Below the pieces are notes generated by a model, which did not search any database, was not told the DNA's origin, and worked only from the letters and a program-made list of their open reading frames with translations. 64,000 nucleotides of DNA from an uncultured bacterium (lineage in GTDB: Bacteria; Bacillota_I; Bacilli_A; RFN20; CAG-826): assembly GCA_949297445.1 (NCBI GenBank), contig CASFSS010000017.1, positions 1 to 64,000 on the forward strand, in the 5' to 3' direction. Positions 1 through 64,000 of the stretch are shown one piece after another. Positions within the stretch are counted from its first letter, which is position 1. Every line of letters begins with the position of its first letter. The position numbers and the translations under genes were made by a program.

Positions 1-108
1 CGACGAAGACCCGTTTACGGGTAGCTAAGGACAAAAGCAAGCGGTGGTCCGCATTTCGCCCTAGAGGAGGGCGGCTAGTAGTGGAGGGCTAATATCTGCC
101 CGTCTATG
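1..108 (+). ncRNA. 3' portion of a structured non-coding RNA, class not identified
   Basis: This stretch is far more GC-rich than its surroundings and carries no convincing reading frame. Four perfect hairpins follow each other: ACCCG/CGGGT at 9-22, GCGG/CCGC at 41-52, CGCCCT/AGGGCG at 57-73 and GGGC/GCCC at 86-101. A strong terminator-like hairpin follows at 114-132. The 5' part lies outside the window. I looked for the conserved segments of RNase P RNA, tmRNA, SRP RNA, 6S RNA, glmS and common riboswitches and found none, so the class is left open. The strand is inferred from the downstream hairpin and could be wrong. Confidence 0.45.
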
Positions 109-140
109 AAAAACCACCGGATCGTCCGGTGGATATTTAT
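109..140. terminator. Bidirectional terminator hairpin
   Basis: A perfect 7-bp stem CCACCGG/CCGGTGG (114-120 with 126-132, loop ATCGT) is preceded by AAAAA and followed by an A/T-rich tract. Read on the minus strand the hairpin is followed by TTTTT, the better U-tract. On the plus strand it is followed only by ATATTTATTAT. It can end the RNA at 1-108 and anything reading in from the right. Confidence 0.6.
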
Positions 141-144
141 TATA

Positions 145-181
145 ATAAAAAGTTTTTTGTGCTATAAAAAGTTTTTTATGC
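145..181. repeat. Two imperfect tandem AT-rich units
   Basis: The motif ATAAAAAGTTTTTT followed by GTGC or ATGC occurs twice in tandem. Each unit is itself nearly palindromic. No function is evident. The rest of 133-269 is AT-rich filler apart from a tRNA-like segment at 186-270. Confidence 0.4.
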
Positions 182-269
182 AAAATAAAAACCTACTTAT
201 GCAGGCTCAAATTTAAAAATTATGACAATAAATATGCGATATAGAGGTTCGAACCCCTAGTTTTTGGCA

Positions 270-310
270 CAAAAAAAGGCTTGATAGGCAATATTTATTG
301 TATCAAACCT
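270..310 (-). terminator. Rho-independent terminator of tRNA-Gly
   Basis: On the minus strand, 12 bases past the CCA end of tRNA-Gly, AGGTTTGATA pairs with TATCAAGCCT (one G-T pair) around a 14-base loop and is followed by seven T residues. Confidence 0.75.
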
Positions 311-322
311 ATGCTTTCAATT

Positions 323-396
323 TGGAGCAGGCGACGGGAATCGAACCCGCGTAATTAGCTTGGAAGGCTAAGGCTCTACCATTAAACTACGCCTGC
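323..396 (-). tRNA. tRNA-Gly (UCC anticodon)
   Basis: The minus strand folds as a complete cloverleaf. The acceptor stem is GCAGGCG/CGCCTGC. The D-arm contains AATGGTAGAG. The anticodon stem TTAGC/GCTAA presents CTTCCAA, with UCC as anticodon. The T-arm is CGGG-TTCGATT-CCCG. The 3' end is T-CCA, with CCA encoded in the DNA. It decodes GGA and GGG, and probably other Gly codons by wobble. It has its own promoter-like sequence upstream and terminator downstream, so it appears to be a monocistronic unit. Confidence 0.95.
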
Positions 397-415
397 AGCG
401 ACCTTTTTTGTGTCG

Positions 416-443
416 ATAGTAATATTAATACAAATCGCAACAA
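416..443 (-). promoter_or_regulatory. Candidate promoter of tRNA-Gly
   Basis: The minus strand reads TTGTTG, 16 bp, TACTAT, predicting a start near 409, about 13 bases before the mature tRNA. Both hexamers are imperfect. Confidence 0.4.
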
Positions 444-462
444 AAATGTAGGTCTTTTTTTC

Positions 463-765
463 TTAACTGACTAATTTTTTTAAATCGCGTAACGGAATAT
501 AGCCGATGCGACGATTTTTTATTTCGCCGTCCACTAAATAAATTAATGATGGAATGCTAGAGATGCCGTATTTGCGGGCCAATTCTGGCAACTCGTCAAC
601 ATTTACTTTCATGATTGTTAATTCGTTATCTTCTTTTGATAAATCTTCAACAAGAGGTGAAAGCATTTGACATGGTCCGCACCAATCGGCGTAAAAATCG
701 ACTAATACGCGTCCTTTATTTAAATTTTCTTCAAATGTTTTAGTGTTATCAACGTGTAGCAACAT
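463..765 (-). CDS. trxA: Thioredoxin
   Basis: Small cytosolic dithiol-disulfide oxidoreductase that reduces protein disulfides with electrons from thioredoxin reductase. The 100-residue protein carries the canonical active site WCGPC at 28-32, preceded by the strand VDFYADW. The conserved cis-proline segment is SSIPSLIYL, and the family's lysine/glutamate pattern precedes it. Length is normal for the family. The start is fixed by a strong AAGGAGG nine bases upstream. It is the last gene of a minus-strand run CPBP-TraX-trxA; its SD overlaps the end of the TraX-like gene. No thioredoxin reductase lies in the window. Confidence 0.95.
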   Translation of the reverse strand: MLLHVDNTKTFEENLNKGRVLVDFYADWCGPCQMLSPLVEDLSKEDNELTIMKVNVDELPELARKYGISSIPSLIYLVDGEIKNRRIGYIPLRDLKKLVS

Positions 766-778
766 GCAGTTTTCCTCC

Positions 779-1678
779 TTACACCAAATATATTAAATAA
801 AAAATTGCATAAATGATAATAAGATGCACTACAAAATAAAAATATGAACCATATTGGAACCATTTTGCGTTATAGCCACGTTTACCGTTATAAAAGATAA
901 AAAAGATACCGGCAAAAATTGACCATGTTTGAATGGAAGCGTTATAGACATCAAAGCCTAAATACATGGCTAAATAAATAATGATATTGGCTAAAATCGT
1001 TGTAGTAAGACAGGCCATATTGACGATTGAGATATAGTTTTTTGTAGCCATTAAGGTAGCGTTATCGACGGTCGATAAATCAATTGTCTTTGCCATGATT
1101 TTTCTAGCAATCATATGTCCGCTATAAAAGCCTAAAGTCAACATAAGGCCAAATAAGCCGTAACCGGTTCTTAAATAAAATGGTAACCATAAAATGCTAG
1201 TTTCTGGGTTTTTTAACTCATATAAATCGATAGCAAAATTTAAGACAAGATAGGCTAATGGCAAGATAGCTAAAGCTTTTGCCCATTTTCGTTTGTCGAG
1301 CAAAAGCATCAAAATTAATCCGTTGATCAATAAATCATTAAAGGGGGACGGATACGCGAATGTATGGTCGAAACAATAATAAATAATCGCTAGAAAGGTT
1401 ATTATGATTACGTTGGCAATGAGTAGACGCAATATATATTTATGGACATTTTTTGATTTAAATACTCCTTCCACCAGCATAAAGATAAAAAGCGGAAAGG
1501 CAAGCCGACCGATGATACGAAAAATATCACCTGTCAAAATCATTGCGCTATTATTTTCCTCGGCATACCATAACAAAAAGACCCCGATATGGTCGATTGT
1601 CATGAGAACAAGGGCGATAATTTTTAGCGCGAATTCGTTTAATATTTGCGCTTTATTGATTCTTAAAGTATCTTCCAT
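779..1678 (-). CDS. TraX-family integral membrane protein
   Basis: The 299-residue polytopic membrane protein has about eight hydrophobic segments. Its N-terminal third carries the TraX family signature: LKIIALVLMTIDHIG followed by RIIGRLAFPLFIFMLVEG. The founding member, F-plasmid TraX, is linked to N-acetylation of pilin. Chromosomal Bacillota homologues are common and of unknown substrate, so an acyl-transfer role is only inferred. There is no pilus gene here. The ATG lies two bases past the TAA of the CPBP gene, so translation is probably coupled; no strong SD is visible. Confidence 0.8.
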   Translation of the reverse strand: MEDTLRINKAQILNEFALKIIALVLMTIDHIGVFLLWYAEENNSAMILTGDIFRIIGRLAFPLFIFMLVEGVFKSKNVHKYILRLLIANVIIITFLAIIYYCFDHTFAYPSPFNDLLINGLILMLLLDKRKWAKALAILPLAYLVLNFAIDLYELKNPETSILWLPFYLRTGYGLFGLMLTLGFYSGHMIARKIMAKTIDLSTVDNATLMATKNYISIVNMACLTTTILANIIIYLAMYLGFDVYNASIQTWSIFAGIFFIFYNGKRGYNAKWFQYGSYFYFVVHLIIIYAIFYLIYLV

Positions 1679-1679
1679 T

Positions 1680-2477
1680 TTATTCGATAAGAATGGTGGC
1701 TAACACACTGAAAAGATTATTGGTAATGTGACAAGCTACCGAACAAGCAAACCCAAAATAGTGGTATAAGAATGTCAATACACCAGCGGCGTACATGTAG
1801 ATAGGTAGATTGAGCAACTCATTGACAATATTTGTGGCGGTAAAATCAAAATGTATTAAAGCAAAAACAATTATTGTTAAAGGATAGGCAAGAGCAACGT
1901 GAATTCTTTTTGCAAAACTAAATAAACCGACGCGATAGGTCAACTCTTCGCATATCGGACCGATAATTCCAAGAATAATAATAGACAAGAAAGGATATCC
2001 ACTGATGAGTGCATTCATCGTGGACTCGTTGTTGTTATCGGTGATGTCATAAAAAAGAGAAATGGCCGAATTATATACTAAATTAAAAAATATTATTGAT
2101 ATAAAACCGGCAATGGTAAAAACATATGGTTTCCAACCTTTAAATGTCTTAAGAAGCGGTTTATAGTTGGGAAAAATCGTCAGTACTAACGCAAGAAAAA
2201 GAATCGAGTAAGCCGTAAAGTTAACTAGTGCTGAATATACTATGCTATCGGTCGGGAAAATCAACGCTCCAATCAAAGATGCAATCAAGCCAATTAATTG
2301 GAAGCCTAGCCAACCGCCAAAAAACAATAATAGTTCGGTATAAATCGGCAAATATGTTGTTTTGTCTAACCTCGTTTTATTTATTGTTTCGTTTTTTGTG
2401 TGACAGTGGGGACAGACATCCAATCGGTCGTCGAAGTTTTTACCACATTTTTCACAAGTTGTTGCTTTATAAATCAT
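1680..2477 (-). CDS. CPBP-family intramembrane metalloprotease with N-terminal zinc ribbon
   Basis: Membrane protease of the CPBP (CAAX/abortive-infection) family. Seen directly: an N-terminal zinc ribbon with CxxC at 8-11 and 22-25, then multiple membrane segments. The family motifs follow: EExxxR (E177, E178, R182), FxxxH (FALIH, H209) and a C-terminal HxxxN. Bacterial members are implicated in bacteriocin immunity or protein processing; the substrate here is unknown. I prefer the ATG at 2477 over the in-frame ATG at 2495. The latter would lie at the -10 region, while 2477 sits 6 bases after TATTAT and 8 after TATATT, fitting a leaderless or nearly leaderless mRNA. First gene of a run with the TraX-like gene and trxA. 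Confidence 0.85.
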   Translation of the reverse strand: MIYKATTCEKCGKNFDDRLDVCPHCHTKNETINKTRLDKTTYLPIYTELLLFFGGWLGFQLIGLIASLIGALIFPTDSIVYSALVNFTAYSILFLALVLTIFPNYKPLLKTFKGWKPYVFTIAGFISIIFFNLVYNSAISLFYDITDNNNESTMNALISGYPFLSIIILGIIGPICEELTYRVGLFSFAKRIHVALAYPLTIIVFALIHFDFTATNIVNELLNLPIYMYAAGVLTFLYHYFGFACSVACHITNNLFSVLATILIE

Positions 2478-2483
2478 AAAAAA

Positions 2484-2515
2484 ATAATATATCATCTTAA
2501 ATAAATACTCTACAA
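2484..2515 (-). promoter_or_regulatory. Promoter of the CPBP-traX-trxA run
   Basis: Minus strand TTGTAG (2515-2510), 18 bp, TATATT (2491-2486); an overlapping TATTAT ends at 2484, exactly six bases before ATG 2477. No SD precedes the start. Confidence 0.45.
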
Positions 2516-2528
2516 AACTTTTATTTTC

Positions 2529-2540
2529 TATAATAAAAAT
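2529..2540 (+). promoter_or_regulatory. Leaderless-type -10 box of yigZ
   Basis: A perfect TATAAT at 2529-2534 is followed by six bases and then ATG, so the usual start site (7 bases past the -10 box) is the A of the ATG. No good -35 box and no SD are visible. Confidence 0.6.
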
Positions 2541-3146
2541 ATGCGCACTGTTTTGACGCCAACTATAAGTTCAATCAAATGCAAAAAATCGGAATTTATT
2601 GCCATCATTTTGCATGTTGATACCGAAAAAGAAGTTTATGAGCAACTAATAAAGATAAAAAAAGATTATCCAAAAGCTAAACACTATTGCTATGCTTATC
2701 GAATTAACGAGAAATATCGTTCAAGCGATGATAAGGAGCCTAGCGGGACGGCTGGAGCTCCCCTTATGCAATTAATAAATCAAAACGAGCTTGATGAAGT
2801 CTTATTGGTGGTGGTTCGCTATTTTGGCGGTGTGCTATTAGGGGCAAGCAATTTGCTTCGCACTTATTTGCAAGCCGGCGAGGCCGTTATAAAGAGTGCC
2901 AAATTTTATAAAATTGTTTATTTTTACCAATATCACGTGGAAGCCGATTATGATATTTATCAGAAAATTCTTGCTTTTGGAAATTCCGTAAAAGCTTTAT
3001 TTGAAAATATTGATTATGGGACTACAATTAAATTTAGCATGTTAACCATCGATGATTGTTATGATAGTATCGCTTCCTTGCTTTTAAAAAAGGGAAACGT
3101 GACCATCGCTAACAAGACAAAGAAGTATATTATAGAAGAGGTGTAA
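2541..3146 (+). CDS. yigZ: YigZ/IMPACT-family protein (UPF0029)
   Basis: Homologue of E. coli YigZ and B. subtilis YvyE. The N-terminal UPF0029/IMPACT domain carries SSDDKEPSGTAGAPLM and the glycine-rich VVVRYFGGVLLG signature. The C-terminal part is the small DUF1949-type domain. Length of 201 residues is normal. The biochemical role is unsettled; eukaryotic IMPACT acts in translation control, which does not establish the bacterial function. The start is chosen because ATG lies exactly at the predicted +1 of a TATAAT box and no SD exists. pepP follows after two bases with its own SD. Confidence 0.9.
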   Translation: MRTVLTPTISSIKCKKSEFIAIILHVDTEKEVYEQLIKIKKDYPKAKHYCYAYRINEKYRSSDDKEPSGTAGAPLMQLINQNELDEVLLVVVRYFGGVLLGASNLLRTYLQAGEAVIKSAKFYKIVYFYQYHVEADYDIYQKILAFGNSVKALFENIDYGTTIKFSMLTIDDCYDSIASLLLKKGNVTIANKTKKYIIEEV

Positions 3147-3148
3147 AA

Positions 3149-4414
3149 ATGCATAAAAATGAATATAGACGTCGACGACGAGAATTAATAAGTTTATTAA
3201 ACGATGACTCATTGGCGATTATTTTTTCTGGCGTCGAGAAAAAAAGTAGTGCCGATCAAACATATCCATTTGAAGTTAATCGTAATTTTTATTATCTGAC
3301 AGGCATCGCTCAAGAAAATAGCGTTTTAGTAATTGTTAAAACCGCCTTAGAATGCCATGAATATCTTTTTATTGACGAAAAAGATCCAACGATTGAAAAA
3401 TGGACCGGATACAAGCTATCCATCGAAGATGCACGCGAATTATCCGGCTTAGATAACGTTTTATTAACATCGTCCTTTGAAGGAAAGATTAACTCGCTTT
3501 TTGATGCGAGTGGTTCGCACTTTGGTTCAATTAAAACTCTTTATTTAGATTTGGACAAAGAAATAAAAATCCAAGAAGCGACCTCTACCCACGAATACCA
3601 AAAAAGCATGCTAGAGAGTCATCCTGAATTAAAAGACGCCGTCGTTGATATTTTCCCGCTCATTGCTAGAATGCGCATGAAAAAATCGAAAGAAGAAATT
3701 GCTTTGATTAAAGAAGCTATCAAAACGACTGAAATAGGTTTATTAAATGTTTTAAAAGAATTGTCTCCTGGCCGATATGAGTATAATTTGCGCAACGTCT
3801 TCGAATTTAATGTCAAAGAAGTTTCCGACGCAAAAATTGCTTTTCCGAGCATTGTTGCCGGTGGCAAAAATGGCGTTATTTTGCACTATCCTAGTGCCTC
3901 ATCGTCTTTAAAAGACGGTGAGCTTGTTTTGCTAGATGTCGGTGCTTCTTATGAATTTTATAATGGCGACATTTCTAGAACCTATCCTATCGGTGGTAAA
4001 TTTAGCCCTCTTCAAAAACAAATTTATGAAATCGTTTTAGGTTGTAACAAAGCAACTATTAAATTTATGCGTCCTGGTTTAACCTTAAAAGAAATCAATG
4101 ATTTTGCCACCAATTATTTGGCAGAAGAATGTTTTGCCCAAGGTTTAATCGAAAGTAAAGATGCTATTCGTGATGTTTACTATCATAGTGTCTCACATCA
4201 TTTGGGTTTGGATGTTCATGATGTAGGTGACCGCTCCTTGCCGCTTGAAGAAGGCAATGTTATCACCTGTGAGCCTGGCTTATATTTTAAAAAATATGGA
4301 ATTGGTGTTCGTATTGAAGATGACATTTTAATTACCGCAGACGGTTCTCTTAATTTATCGAGCGACATTATAAAGGAAGTCGCTGATATCGAAAGATTTT
4401 TGATTAGCAAATAA
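3149..4414 (+). CDS. pepP: Xaa-Pro aminopeptidase (M24B family)
   Basis: Cytosolic metallo-aminopeptidase removing N-terminal residues that precede proline. The 421-residue protein has an N-terminal AMP_N-type domain and a C-terminal pita-bread catalytic domain. The five metal ligands can be placed: the first Asp in LLDVGASYEF, the second in NGDISRTY, His in SVSHHLGLDVHD, Glu in CEPGLYF and Glu in VRIEDD. Start ATG has GAGGTG seven bases upstream and lies two bases after yigZ, so the two are probably cotranscribed. No terminator is evident before glpK. Confidence 0.93.
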   Translation: MHKNEYRRRRRELISLLNDDSLAIIFSGVEKKSSADQTYPFEVNRNFYYLTGIAQENSVLVIVKTALECHEYLFIDEKDPTIEKWTGYKLSIEDARELSGLDNVLLTSSFEGKINSLFDASGSHFGSIKTLYLDLDKEIKIQEATSTHEYQKSMLESHPELKDAVVDIFPLIARMRMKKSKEEIALIKEAIKTTEIGLLNVLKELSPGRYEYNLRNVFEFNVKEVSDAKIAFPSIVAGGKNGVILHYPSASSSLKDGELVLLDVGASYEFYNGDISRTYPIGGKFSPLQKQIYEIVLGCNKATIKFMRPGLTLKEINDFATNYLAEECFAQGLIESKDAIRDVYYHSVSHHLGLDVHDVGDRSLPLEEGNVITCEPGLYFKKYGIGVRIEDDILITADGSLNLSSDIIKEVADIERFLISK

Positions 4415-4453
4415 TATTTTTAGACATATCTTTTATAAACTTTCCTAAAAAGT

Positions 4454-4465
4454 TATAATTTAGTC
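4454..4465 (+). promoter_or_regulatory. Leaderless-type -10 box of glpK
   Basis: TATAAT at 4454-4459, six bases, then ATG at 4466. The predicted +1 coincides with the start codon. No SD is present and the -35 region is weak. Confidence 0.6.
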
Positions 4466-5941
4466 ATGCATAAATACATTTTATCGATTGACCAAGGTAC
4501 AACTTCCACTAGGGCTATTTTGTTTAATAAAAAAGGCGAAGCACGTTATCGAGCTTTCCGCGAATTAACTTGTCTTTTTCCTAAAGAAGGATATGTCGAA
4601 TTAGATCCTGTCCAAATTTGGATTAGTGTAGTTGATGTAATTAACGAAGTGCTAATTACCGCCAATAAAACGATGGCGGATATCGATTCTATTGGTATAA
4701 CCAATCAACGAGAAACGACGATAATATGGGATCGTTTGACTGGAAAGCCAATTTATAACGCCATTGTGTGGCAATCGCGTCAATCGCAAGAAATTTGTGA
4801 CCGTTTTATTGAAAAGAAAGAATTTATTCATGAACGGACGGGCTTATTAATTAATTCGTATTTTTCTGCATCCAAAATTCGTTTTATTTTAGAAAATGTT
4901 CCCGGGGCGATGGAGCGAGCAAAAAAAGGTGAATTATTATTTGGCACGGTGGATACATGGATTTTATATCGTTTAACATTGGGAAAAGTGCACGCGACCG
5001 ATATAACAAACGCTTCGCGAACCCTTTTATTTAATATTTTTACAAAAGACTGGGATGACGAACTTTTGGCGCTTTTCGACATTCCTAAAGTTATGCTACC
5101 AACCATTAAACCCTCTTCTTATGATTATGGACCGGCTTCATATTTTTCAGAAACCGTTCATATCCAAGCGATGGCCGGTGATCAGCATGCTGCTTTATTT
5201 GGTCAAAATTGTTTTAAACCCGGTGACTTTAAAAATACCTATGGCACCGGTTGCTTTATGTTAGTCAATACTGGCACTAAGCCAGTTTTATCGAAAAAAG
5301 GCTTATTGACGACAATCGCTTGGCAAATCGGTGACGAAGTAGTTTACGCACTAGAAGGCTCGGTTTTTGTCGGTGGTGCAGCTGTTCAGTGGTTACGCGA
5401 CGGCTTAAAAATTATTGATAGCGCCGCTGAAAGTGAAATAGAAGCATTAAAAGTTAAAGATAGTGATGGAGTTTATGTGGTACCATCTTTTGTTGGGCTA
5501 GGCACCCCTTATTGGGATAGCGATGTTCGTGGTGCTCTTTTTGGACTTACAAGAGCGAGTACCAAAAGCCACATATGCCGCGCGACTCTAGAGGCGATTG
5601 CTTTTCAAAGCAAAGATGTGATTGATGTGATGAAGGAAGAGGCAAACATTGCCATTGATACGATTCGCGTCGATGGTGGTGCGACGGCTAATAACGTCTT
5701 AATGCAGTTTCAAAGCGACATATGCCGCGCGACAATTCTTCGCCCCGCCTGTTTAGAAACGACTTCGTTAGGTGTCGCTTATCTAGCTGGTTTACACTCC
5801 GGTTTTTATAATGATTTAAACGAAATTGCCAAATTGCATACGATTGAGAAAATCTATAAACCAAAAATGGCTAAGGCCAAGGTGGATAAAAAATGTGTCG
5901 GTTGGCAAAAAGCCATCATGGCGACGAGGGCTTTTAAATGA
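4466..5941 (+). CDS. glpK: Glycerol kinase
   Basis: ATP-dependent phosphorylation of glycerol to sn-glycerol 3-phosphate, feeding glycolysis and lipid synthesis. The 491-residue FGGY kinase has N-terminal SIDQGTTSTRA (phosphate-binding), GITNQRET, IVWQSRQ, MAGDQHAALFGQ, YGTGCFMLVNTG and DGGATANN. In enterococcal and bacillary enzymes an exposed YHFYG-type loop just before MAGDQ holds the histidine phosphorylated by HPr. Here that stretch reads YDYGPASYF (219-227) and has no histidine. It overlaps the next gene by four bases (ATGA). No glpF or glpD is in the window. Confidence 0.96.
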   Translation: MHKYILSIDQGTTSTRAILFNKKGEARYRAFRELTCLFPKEGYVELDPVQIWISVVDVINEVLITANKTMADIDSIGITNQRETTIIWDRLTGKPIYNAIVWQSRQSQEICDRFIEKKEFIHERTGLLINSYFSASKIRFILENVPGAMERAKKGELLFGTVDTWILYRLTLGKVHATDITNASRTLLFNIFTKDWDDELLALFDIPKVMLPTIKPSSYDYGPASYFSETVHIQAMAGDQHAALFGQNCFKPGDFKNTYGTGCFMLVNTGTKPVLSKKGLLTTIAWQIGDEVVYALEGSVFVGGAAVQWLRDGLKIIDSAAESEIEALKVKDSDGVYVVPSFVGLGTPYWDSDVRGALFGLTRASTKSHICRATLEAIAFQSKDVIDVMKEEANIAIDTIRVDGGATANNVLMQFQSDICRATILRPACLETTSLGVAYLAGLHSGFYNDLNEIAKLHTIEKIYKPKMAKAKVDKKCVGWQKAIMATRAFK

Positions 5942-7074
5942 GTGAAGGTGTCAATCGAATTGTCGTTTTAAAAAAAGAGCAGTTTGATGTCGTTTATCAC
6001 CAATTAGGTGTCAATCCGCGCATCGATAAAGATTATATTTACGATTTATATTTAGATGCGACCAATAATGCCCAAGCGATGATGGACGCTAATGTTTTAG
6101 GCCGTTTTATTCCCCTTAACCCAATTGTGTTAATTCTCTATTTAGTTCATGAATGTGGTTATTTGCTCGATGCGACTAATAAAACTTGTGAGGAGTTAAA
6201 AAAGAACGATATATTTCATCAAAAAATCGTTTCGGCTTCTTTAGATAAATATTTCACCAACGAGCATTTATCACTGCGAAACGAGTCGGCAATTTCAAAA
6301 TATATGCCGCAAATTTCGACGCCAACAATTTATTTAAATTTTATCATTGGTGCGCTTAATCGCTATGCCAAAAAATCCCCCAAAGAGACACTCATTATCG
6401 ACATTATGAAAAAAGGCTTTTTAATGATGAAAGCGATTGACGATTTAATGGTGAATGGCTTTGCGACAGAAGCTTTTTCCACCTGGCGGACCTTACACGA
6501 AACCGAATGCATTTTAAAATTGCTAGATAGTGGTGGCCAAGCGACCATCGATGCTTATTTAAAGCATATGAACTACGCAATGGCGTTTCGAGGCGCTATT
6601 CCATCGAAAGAAAAAACCGATGAAGTTTTCATCCAAATTAAAAGCGAAATGGCCGATCATGGCTTAAAGAGTAAAGATATGAAAAAGTTTATCGAATATG
6701 GTTGGCTATATTCCCTTTCGCCCGTAGAAGAAATAAAATTAAATTTCCGCGACGGTGTCGAAAAGGCCGCCAAATTATCTAATTACTCGCGCATTTACGA
6801 GATGGCTAGCGAAATCGCTCATAGTTCACCAATTTTGATTTATTCGCGACCAAATTATTTTTTCCATTTGACTTTAATTAACATGTACGAATCCTTTTTT
6901 AGAATGGAAGAAATGTTTAAAAAATTCTTTATGAATAGCGCTAGCGAAAAAGAACAAAAACATTATTTATTGATGCGCAAAGTGTATCTAAGCGAAATGC
7001 TCGCTATTCACGAGCACGAAAGAAAGTTGTTTTCCGCGCTTGGAAAGACTAATCCGGATAATAGTTCAAAATAA
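5938..7074 (+). CDS. Uncharacterised protein, DUF5677-like
   Basis: The 378-residue soluble protein is mostly helical. Two stretches resemble the DUF5677 family: a central segment around residues 170-200 with FATEAFSTWRTLHETECILKLL, and a later YEMASEIAHSS. The family is of unknown function and occurs widely in accessory gene neighbourhoods. No signal peptide or clear membrane segment. It starts inside the glpK stop (ATGA), so it is translated from the glpK mRNA, yet nothing ties it to glycerol use. A bidirectional terminator follows. Assignment to the family is by eye. Confidence 0.7.
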   Translation: MSEGVNRIVVLKKEQFDVVYHQLGVNPRIDKDYIYDLYLDATNNAQAMMDANVLGRFIPLNPIVLILYLVHECGYLLDATNKTCEELKKNDIFHQKIVSASLDKYFTNEHLSLRNESAISKYMPQISTPTIYLNFIIGALNRYAKKSPKETLIIDIMKKGFLMMKAIDDLMVNGFATEAFSTWRTLHETECILKLLDSGGQATIDAYLKHMNYAMAFRGAIPSKEKTDEVFIQIKSEMADHGLKSKDMKKFIEYGWLYSLSPVEEIKLNFRDGVEKAAKLSNYSRIYEMASEIAHSSPILIYSRPNYFFHLTLINMYESFFRMEEMFKKFFMNSASEKEQKHYLLMRKVYLSEMLAIHEHERKLFSALGKTNPDNSSK

Positions 7075-7087
7075 GGTTTATAAGCAA

Positions 7088-7126
7088 CAAAAAAAGCGGT
7101 AAAAACCGCTTTTTATTTTATTTTTT
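7088..7126. terminator. Bidirectional terminator between convergent genes
   Basis: AGCGGT/ACCGCT (7095-7110, loop AAAA) flanked by A-runs on the left and T-runs on the right. It serves the glpK unit on the plus strand and the TGS-kinase on the minus strand. Confidence 0.85.
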
Positions 7127-7128
7127 AA

Positions 7129-8772
7129 TCACACATCAGCGTAGCATGAGCCACCGATGAACTCTCTTAATAAGGAGTTGCATGGCACCCATTCATCAGG
7201 CATATCTAAGAAATACTTTAGCATACGAATTAAACGCTCGGCGACTGGGAAATATTCGCTATCTTTTTCAATTTTGCTCAATAAAGGTAATGCGTATTTT
7301 TTCATGACACATAACTCGTAAGAAAGCATTGAGTTATATACGTAATCAGCACCTTCTTGCGTATCGTATATCCATGTAAATTCTCCCCGCCGTACGCTTG
7401 GCCACATGCCAATTGTTTCTTCGGCTGAGGCATTGCGGAATTTATAGTCGCGCACAATGCGTCGCAATAGACGCAAATCGGTCAAGGAAATTGGATTATG
7501 ATTGTCCAAATTAATCTGCGCGCTTGGAGCAATATAAATTTTAAATTTTTGATGCTTTGGAATTAAGGTAGTTAATCGATCATTTAAAGCGTGGATGCCT
7601 TCAATAATAATTGGTTCATTTTCACCAACTCGTAACACGCGACCAGGTACTCTTTTTCCTAATTTGAAATCGAATTTTGGTAATTGGACTTCATCTCCCG
7701 AGATGAGATCGAGCATATTTTGGTTAAATAAGTCAATGTCCAACGCTTCAATGGATTCTAAATCTGGTTTTCCATCTTCATCGACGGGCACTTGAGATTT
7801 TGGTAAATAATAATCGTCAATTGAAATGCGAACAGGTTTAATGCCACGACTTAGTAGTTCAATGCGCAGGCGATTGGCGAAAGTCGTTTTACCACTTGAA
7901 GATGGGCCAGCAACACAAATAAGACGAATGTTAGATATATCGTCTTCAATGCGCGCGCCTAAATCAGAAAGCATACGATTATGACGAGCTTCACAAACAT
8001 TTAAAAATTCTATTTCGCCATCTTCTGTAATTCTTTGGTTGATGCCGGCGACGGTGTCAGCGCCGGTGATAATCGCCCATTTATGGGCTTCTTTCAATGT
8101 ACGACCAAATGTGGGTGCATCAGCAAATGGTGGGATAGTGCCTCCTGTTTCAGCACGTGGATATTGAAGTAAAATGCCAGGAGCATAAAGTCGGAGTTTA
8201 AATTCTTTCAAATAGCCACTAGACGGAACCATATGAGAGAACATGTAGTTTAAATAACCATTGCAATCATATAAATGGACGGTTTTTTCTGGTCGATAAG
8301 GCAAAATGTCCAATTTATCATATAATTTGCGTTCAGTATAAATTTCTTTTGCCTCTTCTTTTGTGACAATAAAACGATTGAATGTTAAATCTTCACTAAC
8401 GATTTTTCTCGCTTCATCATCCACAGCTTTCACAACTTTAGAATCAATTTTGAAATTTTTGTCTAAAATTTGAATAAAAACTGAACGAGAAACATTGTAA
8501 CAAAAGCGAATATTAACATCAGGATATAGGCGATGGAAAACCATCGCGATTAAATAACGTAAAGATGCTTCATAAATTTTTGTCGCATCGTTATCTTTTA
8601 CGGTTAAAAATTCAACGTTAGCATCGTAATATACCTCGTATGTCAATTCGCGAACGCGATTATTCACACGAGCACACACATATGCCTTGGGGTCGCCTTC
8701 AATTAAATCTAAAAGACGAACTTTCTTTTCAAATTCCCTTGTTTTGCCAAGGTAGTTTAAAGTAAATGTCAT
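7129..8772 (-). CDS. TGS-domain nucleoside (uridine-type) kinase
   Basis: The 547-residue fusion starts with a TGS-like and threonyl-tRNA-synthetase second-domain-like region (about 1-250). A phosphoribulokinase/uridine-kinase domain follows, with P-loop GPSSSGKTTF and downstream SIDDYYLPK, FDFKLGKR and IIIEGIHALN. This architecture is known in Bacillota and is usually annotated as a nucleoside kinase; the nucleoside is not evident from sequence. The ATG is supported by AAAGGAGA about ten bases upstream. A cre-like site lies in its upstream region, shared with the divergent hydrolase gene. Confidence 0.85.
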   Translation of the reverse strand: MTFTLNYLGKTREFEKKVRLLDLIEGDPKAYVCARVNNRVRELTYEVYYDANVEFLTVKDNDATKIYEASLRYLIAMVFHRLYPDVNIRFCYNVSRSVFIQILDKNFKIDSKVVKAVDDEARKIVSEDLTFNRFIVTKEEAKEIYTERKLYDKLDILPYRPEKTVHLYDCNGYLNYMFSHMVPSSGYLKEFKLRLYAPGILLQYPRAETGGTIPPFADAPTFGRTLKEAHKWAIITGADTVAGINQRITEDGEIEFLNVCEARHNRMLSDLGARIEDDISNIRLICVAGPSSSGKTTFANRLRIELLSRGIKPVRISIDDYYLPKSQVPVDEDGKPDLESIEALDIDLFNQNMLDLISGDEVQLPKFDFKLGKRVPGRVLRVGENEPIIIEGIHALNDRLTTLIPKHQKFKIYIAPSAQINLDNHNPISLTDLRLLRRIVRDYKFRNASAEETIGMWPSVRRGEFTWIYDTQEGADYVYNSMLSYELCVMKKYALPLLSKIEKDSEYFPVAERLIRMLKYFLDMPDEWVPCNSLLREFIGGSCYADV

Positions 8773-8823
8773 AAATTTTCTTCTCCTTTGTGCCTTAAAA
8801 ATAATAATTTAAGCAGGCTATAA

Positions 8824-8838
8824 TTGCAAGCGCTTACA
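8824..8838 (+). promoter_or_regulatory. Candidate catabolite-responsive element (cre)
   Basis: TTGCAAGCGCTTACA satisfies every constrained position of the Bacillota cre consensus WTGNAANCGNWNNCW and is one base from a perfect palindrome. It lies between two divergent genes, the TGS-kinase and the nicotinamidase-like hydrolase. A CcpA-like regulator is encoded at 53192. Binding is inferred. Confidence 0.5.
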
Positions 8839-8901
8839 CATACAAAACAAGTTTTGTCTGACATTTTTTAAATATAGGTGGCTAATTAGTAATTATTTTA
8901 G

Positions 8902-8914
8902 TATAATTATTGCG
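8902..8914 (+). promoter_or_regulatory. -10 box upstream of the hydrolase-pfp unit
   Basis: TATAAT at 8902-8907, predicted +1 at 8914, giving a leader of about seven bases and no SD. A -35 box is not clear. Confidence 0.45.
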
Positions 8915-8920
8915 CTTATT

Positions 8921-9439
8921 ATGAAAAACCTTTTGATTGTTGTTGATTATCAAAATGACTTTGTCGATGGCGCGCTAGGCTTTCCCGGCGCTGAGAACTT
9001 AGAAAATTATATAGTCGATAAAATTATTGAATTCAAAGAATCTGGGCAAGATATTGTTTTTACAAAGGATATGCATGAATTTGATTATCTTGAAACTGAA
9101 GAAGGCAAGAATCTTCCCGTCGAGCATTGTATGCGATTTACAAAGGGGGCCGACTTATATGGTCGGGTCAAAGAATTAGCAAAAGGTTATACCATTATCG
9201 AAAAAGAAACGTTCGGAGCAAGAGGTCTTTTTCCATATTTATCGCGTCATCGATATGACAATATATATCTAGTTGGTTTAGTTTCTTATATTTGTGTTGT
9301 GTCGAATGCGATTGTGGCAAAGGCAGGTAATCCATTAGCTCATATCGTCATTTTAAAAGATGGAACCGGTGGCCCCGATAAAGAGGCGGAGAAAATTGCT
9401 TTTGAAGCGATGAAAGCTTTGCAAATTGAAGTTCGTTAG
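8921..9439 (+). CDS. Isochorismatase-family cysteine hydrolase, probably nicotinamidase
   Basis: The 172-residue alpha/beta hydrolase has the triad D9 (VVDYQND), K95 (IIEKETFGA) and C125 (VSYICVVSNA), and metal-type D50-x-H52. Nicotinamidase, converting nicotinamide to nicotinate, is the best fit for size and motif spacing, and a nicotinate phosphoribosyltransferase lies at 52004. The wider family includes other amidases, so the substrate is inferred. It has no SD and follows a TATAAT box closely. pfp follows after 11 bases with a good SD, so they form an operon. Confidence 0.8.
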   Translation: MKNLLIVVDYQNDFVDGALGFPGAENLENYIVDKIIEFKESGQDIVFTKDMHEFDYLETEEGKNLPVEHCMRFTKGADLYGRVKELAKGYTIIEKETFGARGLFPYLSRHRYDNIYLVGLVSYICVVSNAIVAKAGNPLAHIVILKDGTGGPDKEAEKIAFEAMKALQIEVR

Positions 9440-9450
9440 GAGGATATTTT

Positions 9451-10653
9451 ATGAAAAAAGGTTTTGTTTATATTCAAAGTGGTGGTCCTACTGCCGTCAT
9501 CAATTCGTCATTGTATGGCGCAATTATGGAAGCAAAGAAGCACACGGATAAAATTGAAGGCATCTACGGTTCGTTGAACGGAATTGAAGGTTTGCTCAAT
9601 GACCGTTTGATTGATTTAGAAAAAGAGGACGCGGAGACAATTGAATTATTTAAGCAAACTCCCGGTGCTATTTTAGGTACTACTCGTTATAAATTGCCGC
9701 AAAACCTTCACGATGAACAATATAATCGAATCATTACAACGTTAAATAAACATAATATTGGTTATGTTTTTGTTAATGGTGGTAACGATTCTATGGATAC
9801 ATGTCATAAACTTCATCGCCTTTGCGAAGAGTTAAAACTTGATATCAAAGTGATTGGTATTCCGAAAACGGTCGATAACGATCTAGCTATCACCGACCAT
9901 TCATTAGGCTATGGCTCGGCCGCTAAGTATGTCATCAATACAGTAAAAGAAATTTGCATCGACGCAAGTTGCTATAAAAAAGGAAAAGTTTTTGTCATTG
10001 AAATTATGGGACGCAATGCTGGTTGGTTAACTGCGTCTGTTGATTTGTTACCAAGTTACGCTCGCCCCGATTTAATTTTCTTGCCAGAAAATGTTTTTGA
10101 TTTAGAAAAATTCTTACAAGACATTAAAACTATTTATGAAAAACAAGGTCACGCCATTGCCGCAATTAGCGAGGGAATTATTTTTGAAAGAGATACTTCT
10201 TCCGCTCGCGTTGACGCCTTTAATCACATTCAACTTGGTGGTGCGGCGGATGCTTTAACTAAAATCATTGAAAAGCGATTAGATTTGCCGACACGTTCCA
10301 TTGAGCTTTCTTTAGCGCAACGTGCCTATTGCATTCTATTAAGTAAAGTCGATCAAGATGAAGCTATTGCTTGCGGTGCTTTCGGAGTGAAGGCAGCTGT
10401 TTCTGGTGAAAGCGGTAAGATGGTTGTCATTACGAGAATTAACGATGAACCTTATGCTACAAAATTGGAATTAGCCGATATTTCTCAAATTGCCAACGAA
10501 GAAAAGATGATTCCTTCTTCAATGATGTCGGGACAAACTAAAATGGATGTTTCTTTTGAACGTTATTTGCGTCCACTTATTCAAGGTGAAGTTAATGTTA
10601 AATATGAAGACGGCATCATTGCTTCCGCCCGCCTAAAAAAAGTTTTAATTTAA
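9451..10653 (+). CDS. pfp: Pyrophosphate-dependent 6-phosphofructokinase
   Basis: Phosphorylates fructose 6-phosphate with PPi, reversibly, in glycolysis. The 400-residue protein belongs to the PFKA superfamily, with N-terminal SGGPTAVINS. The two donor-specificity positions are of PPi type: GGNDS has Asp (D113) where ATP enzymes have Gly, and PKTVDND has Lys (K139) where ATP enzymes have Gly. MGRNAGW, for sugar phosphate binding, follows. ATG has AGGAGG eight bases upstream. Use of PPi is typical of small-genome fermenters; a soluble pyrophosphatase (18430) also competes for PPi. Confidence 0.93.
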   Translation: MKKGFVYIQSGGPTAVINSSLYGAIMEAKKHTDKIEGIYGSLNGIEGLLNDRLIDLEKEDAETIELFKQTPGAILGTTRYKLPQNLHDEQYNRIITTLNKHNIGYVFVNGGNDSMDTCHKLHRLCEELKLDIKVIGIPKTVDNDLAITDHSLGYGSAAKYVINTVKEICIDASCYKKGKVFVIEIMGRNAGWLTASVDLLPSYARPDLIFLPENVFDLEKFLQDIKTIYEKQGHAIAAISEGIIFERDTSSARVDAFNHIQLGGAADALTKIIEKRLDLPTRSIELSLAQRAYCILLSKVDQDEAIACGAFGVKAAVSGESGKMVVITRINDEPYATKLELADISQIANEEKMIPSSMMSGQTKMDVSFERYLRPLIQGEVNVKYEDGIIASARLKKVLI

Positions 10654-10686
10654 TTTAAACTTTATTATTTGTAATTTATTTGTTCG

Positions 10687-10711
10687 AAGGGTTGAAATAA
10701 CACCCTTTTTG
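10687..10711 (+). terminator. Terminator hairpin after pfp, overlapping the atp promoter
   Basis: AAGGGT pairs with ACCCTT and is followed by a short T-run. The loop contains the TTGAAA used as -35 box of the atp operon. The U-tract is short, so termination may be partial. Confidence 0.55.
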
Positions 10712-10720
10712 AATGATAAT
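10692..10720 (+). promoter_or_regulatory. Promoter of the ATP synthase operon
   Basis: TTGAAA at 10692-10697, exactly 17 bp, GATAAT at 10715-10720. Predicted +1 is about 10727, three bases before the ATG of atpI. Confidence 0.75.
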
Positions 10721-10729
10721 ATTTTCACG

Positions 10730-11176
10730 ATGAAAAATTGGCTTTCGAAATTGTCGCAATTATCAAAGATGGTTCTATTAGCTAGTCTAGTTGGCGTTGT
10801 TTTAACTTTGTTATCAACCATTTTTATTATATTTGATATGTGGGATTGGACGGTTGGCGTTTTAATCGGTAGCGCAATTGAAGTGATTTGTATTGTCACT
10901 TTGTATGCCGGCGTGGATTATTTTACTAAAGAGCAAAATTATACTTATTTTGCTTTATTTTATTTAATCCGCATCATTTTATTCGCCGGAGGAATCGTTC
11001 TGGCGGCTTGCTTAACTTATGTCGCTCATATAAAAGCCATCAATGTTTTTGGTGTCTTAATTGGCTATACACCAATGCAGTTCGTTGTCATAATGGTGGC
11101 GATTAAAGAAAAGCATTTACCAACAAGTCAGCCAAAAAAGCAGTTAGATGAGGTCGATAAAAATGGCAATCAATGA
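10730..11176 (+). CDS. atpI: ATP synthase protein I-like membrane protein
   Basis: The 148-residue protein has four membrane segments and is first in the atp operon, the position of AtpI, which helps assemble the c-ring or supports ion supply in other bacteria. Sequence similarity in this family is weak, so the call rests largely on topology and place. An upstream in-frame TTG at 10709 overlaps the -10 box and cannot be transcribed from that promoter. The ATG at 10730, just past the predicted +1, is therefore chosen. Its end overlaps atpB by 14 bases. Confidence 0.75.
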   Translation: MKNWLSKLSQLSKMVLLASLVGVVLTLLSTIFIIFDMWDWTVGVLIGSAIEVICIVTLYAGVDYFTKEQNYTYFALFYLIRIILFAGGIVLAACLTYVAHIKAINVFGVLIGYTPMQFVVIMVAIKEKHLPTSQPKKQLDEVDKNGNQ

Positions 11177-11930
11177 GTTGGCAGATATTTATTCAATCGA
11201 CGACTTTAAAACGTGGGACATCGCCGGTGAAACAATTGTTGCTCTTTTCATTATTGCCTTTTTAATTATCTTATCATTTGTTATTTTTATTTTAGCCAAA
11301 CGTGCCGATCCGCTTAAGCGCCCAAAAGGTTTGTTGCTTGTCGCTGAAATGGCGGTTGAAAAAATCGATGCTTTTGTTGCTGAAACGATGGGCCCGGGCT
11401 TTGAAAATTTTGGGGGCATTTTATTGGGGATTGTTCCATTTTTGTTTTTGTCATTTACAATCGGCATCACCGGCTTGCCGACTTCAATGTCTTCGTTAAA
11501 TGTTTCATTTACGCTTGCGCTAGTCACTTTCTTGATGATTCATTTAACATCTATGCGCTTTACGAAATTTCGTTATTTTAAGCGATTTATTGAGCCGCTA
11601 CCTTTCTTCTTGCCGATTAATTTAATTTCGATGTGGGCACCTTTGCTTTCTTTATGTTTACGTATGTTTGGTAATGCCGTTGTTGGTTGGGTCATGCTTT
11701 CATTGCTCAATTATGTTTTAGAGTTAGCGAGCGCGGCAGTCTTTTCCTTTTTGCCAACTGGCATCAATTCAATCTTCTTTGTGCCGATTGCTACGCCCTT
11801 ACTTCATGCCTATTTTGATTTATTCTCGGGCTTAATTCAAACGCTCGTGTTTACTTTTTTAACGGCCTGCTTTATTGCGCAGGAAAAACCCGAAGAAGAA
11901 AAAGTGCAAGAAAAACTTGCCTTATCTTAA
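11163..11930 (+). CDS. atpB: ATP synthase F0 subunit a
   Basis: Membrane stator subunit forming the ion half-channels beside the c-ring. The 255-residue protein has several membrane helices. The essential arginine lies in LSLCLRMFGNAVVG, followed by the conserved C-terminal helix around HAYFDLFSGLIQTLVFTFL. I choose ATG 11163 because GAGG lies about nine bases upstream; an in-frame ATG at 11148 would overlap that SD. It overlaps the end of atpI. Confidence 0.93.
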   Translation: MAINELADIYSIDDFKTWDIAGETIVALFIIAFLIILSFVIFILAKRADPLKRPKGLLLVAEMAVEKIDAFVAETMGPGFENFGGILLGIVPFLFLSFTIGITGLPTSMSSLNVSFTLALVTFLMIHLTSMRFTKFRYFKRFIEPLPFFLPINLISMWAPLLSLCLRMFGNAVVGWVMLSLLNYVLELASAAVFSFLPTGINSIFFVPIATPLLHAYFDLFSGLIQTLVFTFLTACFIAQEKPEEEKVQEKLALS

Positions 11931-11951
11931 ATTTTGAAAGGAGATATTTTT

Positions 11952-12185
11952 ATGACAGATGTTGGTTTGATTGCTATTGCAGCGGCTATCGCAATTGCTT
12001 CCTCAGGCTGTTCTTCCATTGGTGAAGGATGGATTTGTCGAAATGCTATCGAAGGAATTGCTCGCAATCCAGAAGCCTATGGAAAAATTCGTACCGGCAT
12101 GATTATTGGCTGCGCGCTCGTCGAGACATGCGGTATTTATGCATTGCTTATTTCCATCTTGTTAATCTTTGTTTACGGAGCTTAG
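11952..12185 (+). CDS. atpE: ATP synthase F0 subunit c
   Basis: Proteolipid that forms the ion-driven rotor ring. The 77-residue hairpin has the ion-binding Glu E58 in TM2, within ETCGIY. This aligns with the Na+-type ESTGIY of Ilyobacter and Propionigenium c subunits, including the Tyr. In TM1 the position of their Na+-ligand Gln is Glu (E25, in IGEGW), 33 residues before E58 as in Ilyobacter (32/65). The polar loop ARNPEA is canonical. ATG at 11952 has AAAGGAGA eight bases upstream; an in-frame TTG at 11934 precedes the SD and is rejected. Confidence 0.95.
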   Translation: MTDVGLIAIAAAIAIASSGCSSIGEGWICRNAIEGIARNPEAYGKIRTGMIIGCALVETCGIYALLISILLIFVYGA

Positions 12186-12191
12186 TCGTCT

Positions 12192-12749
12192 ATGTCATCT
12201 CTTTATAGTTTTACTTCATCTTCCCCTATCACCAACGAAGGATTCCTCGAAAAACTTTTCCCTAATCCTTGGGATTTTGTTGCGACTTTTTTAGCTTTTA
12301 TCGTTTTACTAGTCATCGTTTTCTTCTTTGCGTATAAACCGGTAAAGAAATTGCTAAAAAAACGCGGTGATTATGTCGAAGAAAATATTAGTGAAGCTAA
12401 AAAGAAAAATGACGAGGCCGATTCCAACATTGTTTTGGCAAAAAAAGAGTTAAAAAATGCTCGTCAAGAAGCTGTTACAATTGTAAATAACGCTCAAGAT
12501 GATGCGACAAATATTATTAACAAAGCCAAAATAGATGCAGAAAAAGCGGCTACATTAGAATACGAAAAGAAAAAAGAATTGCTTGCTCAAGATGTCGAGA
12601 AGATGAAAGACGATATTCATCAAGAGATGGTCGATATTGCTTTATTGGTTAGCCAAGAAGTAATTGGCCGTGAGATAGACGAAAAAGATCAAGCACGTTT
12701 GGTCGACGAGATGGTCACTCGCCTAGAAAAAGGAAACGATGATGAATAA
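12192..12749 (+). CDS. atpF: ATP synthase F0 subunit b
   Basis: Peripheral stalk subunit. The 185-residue protein has one N-terminal membrane helix (about residues 27-48, WDFVATFLAFIVLLVIVFFF) and then a long charged, alanine-rich coiled coil reaching the F1 head. Length is somewhat above the usual 160-170 because of a serine-rich N-terminal extension before the helix. The gene begins six bases after atpE and overlaps atpH by 11 bases. Confidence 0.93.
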   Translation: MSSLYSFTSSSPITNEGFLEKLFPNPWDFVATFLAFIVLLVIVFFFAYKPVKKLLKKRGDYVEENISEAKKKNDEADSNIVLAKKELKNARQEAVTIVNNAQDDATNIINKAKIDAEKAATLEYEKKKELLAQDVEKMKDDIHQEMVDIALLVSQEVIGREIDEKDQARLVDEMVTRLEKGNDDE

Positions 12750-13290
12750 CGAAAGCAATGTTAAATATGCTTCTGCTTTGCTTAGTCTTGCTCAAGATGA
12801 GGATTTGCTCGTTCAATATAAAGCAACGTTTAAATCTTTCATTGCTTTGGTAAAAGAAAATCCGAAAATCATCAAAATGCTTGGTAGCTATTTTCTCGAT
12901 GAAAAGCATAAATATGCTTTTGTTGACGAAATAACAGAAGAATTTAACCTCAAAAACTTCTCTTCGTTTATCAAACTATTAGTCCGCAAACATTTAATTG
13001 ATAATTTGTTTGATATTTATAGGGAATTCATCAAGCTAGCTAACGAGAATCTCGGCGTAAAAGAAGGCATTGTTTATAGTGCTGTAGCGTTGAATGAAAA
13101 GCAGTTGCACGAATTAACTAGTGCCTTATCAAAGCGTCTCGAGGAAGAAATTGAACTGAAAAATATTGTTGATACTTCGCTAATTGGCGGAGTTAAGTTA
13201 GTTGTCGACGGTAAAATTTATGACGGTTCAATAAAAAATCACTTAAATGAACTAAAAAGAACCTTATTAGAAAGGAAAGCAACATTATGA
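12739..13290 (+). CDS. atpH: ATP synthase F1 subunit delta
   Basis: Links the b-subunit stalk to the top of the alpha3beta3 head. The 183-residue protein has the family layout: a helical N-terminal domain starting [15 protein letters not shown] and a C-terminal domain with [11 protein letters not shown]-like sequence ([15 protein letters not shown]). Two adjacent ATG codons (12739, 12742) are possible starts. It overlaps both atpF and atpA, indicating coupled translation. Confidence 0.92.
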
Positions 13291-14798
13291 AAAATGTTTC
13301 GAAAGAAATCTCAGCCTTAATTAAAAAACAAATTTTAGATTTCGATAAAAAAGTTGAATCTAACGATGTTGGCGTTGTCGTTTCGATTGGTGATGGAGTG
13401 GCAACTATTTATGGTTTAGATGATGTTATGCTCGGCGAATTAGTTCAATTCCCCCACGATATATATGGAATGGTTTTAAACCTCGAAGAAGAAAGCGTTG
13501 GGGTCGTTCTTTTAGGTGATGATACTTTCATTAAAGAAGGAGATACCGTCAAACGGCTAAAAGAAGTCGTGGAAGTCCCTGTTGGTGATGCTTTAATTGG
13601 CCGAGTTGTAAACGCTTTAGGCGCTCCTCTTGATGGTAAAGGACAAATTAAGAGCGAACGTCATCGTCCGATTGAACGAATCGCCCCGCTTGTCATGACG
13701 CGAGAATCAGTAAACACTCCATTATTAACTGGCATTAAAGCCATTGACGCGATGATTCCAATTGGTCGCGGACAAAGAGAATTAATAATTGGCGACCGCC
13801 AAACCGGCAAAACCGCCATTGCGATTGATACAATCTTGGCTCAAAAGGATCAAAATGTAAAATGTATCTATGTGGCCATTGGCCAAAAGAATTCTAGCAT
13901 CGCTTCCATTATTCATCGGCTTGATACAAGTGGCGCTTTAGCATATACAACGGTCGTTTCTTCAAGCGCTAGCGAATTGGCGCCAATGCAATATATTGCC
14001 CCTTATTCAGGAATGGCTATCGCTGAAGAATTTTTAGAAAAAGGTGAAGATGTTTTAATCGTCTTTGACGATTTGAGCAAACATGCCGTCGCTTATCGAA
14101 CGCTTTCCTTACTTTTAAAGCGCCCATCTGGTCGCGAAGCATATCCTGGTGATGTATTTTATTTGCATTCCCGCCTTTTAGAAAGAGCCTGCAAGTTAAA
14201 TAAGGAAAATGGCGGTGGCTCCATTACCGCTTTGCCGATAATTGAAACACAACAAGGTGATATTTCCGCCTATATTCCGACCAATGTTATATCGATTACG
14301 GATGGGCAAATATTCTTATTGACCGATATGTTTAATGCTGGCTTCCGTCCGGCAATTGATAGTGGCTTGTCTGTTTCGCGTGTCGGTAGCAGCGCCCAAT
14401 ATAAAGTTATGAAACAAGTTAGTGGCTCCTTAAGAACAGAACTAGCCTCTTTTAAAGAGTTAGAATCTTTCTCGCAATTCGGCAGTGATCTTGACGAGAA
14501 CACCAAGAATATTTTGGCGCACGGTCGAGTGCTGATGGAAGTTCTTAAACAAGACCAATATGATATCTATTCCTTAGACCGCCAAACAATAGAATTGTTT
14601 GTTGCCAAAAATAACTATCTAGATAAATATCCACTTTCGCGGATTAAGCCAATACTAAAAGACCTATATAAATATATTGTTTCAACAGATAATCAATTAA
14701 TTAAAGATATCGTCTCGACGCATGTTCTATCGAATGAAAACGAGAATAAACTGCGTTCTTTAGTCGAAGATTATTTAGCTACTTTGGAGGTCGATTGA
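13287..14798 (+). CDS. atpA: ATP synthase F1 subunit alpha
   Basis: Non-catalytic nucleotide-binding subunit of the F1 head. The 503-residue protein contains the N-terminal beta-barrel, the P-loop [15 protein letters not shown], and the conserved VSRVGSSAQ segment. Length is typical. Overlaps atpH by ATGA, and its TGA stop overlaps the atpG ATG. Confidence 0.97.
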
Positions 14799-15643
14799 TG
14801 GCTAGCCTCATCAAAATGAAAAGAAGAATTAATTCCATTGCTTCCACAAAAAAAATTACCAAAGCAATGGAATTAATCGCGACTACCAAACTGAAAAAGT
14901 ACAAAGATTTAATGTTTGCTAATCGTCTTTACGAAACGGAAATTAGTCAAATGATGCGCTTTTTAAACGCCGCACCAAAAACAGAAAATTTAGAAAAATT
15001 CTATCAAGAAGGTCCTAGCGATAAAGATTTATACGTCGTTATTAACTCTAATTTAGGTTTATGTGGCTCTTATAATTATGACTTATATAAGTTCGTGTTA
15101 AATAATGTTCAAAAAGATGATGCCATTTTGTTGCCTTTAGGCAGCAAAGGAGAAAAGTATTATGGCGATGAAGGCTATAATGTCGAACTAGATTATAACG
15201 ATCTTAATCAAGCGATTGATTACGCCCGCATAAATAAATTCGCTCGTTTCTTAACCGACAACTTTTTAAGTGGAAAATACCGAAATGTATATGTAATTTA
15301 TACCAAATTTGTCAATTCGCTCACATTCGTTCCGACTTTGGTAAAGGTGCTTCCGATTGTAAATGAAGATGCTGCCATAGCACCTTTTAGCTACGCGCCG
15401 CTTTTAGATAGTCCAATCGAGAGCATATTTCTTGAAGCTTTACCTTTGTATGTCAATTCATTTTTCTTATCAAAAATTGTCGAATCGTTAGTCTCAGAGC
15501 AGGCTTTGCGTCGTAACTCGATGGAAAACGCCAACGATAATGCCGAAGAGTTAATTGAAAATTTAACTCGTGAATATAATAAAGAGCGCCAAAATTCTAT
15601 CACTGGAGAAATCAGTGATGTCATAAGCGCCAGTTTGCGCTAG
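14798..15643 (+). CDS. atpG: ATP synthase F1 subunit gamma
   Basis: Central rotor shaft. The 281-residue protein begins [34 protein letters not shown] and ends with the conserved RQNSITGEISDVISAS segment that lies inside the head. The ATG at 14798 overlaps the TGA of atpA; an in-frame TTG just upstream is not needed. SD is GGAGG inside the atpA tail. Confidence 0.95.
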   Translation: MASLIKMKRRINSIASTKKITKAMELIATTKLKKYKDLMFANRLYETEISQMMRFLNAAPKTENLEKFYQEGPSDKDLYVVINSNLGLCGSYNYDLYKFVLNNVQKDDAILLPLGSKGEKYYGDEGYNVELDYNDLNQAIDYARINKFARFLTDNFLSGKYRNVYVIYTKFVNSLTFVPTLVKVLPIVNEDAAIAPFSYAPLLDSPIESIFLEALPLYVNSFFLSKIVESLVSEQALRRNSMENANDNAEELIENLTREYNKERQNSITGEISDVISASLR

Positions 15644-17460
<1,817 letters not shown>

Positions 17461-17495
17461 TTTTTGCTTAATAAAAACTGTAAAAAGCCTATTTT

Positions 17496-18323
17496 TTATA
17501 GATATTCTATCATTTTTGTTAAGGCGCTAGAATCTTTCAACAAATCGCCTTTATAATCAATCGTTCCTGCTTTAGTGAATATTAAACCATATAGTGTGTC
17601 AATATTTTCTTCGCACCCTAATAATGTGTTGATTGTCGTCCTATCTTCCTCAGATAAAAATGCGTAGTCTACCACGTAGACATCATTGTTTGCTTCGTAT
17701 AGTAACGAACGAAGATTTTCAGTGTAAAAAGCGGCTTGTTCATTACTTGATCTATCGTAGATAAAAACTGGTGTACATTCATTTCGCTTTATGCATGATA
17801 TTAAATTAGCATAACTAGTAAATAGATACAAATTTGTGTCATAAAAATTACGTTGCATATATTTAGTGAACATAAATTCGGTTTCAAAATAGTTGTTCGA
17901 TAACGATTCGCATCCGCTTTGCCCGTCTACTAAGTATAGATGCGGCGTTGCGACAACGGTAAGAAAATAGTCGGGATAATTTAAACAAAGATTATAATAA
18001 TCACCGGCTTGGGCATATACATCAATATAGTAGATGGCCTGTTTTGAATTTTTTAAATAGGGCAATAACGCTGTTTCATTGAACGTTTCACACGAAGAGC
18101 ATTTACTACTACTTACATAAAATAAAAAAATCTCATTCGATTCTATTAAGTTGGTGATTGTCTGATAGGTGGATGAAAATAAATAATCGGTTATTGAATT
18201 TTCTTCTAGGAGTATTAAGCTATCGCCGTTATGCACTAGCGGATAATCACCATGATAGTCGTTGCAGGCACTGATGATCAATGCAAGCGAACTTAATAAT
18301 AGAAGTGCTTTTTTAGTTTTCAT
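17496..18323 (-). CDS. Thioredoxin-like lipoprotein
   Basis: The 275-residue protein has a lipoprotein signal peptide with lipobox LIISAC, so Cys20 would be lipidated and the protein surface-anchored. The middle contains a thioredoxin-type segment: the strand LFYVSSSKCSSCETF with a CSSC motif, then ATPHLYLVDG, where the proline could be the cis-proline. A thiol-disulfide or binding role outside the membrane is inferred. It faces the atp operon convergently. A TATAAT box ends seven bases before the ATG, so the mRNA would be nearly leaderless. Confidence 0.75.
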   Translation of the reverse strand: MKTKKALLLLSSLALIISACNDYHGDYPLVHNGDSLILLEENSITDYLFSSTYQTITNLIESNEIFLFYVSSSKCSSCETFNETALLPYLKNSKQAIYYIDVYAQAGDYYNLCLNYPDYFLTVVATPHLYLVDGQSGCESLSNNYFETEFMFTKYMQRNFYDTNLYLFTSYANLISCIKRNECTPVFIYDRSSNEQAAFYTENLRSLLYEANNDVYVVDYAFLSEEDRTTINTLLGCEENIDTLYGLIFTKAGTIDYKGDLLKDSSALTKMIEYL

Positions 18324-18336
18324 CGCCTTAATTATA
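18324..18336 (-). promoter_or_regulatory. -10 box of the thioredoxin-like lipoprotein gene
   Basis: Minus-strand TATAAT (18336-18331), predicted +1 at 18324, ATG at 18323. AAGG lies in the gap but too close to be a normal SD. Confidence 0.55.
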
Positions 18337-18429
18337 GTATTTTTTCAGTATTTTTCCTTATTATCTTCTTTTTGAGTAGAAAAAAAGTTAGCAAATTTTA
18401 TATACTTATGTATAGGAGGATTTCTTCTT

Positions 18430-18987
18430 ATGAATATTTGGCATCGCACCGATCCAGCGCGAATTCGTCCTGAATCTTTTCTAGCGTGTATCGAAATTCC
18501 AAAAGGGTCAAAAAATAAATATGAATTAGATAAATATAGTGGTGCGTTGATGTTGGACCGTGTTTTATATACATCAACTCACTATCCGCAAAATTATGGT
18601 TTTATTCCTCGAACGTTAGCGGGTGATGGCGACGCCTTAGACGTTTTAGTTCTTTGCTCGGAGGCAATTGTTCCTTTAGCGTTGGTGGAATGCTATCCGA
18701 TTGGTGTTTTAGAAATGATTGATAGTGGCCGTAGCGACATGAAAGTCATCGCAATTTGCAAGAATGATCCTTTGTTTAACTCCTTCACTGATATTAAGGA
18801 TATTCCCAATCACATTTTGCAAGAAATAAAACACTTCTTTAAAGTTTATAAGGAATTAGAAGGAAAAGTAACTGTCGTCAATAAAATGCGCGGTCGTGTC
18901 GTGGCGATGGAAGTCATTCGTGACGCGATTGATTTATATAACAAGACTTATCCCGATTCGGACATGACTTATTTTAAGAAAGTCTAA
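18430..18987 (+). CDS. ppa: Inorganic pyrophosphatase (family I)
   Basis: Hydrolyses PPi to phosphate, pulling biosynthetic reactions forward. The 185-residue protein has the family I signature DGDALDVLVL with its metal-binding aspartates, and the conserved YPQNYGFIPRTLAGDGD and KVIAICKNDP segments. ATG is preceded by AGGAGG about 11 bases upstream. The convergent surE gene overlaps its stop by four bases. Coexistence with a PPi-dependent phosphofructokinase suggests that PPi levels are balanced between the two. Confidence 0.95.
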   Translation: MNIWHRTDPARIRPESFLACIEIPKGSKNKYELDKYSGALMLDRVLYTSTHYPQNYGFIPRTLAGDGDALDVLVLCSEAIVPLALVECYPIGVLEMIDSGRSDMKVIAICKNDPLFNSFTDIKDIPNHILQEIKHFFKVYKELEGKVTVVNKMRGRVVAMEVIRDAIDLYNKTYPDSDMTYFKKV

Positions 18988-19700
18988 TTATTCTTAATTT
19001 TTTCATAAGTGGCTTTGTCGAATGTCACATAATTCAAAGGTGTGATGGAAATAAAGCCATTTTTTAATGCTTGGTAGTCGGAATTTTCGTCTTTTTCGTA
19101 CTCGACGTTACGACTTCGTTTTATTTTTGTATTGTCGTTATAAAAAATGACTTCTTCGTGCATCTTTGCTAACTTGGTTAGCATTATTCCGCGATACTCT
19201 CTCGAGGAAGGAAAATTAATATTTAATATGTATTCATTGGATATTAAATTTTTGCCCAAAATAAATTTCATGGCTTCATCAAATAATTTTTCAGCATTTA
19301 TTAGGCCAACTTCTGCGCTAAAGGCAAGACATGGTTTGCCAAGAATTAGCGATTGATTGGCTGCACCGATGGTGCCACTATGCATGGTGTCATGCGAAAT
19401 GTTATATCCATGATTGATACCGCTTACGATAAAATCAAAATTATGATTTTTCAAAACGCTTACTCCGAAGGCAACGCAATCGGCCGGTGAGCCACCAATT
19501 GCGTAAGTGTATTCATTGATTCGTCGATATTCCATTGTGTTTTTGATAGTGATTGATGTCGATGTAGCGCTCATAGGATATAATGGCGCCACAATAGTTA
19601 CATCCCCGTATTTATCAAGCATTTTTTTAGCCAACTTGATTCCTTCGGCATCGTAGCCATCATCATTTACTAGCAAGATATCAAAACGATTCTTTTTCAT
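18984..19700 (-). CDS. surE: 5'/3'-nucleotidase SurE
   Basis: Metal-dependent nucleoside monophosphate phosphatase. The 238-residue protein begins DILLVNDDGYDAEGI, with the NDD metal site, and carries VAPLYPMSATSTSIT, GGSPADCV and SGINHGYNISHDTMHSGTIGAA, all canonical. It overlaps the end of the upstream choline-kinase-like gene by 20 bases and has GAGAGGA as SD within that gene, so they form a two-gene operon. Confidence 0.94.
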   Translation of the reverse strand: MKKNRFDILLVNDDGYDAEGIKLAKKMLDKYGDVTIVAPLYPMSATSTSITIKNTMEYRRINEYTYAIGGSPADCVAFGVSVLKNHNFDFIVSGINHGYNISHDTMHSGTIGAANQSLILGKPCLAFSAEVGLINAEKLFDEAMKFILGKNLISNEYILNINFPSSREYRGIMLTKLAKMHEEVIFYNDNTKIKRSRNVEYEKDENSDYQALKNGFISITPLNYVTFDKATYEKIKNN

Positions 19701-20481
19701 TTTTTAGTCCTCTCTTCAAATTTTCTAGTTTGCTTTTAGCAATTATTAAGTAAATAGGTTTTTTTGTTCCTTTATAACGATATAAGGCCCAATAGTACCA
19801 AAATAAATCTAAAAATTGTATCATGGTGGTCAAATCTATATCAGGATATTTAACTAAGAAAGCATCACGAAATATTTTTGCAGTTTTTTCGTTATTAATC
19901 TCGTTTTCGCTCAAAAAAGAGGCGATATCGAACAGTTCGATATTTTTGCCAGAAAATTCGTAGTCCAATAAGAACATTTCATTTTTGCGAACGAGAAAAT
20001 TAGATTTTACTAAATCGTTATGTGAGGTAACTAACGGATATTTTCTATAAAGCTCCTTTGCTTTATCGATTATTTTTATATACTCAGGGTGCCGAAGCGG
20101 ACAAGGAAGGCCTTTTTGATAAAATTTTAAGCGCTTAAACGGATTGAATTTACCTAATTTTGCTATTTTTATTTGGTGAATTGTTTGGATTATGTTGGCC
20201 GCCTTAATTATTTGTTCTTCATCGTCAAAATCTATGTATTTTGTGTTTTTTATATATTCGCTAATTTTTAAACCATTTTTTTTATCATAGAATGATACTT
20301 TTTCAACAAATGGTTTATTTCGTAATGCTCTAATCATTCGGTATTCATCAATATATCGATTTTGGGGATCATGAAAACTAGATGATTGGCGATAAACGGT
20401 TTCTCTTACCAAATAGGTATCATTAGAAATACCACCCGTTAGTTTTATAGCATTTTTTAAATCTAATTCAGCGATTTGCAT
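19681..20481 (-). CDS. Choline/ethanolamine-kinase-like phosphotransferase
   Basis: The 266-residue aminoglycoside-phosphotransferase-fold kinase has the catalytic loop HNDLVKSNFLV (HxDxxxxN) and the metal-binding MFLLDYEFSG, the pattern of LicA-type choline kinases. The substrate could be choline, ethanolamine or a sugar; no licB, licC or licD is in the window. The ATG lies one base past the predicted +1 of a TATAAT box inside a palindromic promoter shared with trmL. There is no SD. Confidence 0.75.
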   Translation of the reverse strand: MQIAELDLKNAIKLTGGISNDTYLVRETVYRQSSSFHDPQNRYIDEYRMIRALRNKPFVEKVSFYDKKNGLKISEYIKNTKYIDFDDEEQIIKAANIIQTIHQIKIAKLGKFNPFKRLKFYQKGLPCPLRHPEYIKIIDKAKELYRKYPLVTSHNDLVKSNFLVRKNEMFLLDYEFSGKNIELFDIASFLSENEINNEKTAKIFRDAFLVKYPDIDLTTMIQFLDLFWYYWALYRYKGTKKPIYLIIAKSKLENLKRGLKNEKESF

Positions 20482-20504
20482 AAGTTATATTATAATATAT
20501 CAAT
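20482..20504. promoter_or_regulatory. Symmetric bidirectional promoter between two leaderless-type genes
   Basis: The whole gap between the two divergent start codons is 23 bp. It contains the perfect 14-bp palindrome TATATTATAATATA (20486-20499), which carries TATAAT on the plus strand (20491-20496) and on the minus strand (20494-20489). Predicted starts are 20503 on plus (GTG at 20505) and 20482 on minus (ATG at 20481). There is no room for an SD on either side. -35 boxes are weak. Confidence 0.7.
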
Positions 20505-21008
20505 GTGATAAACATAATTCTTTATCAGCCTGAAATGCCCGCAAACACAGGAAACATTTTGCGCCTCGCAATGGCAATTAGCGCGCGAGTTATAATTATC
20601 GGTCCAATCCCTTTTACTTTAGACGATAAATCTTTAAAGCGTGCGGGTATGGACTACTTACTAGAAGCCGATTACGTCTATTATTCATCTTACGATGAAT
20701 TTTTAAAGCATTTTGGTAAAGAAAAAATATTTTATGTTACGCGCTTTGGCAAATATACATATAGCGATATTGATTACACAAATTTATCTAGCGATATCAA
20801 CTTAATGTTTGGAAAAGAATCGACCGGCATCGATAAAAATATTTTGCGCGCCAATTTAGATTCCACAATTAGAATACCGATTCTTTCTAGCGCAAGAAGT
20901 CTTAACTTAGCAAATTCGGTCGCGATTGTCGCTTATGAAGTTTTAAGACAAAACGATTATTTTTCTTTAGCTAAACAAGAGCAAATAAGACACCATATAA
21001 TCGATTAG
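20505..21008 (+). CDS. trmL: tRNA (cytidine/uridine-34-2'-O)-methyltransferase TrmL
   Basis: SPOUT methyltransferase modifying the wobble base of tRNA-Leu isoacceptors. The 167-residue protein shows all family marks: YQPEMPANTGNILRLA at the N-terminus, the central FGKESTGI, and the C-terminal knot RIPILSSARSLNLANSVAIVAYE. The start is GTG at 20505, two bases past a predicted +1. Convergent with rqcH, overlapping its stop by four bases. Confidence 0.94.
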   Translation: MINIILYQPEMPANTGNILRLAMAISARVIIIGPIPFTLDDKSLKRAGMDYLLEADYVYYSSYDEFLKHFGKEKIFYVTRFGKYTYSDIDYTNLSSDINLMFGKESTGIDKNILRANLDSTIRIPILSSARSLNLANSVAIVAYEVLRQNDYFSLAKQEQIRHHIID

Positions 21009-22336
21009 TCGCCGCTCATCAGCTTGGCATTTTTATAAAGTTCTACGACTTCTTTCTCAACATGATGTATTTTAATTACTAAGTAATTTTTTAAGAGAGC
21101 CTCGCCTTTATTTTTTGTTCTTCTTATATTTTTCTTTTTGGTGTAAATAACCTCTCCTTGGAGCATTTTTTTCGTCAACAAAGCAATCGAGGCGGCAATT
21201 TGAATTTCTTTCGCGGTGGGTTTTTTTGTTTTTAAAAGCACGTGGCCACTAGAATAATCTTTGACGTGAAACCAAAAAAACTCGCGGTCAGTTTTATAAA
21301 CGAACGATAAAAAGTCATTTTGTTCAATGTTTTTACCAAAAAGAATTATTGTTCCGTTAATGTTTATCTTATAAGGAGTGTTTTGCTTTGTTTGAACAGT
21401 TTCCTTTTCTTTTTTGTTTAATCCGTATTTTTTGGCGATGATTTCAATCTCGCGTTCTGAACATTCTTCGATGCGCGATAAGTCGTCTTCCATCGTCTTT
21501 TTTTCGTCAATAGCGGTGCGAATTTTTTGCTCGTATAATTTAATCTCATTGAGACCTTTACGCCGCTTAGAAAAGATTCTATCGATATTTTCTTGAATTG
21601 ATAATTTATTATCAAGTGGCAAAATATTACCATCTATAATGATACTATTTACTTTTTCTTTTCGATTTATATCGTATGGGTAATTATTTTCGATTATTTC
21701 CGCTTTTTTGATATTGTTTAAGGCATTATCGTGGTCTAAATTGATAGCCTCTATTTTCCGTTCGTTGGCTTTAATTTTATTTTTTAAATGTTTGATTAAA
21801 AGGGCGTATTTTTCAAATTTGCGATTGTGTATTTCCTCATAAAATTGCTTATATGCGAACGAGTCAGAAACAACGATTTCTTCTTTTACCCCTCCTTTTA
21901 TTTTTTCGCTCGTATTTTTATACGCATAAAATGACATTATTTTTGTTAAATTTTCATCTAATAAAATTAAATTAGGTTTCAATGAAAATTGCTCAAAGAT
22001 AAGGAAGTATTTTTTGGCCAATATATATGGCGAATTTTCTAATAGTTCCAGCATAATGACATTATCATCTTCTTTTTTCTTAATCGATACGAGTTTTGCC
22101 TTAAATATTTTTGCTTTAAGTCTTTTTAAAAATGTTGAATCAAGCGAGGAGAGATGATAGTCAATCGAAAACATGAAAAAAGCTGGTTTTTGCTTGTTTA
22201 ATGAAAAGAACAAACACTTCTCTTTTTGATGGTCTAATACAAGGCATAAACATTGTTTGTTTATTTGAATTATGTCTTCTATGAATAGACCATTGATTTT
22301 TTTGTCGATTGTTCCAATATATTCGCTCAAAAACAT
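21005..22336 (-). CDS. rqcH: RqcH/NFACT-family ribosome-quality-control protein, short and divergent
   Basis: Homologue of RqcH (Rqc2, FbpA), which binds obstructed 50S subunits and adds C-terminal Ala tails. Seen: an NFACT-N-like region (about 1-160), a charged coiled coil (about 165-300) and the NFACT-R domain with ILFGKNIEQNDFLSF and FWFHVKDYSSGHVLL. At 443 residues it is well below the usual 550-580. In NFACT-N the Asp-Arg pair needed for tailing seems replaced by Asp-Asn (D91-N92, in KKEDDNVIML), so activity is uncertain. No good SD is seen; the leader ends AGG directly before ATG. Confidence 0.82.
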   Translation of the reverse strand: MFLSEYIGTIDKKINGLFIEDIIQINKQCLCLVLDHQKEKCLFFSLNKQKPAFFMFSIDYHLSSLDSTFLKRLKAKIFKAKLVSIKKKEDDNVIMLELLENSPYILAKKYFLIFEQFSLKPNLILLDENLTKIMSFYAYKNTSEKIKGGVKEEIVVSDSFAYKQFYEEIHNRKFEKYALLIKHLKNKIKANERKIEAINLDHDNALNNIKKAEIIENNYPYDINRKEKVNSIIIDGNILPLDNKLSIQENIDRIFSKRRKGLNEIKLYEQKIRTAIDEKKTMEDDLSRIEECSEREIEIIAKKYGLNKKEKETVQTKQNTPYKININGTIILFGKNIEQNDFLSFVYKTDREFFWFHVKDYSSGHVLLKTKKPTAKEIQIAASIALLTKKMLQGEVIYTKKKNIRRTKNKGEALLKNYLVIKIHHVEKEVVELYKNAKLMSGD

Positions 22337-22390
22337 CCTAAAAAATAGTTTACTATTAAAAGAGAGAAAATTATATATGTGAAATTAAAA

Positions 22391-22425
22391 TTGATGTCTT
22401 TAAACTACTTCGCTAAAATATCAAT
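22391..22425 (+). promoter_or_regulatory. Promoter of gmk, leaderless type
   Basis: TTGATG at 22391-22396, exactly 17 bp, TAAAAT at 22414-22419, six bases, ATG at 22426. Predicted +1 is the A of ATG. No SD. Confidence 0.75.
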
Positions 22426-23010
22426 ATGGAAAATATCAAGCGTGGTTTATTAATCATTATTTCTGGTCCATCTGGAGTCGGTAAAGGTACGATTCGTAAA
22501 GAAATAATGGATGATGAAACTTTAAATTTAGCATATTCAGTTTCTATGACTACCCGAAAAATTCGCGACGGTGAAATTGACGGGAAAGATTATTATTTTG
22601 TTTCTAACGAAGAATTTGATCGAAACATTAAAGAAGATAATTTGCTCGAGTGGGCTGAATTTGTTGGCAATAAATATGGGACACTAAAAAGCGAAATCGA
22701 AAGGCTAAGAAATCTTGGCAAAAATGTTCTTTTGGAAATAGAAGTAAACGGTACAAAACAAGTTTTGCAAAAATGTCAGGGCGATGACGTGTTGTCGATC
22801 TTTTTAATACCGCCTTCATTGGAAGAGTTAGAAAATCGCATACGCGCTCGTTCGACTGAAAGCGAAGAGGCAATTCAAAAGCGCTTAGCGAAGGCCGAAA
22901 AAGAATTAAAAATGCAGGGTGACTATAAATATGTTGTCTTGAACGATGATCGCCATCGCGCGGCAAACGAAATTAAAACAATAATTCGACAAAATATAGT
23001 CAAAAATTAG
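22426..23010 (+). CDS. gmk: Guanylate kinase
   Basis: ATP-dependent conversion of GMP to GDP. The 194-residue protein has P-loop SGPSGVGKGTI, followed by SVSMTTRKIRDGEIDGKDYYFVS and the GMP-binding EWAEFVGNKYGT. In most Bacillota gmk is followed by rpoZ and coaBC before priA; here priA follows directly with its own promoter-like sequence. The start has no SD and matches a leaderless promoter. Confidence 0.96.
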   Translation: MENIKRGLLIIISGPSGVGKGTIRKEIMDDETLNLAYSVSMTTRKIRDGEIDGKDYYFVSNEEFDRNIKEDNLLEWAEFVGNKYGTLKSEIERLRNLGKNVLLEIEVNGTKQVLQKCQGDDVLSIFLIPPSLEELENRIRARSTESEEAIQKRLAKAEKELKMQGDYKYVVLNDDRHRAANEIKTIIRQNIVKN

Positions 23011-23065
23011 TGATTAATAAAAAAAAATTGTGAGATATTTTATGGGCAAGCATATTTAAAAATGC

Positions 23066-23077
23066 TATATTTTTAAT
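23066..23077 (+). promoter_or_regulatory. Leaderless-type promoter of priA
   Basis: TATATT at 23066-23071 followed by six bases and ATG. TGGGCA at 23043-23048 is a plausible -35 box at 17-bp spacing (4 of 6 positions). No SD. Confidence 0.55.
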
Positions 23078-25276
23078 ATGAAGTTATTAGAAATAATAAT
23101 CGAAAGAAAGGCTAATTCTTTAAATCGCCCTTTTACTTATTATTACGATGGTGAGCAAGAAGTTGCTATCGGCACACGTGTTAAAGTTAATTTTAATAAT
23201 GCGATAGTGCTTGGCTATATTGTAAAAGTAGAAACTAGCGATTTGCCATTAATAGAATTAGAGAACAAATTAGGTTTTCATTTGTCGCCAGTTATTGAAG
23301 TTATTGACAGTGAACCTTTATTAAATCCTGAATTACAAAATTTAGCCGCCGTGCTTTCGAAACGATATTTGACCCCGCTCATTTCTTTTGTTCAAGCGAT
23401 GTTGCCGCCTTCTTTAAAGCCGGCTCTTTCTTCGTTAAAAGCGCCTAAAATTGCTTTTGAAAAACATATTGAGCGTCTAAATAAACCTATCACAACAAAA
23501 TTGACGAGCCAACAAGAAGCGATTTTGAATGAATTATCGCTGAAAAAAAGCCTCCCAGTTAAACAAATTAAATCCAAATCAGCAATTAATACGTTGCTTA
23601 AGCACGGGTACATTCGTTTTTTTGACGTTGAGATAAACCGTTTGAAAATTGATGATGAGGTTGAATATAAGGAAAAGAAGTTAACGCTTGACCAAAAGAA
23701 TGCCATTAATAGCGTCATTGAAACTGATAAGGTCGTAACTTTGCTTGAAGGCGTTACCGGGAGTGGAAAAACAGAAGTTTATTTGCAGCTCACCAAACAC
23801 TTTTTAAATGGTGGTAAAAATGTCATCATGCTTGTGCCGGAAATTGCCTTAACTCCGATGATGGTTAAGCTGTTTGTTTATCGTTACGGAAAAGATGTAG
23901 CGATTTTACATAGCGAATTGACGGCTGGAGAAAAATACGACGAATATCGCCGCATTGCTCGTGGCGAATGTCGAATAGTTGTTGGCGCTAGATCGGCAGT
24001 ATTTGCCCCTCTTGATAATATCGGATTAATCATCTTAGACGAGGAGCATGTTGAATCGTATAAGCAAGATGCTCTGCCTTTTTATCATGCTCGCGATGTA
24101 GCAATTATTCGTGCGACAAATATCGGTGCTAAAGTTTTATTGGGCAGCGCTACCCCTTCTTTAGAAACACGCGCTCGCGCTCAAAAAGGTGTTTATAACT
24201 ATGTATTGATGAATAAGCGCATCAATGAAAGAGCCTTGCCTTTGACGACGATTGTCGATATGACTAAAGCGGCTAATCTATCTCGTGCTTCGACAATTTT
24301 TTCAACGACATTGCTCGCCGCATTAAAGGAAGTCATCGAAAAGAAAGAGCAGGCAATCTTACTAATAAATAGACGAGGCTATTCTGCCTATTTAACTTGT
24401 CGCAGCTGTGGGCATATATTTATGTGTCCAAGTTGTGGTGTTGCCTTGGCTTATCATAAAGAAAGTCATCTCTTAAAATGTCATCATTGTAGTTACACTA
24501 CTACCATGCCCGCCAATTGTCCCAAGTGTGGTTCTTCCTTTTTGGCGAAGATTGGTTTTGGTACTGAACGTATTATTGAAGAAGTCGAAAAGCTTTTTCC
24601 AAATGTCGGTGTTTGTCGTCTTGATTCTGATACAAAGCAAAGCAAGCGCTCTTTGGCTAAGATAGTCGATAGTTTCCAGCGCGAGGAAAAGCAAATCATG
24701 GTTGGCACCCAAATGGTGGCCAAAGGCCACGATTTTCCTAATGTCACACTAGTCGGGGTTGTTTTGGCCGATATTGGTTTGGCGTTACCTTCTTATCGTA
24801 GCAACGAAAGAACATTTGAATTATTGACCCAAGCAGTGGGGCGTTCTGGCCGCGCTTATAAGGAAGGCAAAGCCATCATTCAAACATACAATCCTCATCA
24901 CTACGCTATTACTTGTGGAGCTAGCCAAGATTATGCTCGCTTTTATAAATTAGAAATGGCGATGCGCAAGGTGCAGCAATATCCTCCATTCACTTATTTG
25001 ATTGCTGTTCGATTCGCCTCAATTAACGAAGAATCTTTAATTGCTTTGACTCACAAGATTGCCGAATGGCTCATGTCTTTAAAATTGAATGAAACGCAAG
25101 TGATTGGACCTTTGACCCCGTATATTGCTTATCAAAAGAAAAAATATCATCGTTTTATAGTTATAAAATTTCATCGTGATGATAAAATAAAAAGCGAACT
25201 ACAAAAGATGTTAGATAATCTAATGAAATATTCTGATATCGATGTTCAAATTGATGTCGATCCATACGATTATTAA
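23078..25276 (+). CDS. priA: Primosomal replication-restart helicase PriA
   Basis: 3'-5' DNA helicase that reloads the replisome at stalled forks. The 732-residue protein has the N-terminal DNA-binding domain, helicase motif I LEGVTGSGKTEVY, motif II (DEEH in LIILDEEHVESYKQD), LLGSATPSLET, and the two-zinc region with repeated CxxC pairs (CRSCGHIFMCPSCG, CHHCS, CPKCG). The C-terminal helicase lobe has VGTQMVAKGHDFPNVTLVGV and QAVGRSGR. Length is typical. The 154-residue gene follows after 15 bases with its own SD. Confidence 0.96.
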   Translation: MKLLEIIIERKANSLNRPFTYYYDGEQEVAIGTRVKVNFNNAIVLGYIVKVETSDLPLIELENKLGFHLSPVIEVIDSEPLLNPELQNLAAVLSKRYLTPLISFVQAMLPPSLKPALSSLKAPKIAFEKHIERLNKPITTKLTSQQEAILNELSLKKSLPVKQIKSKSAINTLLKHGYIRFFDVEINRLKIDDEVEYKEKKLTLDQKNAINSVIETDKVVTLLEGVTGSGKTEVYLQLTKHFLNGGKNVIMLVPEIALTPMMVKLFVYRYGKDVAILHSELTAGEKYDEYRRIARGECRIVVGARSAVFAPLDNIGLIILDEEHVESYKQDALPFYHARDVAIIRATNIGAKVLLGSATPSLETRARAQKGVYNYVLMNKRINERALPLTTIVDMTKAANLSRASTIFSTTLLAALKEVIEKKEQAILLINRRGYSAYLTCRSCGHIFMCPSCGVALAYHKESHLLKCHHCSYTTTMPANCPKCGSSFLAKIGFGTERIIEEVEKLFPNVGVCRLDSDTKQSKRSLAKIVDSFQREEKQIMVGTQMVAKGHDFPNVTLVGVVLADIGLALPSYRSNERTFELLTQAVGRSGRAYKEGKAIIQTYNPHHYAITCGASQDYARFYKLEMAMRKVQQYPPFTYLIAVRFASINEESLIALTHKIAEWLMSLKLNETQVIGPLTPYIAYQKKKYHRFIVIKFHRDDKIKSELQKMLDNLMKYSDIDVQIDVDPYDY

Positions 25277-25291
25277 TGCTAGGAGATTAAT

Positions 25292-25756
25292 ATGATAACT
25301 ATTTCAATTTACGGTCTTGATCAATACGCTGTTGGCCATTATTCCAAAGAACAAAGTGTGAATATTGCTAACATTTTAGAAACAAATGTGGACAATATAA
25401 ATTTTTATGCACCGAACGCTTATGTTCTGCATAATGGCGTTGAACAAACTTCATGGAATGCTCTTGTCAAAATTAGTTTGCCGGAAAAATTTCGTGTCTT
25501 CGAAGAAGAATTGACCGAATTTATTTTTAAAACGATTACTTTATATACGATAAATGTGGCGGTGGAATTTTATTATTATGATTTAAAGCATCGTCACGAA
25601 TTTAAAAACAAAGATTATCCGCCCTTCATCAAAGAAGAAAATTTGGTACATGTTGAAGAAACGGAAGATGTTGAAGATGAAGAAATATACGAAGGTAATA
25701 TTTTCGAAAATCTCGAAGAGCAAATTGAGTTTGAACGCAAGAAGCGTTCTAAGTAG
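25292..25756 (+). CDS. Uncharacterised acidic protein in the position of def/fmt
   Basis: The 154-residue protein matches no family I recognise. The first 100 residues read as an alpha/beta fold with strands MITISIYG, NALVKISL and NVAVEFYYYD. The last 50 residues are strongly acidic (EETEDVEDEEIYEGN) and end in a basic tail. It has a good SD (AGGAGA). It sits between priA and the rsmB-like gene, where many Bacillota carry def and fmt. The N-terminal beta-alpha-beta pattern faintly recalls tautomerase folds, but there is no Pro2, so I do not claim it. Confidence 0.7.
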   Translation: MITISIYGLDQYAVGHYSKEQSVNIANILETNVDNINFYAPNAYVLHNGVEQTSWNALVKISLPEKFRVFEEELTEFIFKTITLYTINVAVEFYYYDLKHRHEFKNKDYPPFIKEENLVHVEETEDVEDEEIYEGNIFENLEEQIEFERKKRSK

Positions 25757-25852
25757 TTCTTATTAATTTAAGTTTAGACTTTTTTAATAATCATTTAAGA
25801 CTTTGTTAAATTTTCTTTATGTGATAACATAATTACGAAAAGAGAATTCATT

Positions 25853-27127
25853 ATGAAAATAGAAATTCAATTAGCTCAAACAGTGCTACAAAAGGTTTTT
25901 GCTGAGAAAGAAATTTTTCAGCGCGCATTAAAGAGTGTTTTTCCTCATAACGACCCAAATCGTCAATATTTAGGAACTGTCTCGTCCTTAGTTGGTTCAG
26001 AACTAAGACACCATCTTTTGTTTGCTAAATTAGTTGATAGTTACATCGATGAAGGCGCTGAAATTTCCTTCGATGATAAACTATTAATTTATATTGCCCT
26101 TGCGAACCATCATTTCGTCAAGCGCCTCGCTAGCGAGGAACTCGTTAAAGATTTGCAAGCGCTGAATTTGCCGATTAATTTTGTTAAACTCTTTTCTAAC
26201 GAAAAAACAATCTATGAACTATTGAGCGAAATAGTCACAAATATTCGTTCGCTAGAATATATTTCTATTCGTTTTAATACGCCTACTTGGCTTGTCAAGA
26301 TGTGGCAAAAACATTTTGGTTATAGCGCGACTTTTAAAATTTTAAAGCGCAATGCAAGACCACCTAAAACGACCGTTCGTGTCAATACATTGGTGACTAG
26401 CGAAGAGAAAATATTATCTTCTAATGCCGAATTCTTTTCGAAAACGACAGTTGCTAATTTGCTTGAATATAATGGCAAAACCCCTTTGCGCCAAAATGAA
26501 TTTTTCCGTTCGTTTGATGTCTTTAATGAGCGGCAAGCATTAAAGAAAGCGCTAGATGAAGTGTTTGCCCAAGTATCGCCCAATCAATTTTTCATATATT
26601 CATCAAAAGACGATGCTTCCTGCATTGAAGCTATGCTCTTAGCCAATCGCAAAATCGGCGTAAATTTAGGCGTTCCTAAAAAAGAAACGCGCCCTGAACT
26701 AGCGAGATTGATTCGCATCTATAAATTAAAAAATGTTAATTATTTTGAAGCGCCGACCGATCAGATGCTCGCCGCGGTCACGCAAAAACAACAACTCGTC
26801 ATTTTAAATCCAAAATCTTCTAGTTTTGATGAAATTAGAATATATCCCGATTTTTTGCTTCACTTTGAGAAGGAAAAATTGGATGAATTAATTGCCAATC
26901 AAAAGAAGATGCTTTACGATGTTTCAAATTTTGTGGATGAGGAAGGGAAACTCGTTTATATCGTAAATACACTAGATCGCAAGGAAAGTCATTCATTAAT
27001 TAATCTTTTCTTAAATGAACATCGCGAGTTTAAATTAATTCAAGAAAAACAATATTTGCCTTACGATGCCGACGATTGTGCTCTCTATATTGCGATAATG
27101 CAACGAACTGGTATAGCTAGTGCATAA
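25853..27127 (+). CDS. rsmB: RsmB (Sun) homologue lacking catalytic and SAM-binding motifs
   Basis: The family methylates C967 of 16S rRNA using two cysteines. The 424-residue gene keeps the family layout: a NusB-like N-terminal domain (about 1-135), the linker FNTPTWLVKMWQKHFG and TTVRVNTL (176-180), then a methyltransferase-like region. There, motif I (DxCAAPGGKT) is FFIYSSKDDASC (246-257), motif IV (DxPCSG) is ILNPKSSSF, and the nucleophile motif (YSTCT) is YIVNTL, so both cysteines are absent. The downstream EN-FL-H-F pattern is kept, so the reading frame is sound. Probably a non-catalytic RNA- or ribosome-binding paralogue. It overlaps rlmN. Confidence 0.8.
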   Translation: MKIEIQLAQTVLQKVFAEKEIFQRALKSVFPHNDPNRQYLGTVSSLVGSELRHHLLFAKLVDSYIDEGAEISFDDKLLIYIALANHHFVKRLASEELVKDLQALNLPINFVKLFSNEKTIYELLSEIVTNIRSLEYISIRFNTPTWLVKMWQKHFGYSATFKILKRNARPPKTTVRVNTLVTSEEKILSSNAEFFSKTTVANLLEYNGKTPLRQNEFFRSFDVFNERQALKKALDEVFAQVSPNQFFIYSSKDDASCIEAMLLANRKIGVNLGVPKKETRPELARLIRIYKLKNVNYFEAPTDQMLAAVTQKQQLVILNPKSSSFDEIRIYPDFLLHFEKEKLDELIANQKKMLYDVSNFVDEEGKLVYIVNTLDRKESHSLINLFLNEHREFKLIQEKQYLPYDADDCALYIAIMQRTGIASA

Positions 27128-28160
27128 TCTTTATGACTACACATTAAAACAACTACAAGAACTGCTCGCCCAATACGGGGAAAAACCTTATCGTGCGACG
27201 CAACTTTTTTCATGGCTTTACGAGAAAAAAGCGACATCCTTTCAAGAAATGAGCGACATTTCAAAGAAATTTCGTCAAACTCTAGAAGAGGAATTTTCTA
27301 TGGCGCTACCCACTATTACAGTTCTTGAACAATCAAAAGATGGAACCAAAAAGTTTTTGCTTGAATTGGCGGATGGTGCTTTGGTCGAGACGGCCTTAAT
27401 GCCATATAACTATGGGGATGCTGTCTGTGTGTCTAGCCAAGTAGGTTGTAACATGGGTTGCTCTTTTTGTGCTTCTGGACTATTAAAAAAACAGCGCAAT
27501 TTAACGGCTGGTGAAATGGTGGGGCAAGTGCTGGCTGTCAATAAAATATTGGCAGCGGAATTGCGACACGTTACTCATGTTGTAGTCATGGGAACTGGTG
27601 AGCCTTTTGATAATTATGATAATGTTTTATCGTTCATTCGCATTATCAATGACCCTAAATCTTTGGCGATTGGCGCTCGTCACATCACGGTATCTACTTG
27701 CGGTATAGTCGATGGAATATATCGCTACTCCAAAGAGGGACTTCAAACTAATTTAGCCATTTCTTTGCACGCTCCGAACGACGAAATAAGACAAAAAATT
27801 ATGCGAATTGCCAAAGCATATCCTTTAAATCAATTAATTGATGCCATTCGTTATTATGAAGAGAATACAAACCGAAGAGTAACTTTTGAATATATTTTAT
27901 TAAAAAATATTAACGATTCTATTGCATGTGCGGAAGAACTAGCTAGACTTATTAAAGGGATGCTCTCGCACGTCAACTTGATACCCTATAATCCGGTCAA
28001 GGAACTGCCGTATCAACGAAGCGATGAAAAAACGATCCATGCCTTCTTTGAGTGTTTGTTAAAATCCGGTATTCGAGTGACAATTAGAAAAGAATTTGGC
28101 AAAGATATTGATGCATCCTGTGGTCAATTGAGGGCAAAACATCATGAAAAAGACGATTAA
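27120..28160 (+). CDS. rlmN: Dual-specificity 23S rRNA/tRNA m2A methyltransferase RlmN
   Basis: Radical-SAM enzyme methylating A2503 of 23S rRNA and A37 of some tRNAs. The 346-residue protein has the CxxxCxxC cluster motif CNMGCSFC, preceded by CVSSQVG, then GTGEPFDNYDNV, and the C-terminal catalytic cysteine in IDASCGQLR. All key residues are present, unlike in the neighbouring rsmB-like gene. The start is GTG 27120, overlapping the rsmB-like stop; no closer ATG exists. Overlaps prpC by 17 bases. Confidence 0.95.
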   Translation: MHNLYDYTLKQLQELLAQYGEKPYRATQLFSWLYEKKATSFQEMSDISKKFRQTLEEEFSMALPTITVLEQSKDGTKKFLLELADGALVETALMPYNYGDAVCVSSQVGCNMGCSFCASGLLKKQRNLTAGEMVGQVLAVNKILAAELRHVTHVVVMGTGEPFDNYDNVLSFIRIINDPKSLAIGARHITVSTCGIVDGIYRYSKEGLQTNLAISLHAPNDEIRQKIMRIAKAYPLNQLIDAIRYYEENTNRRVTFEYILLKNINDSIACAEELARLIKGMLSHVNLIPYNPVKELPYQRSDEKTIHAFFECLLKSGIRVTIRKEFGKDIDASCGQLRAKHHEKDD

Positions 28161-28908
28161 AGGACAGTTTTATGCCAAAATTGATCGTGGTCGTGTCCGG
28201 GTGACAAACGAAGATCAAGCATTGGCTATCGCAAACGCTAGTGGTGATGTTTTGCTTGCGGTTTGTGATGGCATGGGTGGTCATAAAAAAGGTGATTATG
28301 CTTCCCGCATGGCCATAAATTTGTTGGCCGACGCCTTTAAAAAGAAATCTTCTTTCAATTATATTTATTATGCTAGATATTGGCTGACTTCGACGATTAA
28401 ACGAATCAATGCCGCCATTTATAACGAATCGTTTACGCGCGACGATTATAAAGATATGGGAACGACGATGGTGGTTGCCTTGTTAATTAAAGACACTGTT
28501 ATTATCGCTAATGTCGGCGATAGCCGTGCCTATGGTGTTCGCTATGAATCGTTGCGACGTTTAACCGAAGACCAAACATATGTTGATTATTTATATCGAA
28601 TGGGGAAAATTAGCGAAGAAGAAATTAAAACGCGTCTTGACCGTCATGTTTTAATGAATGCGGTTGGCATTTTTCCGTCGTTAAGCATTGATATAAAAAT
28701 GTACCCTAACATCGGTAATCCGATTTTGCTTTGTAGTGACGGTTTATATAACAATATAAGTGAAAAAGATATTCATGCTATTTTACATAGCGATGACCGC
28801 ATCGAAACGAAGGTGGAGACATTAATTAGTGTCGCTAACGCTAATGGTGGTAGTGACAACATGGCAGTTGCGTATTGGGAGACTATTGTAGATGGTGAAA
28901 ATAGGTGA
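28144..28908 (+). CDS. prpC: PP2C-family Ser/Thr protein phosphatase
   Basis: Mn2+-dependent phosphatase that reverses the adjacent kinase. The 254-residue protein has VTNEDQ, CDGMGGHKKGDYAS, MGTTM, VGDSRAYG, LCSDGLYN and GGSDNMAV, covering the metal-binding aspartates. Overlaps rlmN upstream and the kinase downstream by 17 bases each, so the three are translationally coupled. Confidence 0.94.
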   Translation: MKKTIKGQFYAKIDRGRVRVTNEDQALAIANASGDVLLAVCDGMGGHKKGDYASRMAINLLADAFKKKSSFNYIYYARYWLTSTIKRINAAIYNESFTRDDYKDMGTTMVVALLIKDTVIIANVGDSRAYGVRYESLRRLTEDQTYVDYLYRMGKISEEEIKTRLDRHVLMNAVGIFPSLSIDIKMYPNIGNPILLCSDGLYNNISEKDIHAILHSDDRIETKVETLISVANANGGSDNMAVAYWETIVDGENR

Positions 28909-29770
28909 TCGAATAGACAATCGTTATCGCATTACTGGCCGAATTGGCACTGGCGGTATGGCGGAAGTTTTCGAAGCCACAGACGTTATTGCTAAAAAAA
29001 GAGTCGCCGTAAAAATAATGCGCGTTGAATTGCTTGATGAACGCGATAATGTTCTTCGTTTTCGACACGAGGCGCAGGCGTGTGCGGCGATGAATCATCC
29101 GAATATTATTAAAGTATATTATCAAGGTGTTGTGGAAGATAGACCATATATGGTCTATGAATATATAAAAGGACAAACTTTGCACGAAAAGATTGAATTT
29201 AACGCCCAATTTACTGTCTACGAGGCTTGCCAAATCATGCTCCAATTGCTCGATGCGGTAAGTTATATTCATGAACACGGAATTATTCATCGCGATATTA
29301 AGCCACAAAATATTTTTTATTTACCTGATGGAACAATTAAATTGGCCGATTTTGGTATTTCGGTTGATGCCAATATTTCAGAGACGGTTTCTGAAAAAGG
29401 AATCATGGGCAGCGTATTTTATTTGGCGCCCGAGATATGCCAAGGCAAACCGCCGACCATTCAAAGCGATATTTATTCATTAGGTGTAACCTTTTTTGAG
29501 CTTATTACGGGACGCCTGCCTTTCGAAGAAGGCCGAGCAGTTGACATTGCTTTATCACACGTCAAAAAAGCTTTTCCGAGCGCAACCAAATATTCGCCGG
29601 GGGTCAATAAGGAAATTGATCGCATCATCATGAAAGCTTGCAAAAAGAATCCAAAAGATCGTTACGCAAACGCTAAAGAAATGTATCAAGCTATTAAAAA
29701 AGCGATGGATAATCATAACAACTTCATCGAAAAGAAAAGTTTATTAAAACGAATATTTGGTTTTAAATGA
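28892..29770 (+). CDS. PknB/PrkC-type Ser/Thr kinase without membrane and PASTA domains
   Basis: Hanks-type kinase. The 292-residue protein is essentially only the kinase domain: glycine loop GTGGMAEVF, VAVKIM with the ATP lysine, HRDIKPQN, DFG (ADFGIS), APE (LAPEIC) and SDIYSLGV. It ends about 30 residues after the kinase fold in a basic tail. The membrane helix and the PASTA repeats that bind muropeptides in PrkC/PknB are absent, so it would be cytosolic. It shares the canonical place between prpC and rsgA. Targets are unknown. Confidence 0.93.
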   Translation: MVKIGDRIDNRYRITGRIGTGGMAEVFEATDVIAKKRVAVKIMRVELLDERDNVLRFRHEAQACAAMNHPNIIKVYYQGVVEDRPYMVYEYIKGQTLHEKIEFNAQFTVYEACQIMLQLLDAVSYIHEHGIIHRDIKPQNIFYLPDGTIKLADFGISVDANISETVSEKGIMGSVFYLAPEICQGKPPTIQSDIYSLGVTFFELITGRLPFEEGRAVDIALSHVKKAFPSATKYSPGVNKEIDRIIMKACKKNPKDRYANAKEMYQAIKKAMDNHNNFIEKKSLLKRIFGFK

Positions 29771-30555
29771 TTACCGGTCGAATTGTGTTTAATAAAGGCG
29801 ACACCTATCAATTATATAGCAATGGTGTCATTTATAATTTATATGCCAAAGGACTTTTTCGAAGCAATTTAAAGAACTCATTGGTTGTTGGTGATACGAT
29901 AGATTTTGATGAAGAGACATACCGAATAACTTCTATTGGCCAAAGGACAACAATGTTTGATTATTTGCAAGTTAGCAATATTGAACAAATTCTAATTATA
30001 TTAACGGAGATTGATAAAAGTGATTTTATCGATTTAGCTAAAATTTTACTTGCCGCTAATATTAACAACATCCCTTGTACTTTTTTACTTTTTAAAGATG
30101 CTGATTTGTCATCAGAAATTACTAAAAAACTAATGAATAGCGGAGCAAATATTGGCGTTTTGTCGGAAAAAGTGCTCCAATCTAATATATTTTCGTTAAT
30201 AATTATCGATAATCTATCTAAACTTAATTTATTTTTTGAAAAATTACCGAATTTGCAGGAAAACTATATTGATTCCCTAGCAAAAAACACGCCATTATTT
30301 GAGCAATTCATCGCTTATTATGGCGAGTATCAATTAATGTTTTCAAGCGTGGAAAGATTTAAAAATTTACATCTATTAAAAGGCAATATCGCATCATATT
30401 TTCCGCCTTTTCAAAAATATCTTCATCAGTGTAAAAATGCAAATTGTCTGCACATTGCTGAAATTGATTGTAGAATTAAAAAAGAAGTCGAATTGCATAA
30501 TATTAGCTTAGAGACTTATGAATTATATTGCGACTTGCTGAAAAAATTGGCATAG
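29767..30555 (+). CDS. rsgA: RsgA homologue with a degenerate GTPase domain
   Basis: RsgA is a circularly permuted GTPase that checks late 30S assembly. The 262-residue protein keeps the N-terminal OB-fold (about 1-65) and the C-terminal zinc site, C222-x4-C227-x-H229-x5-C235, identical in spacing to E. coli RsgA. The G domain between them is eroded: NKxD (G4) is FKDAD at 109-113, and neither the GxxGVGKSS P-loop nor DTPG can be found. A frameshift is unlikely since both ends are in frame. Likely a non-GTPase ribosome-binding derivative. It overlaps the kinase gene by four bases. Confidence 0.82.
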   Translation: MITGRIVFNKGDTYQLYSNGVIYNLYAKGLFRSNLKNSLVVGDTIDFDEETYRITSIGQRTTMFDYLQVSNIEQILIILTEIDKSDFIDLAKILLAANINNIPCTFLLFKDADLSSEITKKLMNSGANIGVLSEKVLQSNIFSLIIIDNLSKLNLFFEKLPNLQENYIDSLAKNTPLFEQFIAYYGEYQLMFSSVERFKNLHLLKGNIASYFPPFQKYLHQCKNANCLHIAEIDCRIKKEVELHNISLETYELYCDLLKKLA

Positions 30556-30574
30556 TTAGTGAGGTTTACCAAAA

Positions 30575-31231
30575 ATGAAACAAGCATATGTTGCGCCATC
30601 TATCTTAACCGTTGATAAAGCAGAAATACCTGCCACGATTGCTAAATTAGAGCAAGGCGGTGCCGATTTTTTGCATTTTGACGTCATGGACGGAATTTTT
30701 GTTCCTAACAAGACTTACACATTTGATGAGTATGAAGAAATATCCCGTTTGCATCATATGATTAATGATGTTCATTTAATGGTTGTTAAGCCGTTAGAAT
30801 ATGCAAAAAAATATGCCGAATTAGGAGCGGATTTTATTACCTTTCATATCGAAGCCGTTAAAGACATAAATGAGGCAATCAACATCGTGAATGTTATTCA
30901 TTCATATGGCAAGAAGGCTGGCATTTCAATTAAGCCAGCTACTGCTCCTATGACCATCCTACCATTATTACCAATTTTAGATTTGGTGCTCATCATGTCG
31001 GTTGAACCTGGCAAGGGCGGTCAAAAATTTCTTAACTCCGCCTTAGATAAAATTGCCTTCTTATGTAAATATATTGATAAATGGCACCTATCGACATTAT
31101 TAGAAGTTGATGGCGGGATAAACGACATAACAGGTAAAGCTTGCCGCGAAAAAGGGGTCGACATTTTGGTTGCTGGCTCTTATATTGTCGGTCACGATGA
31201 TCTTAAAGCGAGGATTGATTCGTTAAAATGA
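30575..31231 (+). CDS. rpe: Ribulose-phosphate 3-epimerase
   Basis: Interconverts ribulose 5-phosphate and xylulose 5-phosphate in the pentose phosphate pathway. The 218-residue TIM barrel has LHFDVMDGIFVPN, DVHLMVVKPL, FITFHIEA, MSVEPGKGGQKF and LLEVDGGIN, containing the metal-binding His and Asp residues. ATG has GTGAGG about 11 bases upstream. rpe after rsgA is the usual order in Bacillota; the following membrane protein overlaps by four bases. Confidence 0.95.
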   Translation: MKQAYVAPSILTVDKAEIPATIAKLEQGGADFLHFDVMDGIFVPNKTYTFDEYEEISRLHHMINDVHLMVVKPLEYAKKYAELGADFITFHIEAVKDINEAINIVNVIHSYGKKAGISIKPATAPMTILPLLPILDLVLIMSVEPGKGGQKFLNSALDKIAFLCKYIDKWHLSTLLEVDGGINDITGKACREKGVDILVAGSYIVGHDDLKARIDSLK

Positions 31232-31914
31232 TGCCGTTTAATGCGTTATATTTAGCGTTTATTATCGTAGGAGTTCTCTCTTTTGCTTGTTTGATATTTT
31301 CAGGCGATTTTATCTATAAAAAATCCAAGAAAGAAAAGTTTAGATATTATCATAATTTTCCTTATGAAATTGATTTGGAGTTAAACAAAAGGGAAAAATT
31401 ACCATATCGAATATTTTTAATTATTTATTTAATTTCTTCCTTTTTGCCACTTTCGCTTATCGTTTCTTCATATACTATTTTTTCTAAATACGCTCCCTTT
31501 TATTTAATTACATCTTTAATATTAATTGTTCCTTATTTCATGTATTGGATATTGACGATTTTGCCCGCTAAATTTATTCGCCAACATACATTAGTTTTTG
31601 CCATTTTTTTGGCGATGACTTTTGTTGTGGCTTGTCTAGTTAGCGTCCTTGCATTTCTATTATTTGGCCTAGATGGTTCAATTTTGCACCTTTTAATAGG
31701 CGTTTTCGCGGTGGCCATTGCTCTTTTTATACTCATTATTGCTGTCAATCCCAAATTAAAAAATTGGACTAAGTTAGAGACGAAGGTTACTAAGGACGGT
31801 ACCAAAGAAATTGTTCGCCCTAAATATTTTCCTCTCGCGTATAGCCAATGGTTAATTCTGTTATCTTTAGAAGCAACCACAATTTTACTTTATTTGACTA
31901 TTTTGTCGATTTAA
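31228..31914 (+). CDS. Uncharacterised membrane protein
   Basis: The 228-residue protein has about six hydrophobic segments, with a charged loop after the first (KKSKKEKFRYYHNF) and a hydrophilic stretch before the last helix. I recognise no family. It overlaps rpe (ATGA) and is the last gene of the gmk-to-rpe run, where thiN often sits in other Bacillota. A terminator follows directly. Confidence 0.75.
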   Translation: MMPFNALYLAFIIVGVLSFACLIFSGDFIYKKSKKEKFRYYHNFPYEIDLELNKREKLPYRIFLIIYLISSFLPLSLIVSSYTIFSKYAPFYLITSLILIVPYFMYWILTILPAKFIRQHTLVFAIFLAMTFVVACLVSVLAFLLFGLDGSILHLLIGVFAVAIALFILIIAVNPKLKNWTKLETKVTKDGTKEIVRPKYFPLAYSQWLILLSLEATTILLYLTILSI

Positions 31915-31915
31915 A

Positions 31916-31942
31916 AAAGCGCCATTGAAGGCGCTTTAATTA
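31916..31942. terminator. Bidirectional terminator after the core cluster
   Basis: AAAGCGCC/GGCGCTTT with loop ATTGAA. T-rich on the plus side; the A-run on the left gives a U-tract for the minus-strand lipoprotein genes. Confidence 0.75.
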
Positions 31943-31959
31943 TTTGAAAAAAGTTTTAA

Positions 31960-33666
31960 TTATAATTCGTAAAGGCCATCTTGGCAGGTGACTGATGTAA
32001 AGACATAACTTTCGCCATTTAAAGCCCAACTACTTGCTTTTTCAATGGCTGCAAATTGCTCGATCGTGCCTTCATATATTAGTTCAATGCTAGCTGCTTC
32101 ATAACTTTCGAAGATGGTGGTACCAATTTTTTCAATTGTTATAGGCAAAACAATTTGGCTAATTCGCGTGTGCGCGAATGCACTATCGCCGATGGCGGTA
32201 GCACCTTCAGGCAGTGAATAGCTTTTAACGTTATTGTAGTAAGGCATCGATATTAATTGATAAGTGTCTTTTGTATATAAGGCTCCCGAACTTTCTTCGC
32301 AGAAATAATATGGATTGTTCTCATCTACCAAAATTTTTGCTAAATCGGCCACGCCATAAAACGGGTTGTGTCCAATTTTTTCTAAAGAGGCTGGTAAAGG
32401 AGTAATTTCTCTTAAATAACTTAATCCTGAAAAGCAATAATCGCCAATTTCTTCCAGCCCTGAATTAAAAGTAATCGATAAAACTCCATAGCATGCACTA
32501 AATGCGTTGCTTGATATTGTCTTTAATGTGCTAGGAAAAACAAGCGATGTCAGTAGTGTGCCACGGCAAAGAGCAAACACTCCGTAGCCGATTGTCACTA
32601 ATCCTTCATTGAAATTTATTTGTGCTAATCCAGAACATGAATAAAAAGCAAAAGTTTCAATATTTTTTAGCGAAGTAGGAAAACTTAATTTATTTATAGC
32701 GGTGCAAGAATAAAAACAACTTTCAGGAATATTTATCAACCCTTCTTCAAAAGAAACATTTTTTAAGTATATACAACCTTTAAAAGCATTATCAGAAAGA
32801 ATAACATTGCCTGGCACTATAATCGCCGAAAGAGAAGATTCTTCGAACGCTCCTTGGCCGATTAAATTAATGTTATCGTTAAAAACTATCGTATCAATAT
32901 TTCGATTATCGTGAAAACAATAGTCATAAATTGTTTCTACGCCAGCGCGTAAATGATATTCGCTTTCAGTAGTGGCCATCGGAACGTAAATTAAACTATT
33001 CTCATCCTTAGAATATAAACTGCCATCAATTGATGTATAGGTAGGATTATTGGTGGATACCTCGATGCTTTTTAAAGATATAAGGCTGCTAAAAGCTTTA
33101 CAAGCAATATCATCAACATATTGTCCGATTTGAATTTTAGTTAAATAAATATCATAGAATGCCCGCTCGCCAATAGCGGTCACATAATAGGTAGAACCAT
33201 TTATACTGACTTGATCAGGAATGATCAATGGTGTCGGTATTAAATCATCATCGTATGGATTATAGGAGATTAGTTTAGCTTTTTTAGCTGCTTCGTCGAT
33301 GATTTCAAAGGTCATTTCATTTTCACTTAATTCGATTAAAGTAAAAGTGGCCTCCACTTTATAATAATTTTCTTCCGCGACAAATGAATAGGCTCCAGCC
33401 ACCTCTCTTATCCGCTCATTATTTACCAATATAGAAGATAAATAATATCCTTCGCCAGGCGTCACGTAAAAAGCTATTGTTTCACCAACAACGTAGGTGT
33501 CTTTAACTGGCACAAAACTTCCATAGCCATTAATGGTGATATCTAATGTGACTTCTTCGGCTGTTTGGCTGGTAGAAGTTGTGGTGGAAGGTTCATCGCA
33601 ACTAGTCAACAATAATCCGCAACTAGCCAATATAATTAAGGAGCTTTTAATAACTGTCTTCAACAT
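31960..33666 (-). CDS. Leucine-rich-repeat (BspA-type, LRR_5) surface lipoprotein
   Basis: The 568-residue protein has a signal peptide with lipobox LLTSC and a short Ser/Thr-rich linker. A beta-rich domain follows (about 45-115, with a YVVGETIAFYVTPGEGYY segment). A long run of LRR_5 repeats comes next, with the recurring pattern of I-x-x-x-AF-x-x-C (for example IGERAFYD, ISSNAFSAC, IGDSAFAH). It ends with the YEGTIEQFAAI-type cap common in BspA-like proteins. Such proteins are cell-surface binders in gut bacteria; the ligand is unknown. Last of four minus-strand lipoprotein genes, with only four bases to the upstream gene. Confidence 0.88.
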   Translation of the reverse strand: MLKTVIKSSLIILASCGLLLTSCDEPSTTTSTSQTAEEVTLDITINGYGSFVPVKDTYVVGETIAFYVTPGEGYYLSSILVNNERIREVAGAYSFVAEENYYKVEATFTLIELSENEMTFEIIDEAAKKAKLISYNPYDDDLIPTPLIIPDQVSINGSTYYVTAIGERAFYDIYLTKIQIGQYVDDIACKAFSSLISLKSIEVSTNNPTYTSIDGSLYSKDENSLIYVPMATTESEYHLRAGVETIYDYCFHDNRNIDTIVFNDNINLIGQGAFEESSLSAIIVPGNVILSDNAFKGCIYLKNVSFEEGLINIPESCFYSCTAINKLSFPTSLKNIETFAFYSCSGLAQINFNEGLVTIGYGVFALCRGTLLTSLVFPSTLKTISSNAFSACYGVLSITFNSGLEEIGDYCFSGLSYLREITPLPASLEKIGHNPFYGVADLAKILVDENNPYYFCEESSGALYTKDTYQLISMPYYNNVKSYSLPEGATAIGDSAFAHTRISQIVLPITIEKIGTTIFESYEAASIELIYEGTIEQFAAIEKASSWALNGESYVFTSVTCQDGLYEL

Positions 33667-33670
33667 ATTT

Positions 33671-35077
33671 TTAAGCCGGTAATACGGTGCTTCCTATATT
33701 TGAATATTCGATTTTAATAGTTCCTGATGTAATGTTATAGGAACTATCAATGTATGAATAATCCGCTTGAACAAAAACAATCTCATTATTGTCGTTCAAA
33801 CGAATATTTATTTCGCTGGCCGATTGAAGATTGGTGCTCCTTAATGGTGCTTTTCCAACGTAAAAACATTTCGCCAGTGCGCTGACCATTGATGCTTCAC
33901 CAACATAGAAATTAGTTGTCGGATTATAATTGAATAAATCGCCGCTAACATCGCTGACTATCGGTAATAAATCCTCATAATAATATGTTCCTTGATATAG
34001 ACTCGGAAAATAAGTTAAAGAATTTTTAACGAATGTCTCGGTTTCACTATCATAAATGTATGAATACAATAAATCGCTCGCACTATCTGGCTTGAGCAAA
34101 AAGTCGTTTTCGTTCCGCATATTTTCATCGCCTGTGCTATCGTCCCAATTGCGAACATAAATTTCTGAACCATCATAGAAAATTTTGGTATAATCAACTG
34201 ACAAGATAGTGCTTCCGTCGCTCGCGTAAGACGTATCTGTAATTTTGACGGTCATGTTGTTACCATCGACGGACGATAAAGCTTCTTTTAAGACGGCGTT
34301 TTCTGCCTTCTCAGGGAAGGGTGTCAAGTTATCGACTTCACCCGCTCCGATGTCGCTTAACTCCATCGTACATTCGTTTTCATAATAATATAAATATGTA
34401 TAATAACCGTCACTTTCGGTGTTAAAGCGACCATCCATTTCGATATAAAGCGATTCAAATGTTGTCTCGTTTTCATCGACGGTAAAATACATTTGTAGTG
34501 GTTGCATTTTAAATCCTGAATTTAAGTATGTAAAAACATAATTGGTGATGACGGCACCTTTGTCTAAATTGATGTTATAGTGAATTTCGCCACTATCTGT
34601 CACTTGTCTAGTAATGTCGCTAGGAATTAATAGTTTAGCAAAATTCATATATGAATTAATCTCATACGCATTGGTTGAATAGGTTTTAACGACGCTATTT
34701 GTGTAATCTAAACTTGTCGTATAAAGTAAACCGTTTTCGTCACGATAGACTTGTCGATCTTCAGTCACGACGTTCTCGCCAGCATAAGTTTGTGTTGTCG
34801 TTCGGCGCATAGCGATATTGTCTTTTTCTTGGTAGACAAAAGTAGAATCATAAGTATTGCGTTCTGGCGTGCCGATTAGAACTAGCTCGCCGCTCGTATT
34901 CACGCCAACCTGCTGTCTGGTTTGCTTAATTTTACCAGACATTTGAAAACCGCCCGTTTGCATCTTTTCAAGCATTTCTTCTTCGAGTGATAATTCTTCG
35001 TTTGTCGATGAATTATCGCAAGCTGTTATTGTGAATAAGCCAATCAATAATAGGTTTGAAATAATAATCTTTTTCAT
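33671..35077 (-). CDS. Uncharacterised lipoprotein, paralogue of the next gene
   Basis: The 468-residue protein has a signal peptide with lipobox LFTITAC and an otherwise hydrophilic, Tyr/Ser/Thr/Asp-rich sequence typical of an extracellular beta fold. It resembles the upstream 472-residue lipoprotein in length and layout: a helical start of the type LEEEMLEKMQTGGFQMSG and a middle IFYDGSEIYVRNWDD. A gene duplication is likely. I use ATG 35077 because AGGAGA lies seven bases upstream; the in-frame TTG at 35083 abuts that SD. Confidence 0.8.
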   Translation of the reverse strand: MKKIIISNLLLIGLFTITACDNSSTNEELSLEEEMLEKMQTGGFQMSGKIKQTRQQVGVNTSGELVLIGTPERNTYDSTFVYQEKDNIAMRRTTTQTYAGENVVTEDRQVYRDENGLLYTTSLDYTNSVVKTYSTNAYEINSYMNFAKLLIPSDITRQVTDSGEIHYNINLDKGAVITNYVFTYLNSGFKMQPLQMYFTVDENETTFESLYIEMDGRFNTESDGYYTYLYYYENECTMELSDIGAGEVDNLTPFPEKAENAVLKEALSSVDGNNMTVKITDTSYASDGSTILSVDYTKIFYDGSEIYVRNWDDSTGDENMRNENDFLLKPDSASDLLYSYIYDSETETFVKNSLTYFPSLYQGTYYYEDLLPIVSDVSGDLFNYNPTTNFYVGEASMVSALAKCFYVGKAPLRSTNLQSASEINIRLNDNNEIVFVQADYSYIDSSYNITSGTIKIEYSNIGSTVLPA

Positions 35078-35088
35078 TTTCAAATCTC

Positions 35089-36507
35089 CTACGCTAAAGT
35101 TATTTCGAAAGGAATTTCTGTCGAGTTGAAGTCGAGAATTTGGTATATCATTAAACCTGTATAATTCAAGTAATCATATTCGACTTCGATACGATCAATA
35201 TTTGTCTTATCTTCAGTTAAGTATATTCTAGTTGCCGAAGTATAACCATATTCAACATATGAAATTGAAGAAACAAAAGGAATGAATAATTCAACTGCTG
35301 TGTAAGCTAAATTATCTAAAATCGGTGAATAACTACCATCTTCGTTGAGATTAAAGACATTTTTCGATACATAGTCCCAAGAAAATATTCCGGGCAGATA
35401 TGATAGATAATCATATAATCCATCAATTGATGAGTAATTGACAGAATCGTGCGCAAATGTATTGTTAGTTGTTAACGAATAAACATTTAAATACCCGTCA
35501 TTATCTGGCATTAAATACATATCGCTAGCCGTTGGTTCATTAGGTATAACACCATTTGAAACAATGTAATCCCACACTTGGCAATAAATATCATCGCCAG
35601 CATAATACATCGTAACGCATTGCTCGGTAGATTGTTTTACACCATTAGTATAGGGTACTAAATGGCGATCGATTGTCAAAGTCTCGGCTTCCATAAAATT
35701 ATCAATAGCAGTTTGCAAATCGTCATTTTCTGGTTTGTTTGGTTCACTGTGAATAATATCTTTACTATTTGCGGTGCCGACATCTGTTAACGTAAAGTCG
35801 AACGTATACAAATGTGAGACATATTCATTTTCAAATGTCGATAAGTTAGTTTCGACAGTCTTATATAGATTTGTTGTCCAATGGCCACCAGTAAATAAAC
35901 CATTTTCAACCGATAATAGCATTTCGTCAGTTGTGGTCGAAATAGCTACACTATCAATTGAAGAAAACCAATAGCCAAAAAAGATATTGGCCTTTTCATC
36001 ATTCAATAAATATGTACTATCATCGATTTTTTCTAAATCTTTTGTATTAACTTGCAAAAACGGATTGGCAAAGCCGTTTCCGGAGTAAGTGTCGTAGTTA
36101 AAACCATCATTCATTGAATAGCCATCATCGCGAGCGGTGTTGGTGTAATCTAAATAATTGATGGCAACGTATCCTTTGTTATTCCATAAGTTTTCGCTCA
36201 AAAAACATTCCCGCTCTCCATCGACAATTTCGTAATATCGACGATCGACACCAATATAATTATTGTTGTTTTGATAGGTGAGAGTCAAAGCGTATTCCTC
36301 GGTAGTTGTTTCTCCCGTCGGCAAAAGATATCCACTATCGGAATAATAAGTTTTTTGTAGCGTTAGCGTACCATCGACTTTAAAGCCAAGACGAACGCTT
36401 TCTAAAAGTGCTTCTTTGGTTGCTTTTTCCTGGCTGTCTGCCAAATTGCCATCACAACCAGTTAAAGCAAGAACTGATAGTAAATAGATTGAAATTATTT
36501 TTTTCAT
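35089..36507 (-). CDS. Uncharacterised lipoprotein, paralogue of the previous gene
   Basis: The 472-residue lipoprotein has lipobox VLALTGC. Shared traits with its neighbour are an N-terminal helix (ATKEALLESVRLGFKVDG), a central MYYAGDDIYCQVWDY stretch matching IFYDGSEIYVRNWDD, and similar length. No family recognised. ATG has AAAGGAG about six bases upstream. Part of the four-gene minus-strand lipoprotein operon. Confidence 0.8.
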   Translation of the reverse strand: MKKIISIYLLSVLALTGCDGNLADSQEKATKEALLESVRLGFKVDGTLTLQKTYYSDSGYLLPTGETTTEEYALTLTYQNNNNYIGVDRRYYEIVDGERECFLSENLWNNKGYVAINYLDYTNTARDDGYSMNDGFNYDTYSGNGFANPFLQVNTKDLEKIDDSTYLLNDEKANIFFGYWFSSIDSVAISTTTDEMLLSVENGLFTGGHWTTNLYKTVETNLSTFENEYVSHLYTFDFTLTDVGTANSKDIIHSEPNKPENDDLQTAIDNFMEAETLTIDRHLVPYTNGVKQSTEQCVTMYYAGDDIYCQVWDYIVSNGVIPNEPTASDMYLMPDNDGYLNVYSLTTNNTFAHDSVNYSSIDGLYDYLSYLPGIFSWDYVSKNVFNLNEDGSYSPILDNLAYTAVELFIPFVSSISYVEYGYTSATRIYLTEDKTNIDRIEVEYDYLNYTGLMIYQILDFNSTEIPFEITLA

Positions 36508-36521
36508 ATTTTTCTCCTTTA

Positions 36522-38234
36522 TTAATAAAGCGAATTATATAGTTCGTCGGCGGCTAAAATATTGCCATTTCCAAACGAGTTGATATGGAAACTACCTAAA
36601 ACGGTATCTTCGCTATAAATTGTAATAACATAATCGGTATCTTTCGTTACATCTAATGTCACCTTATTGATGATTTCAACCCCTGACCAAATTCCTAAGT
36701 TTTCATTGCCGAGATCAAATTCAGGATTAATGAACCATTTTACAAGATAATGTAAAGAGAAAGTTGGATCATAAGCGGCATCTTCTTGTTCGCTTAATGT
36801 CCAAGTATACGTCGTGGCTTCTGAGCTATCTCGTACAAAATAAGTTTCTTGATAAAATTCACGATAATTTGCCAAATGCCGTAAAGTAAAAATGTTTTCG
36901 TATTTCTCGTTGCTTAACGCGAAGCCTTCGTTTTCATTAATTAATGGATATATGCCCGATTCTAATCCATGCTTGTTATCTGCGGTAACCTCCATTGTGT
37001 TTAAGGCCAACAAAGAATCGCCTATAAAATACTCACCATTTTTGCCATAAATATAGTTTTCAGTAAAATGCACGGTGTTATGATTGTTTGTTTCTACGAC
37101 ATAATTATTAGTTTCTATTTGATCAAAGAAATAAAGCAAGGGTTCTCGCGTATCAGCATCTTGGAAATCAGGATTAGCTAAAAAGTTTTCTAGCGCTGGT
37201 ATCGCCGTTTTACCAACGTTATAAATTTTGCTGGTAAACGGATAGATTGCGCCACTACCTGTTGATTGTCCTGAAATGTTCATAGTTCCATCGCTATTTA
37301 CTTGAATTGATAAAGTTCCAGAAATAAAACTTTCCGTTGGATTCCAACGGGCTAATCGATAGCCAACTAACGTAAATAGCCATTCACTATGCGCGACATC
37401 AATTGAATAAATTGAGCCTTGTCCTTCGTTTGGACTGACTGTCTCTAGATAAGACAATTCATCGTTAGTGATAGTAAAAATTGTTCCATTATTTACCAAA
37501 GATCCCCAACGATCGCGAGTGTATTTACTATTCCATCCTCGGTCATCGCCATTAATCCAGTTATCAATAAAGAATATATCGGTAAGAACATTATTTTCTT
37601 CATCTAGTTTCCAAACAAATGTTCGGCCTTGATAAGGTGAAAATCCATAACCATCTGTGGTGAAATCGTTATCGTCAAAATCATCAGTGGGTTCTGACCA
37701 CAAAACGCCGTTATCAACAATAGTTCCGTTCAAAACGGCATCACCTGTTGGTGTTGTTATGGTCGTTTCTACTTGATAATTTTTTTCTTCTAACATCCAT
37801 GTAATAAATTCACTAAGTGTTCGATCAACTAATGGCGATACGACATTAATTGAATAGTTTGTTGAACGGACAGTGATATCTGTTCTTGTTGATGCGACAG
37901 TGATTTCGTGGCTTCCTAGCGACAAACTATCCCCGTTATTAATCGCGGCGCCATCAAGATACAATTGATATTCTTCAGTCAACTCTTCCGTATAATTGTC
38001 TTCAATGGTTTTAACAAGATAAACAAGCAATCCTTCATTAGTAAAAGATTCATCGGTGGTGTATTCTACCTTCGTATTGGTGGCATCAACACGCAAGTTA
38101 TAAGTAGCACTTTCGACTTCGCTGGTGCTTGTCTCTTCCCCAGAATTATCGGATGAGAGTGTTGATGAATTTTCTTGACAAGCGCAGAGCGAAAACGTGG
38201 TTAATAAACATATTAATAAAGAAATTTTTTTCAT
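36522..38234 (-). CDS. Uncharacterised lipoprotein with Ig-like N-terminal region
   Basis: The 570-residue protein has signal peptide MKKISLLICLLTTFSL and lipobox SLCAC. After a Ser/Glu linker there is a beta-sandwich-like segment of about 100 residues (TYNLRVDATNTKVEY to YSINVVSPL) resembling bacterial Ig-like domains, then a large region I do not recognise. The start is ATG 38234, with GGAGG seven bases upstream. An in-frame ATG at 38282 lies upstream of the predicted +1 (38264) and is rejected. First gene of the minus-strand lipoprotein run. Confidence 0.82.
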   Translation of the reverse strand: MKKISLLICLLTTFSLCACQENSSTLSSDNSGEETSTSEVESATYNLRVDATNTKVEYTTDESFTNEGLLVYLVKTIEDNYTEELTEEYQLYLDGAAINNGDSLSLGSHEITVASTRTDITVRSTNYSINVVSPLVDRTLSEFITWMLEEKNYQVETTITTPTGDAVLNGTIVDNGVLWSEPTDDFDDNDFTTDGYGFSPYQGRTFVWKLDEENNVLTDIFFIDNWINGDDRGWNSKYTRDRWGSLVNNGTIFTITNDELSYLETVSPNEGQGSIYSIDVAHSEWLFTLVGYRLARWNPTESFISGTLSIQVNSDGTMNISGQSTGSGAIYPFTSKIYNVGKTAIPALENFLANPDFQDADTREPLLYFFDQIETNNYVVETNNHNTVHFTENYIYGKNGEYFIGDSLLALNTMEVTADNKHGLESGIYPLINENEGFALSNEKYENIFTLRHLANYREFYQETYFVRDSSEATTYTWTLSEQEDAAYDPTFSLHYLVKWFINPEFDLGNENLGIWSGVEIINKVTLDVTKDTDYVITIYSEDTVLGSFHINSFGNGNILAADELYNSLY

Positions 38235-38270
38235 ATTGTTTCCTCCGCTTATATGCATAGAAGCACATAT

Positions 38271-38299
38271 TATATATAACATTTAAAAAAAATTGTCTA
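38271..38299 (-). promoter_or_regulatory. Promoter of the minus-strand lipoprotein operon
   Basis: Minus strand TAGACA (38299-38294), 17 bp, TATATA (38276-38271), with an overlapping TATAAT at 38274-38269. Predicted +1 near 38264 gives a 30-base leader with a good SD. Confidence 0.6.
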
Positions 38300-38371
38300 G
38301 AAGATTGAGTTGTCTAATTATTTTTTAGTGATTATATACCAACAATATACATTGTTTCATACAAAAAAATA

Positions 38372-38400
38372 TTGACAATTTTTTAATAAAAAAGTATTTT
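38372..38400 (+). promoter_or_regulatory. Promoter of the large lipoprotein gene
   Basis: Consensus TTGACA at 38372-38377, exactly 17 bp, TATTTT at 38395-38400. Predicted +1 is 38407. Confidence 0.7.
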
Positions 38401-38406
38401 TGTCTC

Positions 38407-38422
38407 GTATTGTTTTCAATAC
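38407..38422 (+). promoter_or_regulatory. Inverted repeat at the transcription start, candidate operator
   Basis: GTATTG-TTTT-CAATAC is a perfect inverted repeat starting at the predicted +1 of the large lipoprotein gene. The overlapping sequence ATACATTGTTT (38419-) also occurs as ATACATTGTTT around 38347, on the other side of the promoter. Confidence 0.4.
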
Positions 38423-38453
38423 ATTGTTTTTAGAAAGGAGTTCTTACATTTGT

Positions 38454-41327
38454 ATGAAAAAAACAATTTTATCAATGATATGTTGTTTGGCTCTTTTAAC
38501 TGGCTGTGATGGTAATACTTCATCTAGCACTGACACAAGTTCGGATACCACATCCAAAGTTGAATCATATGCTTTGACAGTTACTGCTGATGAAGGTGTT
38601 GCAAGCGTTGTTATTACAAGCGATGGTGTTGAAGTCGAAGACATCCAAGCTGTCGATGCTGGAACGAATCTCGTGGCTACGGTTGAATTGGTCGATCATC
38701 ACGATTTGGTTAGCGTCTCCCTTGACGAAGTGGCTTTAACCGCCGATGAAGGAACTAGGTCATATCCGTTTGTTATGCCCGAGGCCGACGCAACGCTAAC
38801 AGTTGTTACTAGCGAAACATCATATGTTATCACAATTGATAATGACGAAACAAAAGGATCAGTTACCTTATATGACGCGACAAGCGGTGAAGTCAAAACA
38901 GATTTGGCCTATCATTATGGCGATTCTTTAAAAGTAGTCGTAATTCCTGAAAGTGGTTATGTTACTGAAACGGTTGTTGTAAACGGTGTTTCTCATGAAT
39001 TAGATGGAAATTCTTCTTATACATTTGATGCCGAATTTGGCAACTTTACTATTGAATCAGTTTATTTAGCTAATTCTCCATTAACTTATTCAAAAACCAC
39101 TTTTGTTAGTTCGTTATCGAAATATGAAGTTGTTCCAGAAGGCGTCGAGAATTTTGTTAGCGGCGATGCTGTCCTCGAAGGGACAACTGTCCATGTAACT
39201 ATTCAATATGATTGGTTATCTGATAATGTTGGCTCTTATTTACTTTATGTAAATGACGAATGCATTCCATTTACAGCCGAAGATTTAGATACCGCCATGA
39301 CTAGTGCGACAATTGAATTTGCTATGCCCGCAGAAGCAACTGAGGTTGTTTTAACATTCAATCAAGCCTATGTTCCAACTGCCGAAAATCCAGTTGCGGT
39401 GACAATCGAATACGATAGTGCAAATCTTGATTTGTATGGATATGTTGAGGGTGCCGTTTATGATTTCACCAATTATAAATACATGCAACTTGTTTTCATT
39501 GCCCGTAGTGAAAATTATACATTTGATAAAGTTACCGCCACTTTTACCGATGGAACTACATCTTCTATTTCCTCGCAATTCCGTAACGGCGTCTGTGAAT
39601 TTTCTTATTATAATTATTCCAAAACACTGTCCGGTCTTGTTTTTGAAGGCAGTCTAAAAGAAATTTATTCAATAAATTATGCTGGAATTGAATCCATTGA
39701 CGATTTGCTTTCCGCGTGTGGTGATGAATTTGCTACGACAGGCATGGAAGGTTCTGAAATTTATTGTAGTGGCGTAACCTCTAATGTTGATGGCAAATAT
39801 ATTAAAGAAATTGTCATTACATCCGAAGATGAAAACTTCAACCCATATGTTGGTAGTCCAAGTGTCTATAGTCCATATTGGTCTTGGAGCTTTACAATGC
39901 CTAGCGTCGATGTAACAATTACTGTCACACTCGCCGATTCACCAACTATTACAGTAAATGGCGAGCATTTTACCCACGAAATTAAAGACGGATCTTATTC
40001 AACTTCTAGCGTAATCACTTCACCTTATCCTGGACAAAACATTTTTGTATGGTTCCATACTGACGAAGGCTATTTAGTAAGTACTGTTCAAGTCGATGGT
40101 GAAAATGTTGATGTATATACCGGAACCAACTATACTACCTACGAAGAATACGCTTACATCAACTTCAAAATGCCTGAAACAAACGTTGTTATTGATGTAA
40201 CTTGCACGACGGCGCACTCTGTCACTTTGTCGTATGATTCCACTCAAGTTAATGCATCTTTACCTAAAGGTAATTCATATGCAGAAGGCGCCACAGTATC
40301 CATTTCTGTTAGTGCGAAAAATGCTTTATATCAAATTACCGATGTCTATGTTCAAGATCATCCAGAAATTATTGTAACCAAAGGTTCTTATTACACCTTT
40401 AAAATGCCGGCTGAAGATGTCGTTGTCGTTATCGAAGCTGAAAGTACCCCAACATTGGATGTTACTTTAGAAGTTGTAGGCGGTGAAAATGGTACATTTA
40501 CTTTTTCAAATTATCAAAGTAATGTGAGCATTACTCAAGATAGCACCTCTTTTGATATGTCCTTAGTGGCAAATACTTCCAACTCGATTAATGTTAAACC
40601 AGCAACCGGCTATCAAGCTAGTTTGTCGTATTTTGTTGGCGAAAGCATTGAAACTGCTACCGAAAAGGTTGTCTCTCCAAACAGCATCAGCGGTGGAACT
40701 TATTATTTCAATTTCACAACCCCGGCTGATCTTGTCGGCGTTAAACTTACTTTCAGCGAAGCAGCTCCTGTTCAAATCATTATTGATAATCAAACCGGTG
40801 ATGATTTAACATACACATATACGGTCAACAAAGAGAGTGCTGACAATTTAGATGCTGTCTATGTCGGTGATTATTTCTCTATTGCTGTTAATGAAACACC
40901 TGCTGATGGATATCAATATAAGATTGTTGTTAAGAATGCTAGTGGCGTAGAGGTCAGCAATAGTACTTATTACGGAGGCTATGCAGTAAGTGGCGATATG
41001 ACAGTGACTATTACAAAATATGCCGCCTATACACTTACAGTAGATATTGACAGTTCTCTTTCTAATGTCTCTGCGTCCTTGTACACCCAAAACTATTCTT
41101 CATATACCAATGGCAGTATCATTCCCGAGGGTACATCAGTTCGTTTCTCCCTAAGTTATTATGGAGCAACCCCAGTTGATGTTACCATTACCGTCGGTGG
41201 CGAAGTGTTATACGAATTTGTAGGTATAGATTCGTATTTCTATCACCAAGATGAAGATAATAATTATATTTATTGGGAAGTAACCGGTAATGTTGTCATT
41301 ACGGTAGTTCCATCTAGCAGCAATTAA
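38454..41327 (+). CDS. Large surface lipoprotein with repeated beta domains
   Basis: The 957-residue lipoprotein has signal peptide MKKTILSMICCLALL with lipobox LLTGC and a Ser/Thr linker. Tandem beta-rich modules follow, with a recurring F-x-M-P-x-x-[D/N]-x-x-[V/I]-x-V signature at about residues 105, 289, 480, 570 and 650 (FVMPEADATLTV, FTMPSVDVTITV, FKMPETNVVIDV, FKMPAEDVVVVIEA). This resembles the repeats annotated as bacterial or InlB B-type repeats in surface proteins. Binding target unknown. Start ATG 38454 precedes a clean signal peptide; the upstream in-frame start at 38400 lies in the promoter. SD is AAGGAG, with a long 13-base spacing. Confidence 0.87.
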   Translation: MKKTILSMICCLALLTGCDGNTSSSTDTSSDTTSKVESYALTVTADEGVASVVITSDGVEVEDIQAVDAGTNLVATVELVDHHDLVSVSLDEVALTADEGTRSYPFVMPEADATLTVVTSETSYVITIDNDETKGSVTLYDATSGEVKTDLAYHYGDSLKVVVIPESGYVTETVVVNGVSHELDGNSSYTFDAEFGNFTIESVYLANSPLTYSKTTFVSSLSKYEVVPEGVENFVSGDAVLEGTTVHVTIQYDWLSDNVGSYLLYVNDECIPFTAEDLDTAMTSATIEFAMPAEATEVVLTFNQAYVPTAENPVAVTIEYDSANLDLYGYVEGAVYDFTNYKYMQLVFIARSENYTFDKVTATFTDGTTSSISSQFRNGVCEFSYYNYSKTLSGLVFEGSLKEIYSINYAGIESIDDLLSACGDEFATTGMEGSEIYCSGVTSNVDGKYIKEIVITSEDENFNPYVGSPSVYSPYWSWSFTMPSVDVTITVTLADSPTITVNGEHFTHEIKDGSYSTSSVITSPYPGQNIFVWFHTDEGYLVSTVQVDGENVDVYTGTNYTTYEEYAYINFKMPETNVVIDVTCTTAHSVTLSYDSTQVNASLPKGNSYAEGATVSISVSAKNALYQITDVYVQDHPEIIVTKGSYYTFKMPAEDVVVVIEAESTPTLDVTLEVVGGENGTFTFSNYQSNVSITQDSTSFDMSLVANTSNSINVKPATGYQASLSYFVGESIETATEKVVSPNSISGGTYYFNFTTPADLVGVKLTFSEAAPVQIIIDNQTGDDLTYTYTVNKESADNLDAVYVGDYFSIAVNETPADGYQYKIVVKNASGVEVSNSTYYGGYAVSGDMTVTITKYAAYTLTVDIDSSLSNVSASLYTQNYSSYTNGSIIPEGTSVRFSLSYYGATPVDVTITVGGEVLYEFVGIDSYFYHQDEDNNYIYWEVTGNVVITVVPSSSN

Positions 41328-41347
41328 AAATTGCTGATTAGAAAATA

Positions 41348-41378
41348 AAAGGCTAGTTTATCTAGCCTTTTTTATTTT
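41348..41378 (+). terminator. Terminator of the large lipoprotein gene
   Basis: AAAGGCTAG/CTAGCCTTT with a T-rich tail. A second hairpin, CAGCAATT/ATTGCTG, overlaps the stop codon just upstream (about 41320-41337). Confidence 0.85.
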
Positions 41379-41420
41379 GCTTGAATGCTAATATAAGACG
41401 GATAGTCTAATACCAATTGA

Positions 41421-41448
41421 CAAAATAAAAAAGCCCCGTTTGGGACTT
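41421..41448 (-). terminator. Terminator of rpmB
   Basis: On the minus strand AAGTCCC pairs with GGGGCTT (one G-T pair, loop AAAC) and is followed by TTTTATTTTG. Confidence 0.75.
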
Positions 41449-41465
41449 TTTATTAATTAAGCGTT

Positions 41466-41660
41466 TTATTTGACTTGATCTTTCAAGAGACTACGATGAG
41501 CTCTTGCGGTCATTTTAACTTTATAAACTCGTCCTTGTTCATCGGTCAAACGATAAGTTTGTAAGTTAGGATTATAAACGCGACGAGTCGCTCGCAATGA
41601 ATGGGAGCGATTATTGCCAGTTAATGGACCTTTTCCTGATACTTGACATACTCTTGACAT
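41466..41660 (-). CDS. rpmB: 50S ribosomal protein L28
   Basis: The 64-residue ribosomal protein starts [21 protein letters not shown] and has [11 protein letters not shown], matching the L28 consensus including the lysine/arginine-rich core. One of the four zinc-binding cysteines of C+ L28 forms is present (Cys5) but no CxxC pair, so it is the zinc-free form. Monocistronic, with its own terminator and a weak SD (AAAGGT). Confidence 0.95.
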
Positions 41661-41734
41661 ATTTTTTACCTTTTGCTAAATTGCACGTTAGAGTTTATCA
41701 CATTATATTTACTAAGTAAAACATTTTTTTATTT

Positions 41735-42223
41735 TTATATCTTTACTTTAGGAAATCGGTTATGAAATTCTTCCTTTGACCATAATTTGGCCTTTTCAAG
41801 CGTTTTGTCATAGACTACCCGTTGTTTATCAAAATAAAGATAATGCGGTTTGCCGTTTCGATCATAAAAAAGTAACATTTTGTGTTTTAACGACCATTTT
41901 TCGTCGACATAAATTATGTCGCTAAAATAATACTCATAAACTTTGCCTAACTTGTAGTGTGTGATTTTTGAACCATCAATTTTATAAAAAACCTGATTGA
42001 TGGAAAAGAAACAAAAAATTATCGAGATTGCTAATAAAATAGGGGTGTAAATGTAAAACGATAGGTCGAAAGGATAAAATGCGCCATTAACACCTTGGAA
42101 AGATAGGTAGAAAATTAGTTCAAAGACGATAAACAAAACACAGAAAACCAATATAATTGGTTTAGCGGATACCCGCAATATATTCGGATCTTGTTTCTTT
42201 TCCTTTTTATTTTTTTGAGTCAT
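41735..42223 (-). CDS. Membrane protein with PH-like C-terminal domain
   Basis: The 162-residue protein has a lysine-rich N-terminus, two membrane helices (about 25-45 and 60-85) and a soluble C-terminal part with the strand pattern QVFYKIDGSKITHYKLGKVYEYYFSDI, reminiscent of bacterial PH domains. Function unknown. Start uncertain: ATG 42223 is used; an in-frame TTG at 42235 lacks an SD, as does the ATG. Confidence 0.7.
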   Translation of the reverse strand: MTQKNKKEKKQDPNILRVSAKPIILVFCVLFIVFELIFYLSFQGVNGAFYPFDLSFYIYTPILLAISIIFCFFSINQVFYKIDGSKITHYKLGKVYEYYFSDIIYVDEKWSLKHKMLLFYDRNGKPHYLYFDKQRVVYDKTLEKAKLWSKEEFHNRFPKVKI

Positions 42224-42364
42224 TTGTTTGTTCAAGTTTATTTTCTACAAAAATATTATATTTATATCATACAAAATACGCAAAAATAATCGGCTCTTTT
42301 TTGTATATTTATCTTATGATAAAATATTAATAGTTAATTTATCTTCAATCCCAAGGAGGCTCAC

Positions 42365-43504
42365 ATGGCAGAAAAAGTTGTGGCGATGATATTGGCTGGT
42401 GGCAAAGGAACTCGTTTAGAGGCTCTCACAAAAAAGATTGCCAAACCGGCCGTTAGTTTTGGCGCAAAATATCGAATAATTGATTTTCCTTTATCTAATT
42501 GCGCCAATAGTGGAATTACGACCGTCGGCGTATTGACTCAATATGAATCTGTTCTTTTAGATCAATATGTCGGTAACGGCGAAAAATGGGGACTTAATGG
42601 CGTTCATTCAAGAACCGCGGCTTTGCCGCCTCGGCAAACAGAGGAAGGTTTGAGTTGGTATAACGGAACTGCCGACGCCATTTATGCTAATTTAGATTTT
42701 TTAGATGCTTGTTCGCCGGAATATGTTTTAATTCTTTCGGGCGATCACATTTATTGCACAACTTATAATGAAATGATTAATCTGCACATTTCTAGTAACG
42801 CGGAGTGTACAATTGCTGTTTATCAAGTGCCGATGAAAGAAGCATCTCGCTTCGGCATTTTAAAGGTAGACGAGGCTGGCAGCATTGTTGAGTTTCAGGA
42901 AAAACCAAAGAATCCGACCAGCAATTTAGCAAGCATGGGAATATATGTTTTTACTTATAAAACACTTAAGAAAGCTTTGATTGAAGACGCTAAAAACGAA
43001 GCGTCGTCGCACGATTTCGGCAAAGATATTATTCCTAAACTTTTAAGCGAAAATAAAAAGATAATGTCTTATGTCTTTAAGGGATATTGGAAAGATGTTG
43101 GGACGATAGCGTCTCTCCATGAAGCAAATATGGATTTATTGTTGTCGACCAAAGAGATTAACTTGCCAAGTTTAATTGATAAAAGTCACATTTATTCTGA
43201 AGATACAAAATCGCATCCTCAATACATTGGTAAAAAAGCCAGCGTGCGAGATTCGATAGTCAATCAAGGCGCGGTTATTTTAGGCGATGTTGTTCGCTCG
43301 GTTATTTCTAACGAAGTTTTAATTGAAGAAGGCGCTTATGTAGCCGATTCCGTCTTGATGACCGGAGCTCGCGTTGGTAAGGGAGCAAAAGTAATCAATT
43401 GTTTGATTGCTCCTGATAGCGTTGTTGCCGAAAAAGAAGTTTATGATGGCAGTGGCAGTGAAGTTATTTTAATTGCAAATAGGAAGGTGAGAATCAATGA
43501 TTAA
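42365..43504 (+). CDS. glgC: Glucose-1-phosphate adenylyltransferase
   Basis: Makes ADP-glucose for glycogen synthesis. The 379-residue protein has the nucleotidyltransferase signature LAGGKGTRLEALTKKIAKPA, IDFPLSNC, the catalytic SGDHIY, FQEKP, and the C-terminal left-handed beta-helix. ATG has AAGGAGG seven bases upstream. First gene of glgC-glgD-glgA-leuS, whose genes overlap by 4-8 bases. A TAAAAT box lies about 45 bases upstream of the start. Confidence 0.95.
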   Translation: MAEKVVAMILAGGKGTRLEALTKKIAKPAVSFGAKYRIIDFPLSNCANSGITTVGVLTQYESVLLDQYVGNGEKWGLNGVHSRTAALPPRQTEEGLSWYNGTADAIYANLDFLDACSPEYVLILSGDHIYCTTYNEMINLHISSNAECTIAVYQVPMKEASRFGILKVDEAGSIVEFQEKPKNPTSNLASMGIYVFTYKTLKKALIEDAKNEASSHDFGKDIIPKLLSENKKIMSYVFKGYWKDVGTIASLHEANMDLLLSTKEINLPSLIDKSHIYSEDTKSHPQYIGKKASVRDSIVNQGAVILGDVVRSVISNEVLIEEGAYVADSVLMTGARVGKGAKVINCLIAPDSVVAEKEVYDGSGSEVILIANRKVRIND

Positions 43505-44621
43505 GAAAGTTGTTGGTATTTTAAATATGTATGGTGAGCCATCGCTAGGACCTTTGACCGCTAACCGCACATTGGGCTCAACCTCCTTTTTGGGCCGTTT
43601 TGCGGTGATGGATTTCGCCCTCTCTAATTTTACTAATTCTAGCATTGATGAAATAAATATTCTTGTAAAGAATAACTTTCGTTCGGTTGCCAAACACGTC
43701 GGCAATTTAAAATCATGGGTCACCAACACAAAGATAGGCCGTCAAAATATCTTAATCAATGAGCGAGGCATTAATGATGCATCATATAACACAGATTTGG
43801 CATGTATAGCAGAAAACGACTGGATTTTATATGAGGCCAAAGCCGATATTGTCATTATCACCTCATCCTTTGTATTGGCGACAATCGATTTTAAAAAAGC
43901 GGTTGACGAACACATCGCTAGCGGCAAAGAAATCAGTGTCATCTATTCCAAGATTCATGATGGCGATAAAACATTCAAAAAGGGTATGGTTATCTCTTTT
44001 GATGATGATGGTAACATCGCCAAATGTGTTCCAAATGATCAATCGCGTAAGCATATCAATGTATCGTTAAATTCTTACATTGTGAATATTGGCACCATGC
44101 GTGAAATGATTAAAAAATACGTCAAAAATGTTGAAAAACCTTTAACGTTTAAAGAAGCATTACAAAATTTACCAAATATAGGTGTATCAATTAATCCTAT
44201 TGAATACCGCGGTTATTGTCGGATGTTTGATTCGTTAAAATCTTTCATGAAAATTTCTTTTGAATTGCTCGACTATCGCAATGCGAAACGCGTATTCGAT
44301 GATGATTGGCCGATTTATACTTTATCGCACGACACAATACCTTCTAGTTACGCTAGCGAGGCAACTGTTATTAACTCTTTTATCGCTAATGGTGCTATCA
44401 TTTATGGACACGTCGAAAATTCTATTATTTCAAGGCGTGTGCGCATCTCGAAAGGGGCTGTCATTAAAAATTCCATCATTTTAACAGCGACATTTATTGG
44501 TGAAAACGCTATAATCGAAAATGCTTTGATTGATAAATATGCGCACATTTCGGCCGGAAGTGTGATAAGGGGAACCAAAGCCAAACCCATTTATGTAGAA
44601 CAAGGAAAGAAAACAAGATGA
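43497..44621 (+). CDS. glgD: GlgD, ADP-glucose pyrophosphorylase regulatory subunit
   Basis: The 374-residue homologue of GlgC has the nucleotidyltransferase fold but not the GGxGxR(L) substrate loop: the N-terminus reads MYGEPSLGPLTANRTLGS. In Bacillota GlgD forms a heterotetramer with GlgC and raises its activity. The C-terminal beta-helix (NSIISRRVRISKGAVIKNSI) is present. Overlaps glgC by eight bases and glgA by four. Confidence 0.94.
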   Translation: MIKKVVGILNMYGEPSLGPLTANRTLGSTSFLGRFAVMDFALSNFTNSSIDEINILVKNNFRSVAKHVGNLKSWVTNTKIGRQNILINERGINDASYNTDLACIAENDWILYEAKADIVIITSSFVLATIDFKKAVDEHIASGKEISVIYSKIHDGDKTFKKGMVISFDDDGNIAKCVPNDQSRKHINVSLNSYIVNIGTMREMIKKYVKNVEKPLTFKEALQNLPNIGVSINPIEYRGYCRMFDSLKSFMKISFELLDYRNAKRVFDDDWPIYTLSHDTIPSSYASEATVINSFIANGAIIYGHVENSIISRRVRISKGAVIKNSIILTATFIGENAIIENALIDKYAHISAGSVIRGTKAKPIYVEQGKKTR

Positions 44622-46069
44622 AAATTGCAATGATTACAAGCGAAACTAATCCCATTTCTAAAACGGGAGGATTAGCTGATGTTGTTTATTCGCTTTCAAG
44701 AGAATTAAATAATTTATCCCAAGAGACAATTATCATATCGCCATTATATAAATCAATTAAAGAAAATCCGCTTTGGATGGATAAGATGCAGGAAGTTGCT
44801 AAGTTTGATGTTTTTATGTCGTGGCGGAAGCAATATGCTGGTATTTTCGAATTGGTGATTGAAAATACTAAGTTTTATTTAATTGACAATGAGTATTATT
44901 TCAAGCGAGAAAACCTATATGGTTATGATGATGATGGTGAGCGTTTTGCCTTCTTTGCTTTAGCCGCCATTATTGCTCTTACTAAGATAAATTTTTATCC
45001 AGACATTATTCATGTTCATGATTGGCAATCAGGAATGATTCCTTGCCTAATGAAAGAAAAATATAATCAAGTATATCCTGAATTCAAAAACACTCGCTTC
45101 TGCCTGACTATTCATAATCCAGCATTCAAAGGAATGCTCGATAAGTATTTTTTGAATAATTTCTATGGCTTAAGCGATGAACTTTTTGATAATGGGAAAG
45201 TACGTTTTGATGGCCAAGTTTCAACCCTTAAGGCTGCCATCACTTATGCCGATGTGATTTCAACCGTGTCGCCGACCCATCGTAATGAATTACTGACTTA
45301 CGAGCTTTCGCACGGTTTAAACTATATTTTACGTTTGCGCCAAGACGATTTTTTTGGAATTTTAAATGGCATTGATCAAATTGAGTTTAATCCAAAAACT
45401 GACCCAAATATAATGCCCCATTTTGATATCAAAAACGTCTCAACGGCGAAAGAAAAGAATAAGATTGCCCTGTTAAAAGAATTGCATCTTCCTTATAATG
45501 GCCAAGCTCCGTTATTTGGTCTAGTCTCTCGCCTTACCTGGCAAAAGGGCATCGAATTAATTTTAAAAGTTGCTCCTAAGCTTATTAAACGCGGTGCCTA
45601 TTTAGTCTTTTTAGGTCGTGGCGAATATGAACTAGAACAAGGCATTGAACAACTTCGTGCCACTTATCCTGACCATGTGGCAGTTTATATTGGTTATAAC
45701 GATAAACTCGCTCATCAAATATATGCTTCTTCCGATTTCTTCTTAATGCCCTCGTTATTTGAACCATGTGGCATTGGACAAATGATTGCCATGCGCTATG
45801 GAACATTACCGGTGGTGCGTGAAACCGGTGGACTTAAAGATACAGTCGAAGGATTTAAGCCCGGTGTCACCCAAGACGCGACAGGTTTTTCTTTTGTAGA
45901 CTTTAACGCTGAAGGACTTGAATATGCTTCTTCTTTAGCTATTGATACCTACTATAATCGCCCTGATTTAATGAAGAAAATGATTAAGACGGCCATGCAA
46001 GAAAATCATAGCTACGCCTTGACGGCAACTAAATATATCGAGATATATCAAAGAGCATTGGATAAATGA
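44618..46069 (+). CDS. glgA: Glycogen synthase (ADP-glucose)
   Basis: GT5 glycosyltransferase that extends alpha-1,4-glucan. The 483-residue protein has the N-terminal KTGGLADVV acceptor/donor loop, [23 protein letters not shown] and the C-terminal [29 protein letters not shown]. Length is normal. Overlaps glgD and leuS by ATGA. No branching enzyme (glgB) or phosphorylase (glgP) lies in the window. Confidence 0.96.
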
Positions 46070-48462
46070 ATTACGATCATCAAATTATCGAAAAAAGATG
46101 GAAAGAATTCCATCTAAAGAATAATACCTACTATTGTGATGTTTATGATTTTAGTAGACCAAAGTATTATGTTCTAGACATGTTCCCTTATCCTAGTGGA
46201 CAAGGCCTTCATGTCGGTCATCCTTTAGGCTATACAGCTACCGATGTTATTAGCCGTATGAAGCGCATGCAAGGCTACAATGTTTTGCATCCGATGGGCT
46301 GGGATGCCTTTGGTTTGCCGGCCGAACAATATGCAATAAAAAACAATGTTGCCCCTGAAGACTTTACTAGAAAAAATATCGCTCACTTTAAAGACCAACT
46401 TAATTCGATTGGCCTCTCTTATGACTGGTCGAAAGAAATCGCTACTATCGACGCTGATTACTACAAGTGGACCCAATGGATTTTTTTGCAATTATATAAA
46501 AACGGATTAGCGTACGTCGACTATGTCCCCGTCAATTTTTGCCCTGAATTAGGCACGGTGTTAGCTAACGAAGAAGTTATTGATGGTAAATCTGAACGAG
46601 GCGGTTTTCCTGTCATTAAAAAGCCGATGCGTCAATGGGTATTGCGCATTACCGCATATGCGGAAAAGTTGCTCGACGGTCTCACCGATTTAGATTGGCC
46701 AAAATCGACTAGAGAAATGCAAGTGAACTGGATTGGCAAATCGGTCGGTGTGGAAATTGAATTTGCCATATTAAATCATCAAGAAACATTCAAAGTTTTT
46801 ACTACTCGCGTCGATACCTTGTTTGGTTGCACTTACTGTTGTTTAGCGCCAGAACATCCTTTAATTGCCAAAGTCGTTTCCAAAGAGCAAAAGCCACTCG
46901 TCGATGCTTATATTGAAACCACAAAGCAAAAAAGCGATTTAGAAAGAACTGAATTAAACAAAGATAAAACTGGTGTCTTTTTAGGTGCCTATGCCATTAA
47001 TCCAATCAATGGTCGCCAAGTTCCTATCTATGTAGCCGATTATGTCTTGTTTGGTTATGGAGAAGGCGCGGTTATGGCTGTCCCTGCCCACGATGATCGC
47101 GATTATGCTTTTGCAAAAAAACATCATTTGCCGATGATTCAAGTACTCGATGGTGATATTTCTAGCGCCGCGATGACGCACGATGCTAAACACATTAATA
47201 GCGAATACGCTAACGGAATGAATATTGCTGAAGCTAGCAAGGTAATAACCGATCATCTCATTACGCTTGGTAAAGGACAAAAAAAGATTAATTATAAATT
47301 GCGTGATTGGCTCTTTTCCCGTCAGCGATATTGGGGAGAGCCAATTCCTATCATCAAATTAGAAGATGGCACTTTAATTCCCCTTAAAGAAGAAGAATTA
47401 CCTCTCGTTTTACCGCTCATTGATAACTATAAGCCTTCGAGCGATGGTCAATCTCCTTTAGCAAATGCTAAAGAATGGGTAAATGTTACCGTTAATGGTA
47501 TCAAAGGAACCAGAGAGACCAATACCATGCCCCAGTGGGCAGGTTCATGCTGGTATTATATTCGTTATTTAGATCCCCATAATGATAAAGTTTTTGCCGA
47601 CAAGAAATTGATTGATCATTGGTTACCGGTTGATTTATATGTCGGTGGTGCCGAACATGCTGTTTTGCATTTGCTATACGCGCGTTTTTGGCATAAATTT
47701 CTTTTTGATCAAGGCTATGTCGGTTGTCCTGAACCTTTCCAAAAGTTGTTCCATCAAGGACTTGTATTGGGGGAAAATCGCGAAAAGATGTCGAAGTCGC
47801 GGGGAAATGTCATAAATCCCGATGAGATAATTGCCGCTTATGGCGCGGATGCATTGCGCTTATTTTTGATGTTTTCCGGACCGCTTGAGGAATCCTTCCC
47901 TTGGTCAACGACCGGCCTTATTGGCGCTAGACGTTTTATTGAACGTGTTTATCGCCTTTATAAAGAAGAACAAAACGTCAAAAAGTTCTCCGATACAAAT
48001 GATGGCCAACTTGACTATGAATATAATTACTTAGTTAAAAAAGTGACAAATGATTTTGCATCTTTGCAAATAAACACGGCAATTGCCCAAATGATGATTT
48101 TTATCAATGCTTGCTATAAATTAGATAAACTATATCGTCCTTATATGCTTGATTTTTTGAAAATGTTCTCTTGTGTATGCCCATTTTTAGGCGAAGAACT
48201 TTATTATGGATTAACTGGTGAGTTAGTCGATTATCAGCCCTGGATGCAATATGACGAAAGCAAAATTACTAAAGATGAAGTCAATATTGCTATCAGCGTT
48301 AACGGTAAGCTTCGGGCGACTATTAAGGTTCCGCTTAATTCTGATCAAGAGTTTGTTCAAAAGGCCGCTTTGTCCATACCACAAGTTATTAAATATGTGG
48401 AAAATAAGTCATTTAAAAAAGTCATTTTTGTCAAAAATAAAATTTTAAATATTGTTATTTAA
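46066..48462 (+). CDS. leuS: Leucyl-tRNA synthetase
   Basis: Class I synthetase charging tRNA-Leu. The 798-residue protein has the HIGH-type [14 protein letters not shown], the CP1 editing domain with TTRVDTLFG and the conserved [21 protein letters not shown] and KMSKS in [11 protein letters not shown], then the anticodon-binding region. Length is typical. It is joined to the glycogen genes by a four-base overlap, an unusual pairing that implies cotranscription. Confidence 0.97.
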
Positions 48463-48492
48463 ATTAGTTTTTTTCGCTTGCTTTTTATTTTC

Positions 48493-48521
48493 TTGCTTTG
48501 TTAGTTTATTAATAATAAAAT
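48493..48521 (+). promoter_or_regulatory. Promoter of coaX
   Basis: TTGCTT at 48493-48498, exactly 17 bp, TAAAAT at 48516-48521; predicted +1 at 48528. Confidence 0.65.
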
Positions 48522-48551
48522 ACAACTAAATAAGGTGATGAGGTGTCAGCT

Positions 48552-49352
48552 ATGAAGGTAGATGATGAAATGATTTTAACAGTTGATGTAGGTAATAGTT
48601 CCATTGGTTATGGAATTTTTCAAAAAGGAAATTTAATTTTTCACGATGTTGTCTCTTCTAGATATGATAGCGAACTAGACGCTATTATTGCAAAATTGAA
48701 AGAAAACATTCAGACGATGAACCTAGATATCTCTAAAATTAGGACAGGTATCATTGTTTCGGTAGTTCCCTCTTTAACAATGATTGTCCAAATGGCGTTT
48801 AAAAATGTTTTTAAAATTAAATTAGTTCAACTGGACAATACCTTTAAGCACGATGTTAATTTAAAGATTGATGATGTTAGCGAACTAGGTGGCGATTTAC
48901 TGGCCGATTTAGTGGCTTTAAAGCGCGATTATTCTTATCCATCTTTACTGGTTGATTTAGGTACTGTCACAAAAACTCTTTTATTAGATGAACACGGTGA
49001 TTTCGTTTCTTGTCTTTTTTTCCCCGGCCCAAAATCATGTGTTCGTTCATTGGGCGATGAGGCGGCCTTATTGCCAAATTTAAATAGAATCGAAGTTCCA
49101 AAAGATGGTCCTTATGCTAGAAATACTGAAGATGCAATAATTACTGGTGTGTTTTATGGCACTATCGCCAGCATTGAAGGCGTGGCAAACATTTACGAAA
49201 AAGAATTACAAAAGCCTTTGACACGCGTCATTAGTGGCGGTTTTTCTAAAGTCATTAAAGATGCTTTACCTTCCTTTTGTTACGATAACGAAATCGTTTT
49301 AAAAGGTTTATATTACCTATATTTATCAAATCCTGATAAATTCCCTAAATAA
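48552..49352 (+). CDS. coaX: Type III pantothenate kinase
   Basis: First step of coenzyme A synthesis. The 266-residue ASKHA-fold kinase has TVDVGNSSIGYG (phosphate-1), ELGGDLLADLVAL, LVDLGTVTKTL (phosphate-2) and NTEDAIITGVFYG. Three starts are possible: GTG 48543, ATG 48552 and ATG 48570. I use 48552, which has GAGGTG six bases upstream, but GTG 48543 also has an AAGGTGA at fair spacing. Confidence 0.9.
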   Translation: MKVDDEMILTVDVGNSSIGYGIFQKGNLIFHDVVSSRYDSELDAIIAKLKENIQTMNLDISKIRTGIIVSVVPSLTMIVQMAFKNVFKIKLVQLDNTFKHDVNLKIDDVSELGGDLLADLVALKRDYSYPSLLVDLGTVTKTLLLDEHGDFVSCLFFPGPKSCVRSLGDEAALLPNLNRIEVPKDGPYARNTEDAIITGVFYGTIASIEGVANIYEKELQKPLTRVISGGFSKVIKDALPSFCYDNEIVLKGLYYLYLSNPDKFPK

Positions 49353-49359
49353 TTAACTT

Positions 49360-49389
49360 CTACATATTATGTAGAGAATGGTATATAAT
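49360..49389 (+). promoter_or_regulatory. Promoter region of pepV with inverted repeat
   Basis: TATAAT at 49384-49389. Its weak -35 region is overlapped by the perfect inverted repeat CTACAT-ATT-ATGTAG (49360-49374), a possible operator. Confidence 0.4.
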
Positions 49390-49423
49390 TTTTTTGTTCT
49401 CAAATTAGTCGAGGCATATTTTT

Positions 49424-50788
49424 ATGAATTACACAAAAATTACTAAATTATATAAAGAAGAGTCATTGCTTGCTCTTAAAAAGTTTCTAGCCATTCCGTC
49501 TTTGTACGATGAAAAAACAATTAGTGAGACTAATCCTTACGGTTCTAATATCGGCGAGGCCCTTAATTTTCTCGCTGAACTTGGCGCTCGCTACGGCTTT
49601 AATGTTGATAAGTGCGATGGTCGCTTGGTGGAATTAACGTACGGCGATGGCGATAAGCTAATTGATATTTTTGCTCACGTGGATGTCGTACCCGCTACTG
49701 GCGATTGGCAAAGCGACCCTTTTGTGCCAACCATTGAAAGAAATGTTTTATATGCTCGTGGCGCTAGCGACGATAAAGGACCACTAATTGCGGCCTTTTA
49801 TGCCATCAAGGCTTTAAAGGACAATGGCTTAATAAGAAACTATCGTGTCCGTTTAGTGGCCGGTGGCGATGAAGAGCGAGGATCCACTTGTTTACAGTAT
49901 TATTTTGATACGTTAAAAAAAGAGTATCCTACTTACGGTTTTACTCCCGATTCAGACTTTCCACTCATCTATGGTGAAAAAGGAATTATAAATTTTGATT
50001 GCATAAAAGAATTCGTCTCTAAAGATGTGGTGGCCATTAGTGGTGGGGTTGTTTATAATGCCGTCATCGATTGTGCCACTTTTAAGGTTCGTAAAGTTGA
50101 CGGTTTAATAAAATATCTCGATTCAAAGGAAGCAAAATACACCATTGACGGCGATTCCGGAAATGACTTTGTTACAATTACGTTTATTGGTAAATCCGCT
50201 CATGGATCAACACCTAATAAAGGCAAAAATGCCGCTCTTATTGGCTTAGATTTATTAGGAGAATTTTTTGACATTCCTGAATTCAAAAAAATTGTTCTAT
50301 TATTAAAAAGCGCCGATGGTAAACCTTTTGATGGCTTTGCAAAATCCAAAGAATTGAAAGCAACTACTTATTGCCTAGGTAAAATATCTTATGATGGCAA
50401 ATTATTGAAGCTCGGCATCAATTTACGTTATCCAGAAAATGCGACGTCCGCTTCTTTGATTGAAAAATTTAGACAATCTTTTGGCGGTGAAATAATTTGT
50501 GGCGAAGATAGTTTGCCCTTACTTATGAATCCGCGTTCAAAGATGATAAAAACGCTATTAAAGGCTTATCGGAAAGAGACGGATGATTTATTGAGTAGAC
50601 CCTTTACTATTGGCGGTGGAACATATGCAAAACATGCCAAAAACACAGTCGCATTTGGGGCGACCTTACCGGGTCGAGATAACCATATTCATGAACCAAA
50701 TGAAATCCTTTATCTAAAAGATTTCTATTTAATGCAAGCCATTTACGCACGCGCCATACATATGTTGGGAAATTTGCATGAGAACTAG
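49424..50788 (+). CDS. pepV: PepV-type dipeptidase (M20 family, Sapep)
   Basis: Zinc dipeptidase of broad specificity. The 454-residue protein has [18 protein letters not shown] (metal His and Asp), GASDDKGP (bridging Asp), [10 protein letters not shown] (catalytic Glu pair), the lid domain with the substrate His in GKSAHGSTP, and the C-terminal metal His in [15 protein letters not shown] has GAGG 10 bases upstream. Overlaps trmB by 11 bases. Confidence 0.93.
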
Positions 50789-51389
50789 ATATAAGCCATG
50801 GGCGATTGAATTCATTGATAAGCACGCCGATTTTTTGTTAGATGAGCAAGCAATTAAGGCGCTTCAAAATAACGATAAAAAAATCATTGTGGAAATTGGT
50901 TCTGGAAAAGGCGATTTCATTGTTGACTTTGCCACGCTTGAGCCTAGCTACCAATTTATCGCTTGCGAAAAGGTCGATAGCGTCGGTGGTGTTTTGCTAA
51001 AGAAAATTATTGACGCTAAGCTGACTAATGTTGCCTACTTTCGTGGTGACGCAAAAGAATTGCTTAACCTTTTGCCAAATGATTCTATTGATGCTATTTT
51101 TTTAAATTTTCCTGATCCGTGGCCGAAAAAACGCCACGCTAAACGACGATTGATTCATCGTGATTTTTTAAACGAATATTATCGTGTTTTAAAAAAAGAC
51201 GGTTTGTTACGCCTAAAAACTGATAACGAAGACTTATATAATTTTGCACATGATGAAATGGTGGATTCCCTATTTTTATCGGTAAAATGTGGCTATAATA
51301 TTTATGATAAATTTTCCATTAAAAGTGAGTATGAAAAGAAATATTTAGCCATGGGGAAGAAAATATTTTTAATCGAGGTTAAAAAATAA
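50778..51389 (+). CDS. trmB: tRNA (guanine-46-N7)-methyltransferase
   Basis: SAM-dependent methylation of G46 in tRNA. The 203-residue protein has MRTRYKPWA, the SAM motif [19 protein letters not shown], the signature [18 protein letters not shown] and [12 protein letters not shown]. Length is typical. Overlaps pepV; ytpR follows one base after its stop. Confidence 0.95.
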
Positions 51390-51390
51390 T

Positions 51391-52002
51391 ATGTATCGCT
51401 TTTATTATCAAAAAGAAACAATCGGAGATATTTTATTTATCGTCATCGATGCTTTAAAAGTACCAACTTCAATTAAACAATATGGTGATGTTTGTGCTCT
51501 TTATGACGAACATAATAATCTTGTTGGAATGAATATCTATCATTTTAGTCAAATTTATGAGTTAAATAAGCGTGGCATGATATTGCCTTTGTCTGATGAT
51601 CTATTGGGGGCCGTGAATGGTTTGATTGAACCATATGGTCTATCAAAATTTATTCGCGAAGAGAGCGGGTTTGTCATTACAAAGGTCAAGGAGATTTATC
51701 CGCTTGAAGATAGTGAAAATCTATCATATGTCAGCGTCTATGACGGAAAGAATCTGATTCCTTTAGTAACTGCTAGTAAAAATGTCAAGGCGGATGATTT
51801 AGTGGTGTATGCCAAAGTAGGTACGCTTTTAAAAGATGGTAGTCAATTGCAAGTAACCACAATGCTTGGACAAAAAAGCGAAGGAATGCTATGTTCTGCT
51901 CGTAGTTTAAACATGGATGCAGTTGCAAAACCAAATGAAGTGCTAATTTTAAATCAATCATATAAGATAGGCGATGATTTTTTCGCTAACGGAGGATATT
52001 AA
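51391..52002 (+). CDS. ytpR: YtpR-family tRNA-binding-domain protein
   Basis: The 203-residue protein has an N-terminal DUF4479-like part and a C-terminal EMAP/tRNA-binding OB-fold of the PheT type (FVITKVKEIYPLEDSENLSYVSV, LVTASKNVKADDLVVYAKVG, SEGMLCSARSL). trmB-ytpR proximity is common in Bacilli. Exact role unknown. Its stop is followed at once by the nicotinate phosphoribosyltransferase gene, whose SD lies in its 3' end. Confidence 0.9.
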   Translation: MYRFYYQKETIGDILFIVIDALKVPTSIKQYGDVCALYDEHNNLVGMNIYHFSQIYELNKRGMILPLSDDLLGAVNGLIEPYGLSKFIREESGFVITKVKEIYPLEDSENLSYVSVYDGKNLIPLVTASKNVKADDLVVYAKVGTLLKDGSQLQVTTMLGQKSEGMLCSARSLNMDAVAKPNEVLILNQSYKIGDDFFANGGY

Positions 52003-52003
52003 T

Positions 52004-53107
52004 ATGGATGAATTAGAAATTAAACTTAAAGAAGAGGGTAAAATTAGTCGTCTTACTAATAAGACATTTCAATTTGATAAACGCTTAAAAGATGGCTTTT
52101 TTGCTGCGAATTACTTTCTAAAGTCCAATAAAATTGTTGAAAAATACGCTGCCGGGCACATCGTGACAATGCAATTTTTTCAGCGTCGTGATAATACGAT
52201 GCTTTGTGGTGTTGATGAGGCCATTGCTCTTATTCATACTTTTGGCAAAAATGTCCAAGATTTAGTTATCGAAGCCTTGAATGATGGCGACATTATTTCT
52301 TCCGGTGAACCTGTTTTAAAAATTACGGGTCGTTATGAAGATTTTGGCTACTTAGAGAGCATGATAGATGGCATCTTGGCTAGACGCAGTTCGGTGGCAA
52401 CTAATGTTTATGAAGTTATGCAAGCGTTACAAGGTAATGATGTTTTTTCTATGGCGGATCGTCAGGATGAATACAATACGCAAATTGGCGATGGATATGC
52501 TTCATATGTAGCCGGTATTAGAAAGGTTAGTACTGACGCACAAGGACTATGGTGGGGTGGGAAAGGAATGGGCACCATGCCGCACGCCCTCATTCAAATT
52601 TGTGGTGGTGATATTTTAAAAGCTTCAGATTTATATAAAAAGACCTTTCCTAATGAAAAGGTTACCGCTTTAATTGATTACCATAATAATGTTATTCGCG
52701 ATTCGCTCACTTTAGCCGCGCATTTAAAAGAAGATTTAAGAGCCGTCCGCGTCGATACTTCCAAAGCATTAATTGATCATTATTTCGATGATAAAGACAC
52801 TTCTACTTTCGATCCTCATGGGGTCTGCAAAGAACTCATTTTTGCTTTGCGCAAAGCTTTGGACGAGGCTGGCTTTAATTATGTAAAAATAATAGTTAGT
52901 AGTTCATTTACTGCCCAAAAAATTGCTGAATGGGTTAAACTTGGTGTTCCAGTTGATACTTATGGTGTTGGCACAGCCTTATGCAATAATACAACGGTTG
53001 GTTTTACTGGTGATTTGGTTATGCTTGACGGGGCAAACGAAGCCAAGGAAGGGCGCATGAATATTGCTTCAACACGCCTAAAACCAGTCCCTTATCCAAT
53101 TTATTAA
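52004..53107 (+). CDS. pncB: Nicotinate phosphoribosyltransferase
   Basis: Converts nicotinate and PRPP to nicotinate mononucleotide in NAD salvage. The 367-residue protein is of the shorter class: FQRRDNTMLCGVDEA near the N-terminus, SSGEPVLKITG, LARRSSVATNV, GTMPHALIQICGGD, VRVDTS and DTYGVGT. The ATG at 52004 has GGAGG nine bases upstream; an in-frame ATG at 51974 precedes that SD and is rejected. With the nicotinamidase-like enzyme at 8921 it suggests salvage rather than de novo NAD synthesis. Confidence 0.92.
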   Translation: MDELEIKLKEEGKISRLTNKTFQFDKRLKDGFFAANYFLKSNKIVEKYAAGHIVTMQFFQRRDNTMLCGVDEAIALIHTFGKNVQDLVIEALNDGDIISSGEPVLKITGRYEDFGYLESMIDGILARRSSVATNVYEVMQALQGNDVFSMADRQDEYNTQIGDGYASYVAGIRKVSTDAQGLWWGGKGMGTMPHALIQICGGDILKASDLYKKTFPNEKVTALIDYHNNVIRDSLTLAAHLKEDLRAVRVDTSKALIDHYFDDKDTSTFDPHGVCKELIFALRKALDEAGFNYVKIIVSSSFTAQKIAEWVKLGVPVDTYGVGTALCNNTTVGFTGDLVMLDGANEAKEGRMNIASTRLKPVPYPIY

Positions 53108-53151
53108 AATTAATGTGAAATAATGAAAATTTTTCATAGAAAATGAAAATT

Positions 53152-53176
53152 TTTACATTTATACTTGTAGTGTAAA
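53152..53176 (+). promoter_or_regulatory. Promoter of the ccpA-like gene framed by an inverted repeat
   Basis: TATACT at 53160-53165 is a fair -10 box, with weak TAGAAA at 17 bp upstream. TTTACA (53152-53157) and TGTAAA (53171-53176) form an inverted repeat around it. ATGAAAATTTTT occurs twice just upstream (about 53123 and 53143). Confidence 0.45.
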
Positions 53177-53191
53177 TAAGGAAGTACACAT

Positions 53192-54241
53192 ATGAGTGAA
53201 CAAAATAAGATTGATGAAAACGAATTAGTCAACGATAATGAAGGTCATCGAAATATTCGAGTAACAATTTACGAAGTTGCTAGGGCAGCAAATGTTTCCT
53301 TAGCGACTGTTTCTCGCGTAATTAATTGTCGTGGGAATGTCACTTCCAAGACAAAAGAACGCGTTGAACGAGTTATTGCAGAAATGGGTTATCGCCCTAG
53401 CGTTGTCGCCAAAGCTCTTGCCACGAATCGTTCGACGAACATTGGTGTCGTTATACCATCCGCAAATTATGTTTACATATCTAATATGCTTAATGGGATG
53501 ATTGAAGTCGCTAAAGAGCGCGGTTATAACTTGACTCTATTTGTTACATCTAATTCGCATGACGACGCGATGGCAATGGTGGAAAAAGTTATTTCTTCTC
53601 ATGTTGATGGGGCAATTATTTTTGATGATCAGCTCGGTGAGGAGGATGCATCGAAAATTGCTTCTTACGATGTTCCAACTATTGTAATTAATAATTTAGT
53701 TAAACATTATAATGTGGGATGCATTTTATTTATTTATGATGCCGTTTTACGCAATGTCATCAACGAAAAAATAAAAAGCCAATTTCAAAAACCGTTGGTT
53801 TTTTTACACGTGCATAATTGCGGCCGCATTTTAGCTAATGCGGAAAACATTTTTATAGATACTTGTCGGGCCAACAACGTCGAGTACCATATCATGAATG
53901 TTGATGATTCTTATACGAAGACATATTCGGCATTTATGAACTATTTTAAAGAACATAAAAGTGGATATTTTGTCGCTTACCGTGACTCGATAGCTGCCTC
54001 AATCATCAATGCTGCGACCGATAGTGGGCTAAATGTTCCGGAAGATGTTGAAGTTATATCATTAATTGGCACTAAGTATGCCAACATTGTGCGACCAACC
54101 ATTTCGAGCATGAATATTGATATGCAAGAAGTTGGCAAAAAAGCAGTTTATATGTTAAATGAACTTGGCGAAGGAAATTTAAAAAATCGTGTTTGTGAGA
54201 TTGATTGTTCTTATCTAAAAAGACAATCGACAAAGGAGTAG
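53192..54241 (+). CDS. ccpA: LacI-family transcriptional regulator, CcpA-like
   Basis: The 349-residue protein has a hydrophilic 25-residue extension, then the LacI helix-turn-helix VTIYEVARAANVSLATVSRVIN and hinge helix GYRPSVVAKALATNRSTNIGVVIP, very close to CcpA of Bacillota, then a periplasmic-binding-type domain. CcpA binds cre sites together with phosphorylated HPr to control carbon use. The effector domain is more divergent (no clear sugar-site residues can be placed), so a CcpA paralogue is possible. ATG has AAGGAAG upstream; tyrS follows after three bases. Confidence 0.8.
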   Translation: MSEQNKIDENELVNDNEGHRNIRVTIYEVARAANVSLATVSRVINCRGNVTSKTKERVERVIAEMGYRPSVVAKALATNRSTNIGVVIPSANYVYISNMLNGMIEVAKERGYNLTLFVTSNSHDDAMAMVEKVISSHVDGAIIFDDQLGEEDASKIASYDVPTIVINNLVKHYNVGCILFIYDAVLRNVINEKIKSQFQKPLVFLHVHNCGRILANAENIFIDTCRANNVEYHIMNVDDSYTKTYSAFMNYFKEHKSGYFVAYRDSIAASIINAATDSGLNVPEDVEVISLIGTKYANIVRPTISSMNIDMQEVGKKAVYMLNELGEGNLKNRVCEIDCSYLKRQSTKE

Positions 54242-54244
54242 ATT

Positions 54245-55495
54245 ATGGATTTAATTGATGAATTAAAATATCGTGGATTAATTAAAGACTTTTCAAACGA
54301 GGATGAAGTTCGCGAGTTATTGAAGAGCAAACAAACGATATATTGTGGCTTTGATCCTAGCGCAGCTAGTCTTCATTTAGGCAATTTCGTGGCGATTTCA
54401 ATGTTGATGCGCCTACAAAAAGCTGGTCATCGTGTTATCGCTGTCTTAGGTGGCATCACCGGAATGATTGGTGATCCAAGTGGAAAGAAATCAGAACGTA
54501 AATTGTTGGATGTTCAACAAGTAAGCGCAAATGTTGCTTCGATTAAAAAGCAGTTAGAGCGTTTTATTATTACAACAGATGATAATGGATTAATTATTTC
54601 GAACCAAGATTGGTTGGCTAATATGACAATGATTGAATTTTTGCGCGATTATGGGAAATATTTTTCAATCAATTACATGTTAAACAAAGAAATTGTTGCC
54701 TCACGTTTAGATAGTGGAATTTCTTATACAGAATTTTCGTATTCAATTATTCAAGCAATTGATTTTTTAACACTTTATCGCAACGAAAATTGCGCCATCC
54801 AAATTGGCGGTTCTGACCAGTGGGGTAATTTGACTAGTGGTCTAGAATTAATTCGTAAACAGGTTGGCGAAAACGCGAAAGTAGGTTGCTTTACGATTCC
54901 GTTACTTCTTGATTCTAATGGGAAAAAATTTGGCAAATCCGAAGAAGGTGCCCTCTATTTAGACGAAAAGCTTTGTTCGCCCTATCGCCTTTATCAATAT
55001 TTTATTAATGTTGGCGATGCAGATGCTGAACGTTATTTAAAAATATTTTCTTTTAAATCGCTTGAGGAGATTGCCGAATTAATTAAATCGCATCGCGAAA
55101 ATCTTGGTGCTCGCATTGCCCAAAAAGCATTAGCTAAAGAAGTCGTAACGATGATCCATGGTGCTAAAAAAGCTCAAGAAGCCGAAGAGATGTCCTTGGC
55201 CCTTTTTTCAAATGATTTCTCCGCTTTATCTAAGGATAATATTTTGGAACTTTTTGGTTCGTTTATGGTCGAACATGCCGCTAGTAGCAAGCTCGAGGAT
55301 CTTTTAATTGACATTCATGCCGCTAGTAGCAAACGCGAAGCACGTGAATTTATTAATGGAAATTCCATTGCAATCAACGGTAAAAAGATTACCGATGTCA
55401 ATTATATTGTCGATTTTTCATCAACGATGCACGATGAATATGTCTTGCTTAAACGCGGCAAGAAAAATTATTATTTAGTTAGGTTCACGAAATGA
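54245..55495 (+). CDS. tyrS: Tyrosyl-tRNA synthetase
   Basis: Class I synthetase. The 416-residue protein has YCGFDPSAASLHLGN (HIGH-type), GGITGMIGDPSGK, the Tyr-binding YTEFSYSIIQAIDF, GSDQWGNLTSG, KFGKSEEGALYL (KMSKS-type) and a C-terminal S4 domain (SKREAREFINGNSIAINGKKI). ATG has AAAGGAG ten bases upstream. No T-box lies before it since it follows the ccpA-like gene directly. Confidence 0.97.
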   Translation: MDLIDELKYRGLIKDFSNEDEVRELLKSKQTIYCGFDPSAASLHLGNFVAISMLMRLQKAGHRVIAVLGGITGMIGDPSGKKSERKLLDVQQVSANVASIKKQLERFIITTDDNGLIISNQDWLANMTMIEFLRDYGKYFSINYMLNKEIVASRLDSGISYTEFSYSIIQAIDFLTLYRNENCAIQIGGSDQWGNLTSGLELIRKQVGENAKVGCFTIPLLLDSNGKKFGKSEEGALYLDEKLCSPYRLYQYFINVGDADAERYLKIFSFKSLEEIAELIKSHRENLGARIAQKALAKEVVTMIHGAKKAQEAEEMSLALFSNDFSALSKDNILELFGSFMVEHAASSKLEDLLIDIHAASSKREAREFINGNSIAINGKKITDVNYIVDFSSTMHDEYVLLKRGKKNYYLVRFTK

Positions 55496-56217
55496 AAAAA
55501 TATTTTTCCTTATTTCTCTTAGTGTTTCCAATCTTGACTTCCTGTAACGGCACGCCTATTTCAACCGAGGAAGCTGGAAAAATTATTGATAGTTTCCTTA
55601 CCATTGAACCAACTGAATTGTTTGATATTGCTACTGTGTCGATTCAAAGTTTGGATGGCAATGTTGTCAAAAATTCGAAATATGTTTTTTCCGCTTCATC
55701 AAATTTTTATTATACCTACGAAATTACATCTACCTATACGAAAGAGCGGTGGGAATTTGTCTCAATCGATGGTTCTAATCGCTACATTAATATAGCGACG
55801 CGAACTTCGAGTGATGGTGATGTTATCCAGCGAAAGAACATTTATGCTTTCGATGCTATTTCGTGGGAAACATATTTTTTAAAACAGCAACAAACGATTG
55901 CTGCATTTACTAGTGATGCCTATAGCCAATTAGGCGAATTGTTGCTTTTAAAGCAAAATAATCCTTCCCTCGATATTGAATTTATGAGTTTTGGCGGAAC
56001 TAATTCTTTATATTGTGAGGCAAATATGACATACGAGACGAGCGATAATAGTAGCGCGTGGCCGATGACATATACAATTGATATTGATAACGGATTATTA
56101 CAAAGTTACTATGCAACACTTGGATCTAATTACGATAATATTGGCATTAATTACGAGCGCATTTCAATTACAATTCCTAATATTTCATTTTTCGATAATG
56201 ATCCTAATTTAATTTGA
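55492..56217 (+). CDS. Uncharacterised lipoprotein
   Basis: The 241-residue protein has lipobox PILTSC and an extracellular part rich in Ser, Thr and Tyr with alternating beta strands. It overlaps tyrS by ATGA and is thus translated from the same mRNA. Style resembles the lipoproteins at 33671-36507 (a short helix TEEAGKIIDSFLTI, then beta), but similarity is too weak to call them paralogues by eye. A terminator follows. Confidence 0.78.
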   Translation: MKKYFSLFLLVFPILTSCNGTPISTEEAGKIIDSFLTIEPTELFDIATVSIQSLDGNVVKNSKYVFSASSNFYYTYEITSTYTKERWEFVSIDGSNRYINIATRTSSDGDVIQRKNIYAFDAISWETYFLKQQQTIAAFTSDAYSQLGELLLLKQNNPSLDIEFMSFGGTNSLYCEANMTYETSDNSSAWPMTYTIDIDNGLLQSYYATLGSNYDNIGINYERISITIPNISFFDNDPNLI

Positions 56218-56227
56218 GATATAAAAA

Positions 56228-56263
56228 TAAAAAAAGAGTGGCCACTTGGTCACTCTTTTAATA
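56228..56263. terminator. Bidirectional terminator between convergent genes
   Basis: AAAAGAGTGGCC pairs with GGTCACTCTTTT (one G-T pair, loop ACTT), with A-run before and T-rich after. Serves the tyrS unit and rpsD. Confidence 0.85.
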
Positions 56264-56274
56264 TGCATTTTGAA

Positions 56275-56880
56275 CTATAACAATCTATTGTAGTATTCAA
56301 TAATTTGCGCTTCGTTGATATCGGGAGGTAACTCGCTACGTTCTGGTAAACGTAGATATGTTCCACTCATTTTGTCGGTATCGACGCTGACATAATTGCA
56401 ATTAGCGCCTTTAACCGCTAAGGCTTCTTGGACAATTTTAAGATTGGCGGATGTTTCTTTTAACGAAATAACATCATTTACTTTGCAAACATATGATGGA
56501 ATGTTTACTTTTTTGCCATTTACTAAAATGTGGCCGTGATTAACTAATTGACGAGCTTGTCGGCGTGTTCTTGCAAATCCCATACGGAATACTAAATTAT
56601 CGAGACGACTTTCAAGAATGTGGAAAAAGGCAATGCCGGTAACTTCATCACTTTTACTGGCAATTCTGAACAAACGGCGGAATTGACGTTCGTTAATGCC
56701 GTACATATGACGTAGTTTTTGTTTTTCAATCAATTGCTTTCCATATTCGGAAGGTTTTCTTTTTCGATCTTGACCATGTTGACCAGGACCATAAGGACGC
56801 TTGCTGAGCTCTTTACCTGTGCCAAGCGTTGAAAAAGATAAACGTCGTGATCTTTTATAATCCGAACCTAAATATCTCAT
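56275..56880 (-). CDS. rpsD: 30S ribosomal protein S4
   Basis: Primary 16S rRNA-binding protein. The 201-residue protein begins MRYLGSDYKRSRRLSFSTLG, then PYGPGQHGQ, QLIEKQKLRHMYGINERQFRRLF and the S4 domain LDNLVFRMGFARTRRQARQLVNHGHILVNGKKVNIPSY. Expected length. Monocistronic, with a long structured leader that suggests autoregulation. Confidence 0.97.
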   Translation of the reverse strand: MRYLGSDYKRSRRLSFSTLGTGKELSKRPYGPGQHGQDRKRKPSEYGKQLIEKQKLRHMYGINERQFRRLFRIASKSDEVTGIAFFHILESRLDNLVFRMGFARTRRQARQLVNHGHILVNGKKVNIPSYVCKVNDVISLKETSANLKIVQEALAVKGANCNYVSVDTDKMSGTYLRLPERSELPPDINEAQIIEYYNRLL

Positions 56881-56889
56881 ATATTTCTC

Positions 56890-57043
56890 CTTTCTTTAAT
56901 TTCGCATTTAAAGCAAGGGTGTAAATTCTGAACTCCGGGTGATTGATGAACGAGGTTTCGCCTTGTAGCTTAGGTTACTTCCTACCTATGCGATTAGGAT
57001 CAATCGTCAGACGAGGCATATTTACATGCTGCATTATATGCAG
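56890..57043 (-). promoter_or_regulatory. Ribosomal protein S4 leader (autoregulatory RNA)
   Basis: About 160 bases of leader precede rpsD. It opens with the hairpin CTGCAT-TAT-ATGCAG (57029-57043). GATTGAT (56941-56947) pairs with ATCAATC (56999-57005), and GCCTTG (56960-56965) pairs with CGAGGC (57012-57017). The two helices cross, forming a pseudoknot. Leaders of Bacillota rpsD are bound by S4 itself; that role is inferred here from position and fold. An SD, AAAGGAG, lies next to the ATG. Confidence 0.7.
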
Positions 57044-57048
57044 TGAAT

Positions 57049-57077
57049 AATTTATTTGTTTTTTGTGAATATGTCAA
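57049..57077 (-). promoter_or_regulatory. Promoter of rpsD
   Basis: Minus strand consensus TTGACA (57077-57072), exactly 17 bp, TAAATT (57054-57049); predicted +1 about 57042. Confidence 0.8.
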
Positions 57078-57110
57078 GTAGAAGTTTTATTTTGGACTTA
57101 AATTAGTGTT

Positions 57111-57147
57111 TTGCAAAGTTTTATTATTGTTTATAATATATTATAAT
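57111..57147 (+). promoter_or_regulatory. Promoter of ezrA-iscS-thiI
   Basis: TTGCAA (57111-57116), 17 bp, TAATAT (57134-57139); two TATAAT boxes overlap nearby (57132-57137 and 57142-57147). The active one cannot be decided by eye. Confidence 0.55.
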
Positions 57148-57163
57148 TTGTAGGTGAAAGAAT

Positions 57164-58903
57164 TTGTTTATGTTTGTTATACTTGCTGATACGATTAATT
57201 GGCCATTAATAATTGGCATTGCCGCTTCGGCCGTTGCTATTATTTTAATTTTGTTTGTCCTTTTGTATTTATTTGTTTTTCAAAAAAACAAGCTTCGCCG
57301 TCAAATTCGTGAATTAGATCGTCGCTTTGAATATTTGCACGCCTTATTGATTGGTCAAGACGCTCAATATGTCAAGCGATTAGAAATTGTTTCCCGAACC
57401 AATTTGTTATATGTGGATACGCATACAAGATTTCTTAAAAAATTTAAAGAGGTGCGCGATAAGCATGACGCAAACGCACAAAGTACAATCAACAATTTAA
57501 AAGATTTGCTGGATGAAAAAAAATATAAACTTTTAAAAGAAGCTCTTCAAGACAGCAAGGAAATTATCTCTTGCTATGAAAAAGAAGTTAACACATTAAA
57601 TAGTGACTTGCTAGCGGTCGTTAAGCCAGAAGAAGAGTGCCGACAAAATGCCTTGTCATTAAAAGAACAACTTAGACGTATCAAACAAGACTACTATTCT
57701 AAACAAGGCGATTTACAGCTAGTGAGTGAATCATTCGAAGAAGTCTTCCATTTGCTCGATTCCAAATTTGAAGAATTTGAAAGTTTTATTGAAAGCGCTC
57801 ATTATGATGACGCAAATAGCCTTTTGCCACAAATTGATCGTATTATTAGAGAACTATCTGAATCGATGAGTGATTTGCCAAATTACTGTGCTCTTGTCGT
57901 TTCCATTATTCCTGATAAACTCGCTTCGCTTGAAAATGCTTATGAAATTTTAGAACAGGAAAAATATCCTCTTCATCATTTAGTTGTCAATCAGTCAATC
58001 AAAGAAATGAAAGACGAATTAAACCGTATAACTTATAACATTAAGCGTTTTGAACTTAAACATGTTTCTACCGAACTTGATAATATTTTGTCAAGAATCG
58101 ATGAGTTTTTCGTTTTGTTTAATGAAGAGAAAGAAGCTCGTGAAGTTTTCGAAAGAGAAAATGACGAAGTTTATGCGACGGTAAATGACATCGAAAGAAA
58201 ATTTATCAAGCTTTGCAATAATATTCCTGAAGTTAAAAAGATTTATAAAATCAGTGAGGAAGAAGAGAGCAAAATTAATGAAATTCAAAATTCCATTAAT
58301 ATTCAAGGTGCTTTTAAGCGCTCTTTAGATACTTTTATTCATTCTTCGACCAAACAGCCATATAGTGTCCTAATGGGAAAAATGAAAGAATTAAAGGATG
58401 CTTCCGCTAAGGTTATTACAGAAATGCAAGAATTTCAGGATTATTTGGATTCGTTGAAAATTGATTCTGAAAAAGCTTTTGAATTAGTTTATGAGTGCTA
58501 TGAGAAAAATCGCCTGTCGGAAGCAATTGTTCATGAAATGAATGTCCCTAGTATTGCCAATAAATATTCGCCTATTATCGAACGTGCTTATGAACTTGTA
58601 AATCTCATTTATGAGTATTTAAATGTTCTTCCAATCGATGTCGAATTAGTTAATCAATACGCAAAAGAACTTCGCGATATCGCGGCAAAGTATTTTGACG
58701 ATGGAGAAATTAAGAAAGATTTAAATATGATGCTATTGGCGGAAAACACAATCGAAATCACCAACCGCGATCGCGCTCATTTAAGCGATATTAATCAATT
58801 ATCTTTGCATAGTGAAGAATTATTTTTTAACGGAGAGTTTGAGGCAGCATATTTAAATGCACTTAAGACAATAAAAAGAGCTTATAAAGATCGTGAGGAA
58901 TAA
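57164..58903 (+). CDS. ezrA: Septation ring formation regulator EzrA
   Basis: Membrane-anchored regulator of FtsZ rings. The 579-residue protein has one N-terminal membrane helix (about 12-35) and then a very long coiled-coil, spectrin-like cytoplasmic domain, the EzrA architecture and size. Segments such as EEFESFIESAHYDDANSLL and LENAYEILEQEKYPLHHL follow the family's repeated pattern. Gene order ezrA-iscS-thiI matches B. subtilis. The start is uncertain: TTG 57164 has AGGTGA six bases upstream; ATG 57170 is the alternative. Confidence 0.9.
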   Translation: MFMFVILADTINWPLIIGIAASAVAIILILFVLLYLFVFQKNKLRRQIRELDRRFEYLHALLIGQDAQYVKRLEIVSRTNLLYVDTHTRFLKKFKEVRDKHDANAQSTINNLKDLLDEKKYKLLKEALQDSKEIISCYEKEVNTLNSDLLAVVKPEEECRQNALSLKEQLRRIKQDYYSKQGDLQLVSESFEEVFHLLDSKFEEFESFIESAHYDDANSLLPQIDRIIRELSESMSDLPNYCALVVSIIPDKLASLENAYEILEQEKYPLHHLVVNQSIKEMKDELNRITYNIKRFELKHVSTELDNILSRIDEFFVLFNEEKEAREVFERENDEVYATVNDIERKFIKLCNNIPEVKKIYKISEEEESKINEIQNSINIQGAFKRSLDTFIHSSTKQPYSVLMGKMKELKDASAKVITEMQEFQDYLDSLKIDSEKAFELVYECYEKNRLSEAIVHEMNVPSIANKYSPIIERAYELVNLIYEYLNVLPIDVELVNQYAKELRDIAAKYFDDGEIKKDLNMMLLAENTIEITNRDRAHLSDINQLSLHSEELFFNGEFEAAYLNALKTIKRAYKDREE

Positions 58904-58904
58904 G

Positions 58905-60032
58905 ATGATTTATTTCGATCATGCCGCGACCTCAAAAACAAAGAAAGAAGTTTTAGAAACTTTTCTCGATGTCGAAGAGAATAATTTTGCTAATGTAAAT
59001 TCTAACCACAAATTAGGTGTGCTTGCTAAGTCGCGTCTTGAAAGAGCGCGCGAGCACATTCTACGCGATTTCAAATTGACTAATCACCAGTTAGTTTTTG
59101 TCTCGTCTTCGACCGAGGCAAATAATCTAGCAATTATTGGTTATGCCAAAAAATATGCGACTCGTGGTAAACATCTCATAACGACGAGCGTTGAGCATCC
59201 ATCAGTTTTACGTTGTTTCAATGTTTTAAAAAATGAGTATGGTTTCGATGTGACGATTTTGCCCGTCGATGGCAAAGGAAAAGTGAAACCTGAAGATCTA
59301 CGTGTGGCAATGCGACAGTCAACTATTTTAGTTTCAATTATGGCTATTAATAATGAAGTGGGTTCCATTAATCCAATCTCCGAAATTGCTAAAATCGTTC
59401 ATGCTTATCCTAAGGCGGTGCTTCATGTCGACACGACCCAAGCAATCGGCAAACTGCGCCTTAATTATGACGAGATTGACATGTTTGTCGTTAGTGGGCA
59501 TAAAATTGGGGGAATCAAAGGCAGTGGTTGTCTTATCTACCGTCGCAATATTTCTTTTTTGCCTCTCATTAATGGCGGCGGGCAAGAAAACGGGAATCGT
59601 AGTGGAACGATTGCTAATTCATTAGCAATTTCGCTTTCAAAAGCTATTTCTTTGGCTCTTATAAATCAGGATAAAAACATCCGGCAAGTTTCTATTTTGG
59701 CATCGTTATTACGCTCATCACTACGTAAAAAAGAGAATCTATTAGTTATTAATTCGCCCGATGATGCTTCGCCGTATATTACGAACTTTTCCATGCTAAC
59801 AAAAAAAGGCGCTGTTGTAACCGAAGCTTTGTCTAATCGCGAGATTTATGTAGGTAGCGTCAGCGCATGTCACTCGCGTTATGAAGAAGTTAGTGATGTT
59901 TTACTGAATATGGGAAAAAGCATGCTGATTGCTAAAAATTCCATTCGAATTTCCCTTGATGAAACGAATCAAGAAGAAGAAATTGTGGCTTTTTTGCATA
60001 TCCTTGATGAAATATTGGAGACTATTCGATGA
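58905..60032 (+). CDS. iscS: Cysteine desulfurase (NifS/IscS type, NifZ-like)
   Basis: PLP enzyme that moves sulfur from cysteine to ThiI. The 375-residue protein begins MIYFDHAATS and has the PLP lysine K200 in VVSGHKIGG and the persulfide cysteine C322 in SVSACHSR. ATG 58905 has GAGGA five bases upstream; an in-frame GTG at 58893 lies inside ezrA and lacks support. thiI follows with a four-base overlap, which indicates a dedicated sulfur donor for 4-thiouridine. Confidence 0.93.
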   Translation: MIYFDHAATSKTKKEVLETFLDVEENNFANVNSNHKLGVLAKSRLERAREHILRDFKLTNHQLVFVSSSTEANNLAIIGYAKKYATRGKHLITTSVEHPSVLRCFNVLKNEYGFDVTILPVDGKGKVKPEDLRVAMRQSTILVSIMAINNEVGSINPISEIAKIVHAYPKAVLHVDTTQAIGKLRLNYDEIDMFVVSGHKIGGIKGSGCLIYRRNISFLPLINGGGQENGNRSGTIANSLAISLSKAISLALINQDKNIRQVSILASLLRSSLRKKENLLVINSPDDASPYITNFSMLTKKGAVVTEALSNREIYVGSVSACHSRYEEVSDVLLNMGKSMLIAKNSIRISLDETNQEEEIVAFLHILDEILETIR

Positions 60033-61207
60033 GCAGTGAAACAATGATTATGGTTCGCTTTGGGGAGCTTTCCACCAAAGGTCGAAACAAAAAAGATTTT
60101 ATTCATCAGTTAAGTAAAAATATTAAACGCGCTTTAAAGATGTATCAAAATTTGACCTACGAAGAGCTTTTTGATCACATTTATGTTTCTTTAAATGGCG
60201 AAGATCCTCATGCAGTTCTAACAAGAATGCAGGAAATTAGTGGTATTCATTCTTTGTCATTAGTTAAACGTGTCCCGTTAAATAAGGAAGAGATTATTCA
60301 TGAATGTTTGAATCAAACAAAATGCGCCGTTGGCAAGACATTTAAAATTATTGTAAAGAGGGCTAATAAAGCCTTTCCTACTAGTAGTGATACATTGACT
60401 CGTGAGATTGCATCGCTAATTTTAAAACAGACCGATTTAAAAGTCGATGTTCACACGCCCGATATACCAATTCACGTTGAGATTCGTTTCGAGGCTGCCT
60501 ATGTTTTTTCTATTACGATAAAGGGTGCAGGCGGCTATCCGCTTGGAAGCGGCGGGAAGGTCTTACTAATGCTTAGTGGTGGCATTGATTCGCCTGTCGC
60601 CTTTCACATGTTAAATAAGCGTGGGCTAACTGTTGAAGCGATTCATTTTGCTAGTCCGCCTTATACAAACAGCGGTGTTATTGAAAAAATAGCGGACATT
60701 TTGACTAAAATGAACGACTATCAGCCATTAATTAGATTGCATGTTATACGTTTTACGGAATTGCAAGAAACAATATATCGTGTATCAGACGAAAGTTATG
60801 CCATAACATTGATGCGAAGAATGATGTATCGTTTGGCCGAGGAAGTGGCTAAAAAGTATCATTGCCTTGCAATTGCAAACGGAGAATCTGTTGGTCAAGT
60901 TGCTAGTCAAACATTAAATTCGATTCAAGTTATAAATGCTGTGACAAATTATCCTGTTCTTCGTCCGTTAATTTCTTTCGACAAAGAAGAGATTATTTTG
61001 ATTGCAAAGAAAATTGGCACCTACGATATCTCGATTCGCCCATACGAAGATTGCTGTACAATATTTACACCAAAAAACCCAAAAACCAAGCCATCGTTAG
61101 AAAAGGTTGTTTATTACGAAAACAAATTTGATTATTCTAAATTAATTCAAGAAGCGCTTGATAGAGAAGAAATAATTTATTTTAAAATCAAGGATAACGA
61201 GATATAA
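60029..61207 (+). CDS. thiI: tRNA 4-thiouridine synthase ThiI
   Basis: Adenylates and thiolates U8 of tRNA using sulfur from the cysteine desulfurase. The 392-residue protein has the NFLD/THUMP region (MVRFGELSTKGRNKKDF onward) and the PP-loop LMLSGGIDSPVAFHML. It ends without the C-terminal rhodanese domain of the E. coli protein, as is usual in Bacillota. Overlaps iscS; a terminator follows. Confidence 0.95.
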   Translation: MSSETMIMVRFGELSTKGRNKKDFIHQLSKNIKRALKMYQNLTYEELFDHIYVSLNGEDPHAVLTRMQEISGIHSLSLVKRVPLNKEEIIHECLNQTKCAVGKTFKIIVKRANKAFPTSSDTLTREIASLILKQTDLKVDVHTPDIPIHVEIRFEAAYVFSITIKGAGGYPLGSGGKVLLMLSGGIDSPVAFHMLNKRGLTVEAIHFASPPYTNSGVIEKIADILTKMNDYQPLIRLHVIRFTELQETIYRVSDESYAITLMRRMMYRLAEEVAKKYHCLAIANGESVGQVASQTLNSIQVINAVTNYPVLRPLISFDKEEIILIAKKIGTYDISIRPYEDCCTIFTPKNPKTKPSLEKVVYYENKFDYSKLIQEALDREEIIYFKIKDNEI

Positions 61208-61216
61208 AAGACATAA

Positions 61217-61243
61217 AAAAAGGCGCGTTTTGCGCCTTTTTAT
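61217..61243. terminator. Bidirectional terminator between thiI and rplT
   Basis: AAAAGGCGC/GCGCCTTTT with loop GTTTT; A-run upstream, T-run downstream. Confidence 0.88.
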
Positions 61244-61256
61244 TGTTAAATATCTG

Positions 61257-61613
61257 TTATTTTAAAGCCTTTTTCGCTGTATCCACTAATTTTTCGAATG
61301 TCGCAAAATCATTAATTGCTAATTCAGCGAGCATCTTGCGGTTTATTGTGACACCAGCTTTATTTAAACCATCAATAAAACGTGAGTAGGAGATGTCACA
61401 CATATGGCATCCGGCATTAATACGTTTAATCCAAAGTTTACGATAATCGCGTTTTAGTTTGCGGCGATCAATATAAGAATAACGTAATGAACGTAAGACT
61501 TGTTCTTTGGCGGTCTTAAATAAAACGTGTTTACTGCCGAAGTAACCTTTAGAACGTTTAAGAATTTTTTTGCGTCTTGCTCTTGTTGCAACACTATTTT
61601 TAACTCTTGCCAT
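61257..61613 (-). CDS. rplT: 50S ribosomal protein L20
   Basis: Assembly-initiating 23S rRNA-binding protein. The 118-residue protein begins [29 protein letters not shown] and has [22 protein letters not shown], matching L20 throughout. In Bacillota L20 represses the infC-rpmI-rplT operon through its leader. Last gene of the operon. Confidence 0.97.
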
Positions 61614-61622
61614 TTTTCATAC

Positions 61623-61814
61623 CTATTGAATTAATTCTGCGCAGCGCTTTTGATCGCTTTTAGAAATTAATCCATCCTTTCTTAAATGTCTTTTTTGTTT
61701 AGTAGTTTTGCGTGGTGCAAGGTGTGCACGATAGGCAGAACGTTTTTTTAGGCGACCACTTCCGGTAACCTTAACTCTTTTGGTGAAAGCTTTTTTGCTT
61801 TTCATTTTAGCCAT
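61623..61814 (-). CDS. rpmI: 50S ribosomal protein L35
   Basis: The 63-residue basic protein MAKMKSKKAFTKRVKVTGSG with the conserved RRKxxxKQKRHLRK-type stretch (APRKTTKQKRHLRKDGLIS) is L35. It lies between infC and rplT, the universal order. SD GAGGG is present. Confidence 0.95.
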   Translation of the reverse strand: MAKMKSKKAFTKRVKVTGSGRLKKRSAYRAHLAPRKTTKQKRHLRKDGLISKSDQKRCAELIQ

Positions 61815-61828
61815 TGTTGTTTACCCTC

Positions 61829-62383
61829 CTATTTTTTAATTTTTGAATTCAATACAGCATTTAACCATCTACCCTCCATCAGTGGAGGTTTTTCGACGGT
61901 GGCGTATTCATCAAGATAGCCGATAAATTTATTCATTACATCTTCCCCGACTTCAACGTGGGCCAATTGTCGGCCGCGATAACGAACGCCGACTTTTACC
62001 TTGTTGCCATCTTGAAGGAATTTTATAGCGGCCTTAACTTTAACTAGCAAATCGTGTTGCCCGATTTGTGGTGTAAGTTGCACTTCCTTGATTTCGATAA
62101 TCTTTTGTTTCTTCTTGTTTTCTTTGGCTTTTTTCTGCTGTTCAAAGCGGAATTTGCCATAATCAAGAATTTTACAAACTGGTGGATTGGCATTTGGCGC
62201 AACACAATATAAATCAAGTTCTAATTTGCTGGCCTCTTCCAACGCTTGTCGCGAAGACATTTTGCCAAGCTGTTCTCCGTTTGGCCCGATAAGTAAGACT
62301 TCTGGAAAACGGATTCTTTCGTTGATTAACTCATTTGAAGCCTGTGGACGCTTTTGGCCACTTTGCAATGGATAATTATTTAT
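61829..62383 (-). CDS. infC: Translation initiation factor IF-3, probable AUA start
   Basis: Binds the 30S subunit and discriminates against non-canonical start codons. The protein has NELINERIRFPEVLLIGPNGEQLG, DLYCVAPNANPPVCKILDYGKFRFEQQKK and the C-terminal domain through EKPPLMEGRWLNAVL. No ATG or GTG precedes the IF-3 core. A strong SD AAGGAG (62398-62393) is followed nine bases later by ATA at 62383, making AUA the best start (184 residues). An in-frame TTG at 62419 lies in the terminator hairpin before the SD. infC uses AUU in E. coli and B. subtilis, so a rare start fits the known IF-3 feedback. Confidence 0.88.
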   Translation of the reverse strand: MNNYPLQSGQKRPQASNELINERIRFPEVLLIGPNGEQLGKMSSRQALEEASKLELDLYCVAPNANPPVCKILDYGKFRFEQQKKAKENKKKQKIIEIKEVQLTPQIGQHDLLVKVKAAIKFLQDGNKVKVGVRYRGRQLAHVEVGEDVMNKFIGYLDEYATVEKPPLMEGRWLNAVLNSKIKK

Positions 62384-62404
62384 TTTTATCAACTCCTTCT
62401 TAAT

Positions 62405-62430
62405 AAAAAACGGCTGCAAAGAGCACCCGT
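62405..62430 (-). terminator. Attenuator terminator in the infC leader
   Basis: On the minus strand ACGG-G-TGC and GCA-G-CCGT form a stem with one G-G mismatch, followed by TTTTTTATT. It lies just before the infC SD. Its left arm overlaps the segment that can instead pair with 62484-62494. Confidence 0.6.
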
Positions 62431-62512
62431 TAATTAATAAGATTTTCTTTAACCAATTGACTATTCAATCTGGTGAGAACTTTGGGTGGCTCTTCTTTCT
62501 ACATAAAGTAGC
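62405..62512 (-). promoter_or_regulatory. L20-type leader of infC-rpmI-rplT
   Basis: From the predicted +1 (62512) to the attenuator, AAGAGCCACCC (62494-62484) pairs with GGGTGCTCTT (62428-62419) with one bulged C. This long-range helix competes with the terminator stem. B. subtilis controls the same operon through L20 binding to such a leader; the role here is inferred. Confidence 0.6.
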
Positions 62513-62518
62513 ATTAAG

Positions 62519-62547
62519 AATATACCACCCAGAAGATTTATCGTCAA
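62519..62547 (-). promoter_or_regulatory. Promoter of infC-rpmI-rplT
   Basis: Minus strand TTGACG (62547-62542), exactly 17 bp, TATATT (62524-62519), predicted +1 at 62512. It lies directly after the thrS stop. Confidence 0.78.
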
Positions 62548-62556
62548 TAGGTATAT

Positions 62557-64000
62557 TTAGTTTTTCATGGCGACTTGTTTATTTATCATGTTGATAAATT
62601 CATCAATGGTTACAGTAACTTGTTCTTTTTCGCCATATTTTCGGTAAGTAACTGTTTTTTCATCGCGTTCTTTATCACCAACAACAATTGAATAAGGATA
62701 TTTTTGTATTTGGGCATTTCTTAGGCGATAGCCAAGTTTTTCTTCGCTATTATCGATGATAACACGCATGTTATGAACTTCAAATAGCTCTTGCAATTGC
62801 TTCGCGTATGCTAGATGTTCACTTTCTAAAACCGGCAAGATTGCAACTTGAATAGGTGCTAGCCAAGTTGGGAAAGCACCTCCATAATTTTCAATTATAA
62901 TCGCCATAAAGCGTTCTAATGAACCTAAGCAAGCACGGTGTAGCATAATTGGTCGCACCTTCTCGCCTTTTTCATTGATGTAAGTAACGTCAAATCTTTC
63001 TGGCAAATTCATATCTAATTGGATGGTGCCACATTGCCAAATTCTTCCCATTGAATCGCGTAATTTAAAGTCGAGTTTTGGACCGTAGAATGCGCCATCG
63101 CCAGGATTTATCTTAAATTCTTTCCCAGATTTATGACATGCTTCTTCCAAAATGGCTTCTGCTTTGTCCCATATATTAATATCCCCAATATATCCTTCTT
63201 CGGGACGTGTGGATAGTTCGATGCTATAGTCAAGATGAAAAACGCTATACATTTCATCAAAGAATTTTAATAAGGTGCCGATTTCGTCAACCAGCTGATC
63301 TTCGCGACAAAAAATGTGTGCATCATCCTGACTGAAGGCACGCACTCTTAATAATCCATTAAGAGCGCCACTAGCTTCGTGACGGTGGACATGGCCAATT
63401 TCAGCGAGACGGATTGGCAAATCGCGATATGAATGAAGACTATTTTTATAGACAAGAATCGAACCCGGGCAGTTCATCGGTTTTACCGCAAAGTCACGTT
63501 CGTCAATTTTTAAGGTATACATGTTGTTGCGATAGTGGTCCCAGTGACCAGAAATTTCCCAAAGTTCTCGAGAAAGAATTGTCGGCGTTTCAATCAATTG
63601 ATAATTATATTTTTTATGTTGAGCACGCCAATAATCCAAAATATTATTCTTCAATGTGACGCCATTAGGAAGATAGAAAGGAAAGCCTGGACCATATTCG
63701 CTTAACATAAATAAACCAAGTTGTTTGCCTAATAAGCGGTGGTCTCTTTTTTTACGTTCTTCTAATATTTGTAAGTGCTTTTTCAATTCTTCGTCGCTAA
63801 ACCAACTCGTTCCGTAGATACGAGTTAACATTTTATTTTTTGAATCACCGCGCCAATACGCGCCTGCTAAACTTAAAAGTTTAAAGTGTTTTAATAAACT
63901 TGTATTGAGCAAGTGTGGTCCAGCACATAAATCGACAAAATCTCCTTGCGAAAATATTGTAATGTCTCCATCTAAATCGTTAATTAATTCAACTTTATAC
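62557..64000 (-). CDS. thrS: Threonyl-tRNA synthetase (N-terminus outside the window)
   Basis: Class II synthetase charging tRNA-Thr. The reading frame is open to the window edge: the residues before position 63912 read DITIFSQGDFVDLCAGPH, part of the second (editing) domain, so the TTG at 63912 is internal and not a start. The catalytic core has AVKPMNCPGS (zinc Cys), motif 2 with HVHRHEASGAL, FSQDDAHIF (zinc His), MLHRACLGSLERF (zinc His, motif 3), and then the anticodon-binding domain VGDKERDEKTVTYR. The TGS domain and start lie beyond 64000. Confidence 0.96.
   Translation of the reverse strand, partial: YKVELINDLDGDITIFSQGDFVDLCAGPHLLNTSLLKHFKLLSLAGAYWRGDSKNKMLTRIYGTSWFSDEELKKHLQILEERKKRDHRLLGKQLGLFMLSEYGPGFPFYLPNGVTLKNNILDYWRAQHKKYNYQLIETPTILSRELWEISGHWDHYRNNMYTLKIDERDFAVKPMNCPGSILVYKNSLHSYRDLPIRLAEIGHVHRHEASGALNGLLRVRAFSQDDAHIFCREDQLVDEIGTLLKFFDEMYSVFHLDYSIELSTRPEEGYIGDINIWDKAEAILEEACHKSGKEFKINPGDGAFYGPKLDFKLRDSMGRIWQCGTIQLDMNLPERFDVTYINEKGEKVRPIMLHRACLGSLERFMAIIIENYGGAFPTWLAPIQVAILPVLESEHLAYAKQLQELFEVHNMRVIIDNSEEKLGYRLRNAQIQKYPYSIVVGDKERDEKTVTYRKYGEKEQVTVTIDEFINMINKQVAMKN

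What the first reader, a model, noticed from the sequence alone, without database searches (positions are those of the whole stretch)
11952..12185. Na+-type c subunit with an extra TM1 glutamate
TM2 reads ETCGIY, matching the ESTGIY Na+ site, and TM1 has E25 where the Na+ ligand is Gln, 33 residues before E58. The ring would carry two carboxylates per ion site. The coupling ion and the protonation of E25 are open.
Basis: partly seen in the sequence, partly recalled or inferred. Interest (0 to 1): 0.5.

Follow-up and report, generated by a model that had tools for sequence, protein, structure and literature searches.

The report
Two-glutamate ATP synthase rotor subunit
This is the rotor subunit of an ordinary bacterial ATP synthase from a small-genome bacterium; its ion site has two glutamates, an arrangement already known from Fusobacterium, but one residue that usually marks a sodium site is replaced by cysteine, so whether it runs on sodium or protons still needs a test.

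Summary
Confirmed: window 11952-12185 (+) encodes a 77-aa F-type c subunit inside a complete atp operon, with E25 exactly 33 residues before E58. It aligns without gaps to the Fusobacterium nucleatum c ring (3zk1), E25 on E32 and E58 on E65. That ring is the 'two-carboxylate' type published in 2013 (PMC3692424), in which the extra Glu stays protonated and Na+ is carried. So the extra Glu is not new. In the 159 family genomes read, none has Gln there: E in 155, D in 4.

A two-carboxylate ring with Met there (Burkholderia N-type) proved H+-selective although Na+ had been predicted. Na+ coupling is probable here (about 0.6), helped by a T. maritima-like rnf cluster in the genome, but not established.

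Extra result: within this family Cys60 goes with Ser at TM1 position 22 in 44 of 45 genomes, against 3 of 113 with Thr60; the sites switch together (LR 42; 0 of 134 simulations as high). Outside the order this does not hold (0 of 20), so it is a lineage-specific coupling.

The parts
11952..12185 (+). atpE, F-type ATP synthase subunit c, 77 aa; E25 (TM1) and E58 (TM2) make the two-carboxylate ion site, with T59, C60, Y63 and the backbone of L56
12015..12017 (+). codon of S22 (F. nucleatum Gly29 position), coupled with C60 within this family
12024..12026 (+). codon of E25, the extra TM1 carboxylate (F. nucleatum Glu32 position)
12123..12125 (+). codon of E58, the principal ion-carrying carboxylate (F. 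nucleatum Glu65 position)
12129..12131 (+). codon of C60, in place of water-holding Thr67
11148..11930 (+). atpB, subunit a, 260 aa; LRMFGN carries the arginine aligned with LRLFGN of Bacillus PS3 subunit a
   Evidence: (PF00119, 107.3 bits)
10709..11176 (+). possible atpI (PF03899 at 20.5 bits, below the cut-off of 25.1)
12192..12749 (+). atpF, subunit b
12739..13290 (+). atpH, subunit delta (OSCP)
13287..14798 (+). atpA, subunit alpha
14795..15643 (+). atpG, subunit gamma
15659..17065 (+). atpD, subunit beta
17062..17460 (+). atpC, subunit epsilon

Best explanation
The gene encodes the rotor (c) subunit of the only rotary ATPase found in this genome, of the two-carboxylate class known from Fusobacterium nucleatum. 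E58 is the carboxylate that binds and releases the coupling ion as it passes subunit a. E25 most likely stays protonated and does the job of the Gln of other Na+ rings: its oxygen touches the ion and its proton bonds to E58. T59 gives the hydroxyl ligand, L56 a backbone carbonyl, Y63 locks E58. The coupling ion is most likely Na+, exchanged with a Na+ gradient made by Rnf or, run backwards, made by the ATPase itself. Shown here: sequence, operon, register, conservation, presence of rnf genes. Inferred: protonation of E25, ion choice, role of Rnf.
For: Gapless alignment with the F. nucleatum c ring, whose site is solved with Na+ bound and Glu32 protonated. E25 kept in 155 of 159 family genomes read (D in 4, Gln in none), E58 and Y63 in 159 of 159, T or S at 59 in 159 of 159, although Glu to Gln needs one base change. 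Thr at the Ser66 place has precedents: Thr64 in the E. hirae Na+ ring and the ETSGIF hairpin of the A. woodii c1 subunit. Own genome holds rnfCDGEA, a short RnfB and an apbE-like gene, with the gene order and short RnfB of Thermotoga maritima, where Rnf and ATP synthase were both shown to use Na+ (PMC7414866). Only one PF00137 match in the genome, so no sign of a separate V-type ring.
Against: C60 replaces the residue that holds the ion's water; PMC2359735 lists Ser, Thr, Gln or Arg there for Na+ types. The Burkholderia N-type ring (Glu30, Glu61, Thr62, Met63, Tyr66) is H+-selective in spite of a Na+ prediction. Two of the five glycines of the TM1 motif shared by known c11 Na+ rings remain (S18, C20, S22, G24, G26). 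Rnf is found in only 25 of 50 sampled family genomes with an F-type c subunit, while the second carboxylate is in all 50, so Rnf cannot be its reason. Two of the Rnf subunits (B, G) and the ApbE-like protein score below their NCBIfam cut-offs. Which ion this Rnf pumps is not known. Nearest folds in the PDB include H+ rings as much as Na+ rings.
Confidence: 0.6

Rival explanations
1. A two-carboxylate ring that is H+-coupled. With Cys instead of Thr67 the site holds no ion-coordinating water, both Glu are protonated and only the proton on E58 is moved.
For: B. pseudomallei N-type ring with Met at this place is H+-selective. PMC3692424 expects H+-driven two-carboxylate rings in S. pneumoniae and M. 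tuberculosis. 25 of 50 sampled family genomes have no Rnf match.
Against: T or S at 59 and Y63, polar groups typical of Na+ sites, are kept in 159 of 159 genomes. Cys is small and weakly polar, unlike Met. Most family members read (113 of 159) still have Thr60.
Confidence: 0.2
2. A ring of mixed use, Na+ or H+ according to pH and Na+, as reported for Methanosarcina acetivorans.
For: PMC3692424 attributes the M. acetivorans behaviour to a more H+-selective two-carboxylate site; a weakened water anchor could shift selectivity that way (inference).
Against: No direct evidence here; M. acetivorans is an archaeal enzyme.
Confidence: 0.15
3. E25 is itself released and rebound, so that the ring carries two charges per site, or E25 works as a pH sensor.
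For: A pH-sensor role was proposed from engineered E. coli two-carboxylate mutants (quoted in PMC3692424).
Against: In F. nucleatum protons are not co-transported and the computed pKa keeps Glu32 protonated.
Confidence: 0.04
4. No real feature: a frameshifted, chance or decayed frame.
For: None found.
Against: Complete atp operon, relatives 97-99% identical in the genus, strong conservation.
Confidence: 0.01

Closest known systems
Fusobacterium nucleatum F-type c ring (3zk1, 3zk2), the two-carboxylate Na+ ring
   Same: Both carboxylates 33 residues apart in gapless register, Tyr70, hydroxyl residue at 66, GEG around the TM1 Glu
   Different: Thr59 for Ser66, Cys60 for Thr67, TM1 glycine motif reduced from five Gly to two; ring size unknown
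Thermotoga maritima Na+ F1FO ATP synthase with Rnf
   Same: rnfCDGEAB order with a short RnfB (119 aa, four Cys here; 10.56 kDa, one predicted cluster there); c subunit with the complete Na+ ligand set there
   Different: ATP synthase and Rnf of T. maritima were assayed; here they are genes only. The T. maritima c sequence was not at hand; here Cys60 breaks the ligand set
Burkholderia pseudomallei N-type c17 ring
   Same: Two carboxylates, Thr after the principal Glu, Tyr four residues after that Thr
   Different: Met at the 67 place; H+-selective; N-type operon additional to an F-type one
Ilyobacter tartaricus Na+ c11 ring (1yce, 2wgm)
   Same: General site layout
   Different: Gln32 in place of Glu
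Acetobacterium woodii Na+ ring (4bem)
   Same: Thr at the 66 place in one hairpin of c1
   Different: Gln in TM1; a ring of mixed V-type and F-type subunits (recalled)

Membership tests
F-type ATP synthase subunit c (PF00137) | Match above the curated cut-off | tested here: met
   56.2 bits against 24; TIGR01260 53.7 against 43.95
F-type ATP synthase subunit c (PF00137) | Helical hairpin | tested here: met
   AlphaFold2 helices 4-38 and 40-76, mean pLDDT 91.4; 3zk1 Z 9.2, rmsd 2.6, 76 aligned (some unrelated helical hairpins score as high)
F-type ATP synthase subunit c (PF00137) | Place in an atp operon | tested here: met
   a, c, b, delta, alpha, gamma, beta, epsilon in order
Two-carboxylate c subunits | Carboxylate at the 32 place of TM1 and at the 65 place of TM2 | tested here: met
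   E25 and E58 in gapless register with E32 and E65 of 3zk1
Two-carboxylate c subunits | TM1 carboxylate protonated at all times | not testable with these tools
   Known for F. nucleatum, inferred here
Na+-specific c rings (ligand set of PMC2359735) | Gln or Glu at 32, Glu at 65, Ser or Thr at 66, Tyr at 70 | tested here: met
   E25, E58, T59, Y63
Na+-specific c rings (ligand set of PMC2359735) | Ser, Thr, Gln or Arg at 67 | tested here: not met
   C60; hence not filed as an established Na+ ring, only as working like one with probability 0.6
Na+-specific c rings | Na+ protects from DCCD or NCD-4; Na+-dependent ATPase | not testable with these tools
   Needs the protein
c11 Na+ rings with the GxGxGxGxG motif | Five glycines in TM1 | tested here: not met
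   S18 C20 S22 G24 G26; in the family all five are Gly in 2 of 159 genomes
c11 Na+ rings with the GxGxGxGxG motif | Eleven subunits | not testable with these tools
   Needs cryo-EM, AFM or mass spectrometry

The most novel reading that the evidence does not exclude
In this family the hydroxyl that holds the water of the Na+ site has been moved from TM2 (Thr at the 67 place) to TM1 (Ser at the Gly29 place) while Cys took the TM2 place, in a two-carboxylate ring that may be larger than c11 because its TM1 glycine motif is eroded. That would be a second way to build a two-carboxylate site, and a natural series for testing how one water anchor sets Na+ against H+ choice.
Probability: 0.17. Interest if true: 0.45.

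Novelty: new variant of a known kind. Interest (0 to 1): 0.3.

Why it matters
The second carboxylate adds a small-genome lineage, known here mostly from metagenome bins (record titles), to a class described in 2013; in the genomes read of that lineage it is fixed, not occasional. The useful part is the natural variation at one place: the same two-carboxylate site occurs with Thr or Cys at the water-holding position, switching within one genus together with a TM1 residue. This gives related natural rings with which the question of what decides Na+ against H+ in two-carboxylate sites could be tested directly. It also warns that ETCGIY should not be scored as a full Na+ motif.

Tried and rejected
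Rejected: that the extra Glu is new. Rejected: that Rnf explains it (25 of 50 genomes with the second carboxylate have no Rnf match; several of these genomes are incomplete). Rejected as a general rule: the Ser22-Cys60 pairing. I first took it for a hydroxyl swap, but 20 Cys60-type c subunits from outside the order have Gly22 (19) or Ala22 (1) and never Ser.

Led nowhere: searches for reports on this lineage's ATP synthase (on the guessed name RF39: one paper with one mention of each term, not opened; none), for coevolution in c rings (12 listed of 169 papers, none on this pair by title; the one with coevolution in its title is about the flagellar C-ring), for Cys in Na+ c subunits (12 listed of 14, none on it by title) and for mycoplasma c subunits (one paper, not opened). 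That the Ser22-Cys60 pair is unreported rests alone. Fold comparison does not tell Na+ from H+ rings.

Rows dropped: two V-type rows of L142 from the 53 rows, leaving 51; six loci without a long enough a or b sequence from the tree (L046, L221, L242, L247, L263, L140; L221 is a Ser22-Thr60 row); second loci of the same genome. The tree holds 159 of the 203 family genomes with a match; the other places were not listed, not fetched or dropped. The six rows meant as outgroup did not group together in the tree, so the root is unsure. Simulated data sets with fewer than three tips of either trait were skipped, and each was fitted from two starts only. The DNA pattern needs Gly or Ala at position 26 and so misses Ser26 types such as G071. 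The taxonomic order was not named by any tool; record titles of relatives say Erysipelotrichaceae, Bacillales or Bacilli.

Full report
Observation. The frame at 11952-12185 (+) is an intact 77-aa F-type c subunit between subunit a (11148-11930) and subunit b (12192-12749) in a complete a-c-b-delta-alpha-gamma-beta-epsilon operon. The genome (1.12 Mb, completeness 100) has no other PF00137 match at E <= 0.001.

What the extra Glu is. phmmer against the PDB aligns residues 4-74 with 11-81 of the F. nucleatum ring 3zk1 without a gap (E = 8e-12): E25 falls on Glu32 and E58 on Glu65. That ring is the published 'two-carboxylate' Na+ rotor (PMC3692424; I read its outline, passages, introduction, discussion and the first part of the supporting legends). 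There Glu32 is protonated in the crystals and in the calculations, coordinates Na+ and bonds to Glu65 with its proton; only Na+ is transported. The legend of its figure S1 lists further species, T. maritima among them; the figure itself is not held. PMC2359735 (passages) already gave Gln/Glu32 as a Na+ ligand in 2008. So the arrangement is known, and the expected state of E25 is constitutively protonated, equivalent to Gln.

Is it conserved? In an even sample of 57 family genomes I read 51 F-type c rows from 50 genomes: E25 in 50, D in 1; R38, P40, E58, I62 and Y63 are invariant; median pairwise identity is 54%. In a larger set of one c subunit for each of 159 family genomes: E 155, D 4 (all genus g7), E58 159, Y63 159, position 59 T 126 and S 33. 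In the 30 order loci, of 35 rows the 25 F-type ones all have E; the other 10 rows are the two halves of five double-hairpin, V-type-like subunits. The second carboxylate is thus fixed in what I read of this lineage, not a curiosity of one genome.

Coupling ion. For Na+: E25, E58, T59, Y63 and a backbone carbonyl at 56 fill known ligand places, and Thr at the 66 place has precedents (E. hirae Thr64; ETSGIF in A. woodii c1). The genome carries, on another contig (L143, G000:C7:14000-27000), rnfC 4050-5345, rnfD 5348-6472, rnfG 6477-6998, rnfE 6999-7718, rnfA 7718-8305, a short rnfB 8513-8872 and an apbE-like gene 8869-9831, in L143 coordinates. NCBIfam scores of C, D, E and A pass the curated cut-offs; B is just below (65.6 of 68.7), G (31.0 of 102) and ApbE (34.2 of 498) are below. 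T. maritima has the same gene order and an RnfB of 10.56 kDa with one predicted cluster, and its Rnf and F1FO were both shown to move Na+ (PMC7414866, passages); the RnfB here has 119 aa and four Cys. No match was found for OAD beta, membrane pyrophosphatase, Proton_antipo_M (Mrp, complex I) or NhaC; one CPA-type antiporter is present (PF00999 89.7 bits; NCBIfam CPA2 model below its cut-off).

Against a confident Na+ call: residue 67, which with Ala64 O holds the water that completes the Na+ shell in F. nucleatum, is Cys60. PMC2359735 reports Ser, Thr, Gln or Arg there in all predicted Na+ types. The N-type ring of B. pseudomallei, with Glu30, Glu61, Thr62, Met63 and Tyr66, was predicted to be Na+-selective and proved predominantly H+-selective (PMC5376962, two sections and passages). 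And the second carboxylate does not track Rnf: 25 of 50 sampled family genomes with an F-type c subunit have an Rnf match, 25 do not; in the order 153 of 279 (82 of 150 at high completeness) have one. I put Na+ at about 0.6, H+ at 0.2, mixed use at 0.15.

The Ser22-Cys60 pair. Position 22 (Gly29 of F. nucleatum) lies three residues before E25 in TM1, position 60 two residues after E58 in TM2, so both are on the same side of the carboxylates at about the same level (22+60 = 82; 25+58 = 83; inference from the hairpin). Among 159 family genomes: Ser22-Cys60 44, Ala22-Thr60 88, Gly22-Thr60 22, Ser22-Thr60 3, Gly22-Cys60 1, Ser22-Ala60 1, Ala22-Cys60 0. I noticed the pair in the first 51 rows; in the 112 genomes that were not in that sample it holds again: Ser22 in 35 of 35 with Cys60 and in 3 of 77 with Thr60. 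The Cys60 genomes belong to genera g12 (23), g3 (13), g27 (4), g1 (3), g2 (1) and g31 (1). On a tree made from subunits a and b (165 tips) a dependent model of change beats an independent one by LR 42.0 (chi-square p 1.7e-8); 0 of 134 simulations under independence reached it, the highest being 13.8. In a parsimony count over 1540 column pairs, 22-60 ranks fourth for changes on the same branch (5 shared branches, 0.28 expected, hypergeometric p 1e-6); the first pair, 29-54, also lies at one level of the hairpin. Relatives within g3 and g31 switch both sites while sharing 74-83% of the chain (L171/L230 12 of 69 residues differ, L170/L250 18, L200/L240 18), so the double switch looks like change in place rather than replacement by a distant gene; but these pairs differ elsewhere too, mostly in TM1. 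Caveats: the root of the tree is unsure and internal states are inferred.

The test outside the order was negative. A DNA pattern for (Q/E)25-(G/A)26-(S/T)59-Cys60-Ile62-Tyr63 hit 25 of 392 genomes drawn from the phylum, all of which turned out to be of the window's own class. Five are from the window's family (Ser22 in 4, Gly22 in G046). The other 20 have Gly22 (19) or Ala22 (1), none Ser; 16 have Gln25, 4 Glu25. So Cys60 does not need Ser22 in general. The pair is a lineage-specific dependence whose cause, water anchoring or packing, is open.

Ring size. The five glycines of the TM1 motif of known c11 Na+ rings are S18, C20, S22, G24 and G26 here, and all five are Gly in only 2 of 159 genomes. 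PMC3692424 reports that mutations of this motif in the c11 ring of I. tartaricus increase the number of subunits, and PMC2914638 that Ala or Ser in it goes with wider rings (passages). A ring larger than c11 is therefore possible; this was not tested.

Verdict. Known class, confirmed observation, an overlooked Cys that reopens the ion question, and one modest new pattern. Not filed as an established Na+ ring because the residue-67 criterion was tested and not met; it probably works like one.

Noticed in passing
L143:4050-9831 (same genome, contig C7): rnfCDGEA with a very short RnfB (119 aa, four Cys) and an apbE-like gene, resembling the minimal Rnf of Thermotoga maritima.
   Followed up: partly
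L003, L013, L016, L018, L029, L142: Genomes of genus g28 (L016, L029, L142) and family f8 (L003, L013, L018) of the same order carry a double-hairpin, V-type-like c/K subunit (GTQ in the first, ETYAIL in the second half). The window's c found nothing in G198, G202 and G203.
   Followed up: no
L050, L202, L204, L205: Genus g7 (4 of 4 genomes read) has Asp at the E25 place: a natural Glu-to-Asp change of the second carboxylate.
   Followed up: no
L061 and L139 (genome G154): Genome G154 (genus g19) carries two different single-hairpin c subunits (ETT and ETV types); several other g19 genomes also show two PF00137 matches.
   Followed up: no
L273-L292: Outside the order, ETCAIY c subunits: 15 from one family (f20) with Thr at position 21 and Gln or Glu at 25, and 5 from small genomes (f11) with Gln25 and Ala21.
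   Followed up: partly
window 17496-18323 (-): 275-aa ORF facing the end of the atp operon, with a lipoprotein-like start and a CSSC stretch (thioredoxin-like by eye); no Pfam match.
   Followed up: no
window 9451-10653 (+) and 18430-18987 (+): A phosphofructokinase-family gene and a soluble inorganic pyrophosphatase lie on either side of the atp operon; whether the former uses PPi was not tested.
   Followed up: no
c subunit positions 29 and 54 (window C29, C54): The strongest co-changing column pair in the family tree (10 shared branches, 0.83 expected); both are Cys in the window protein.
   Followed up: no
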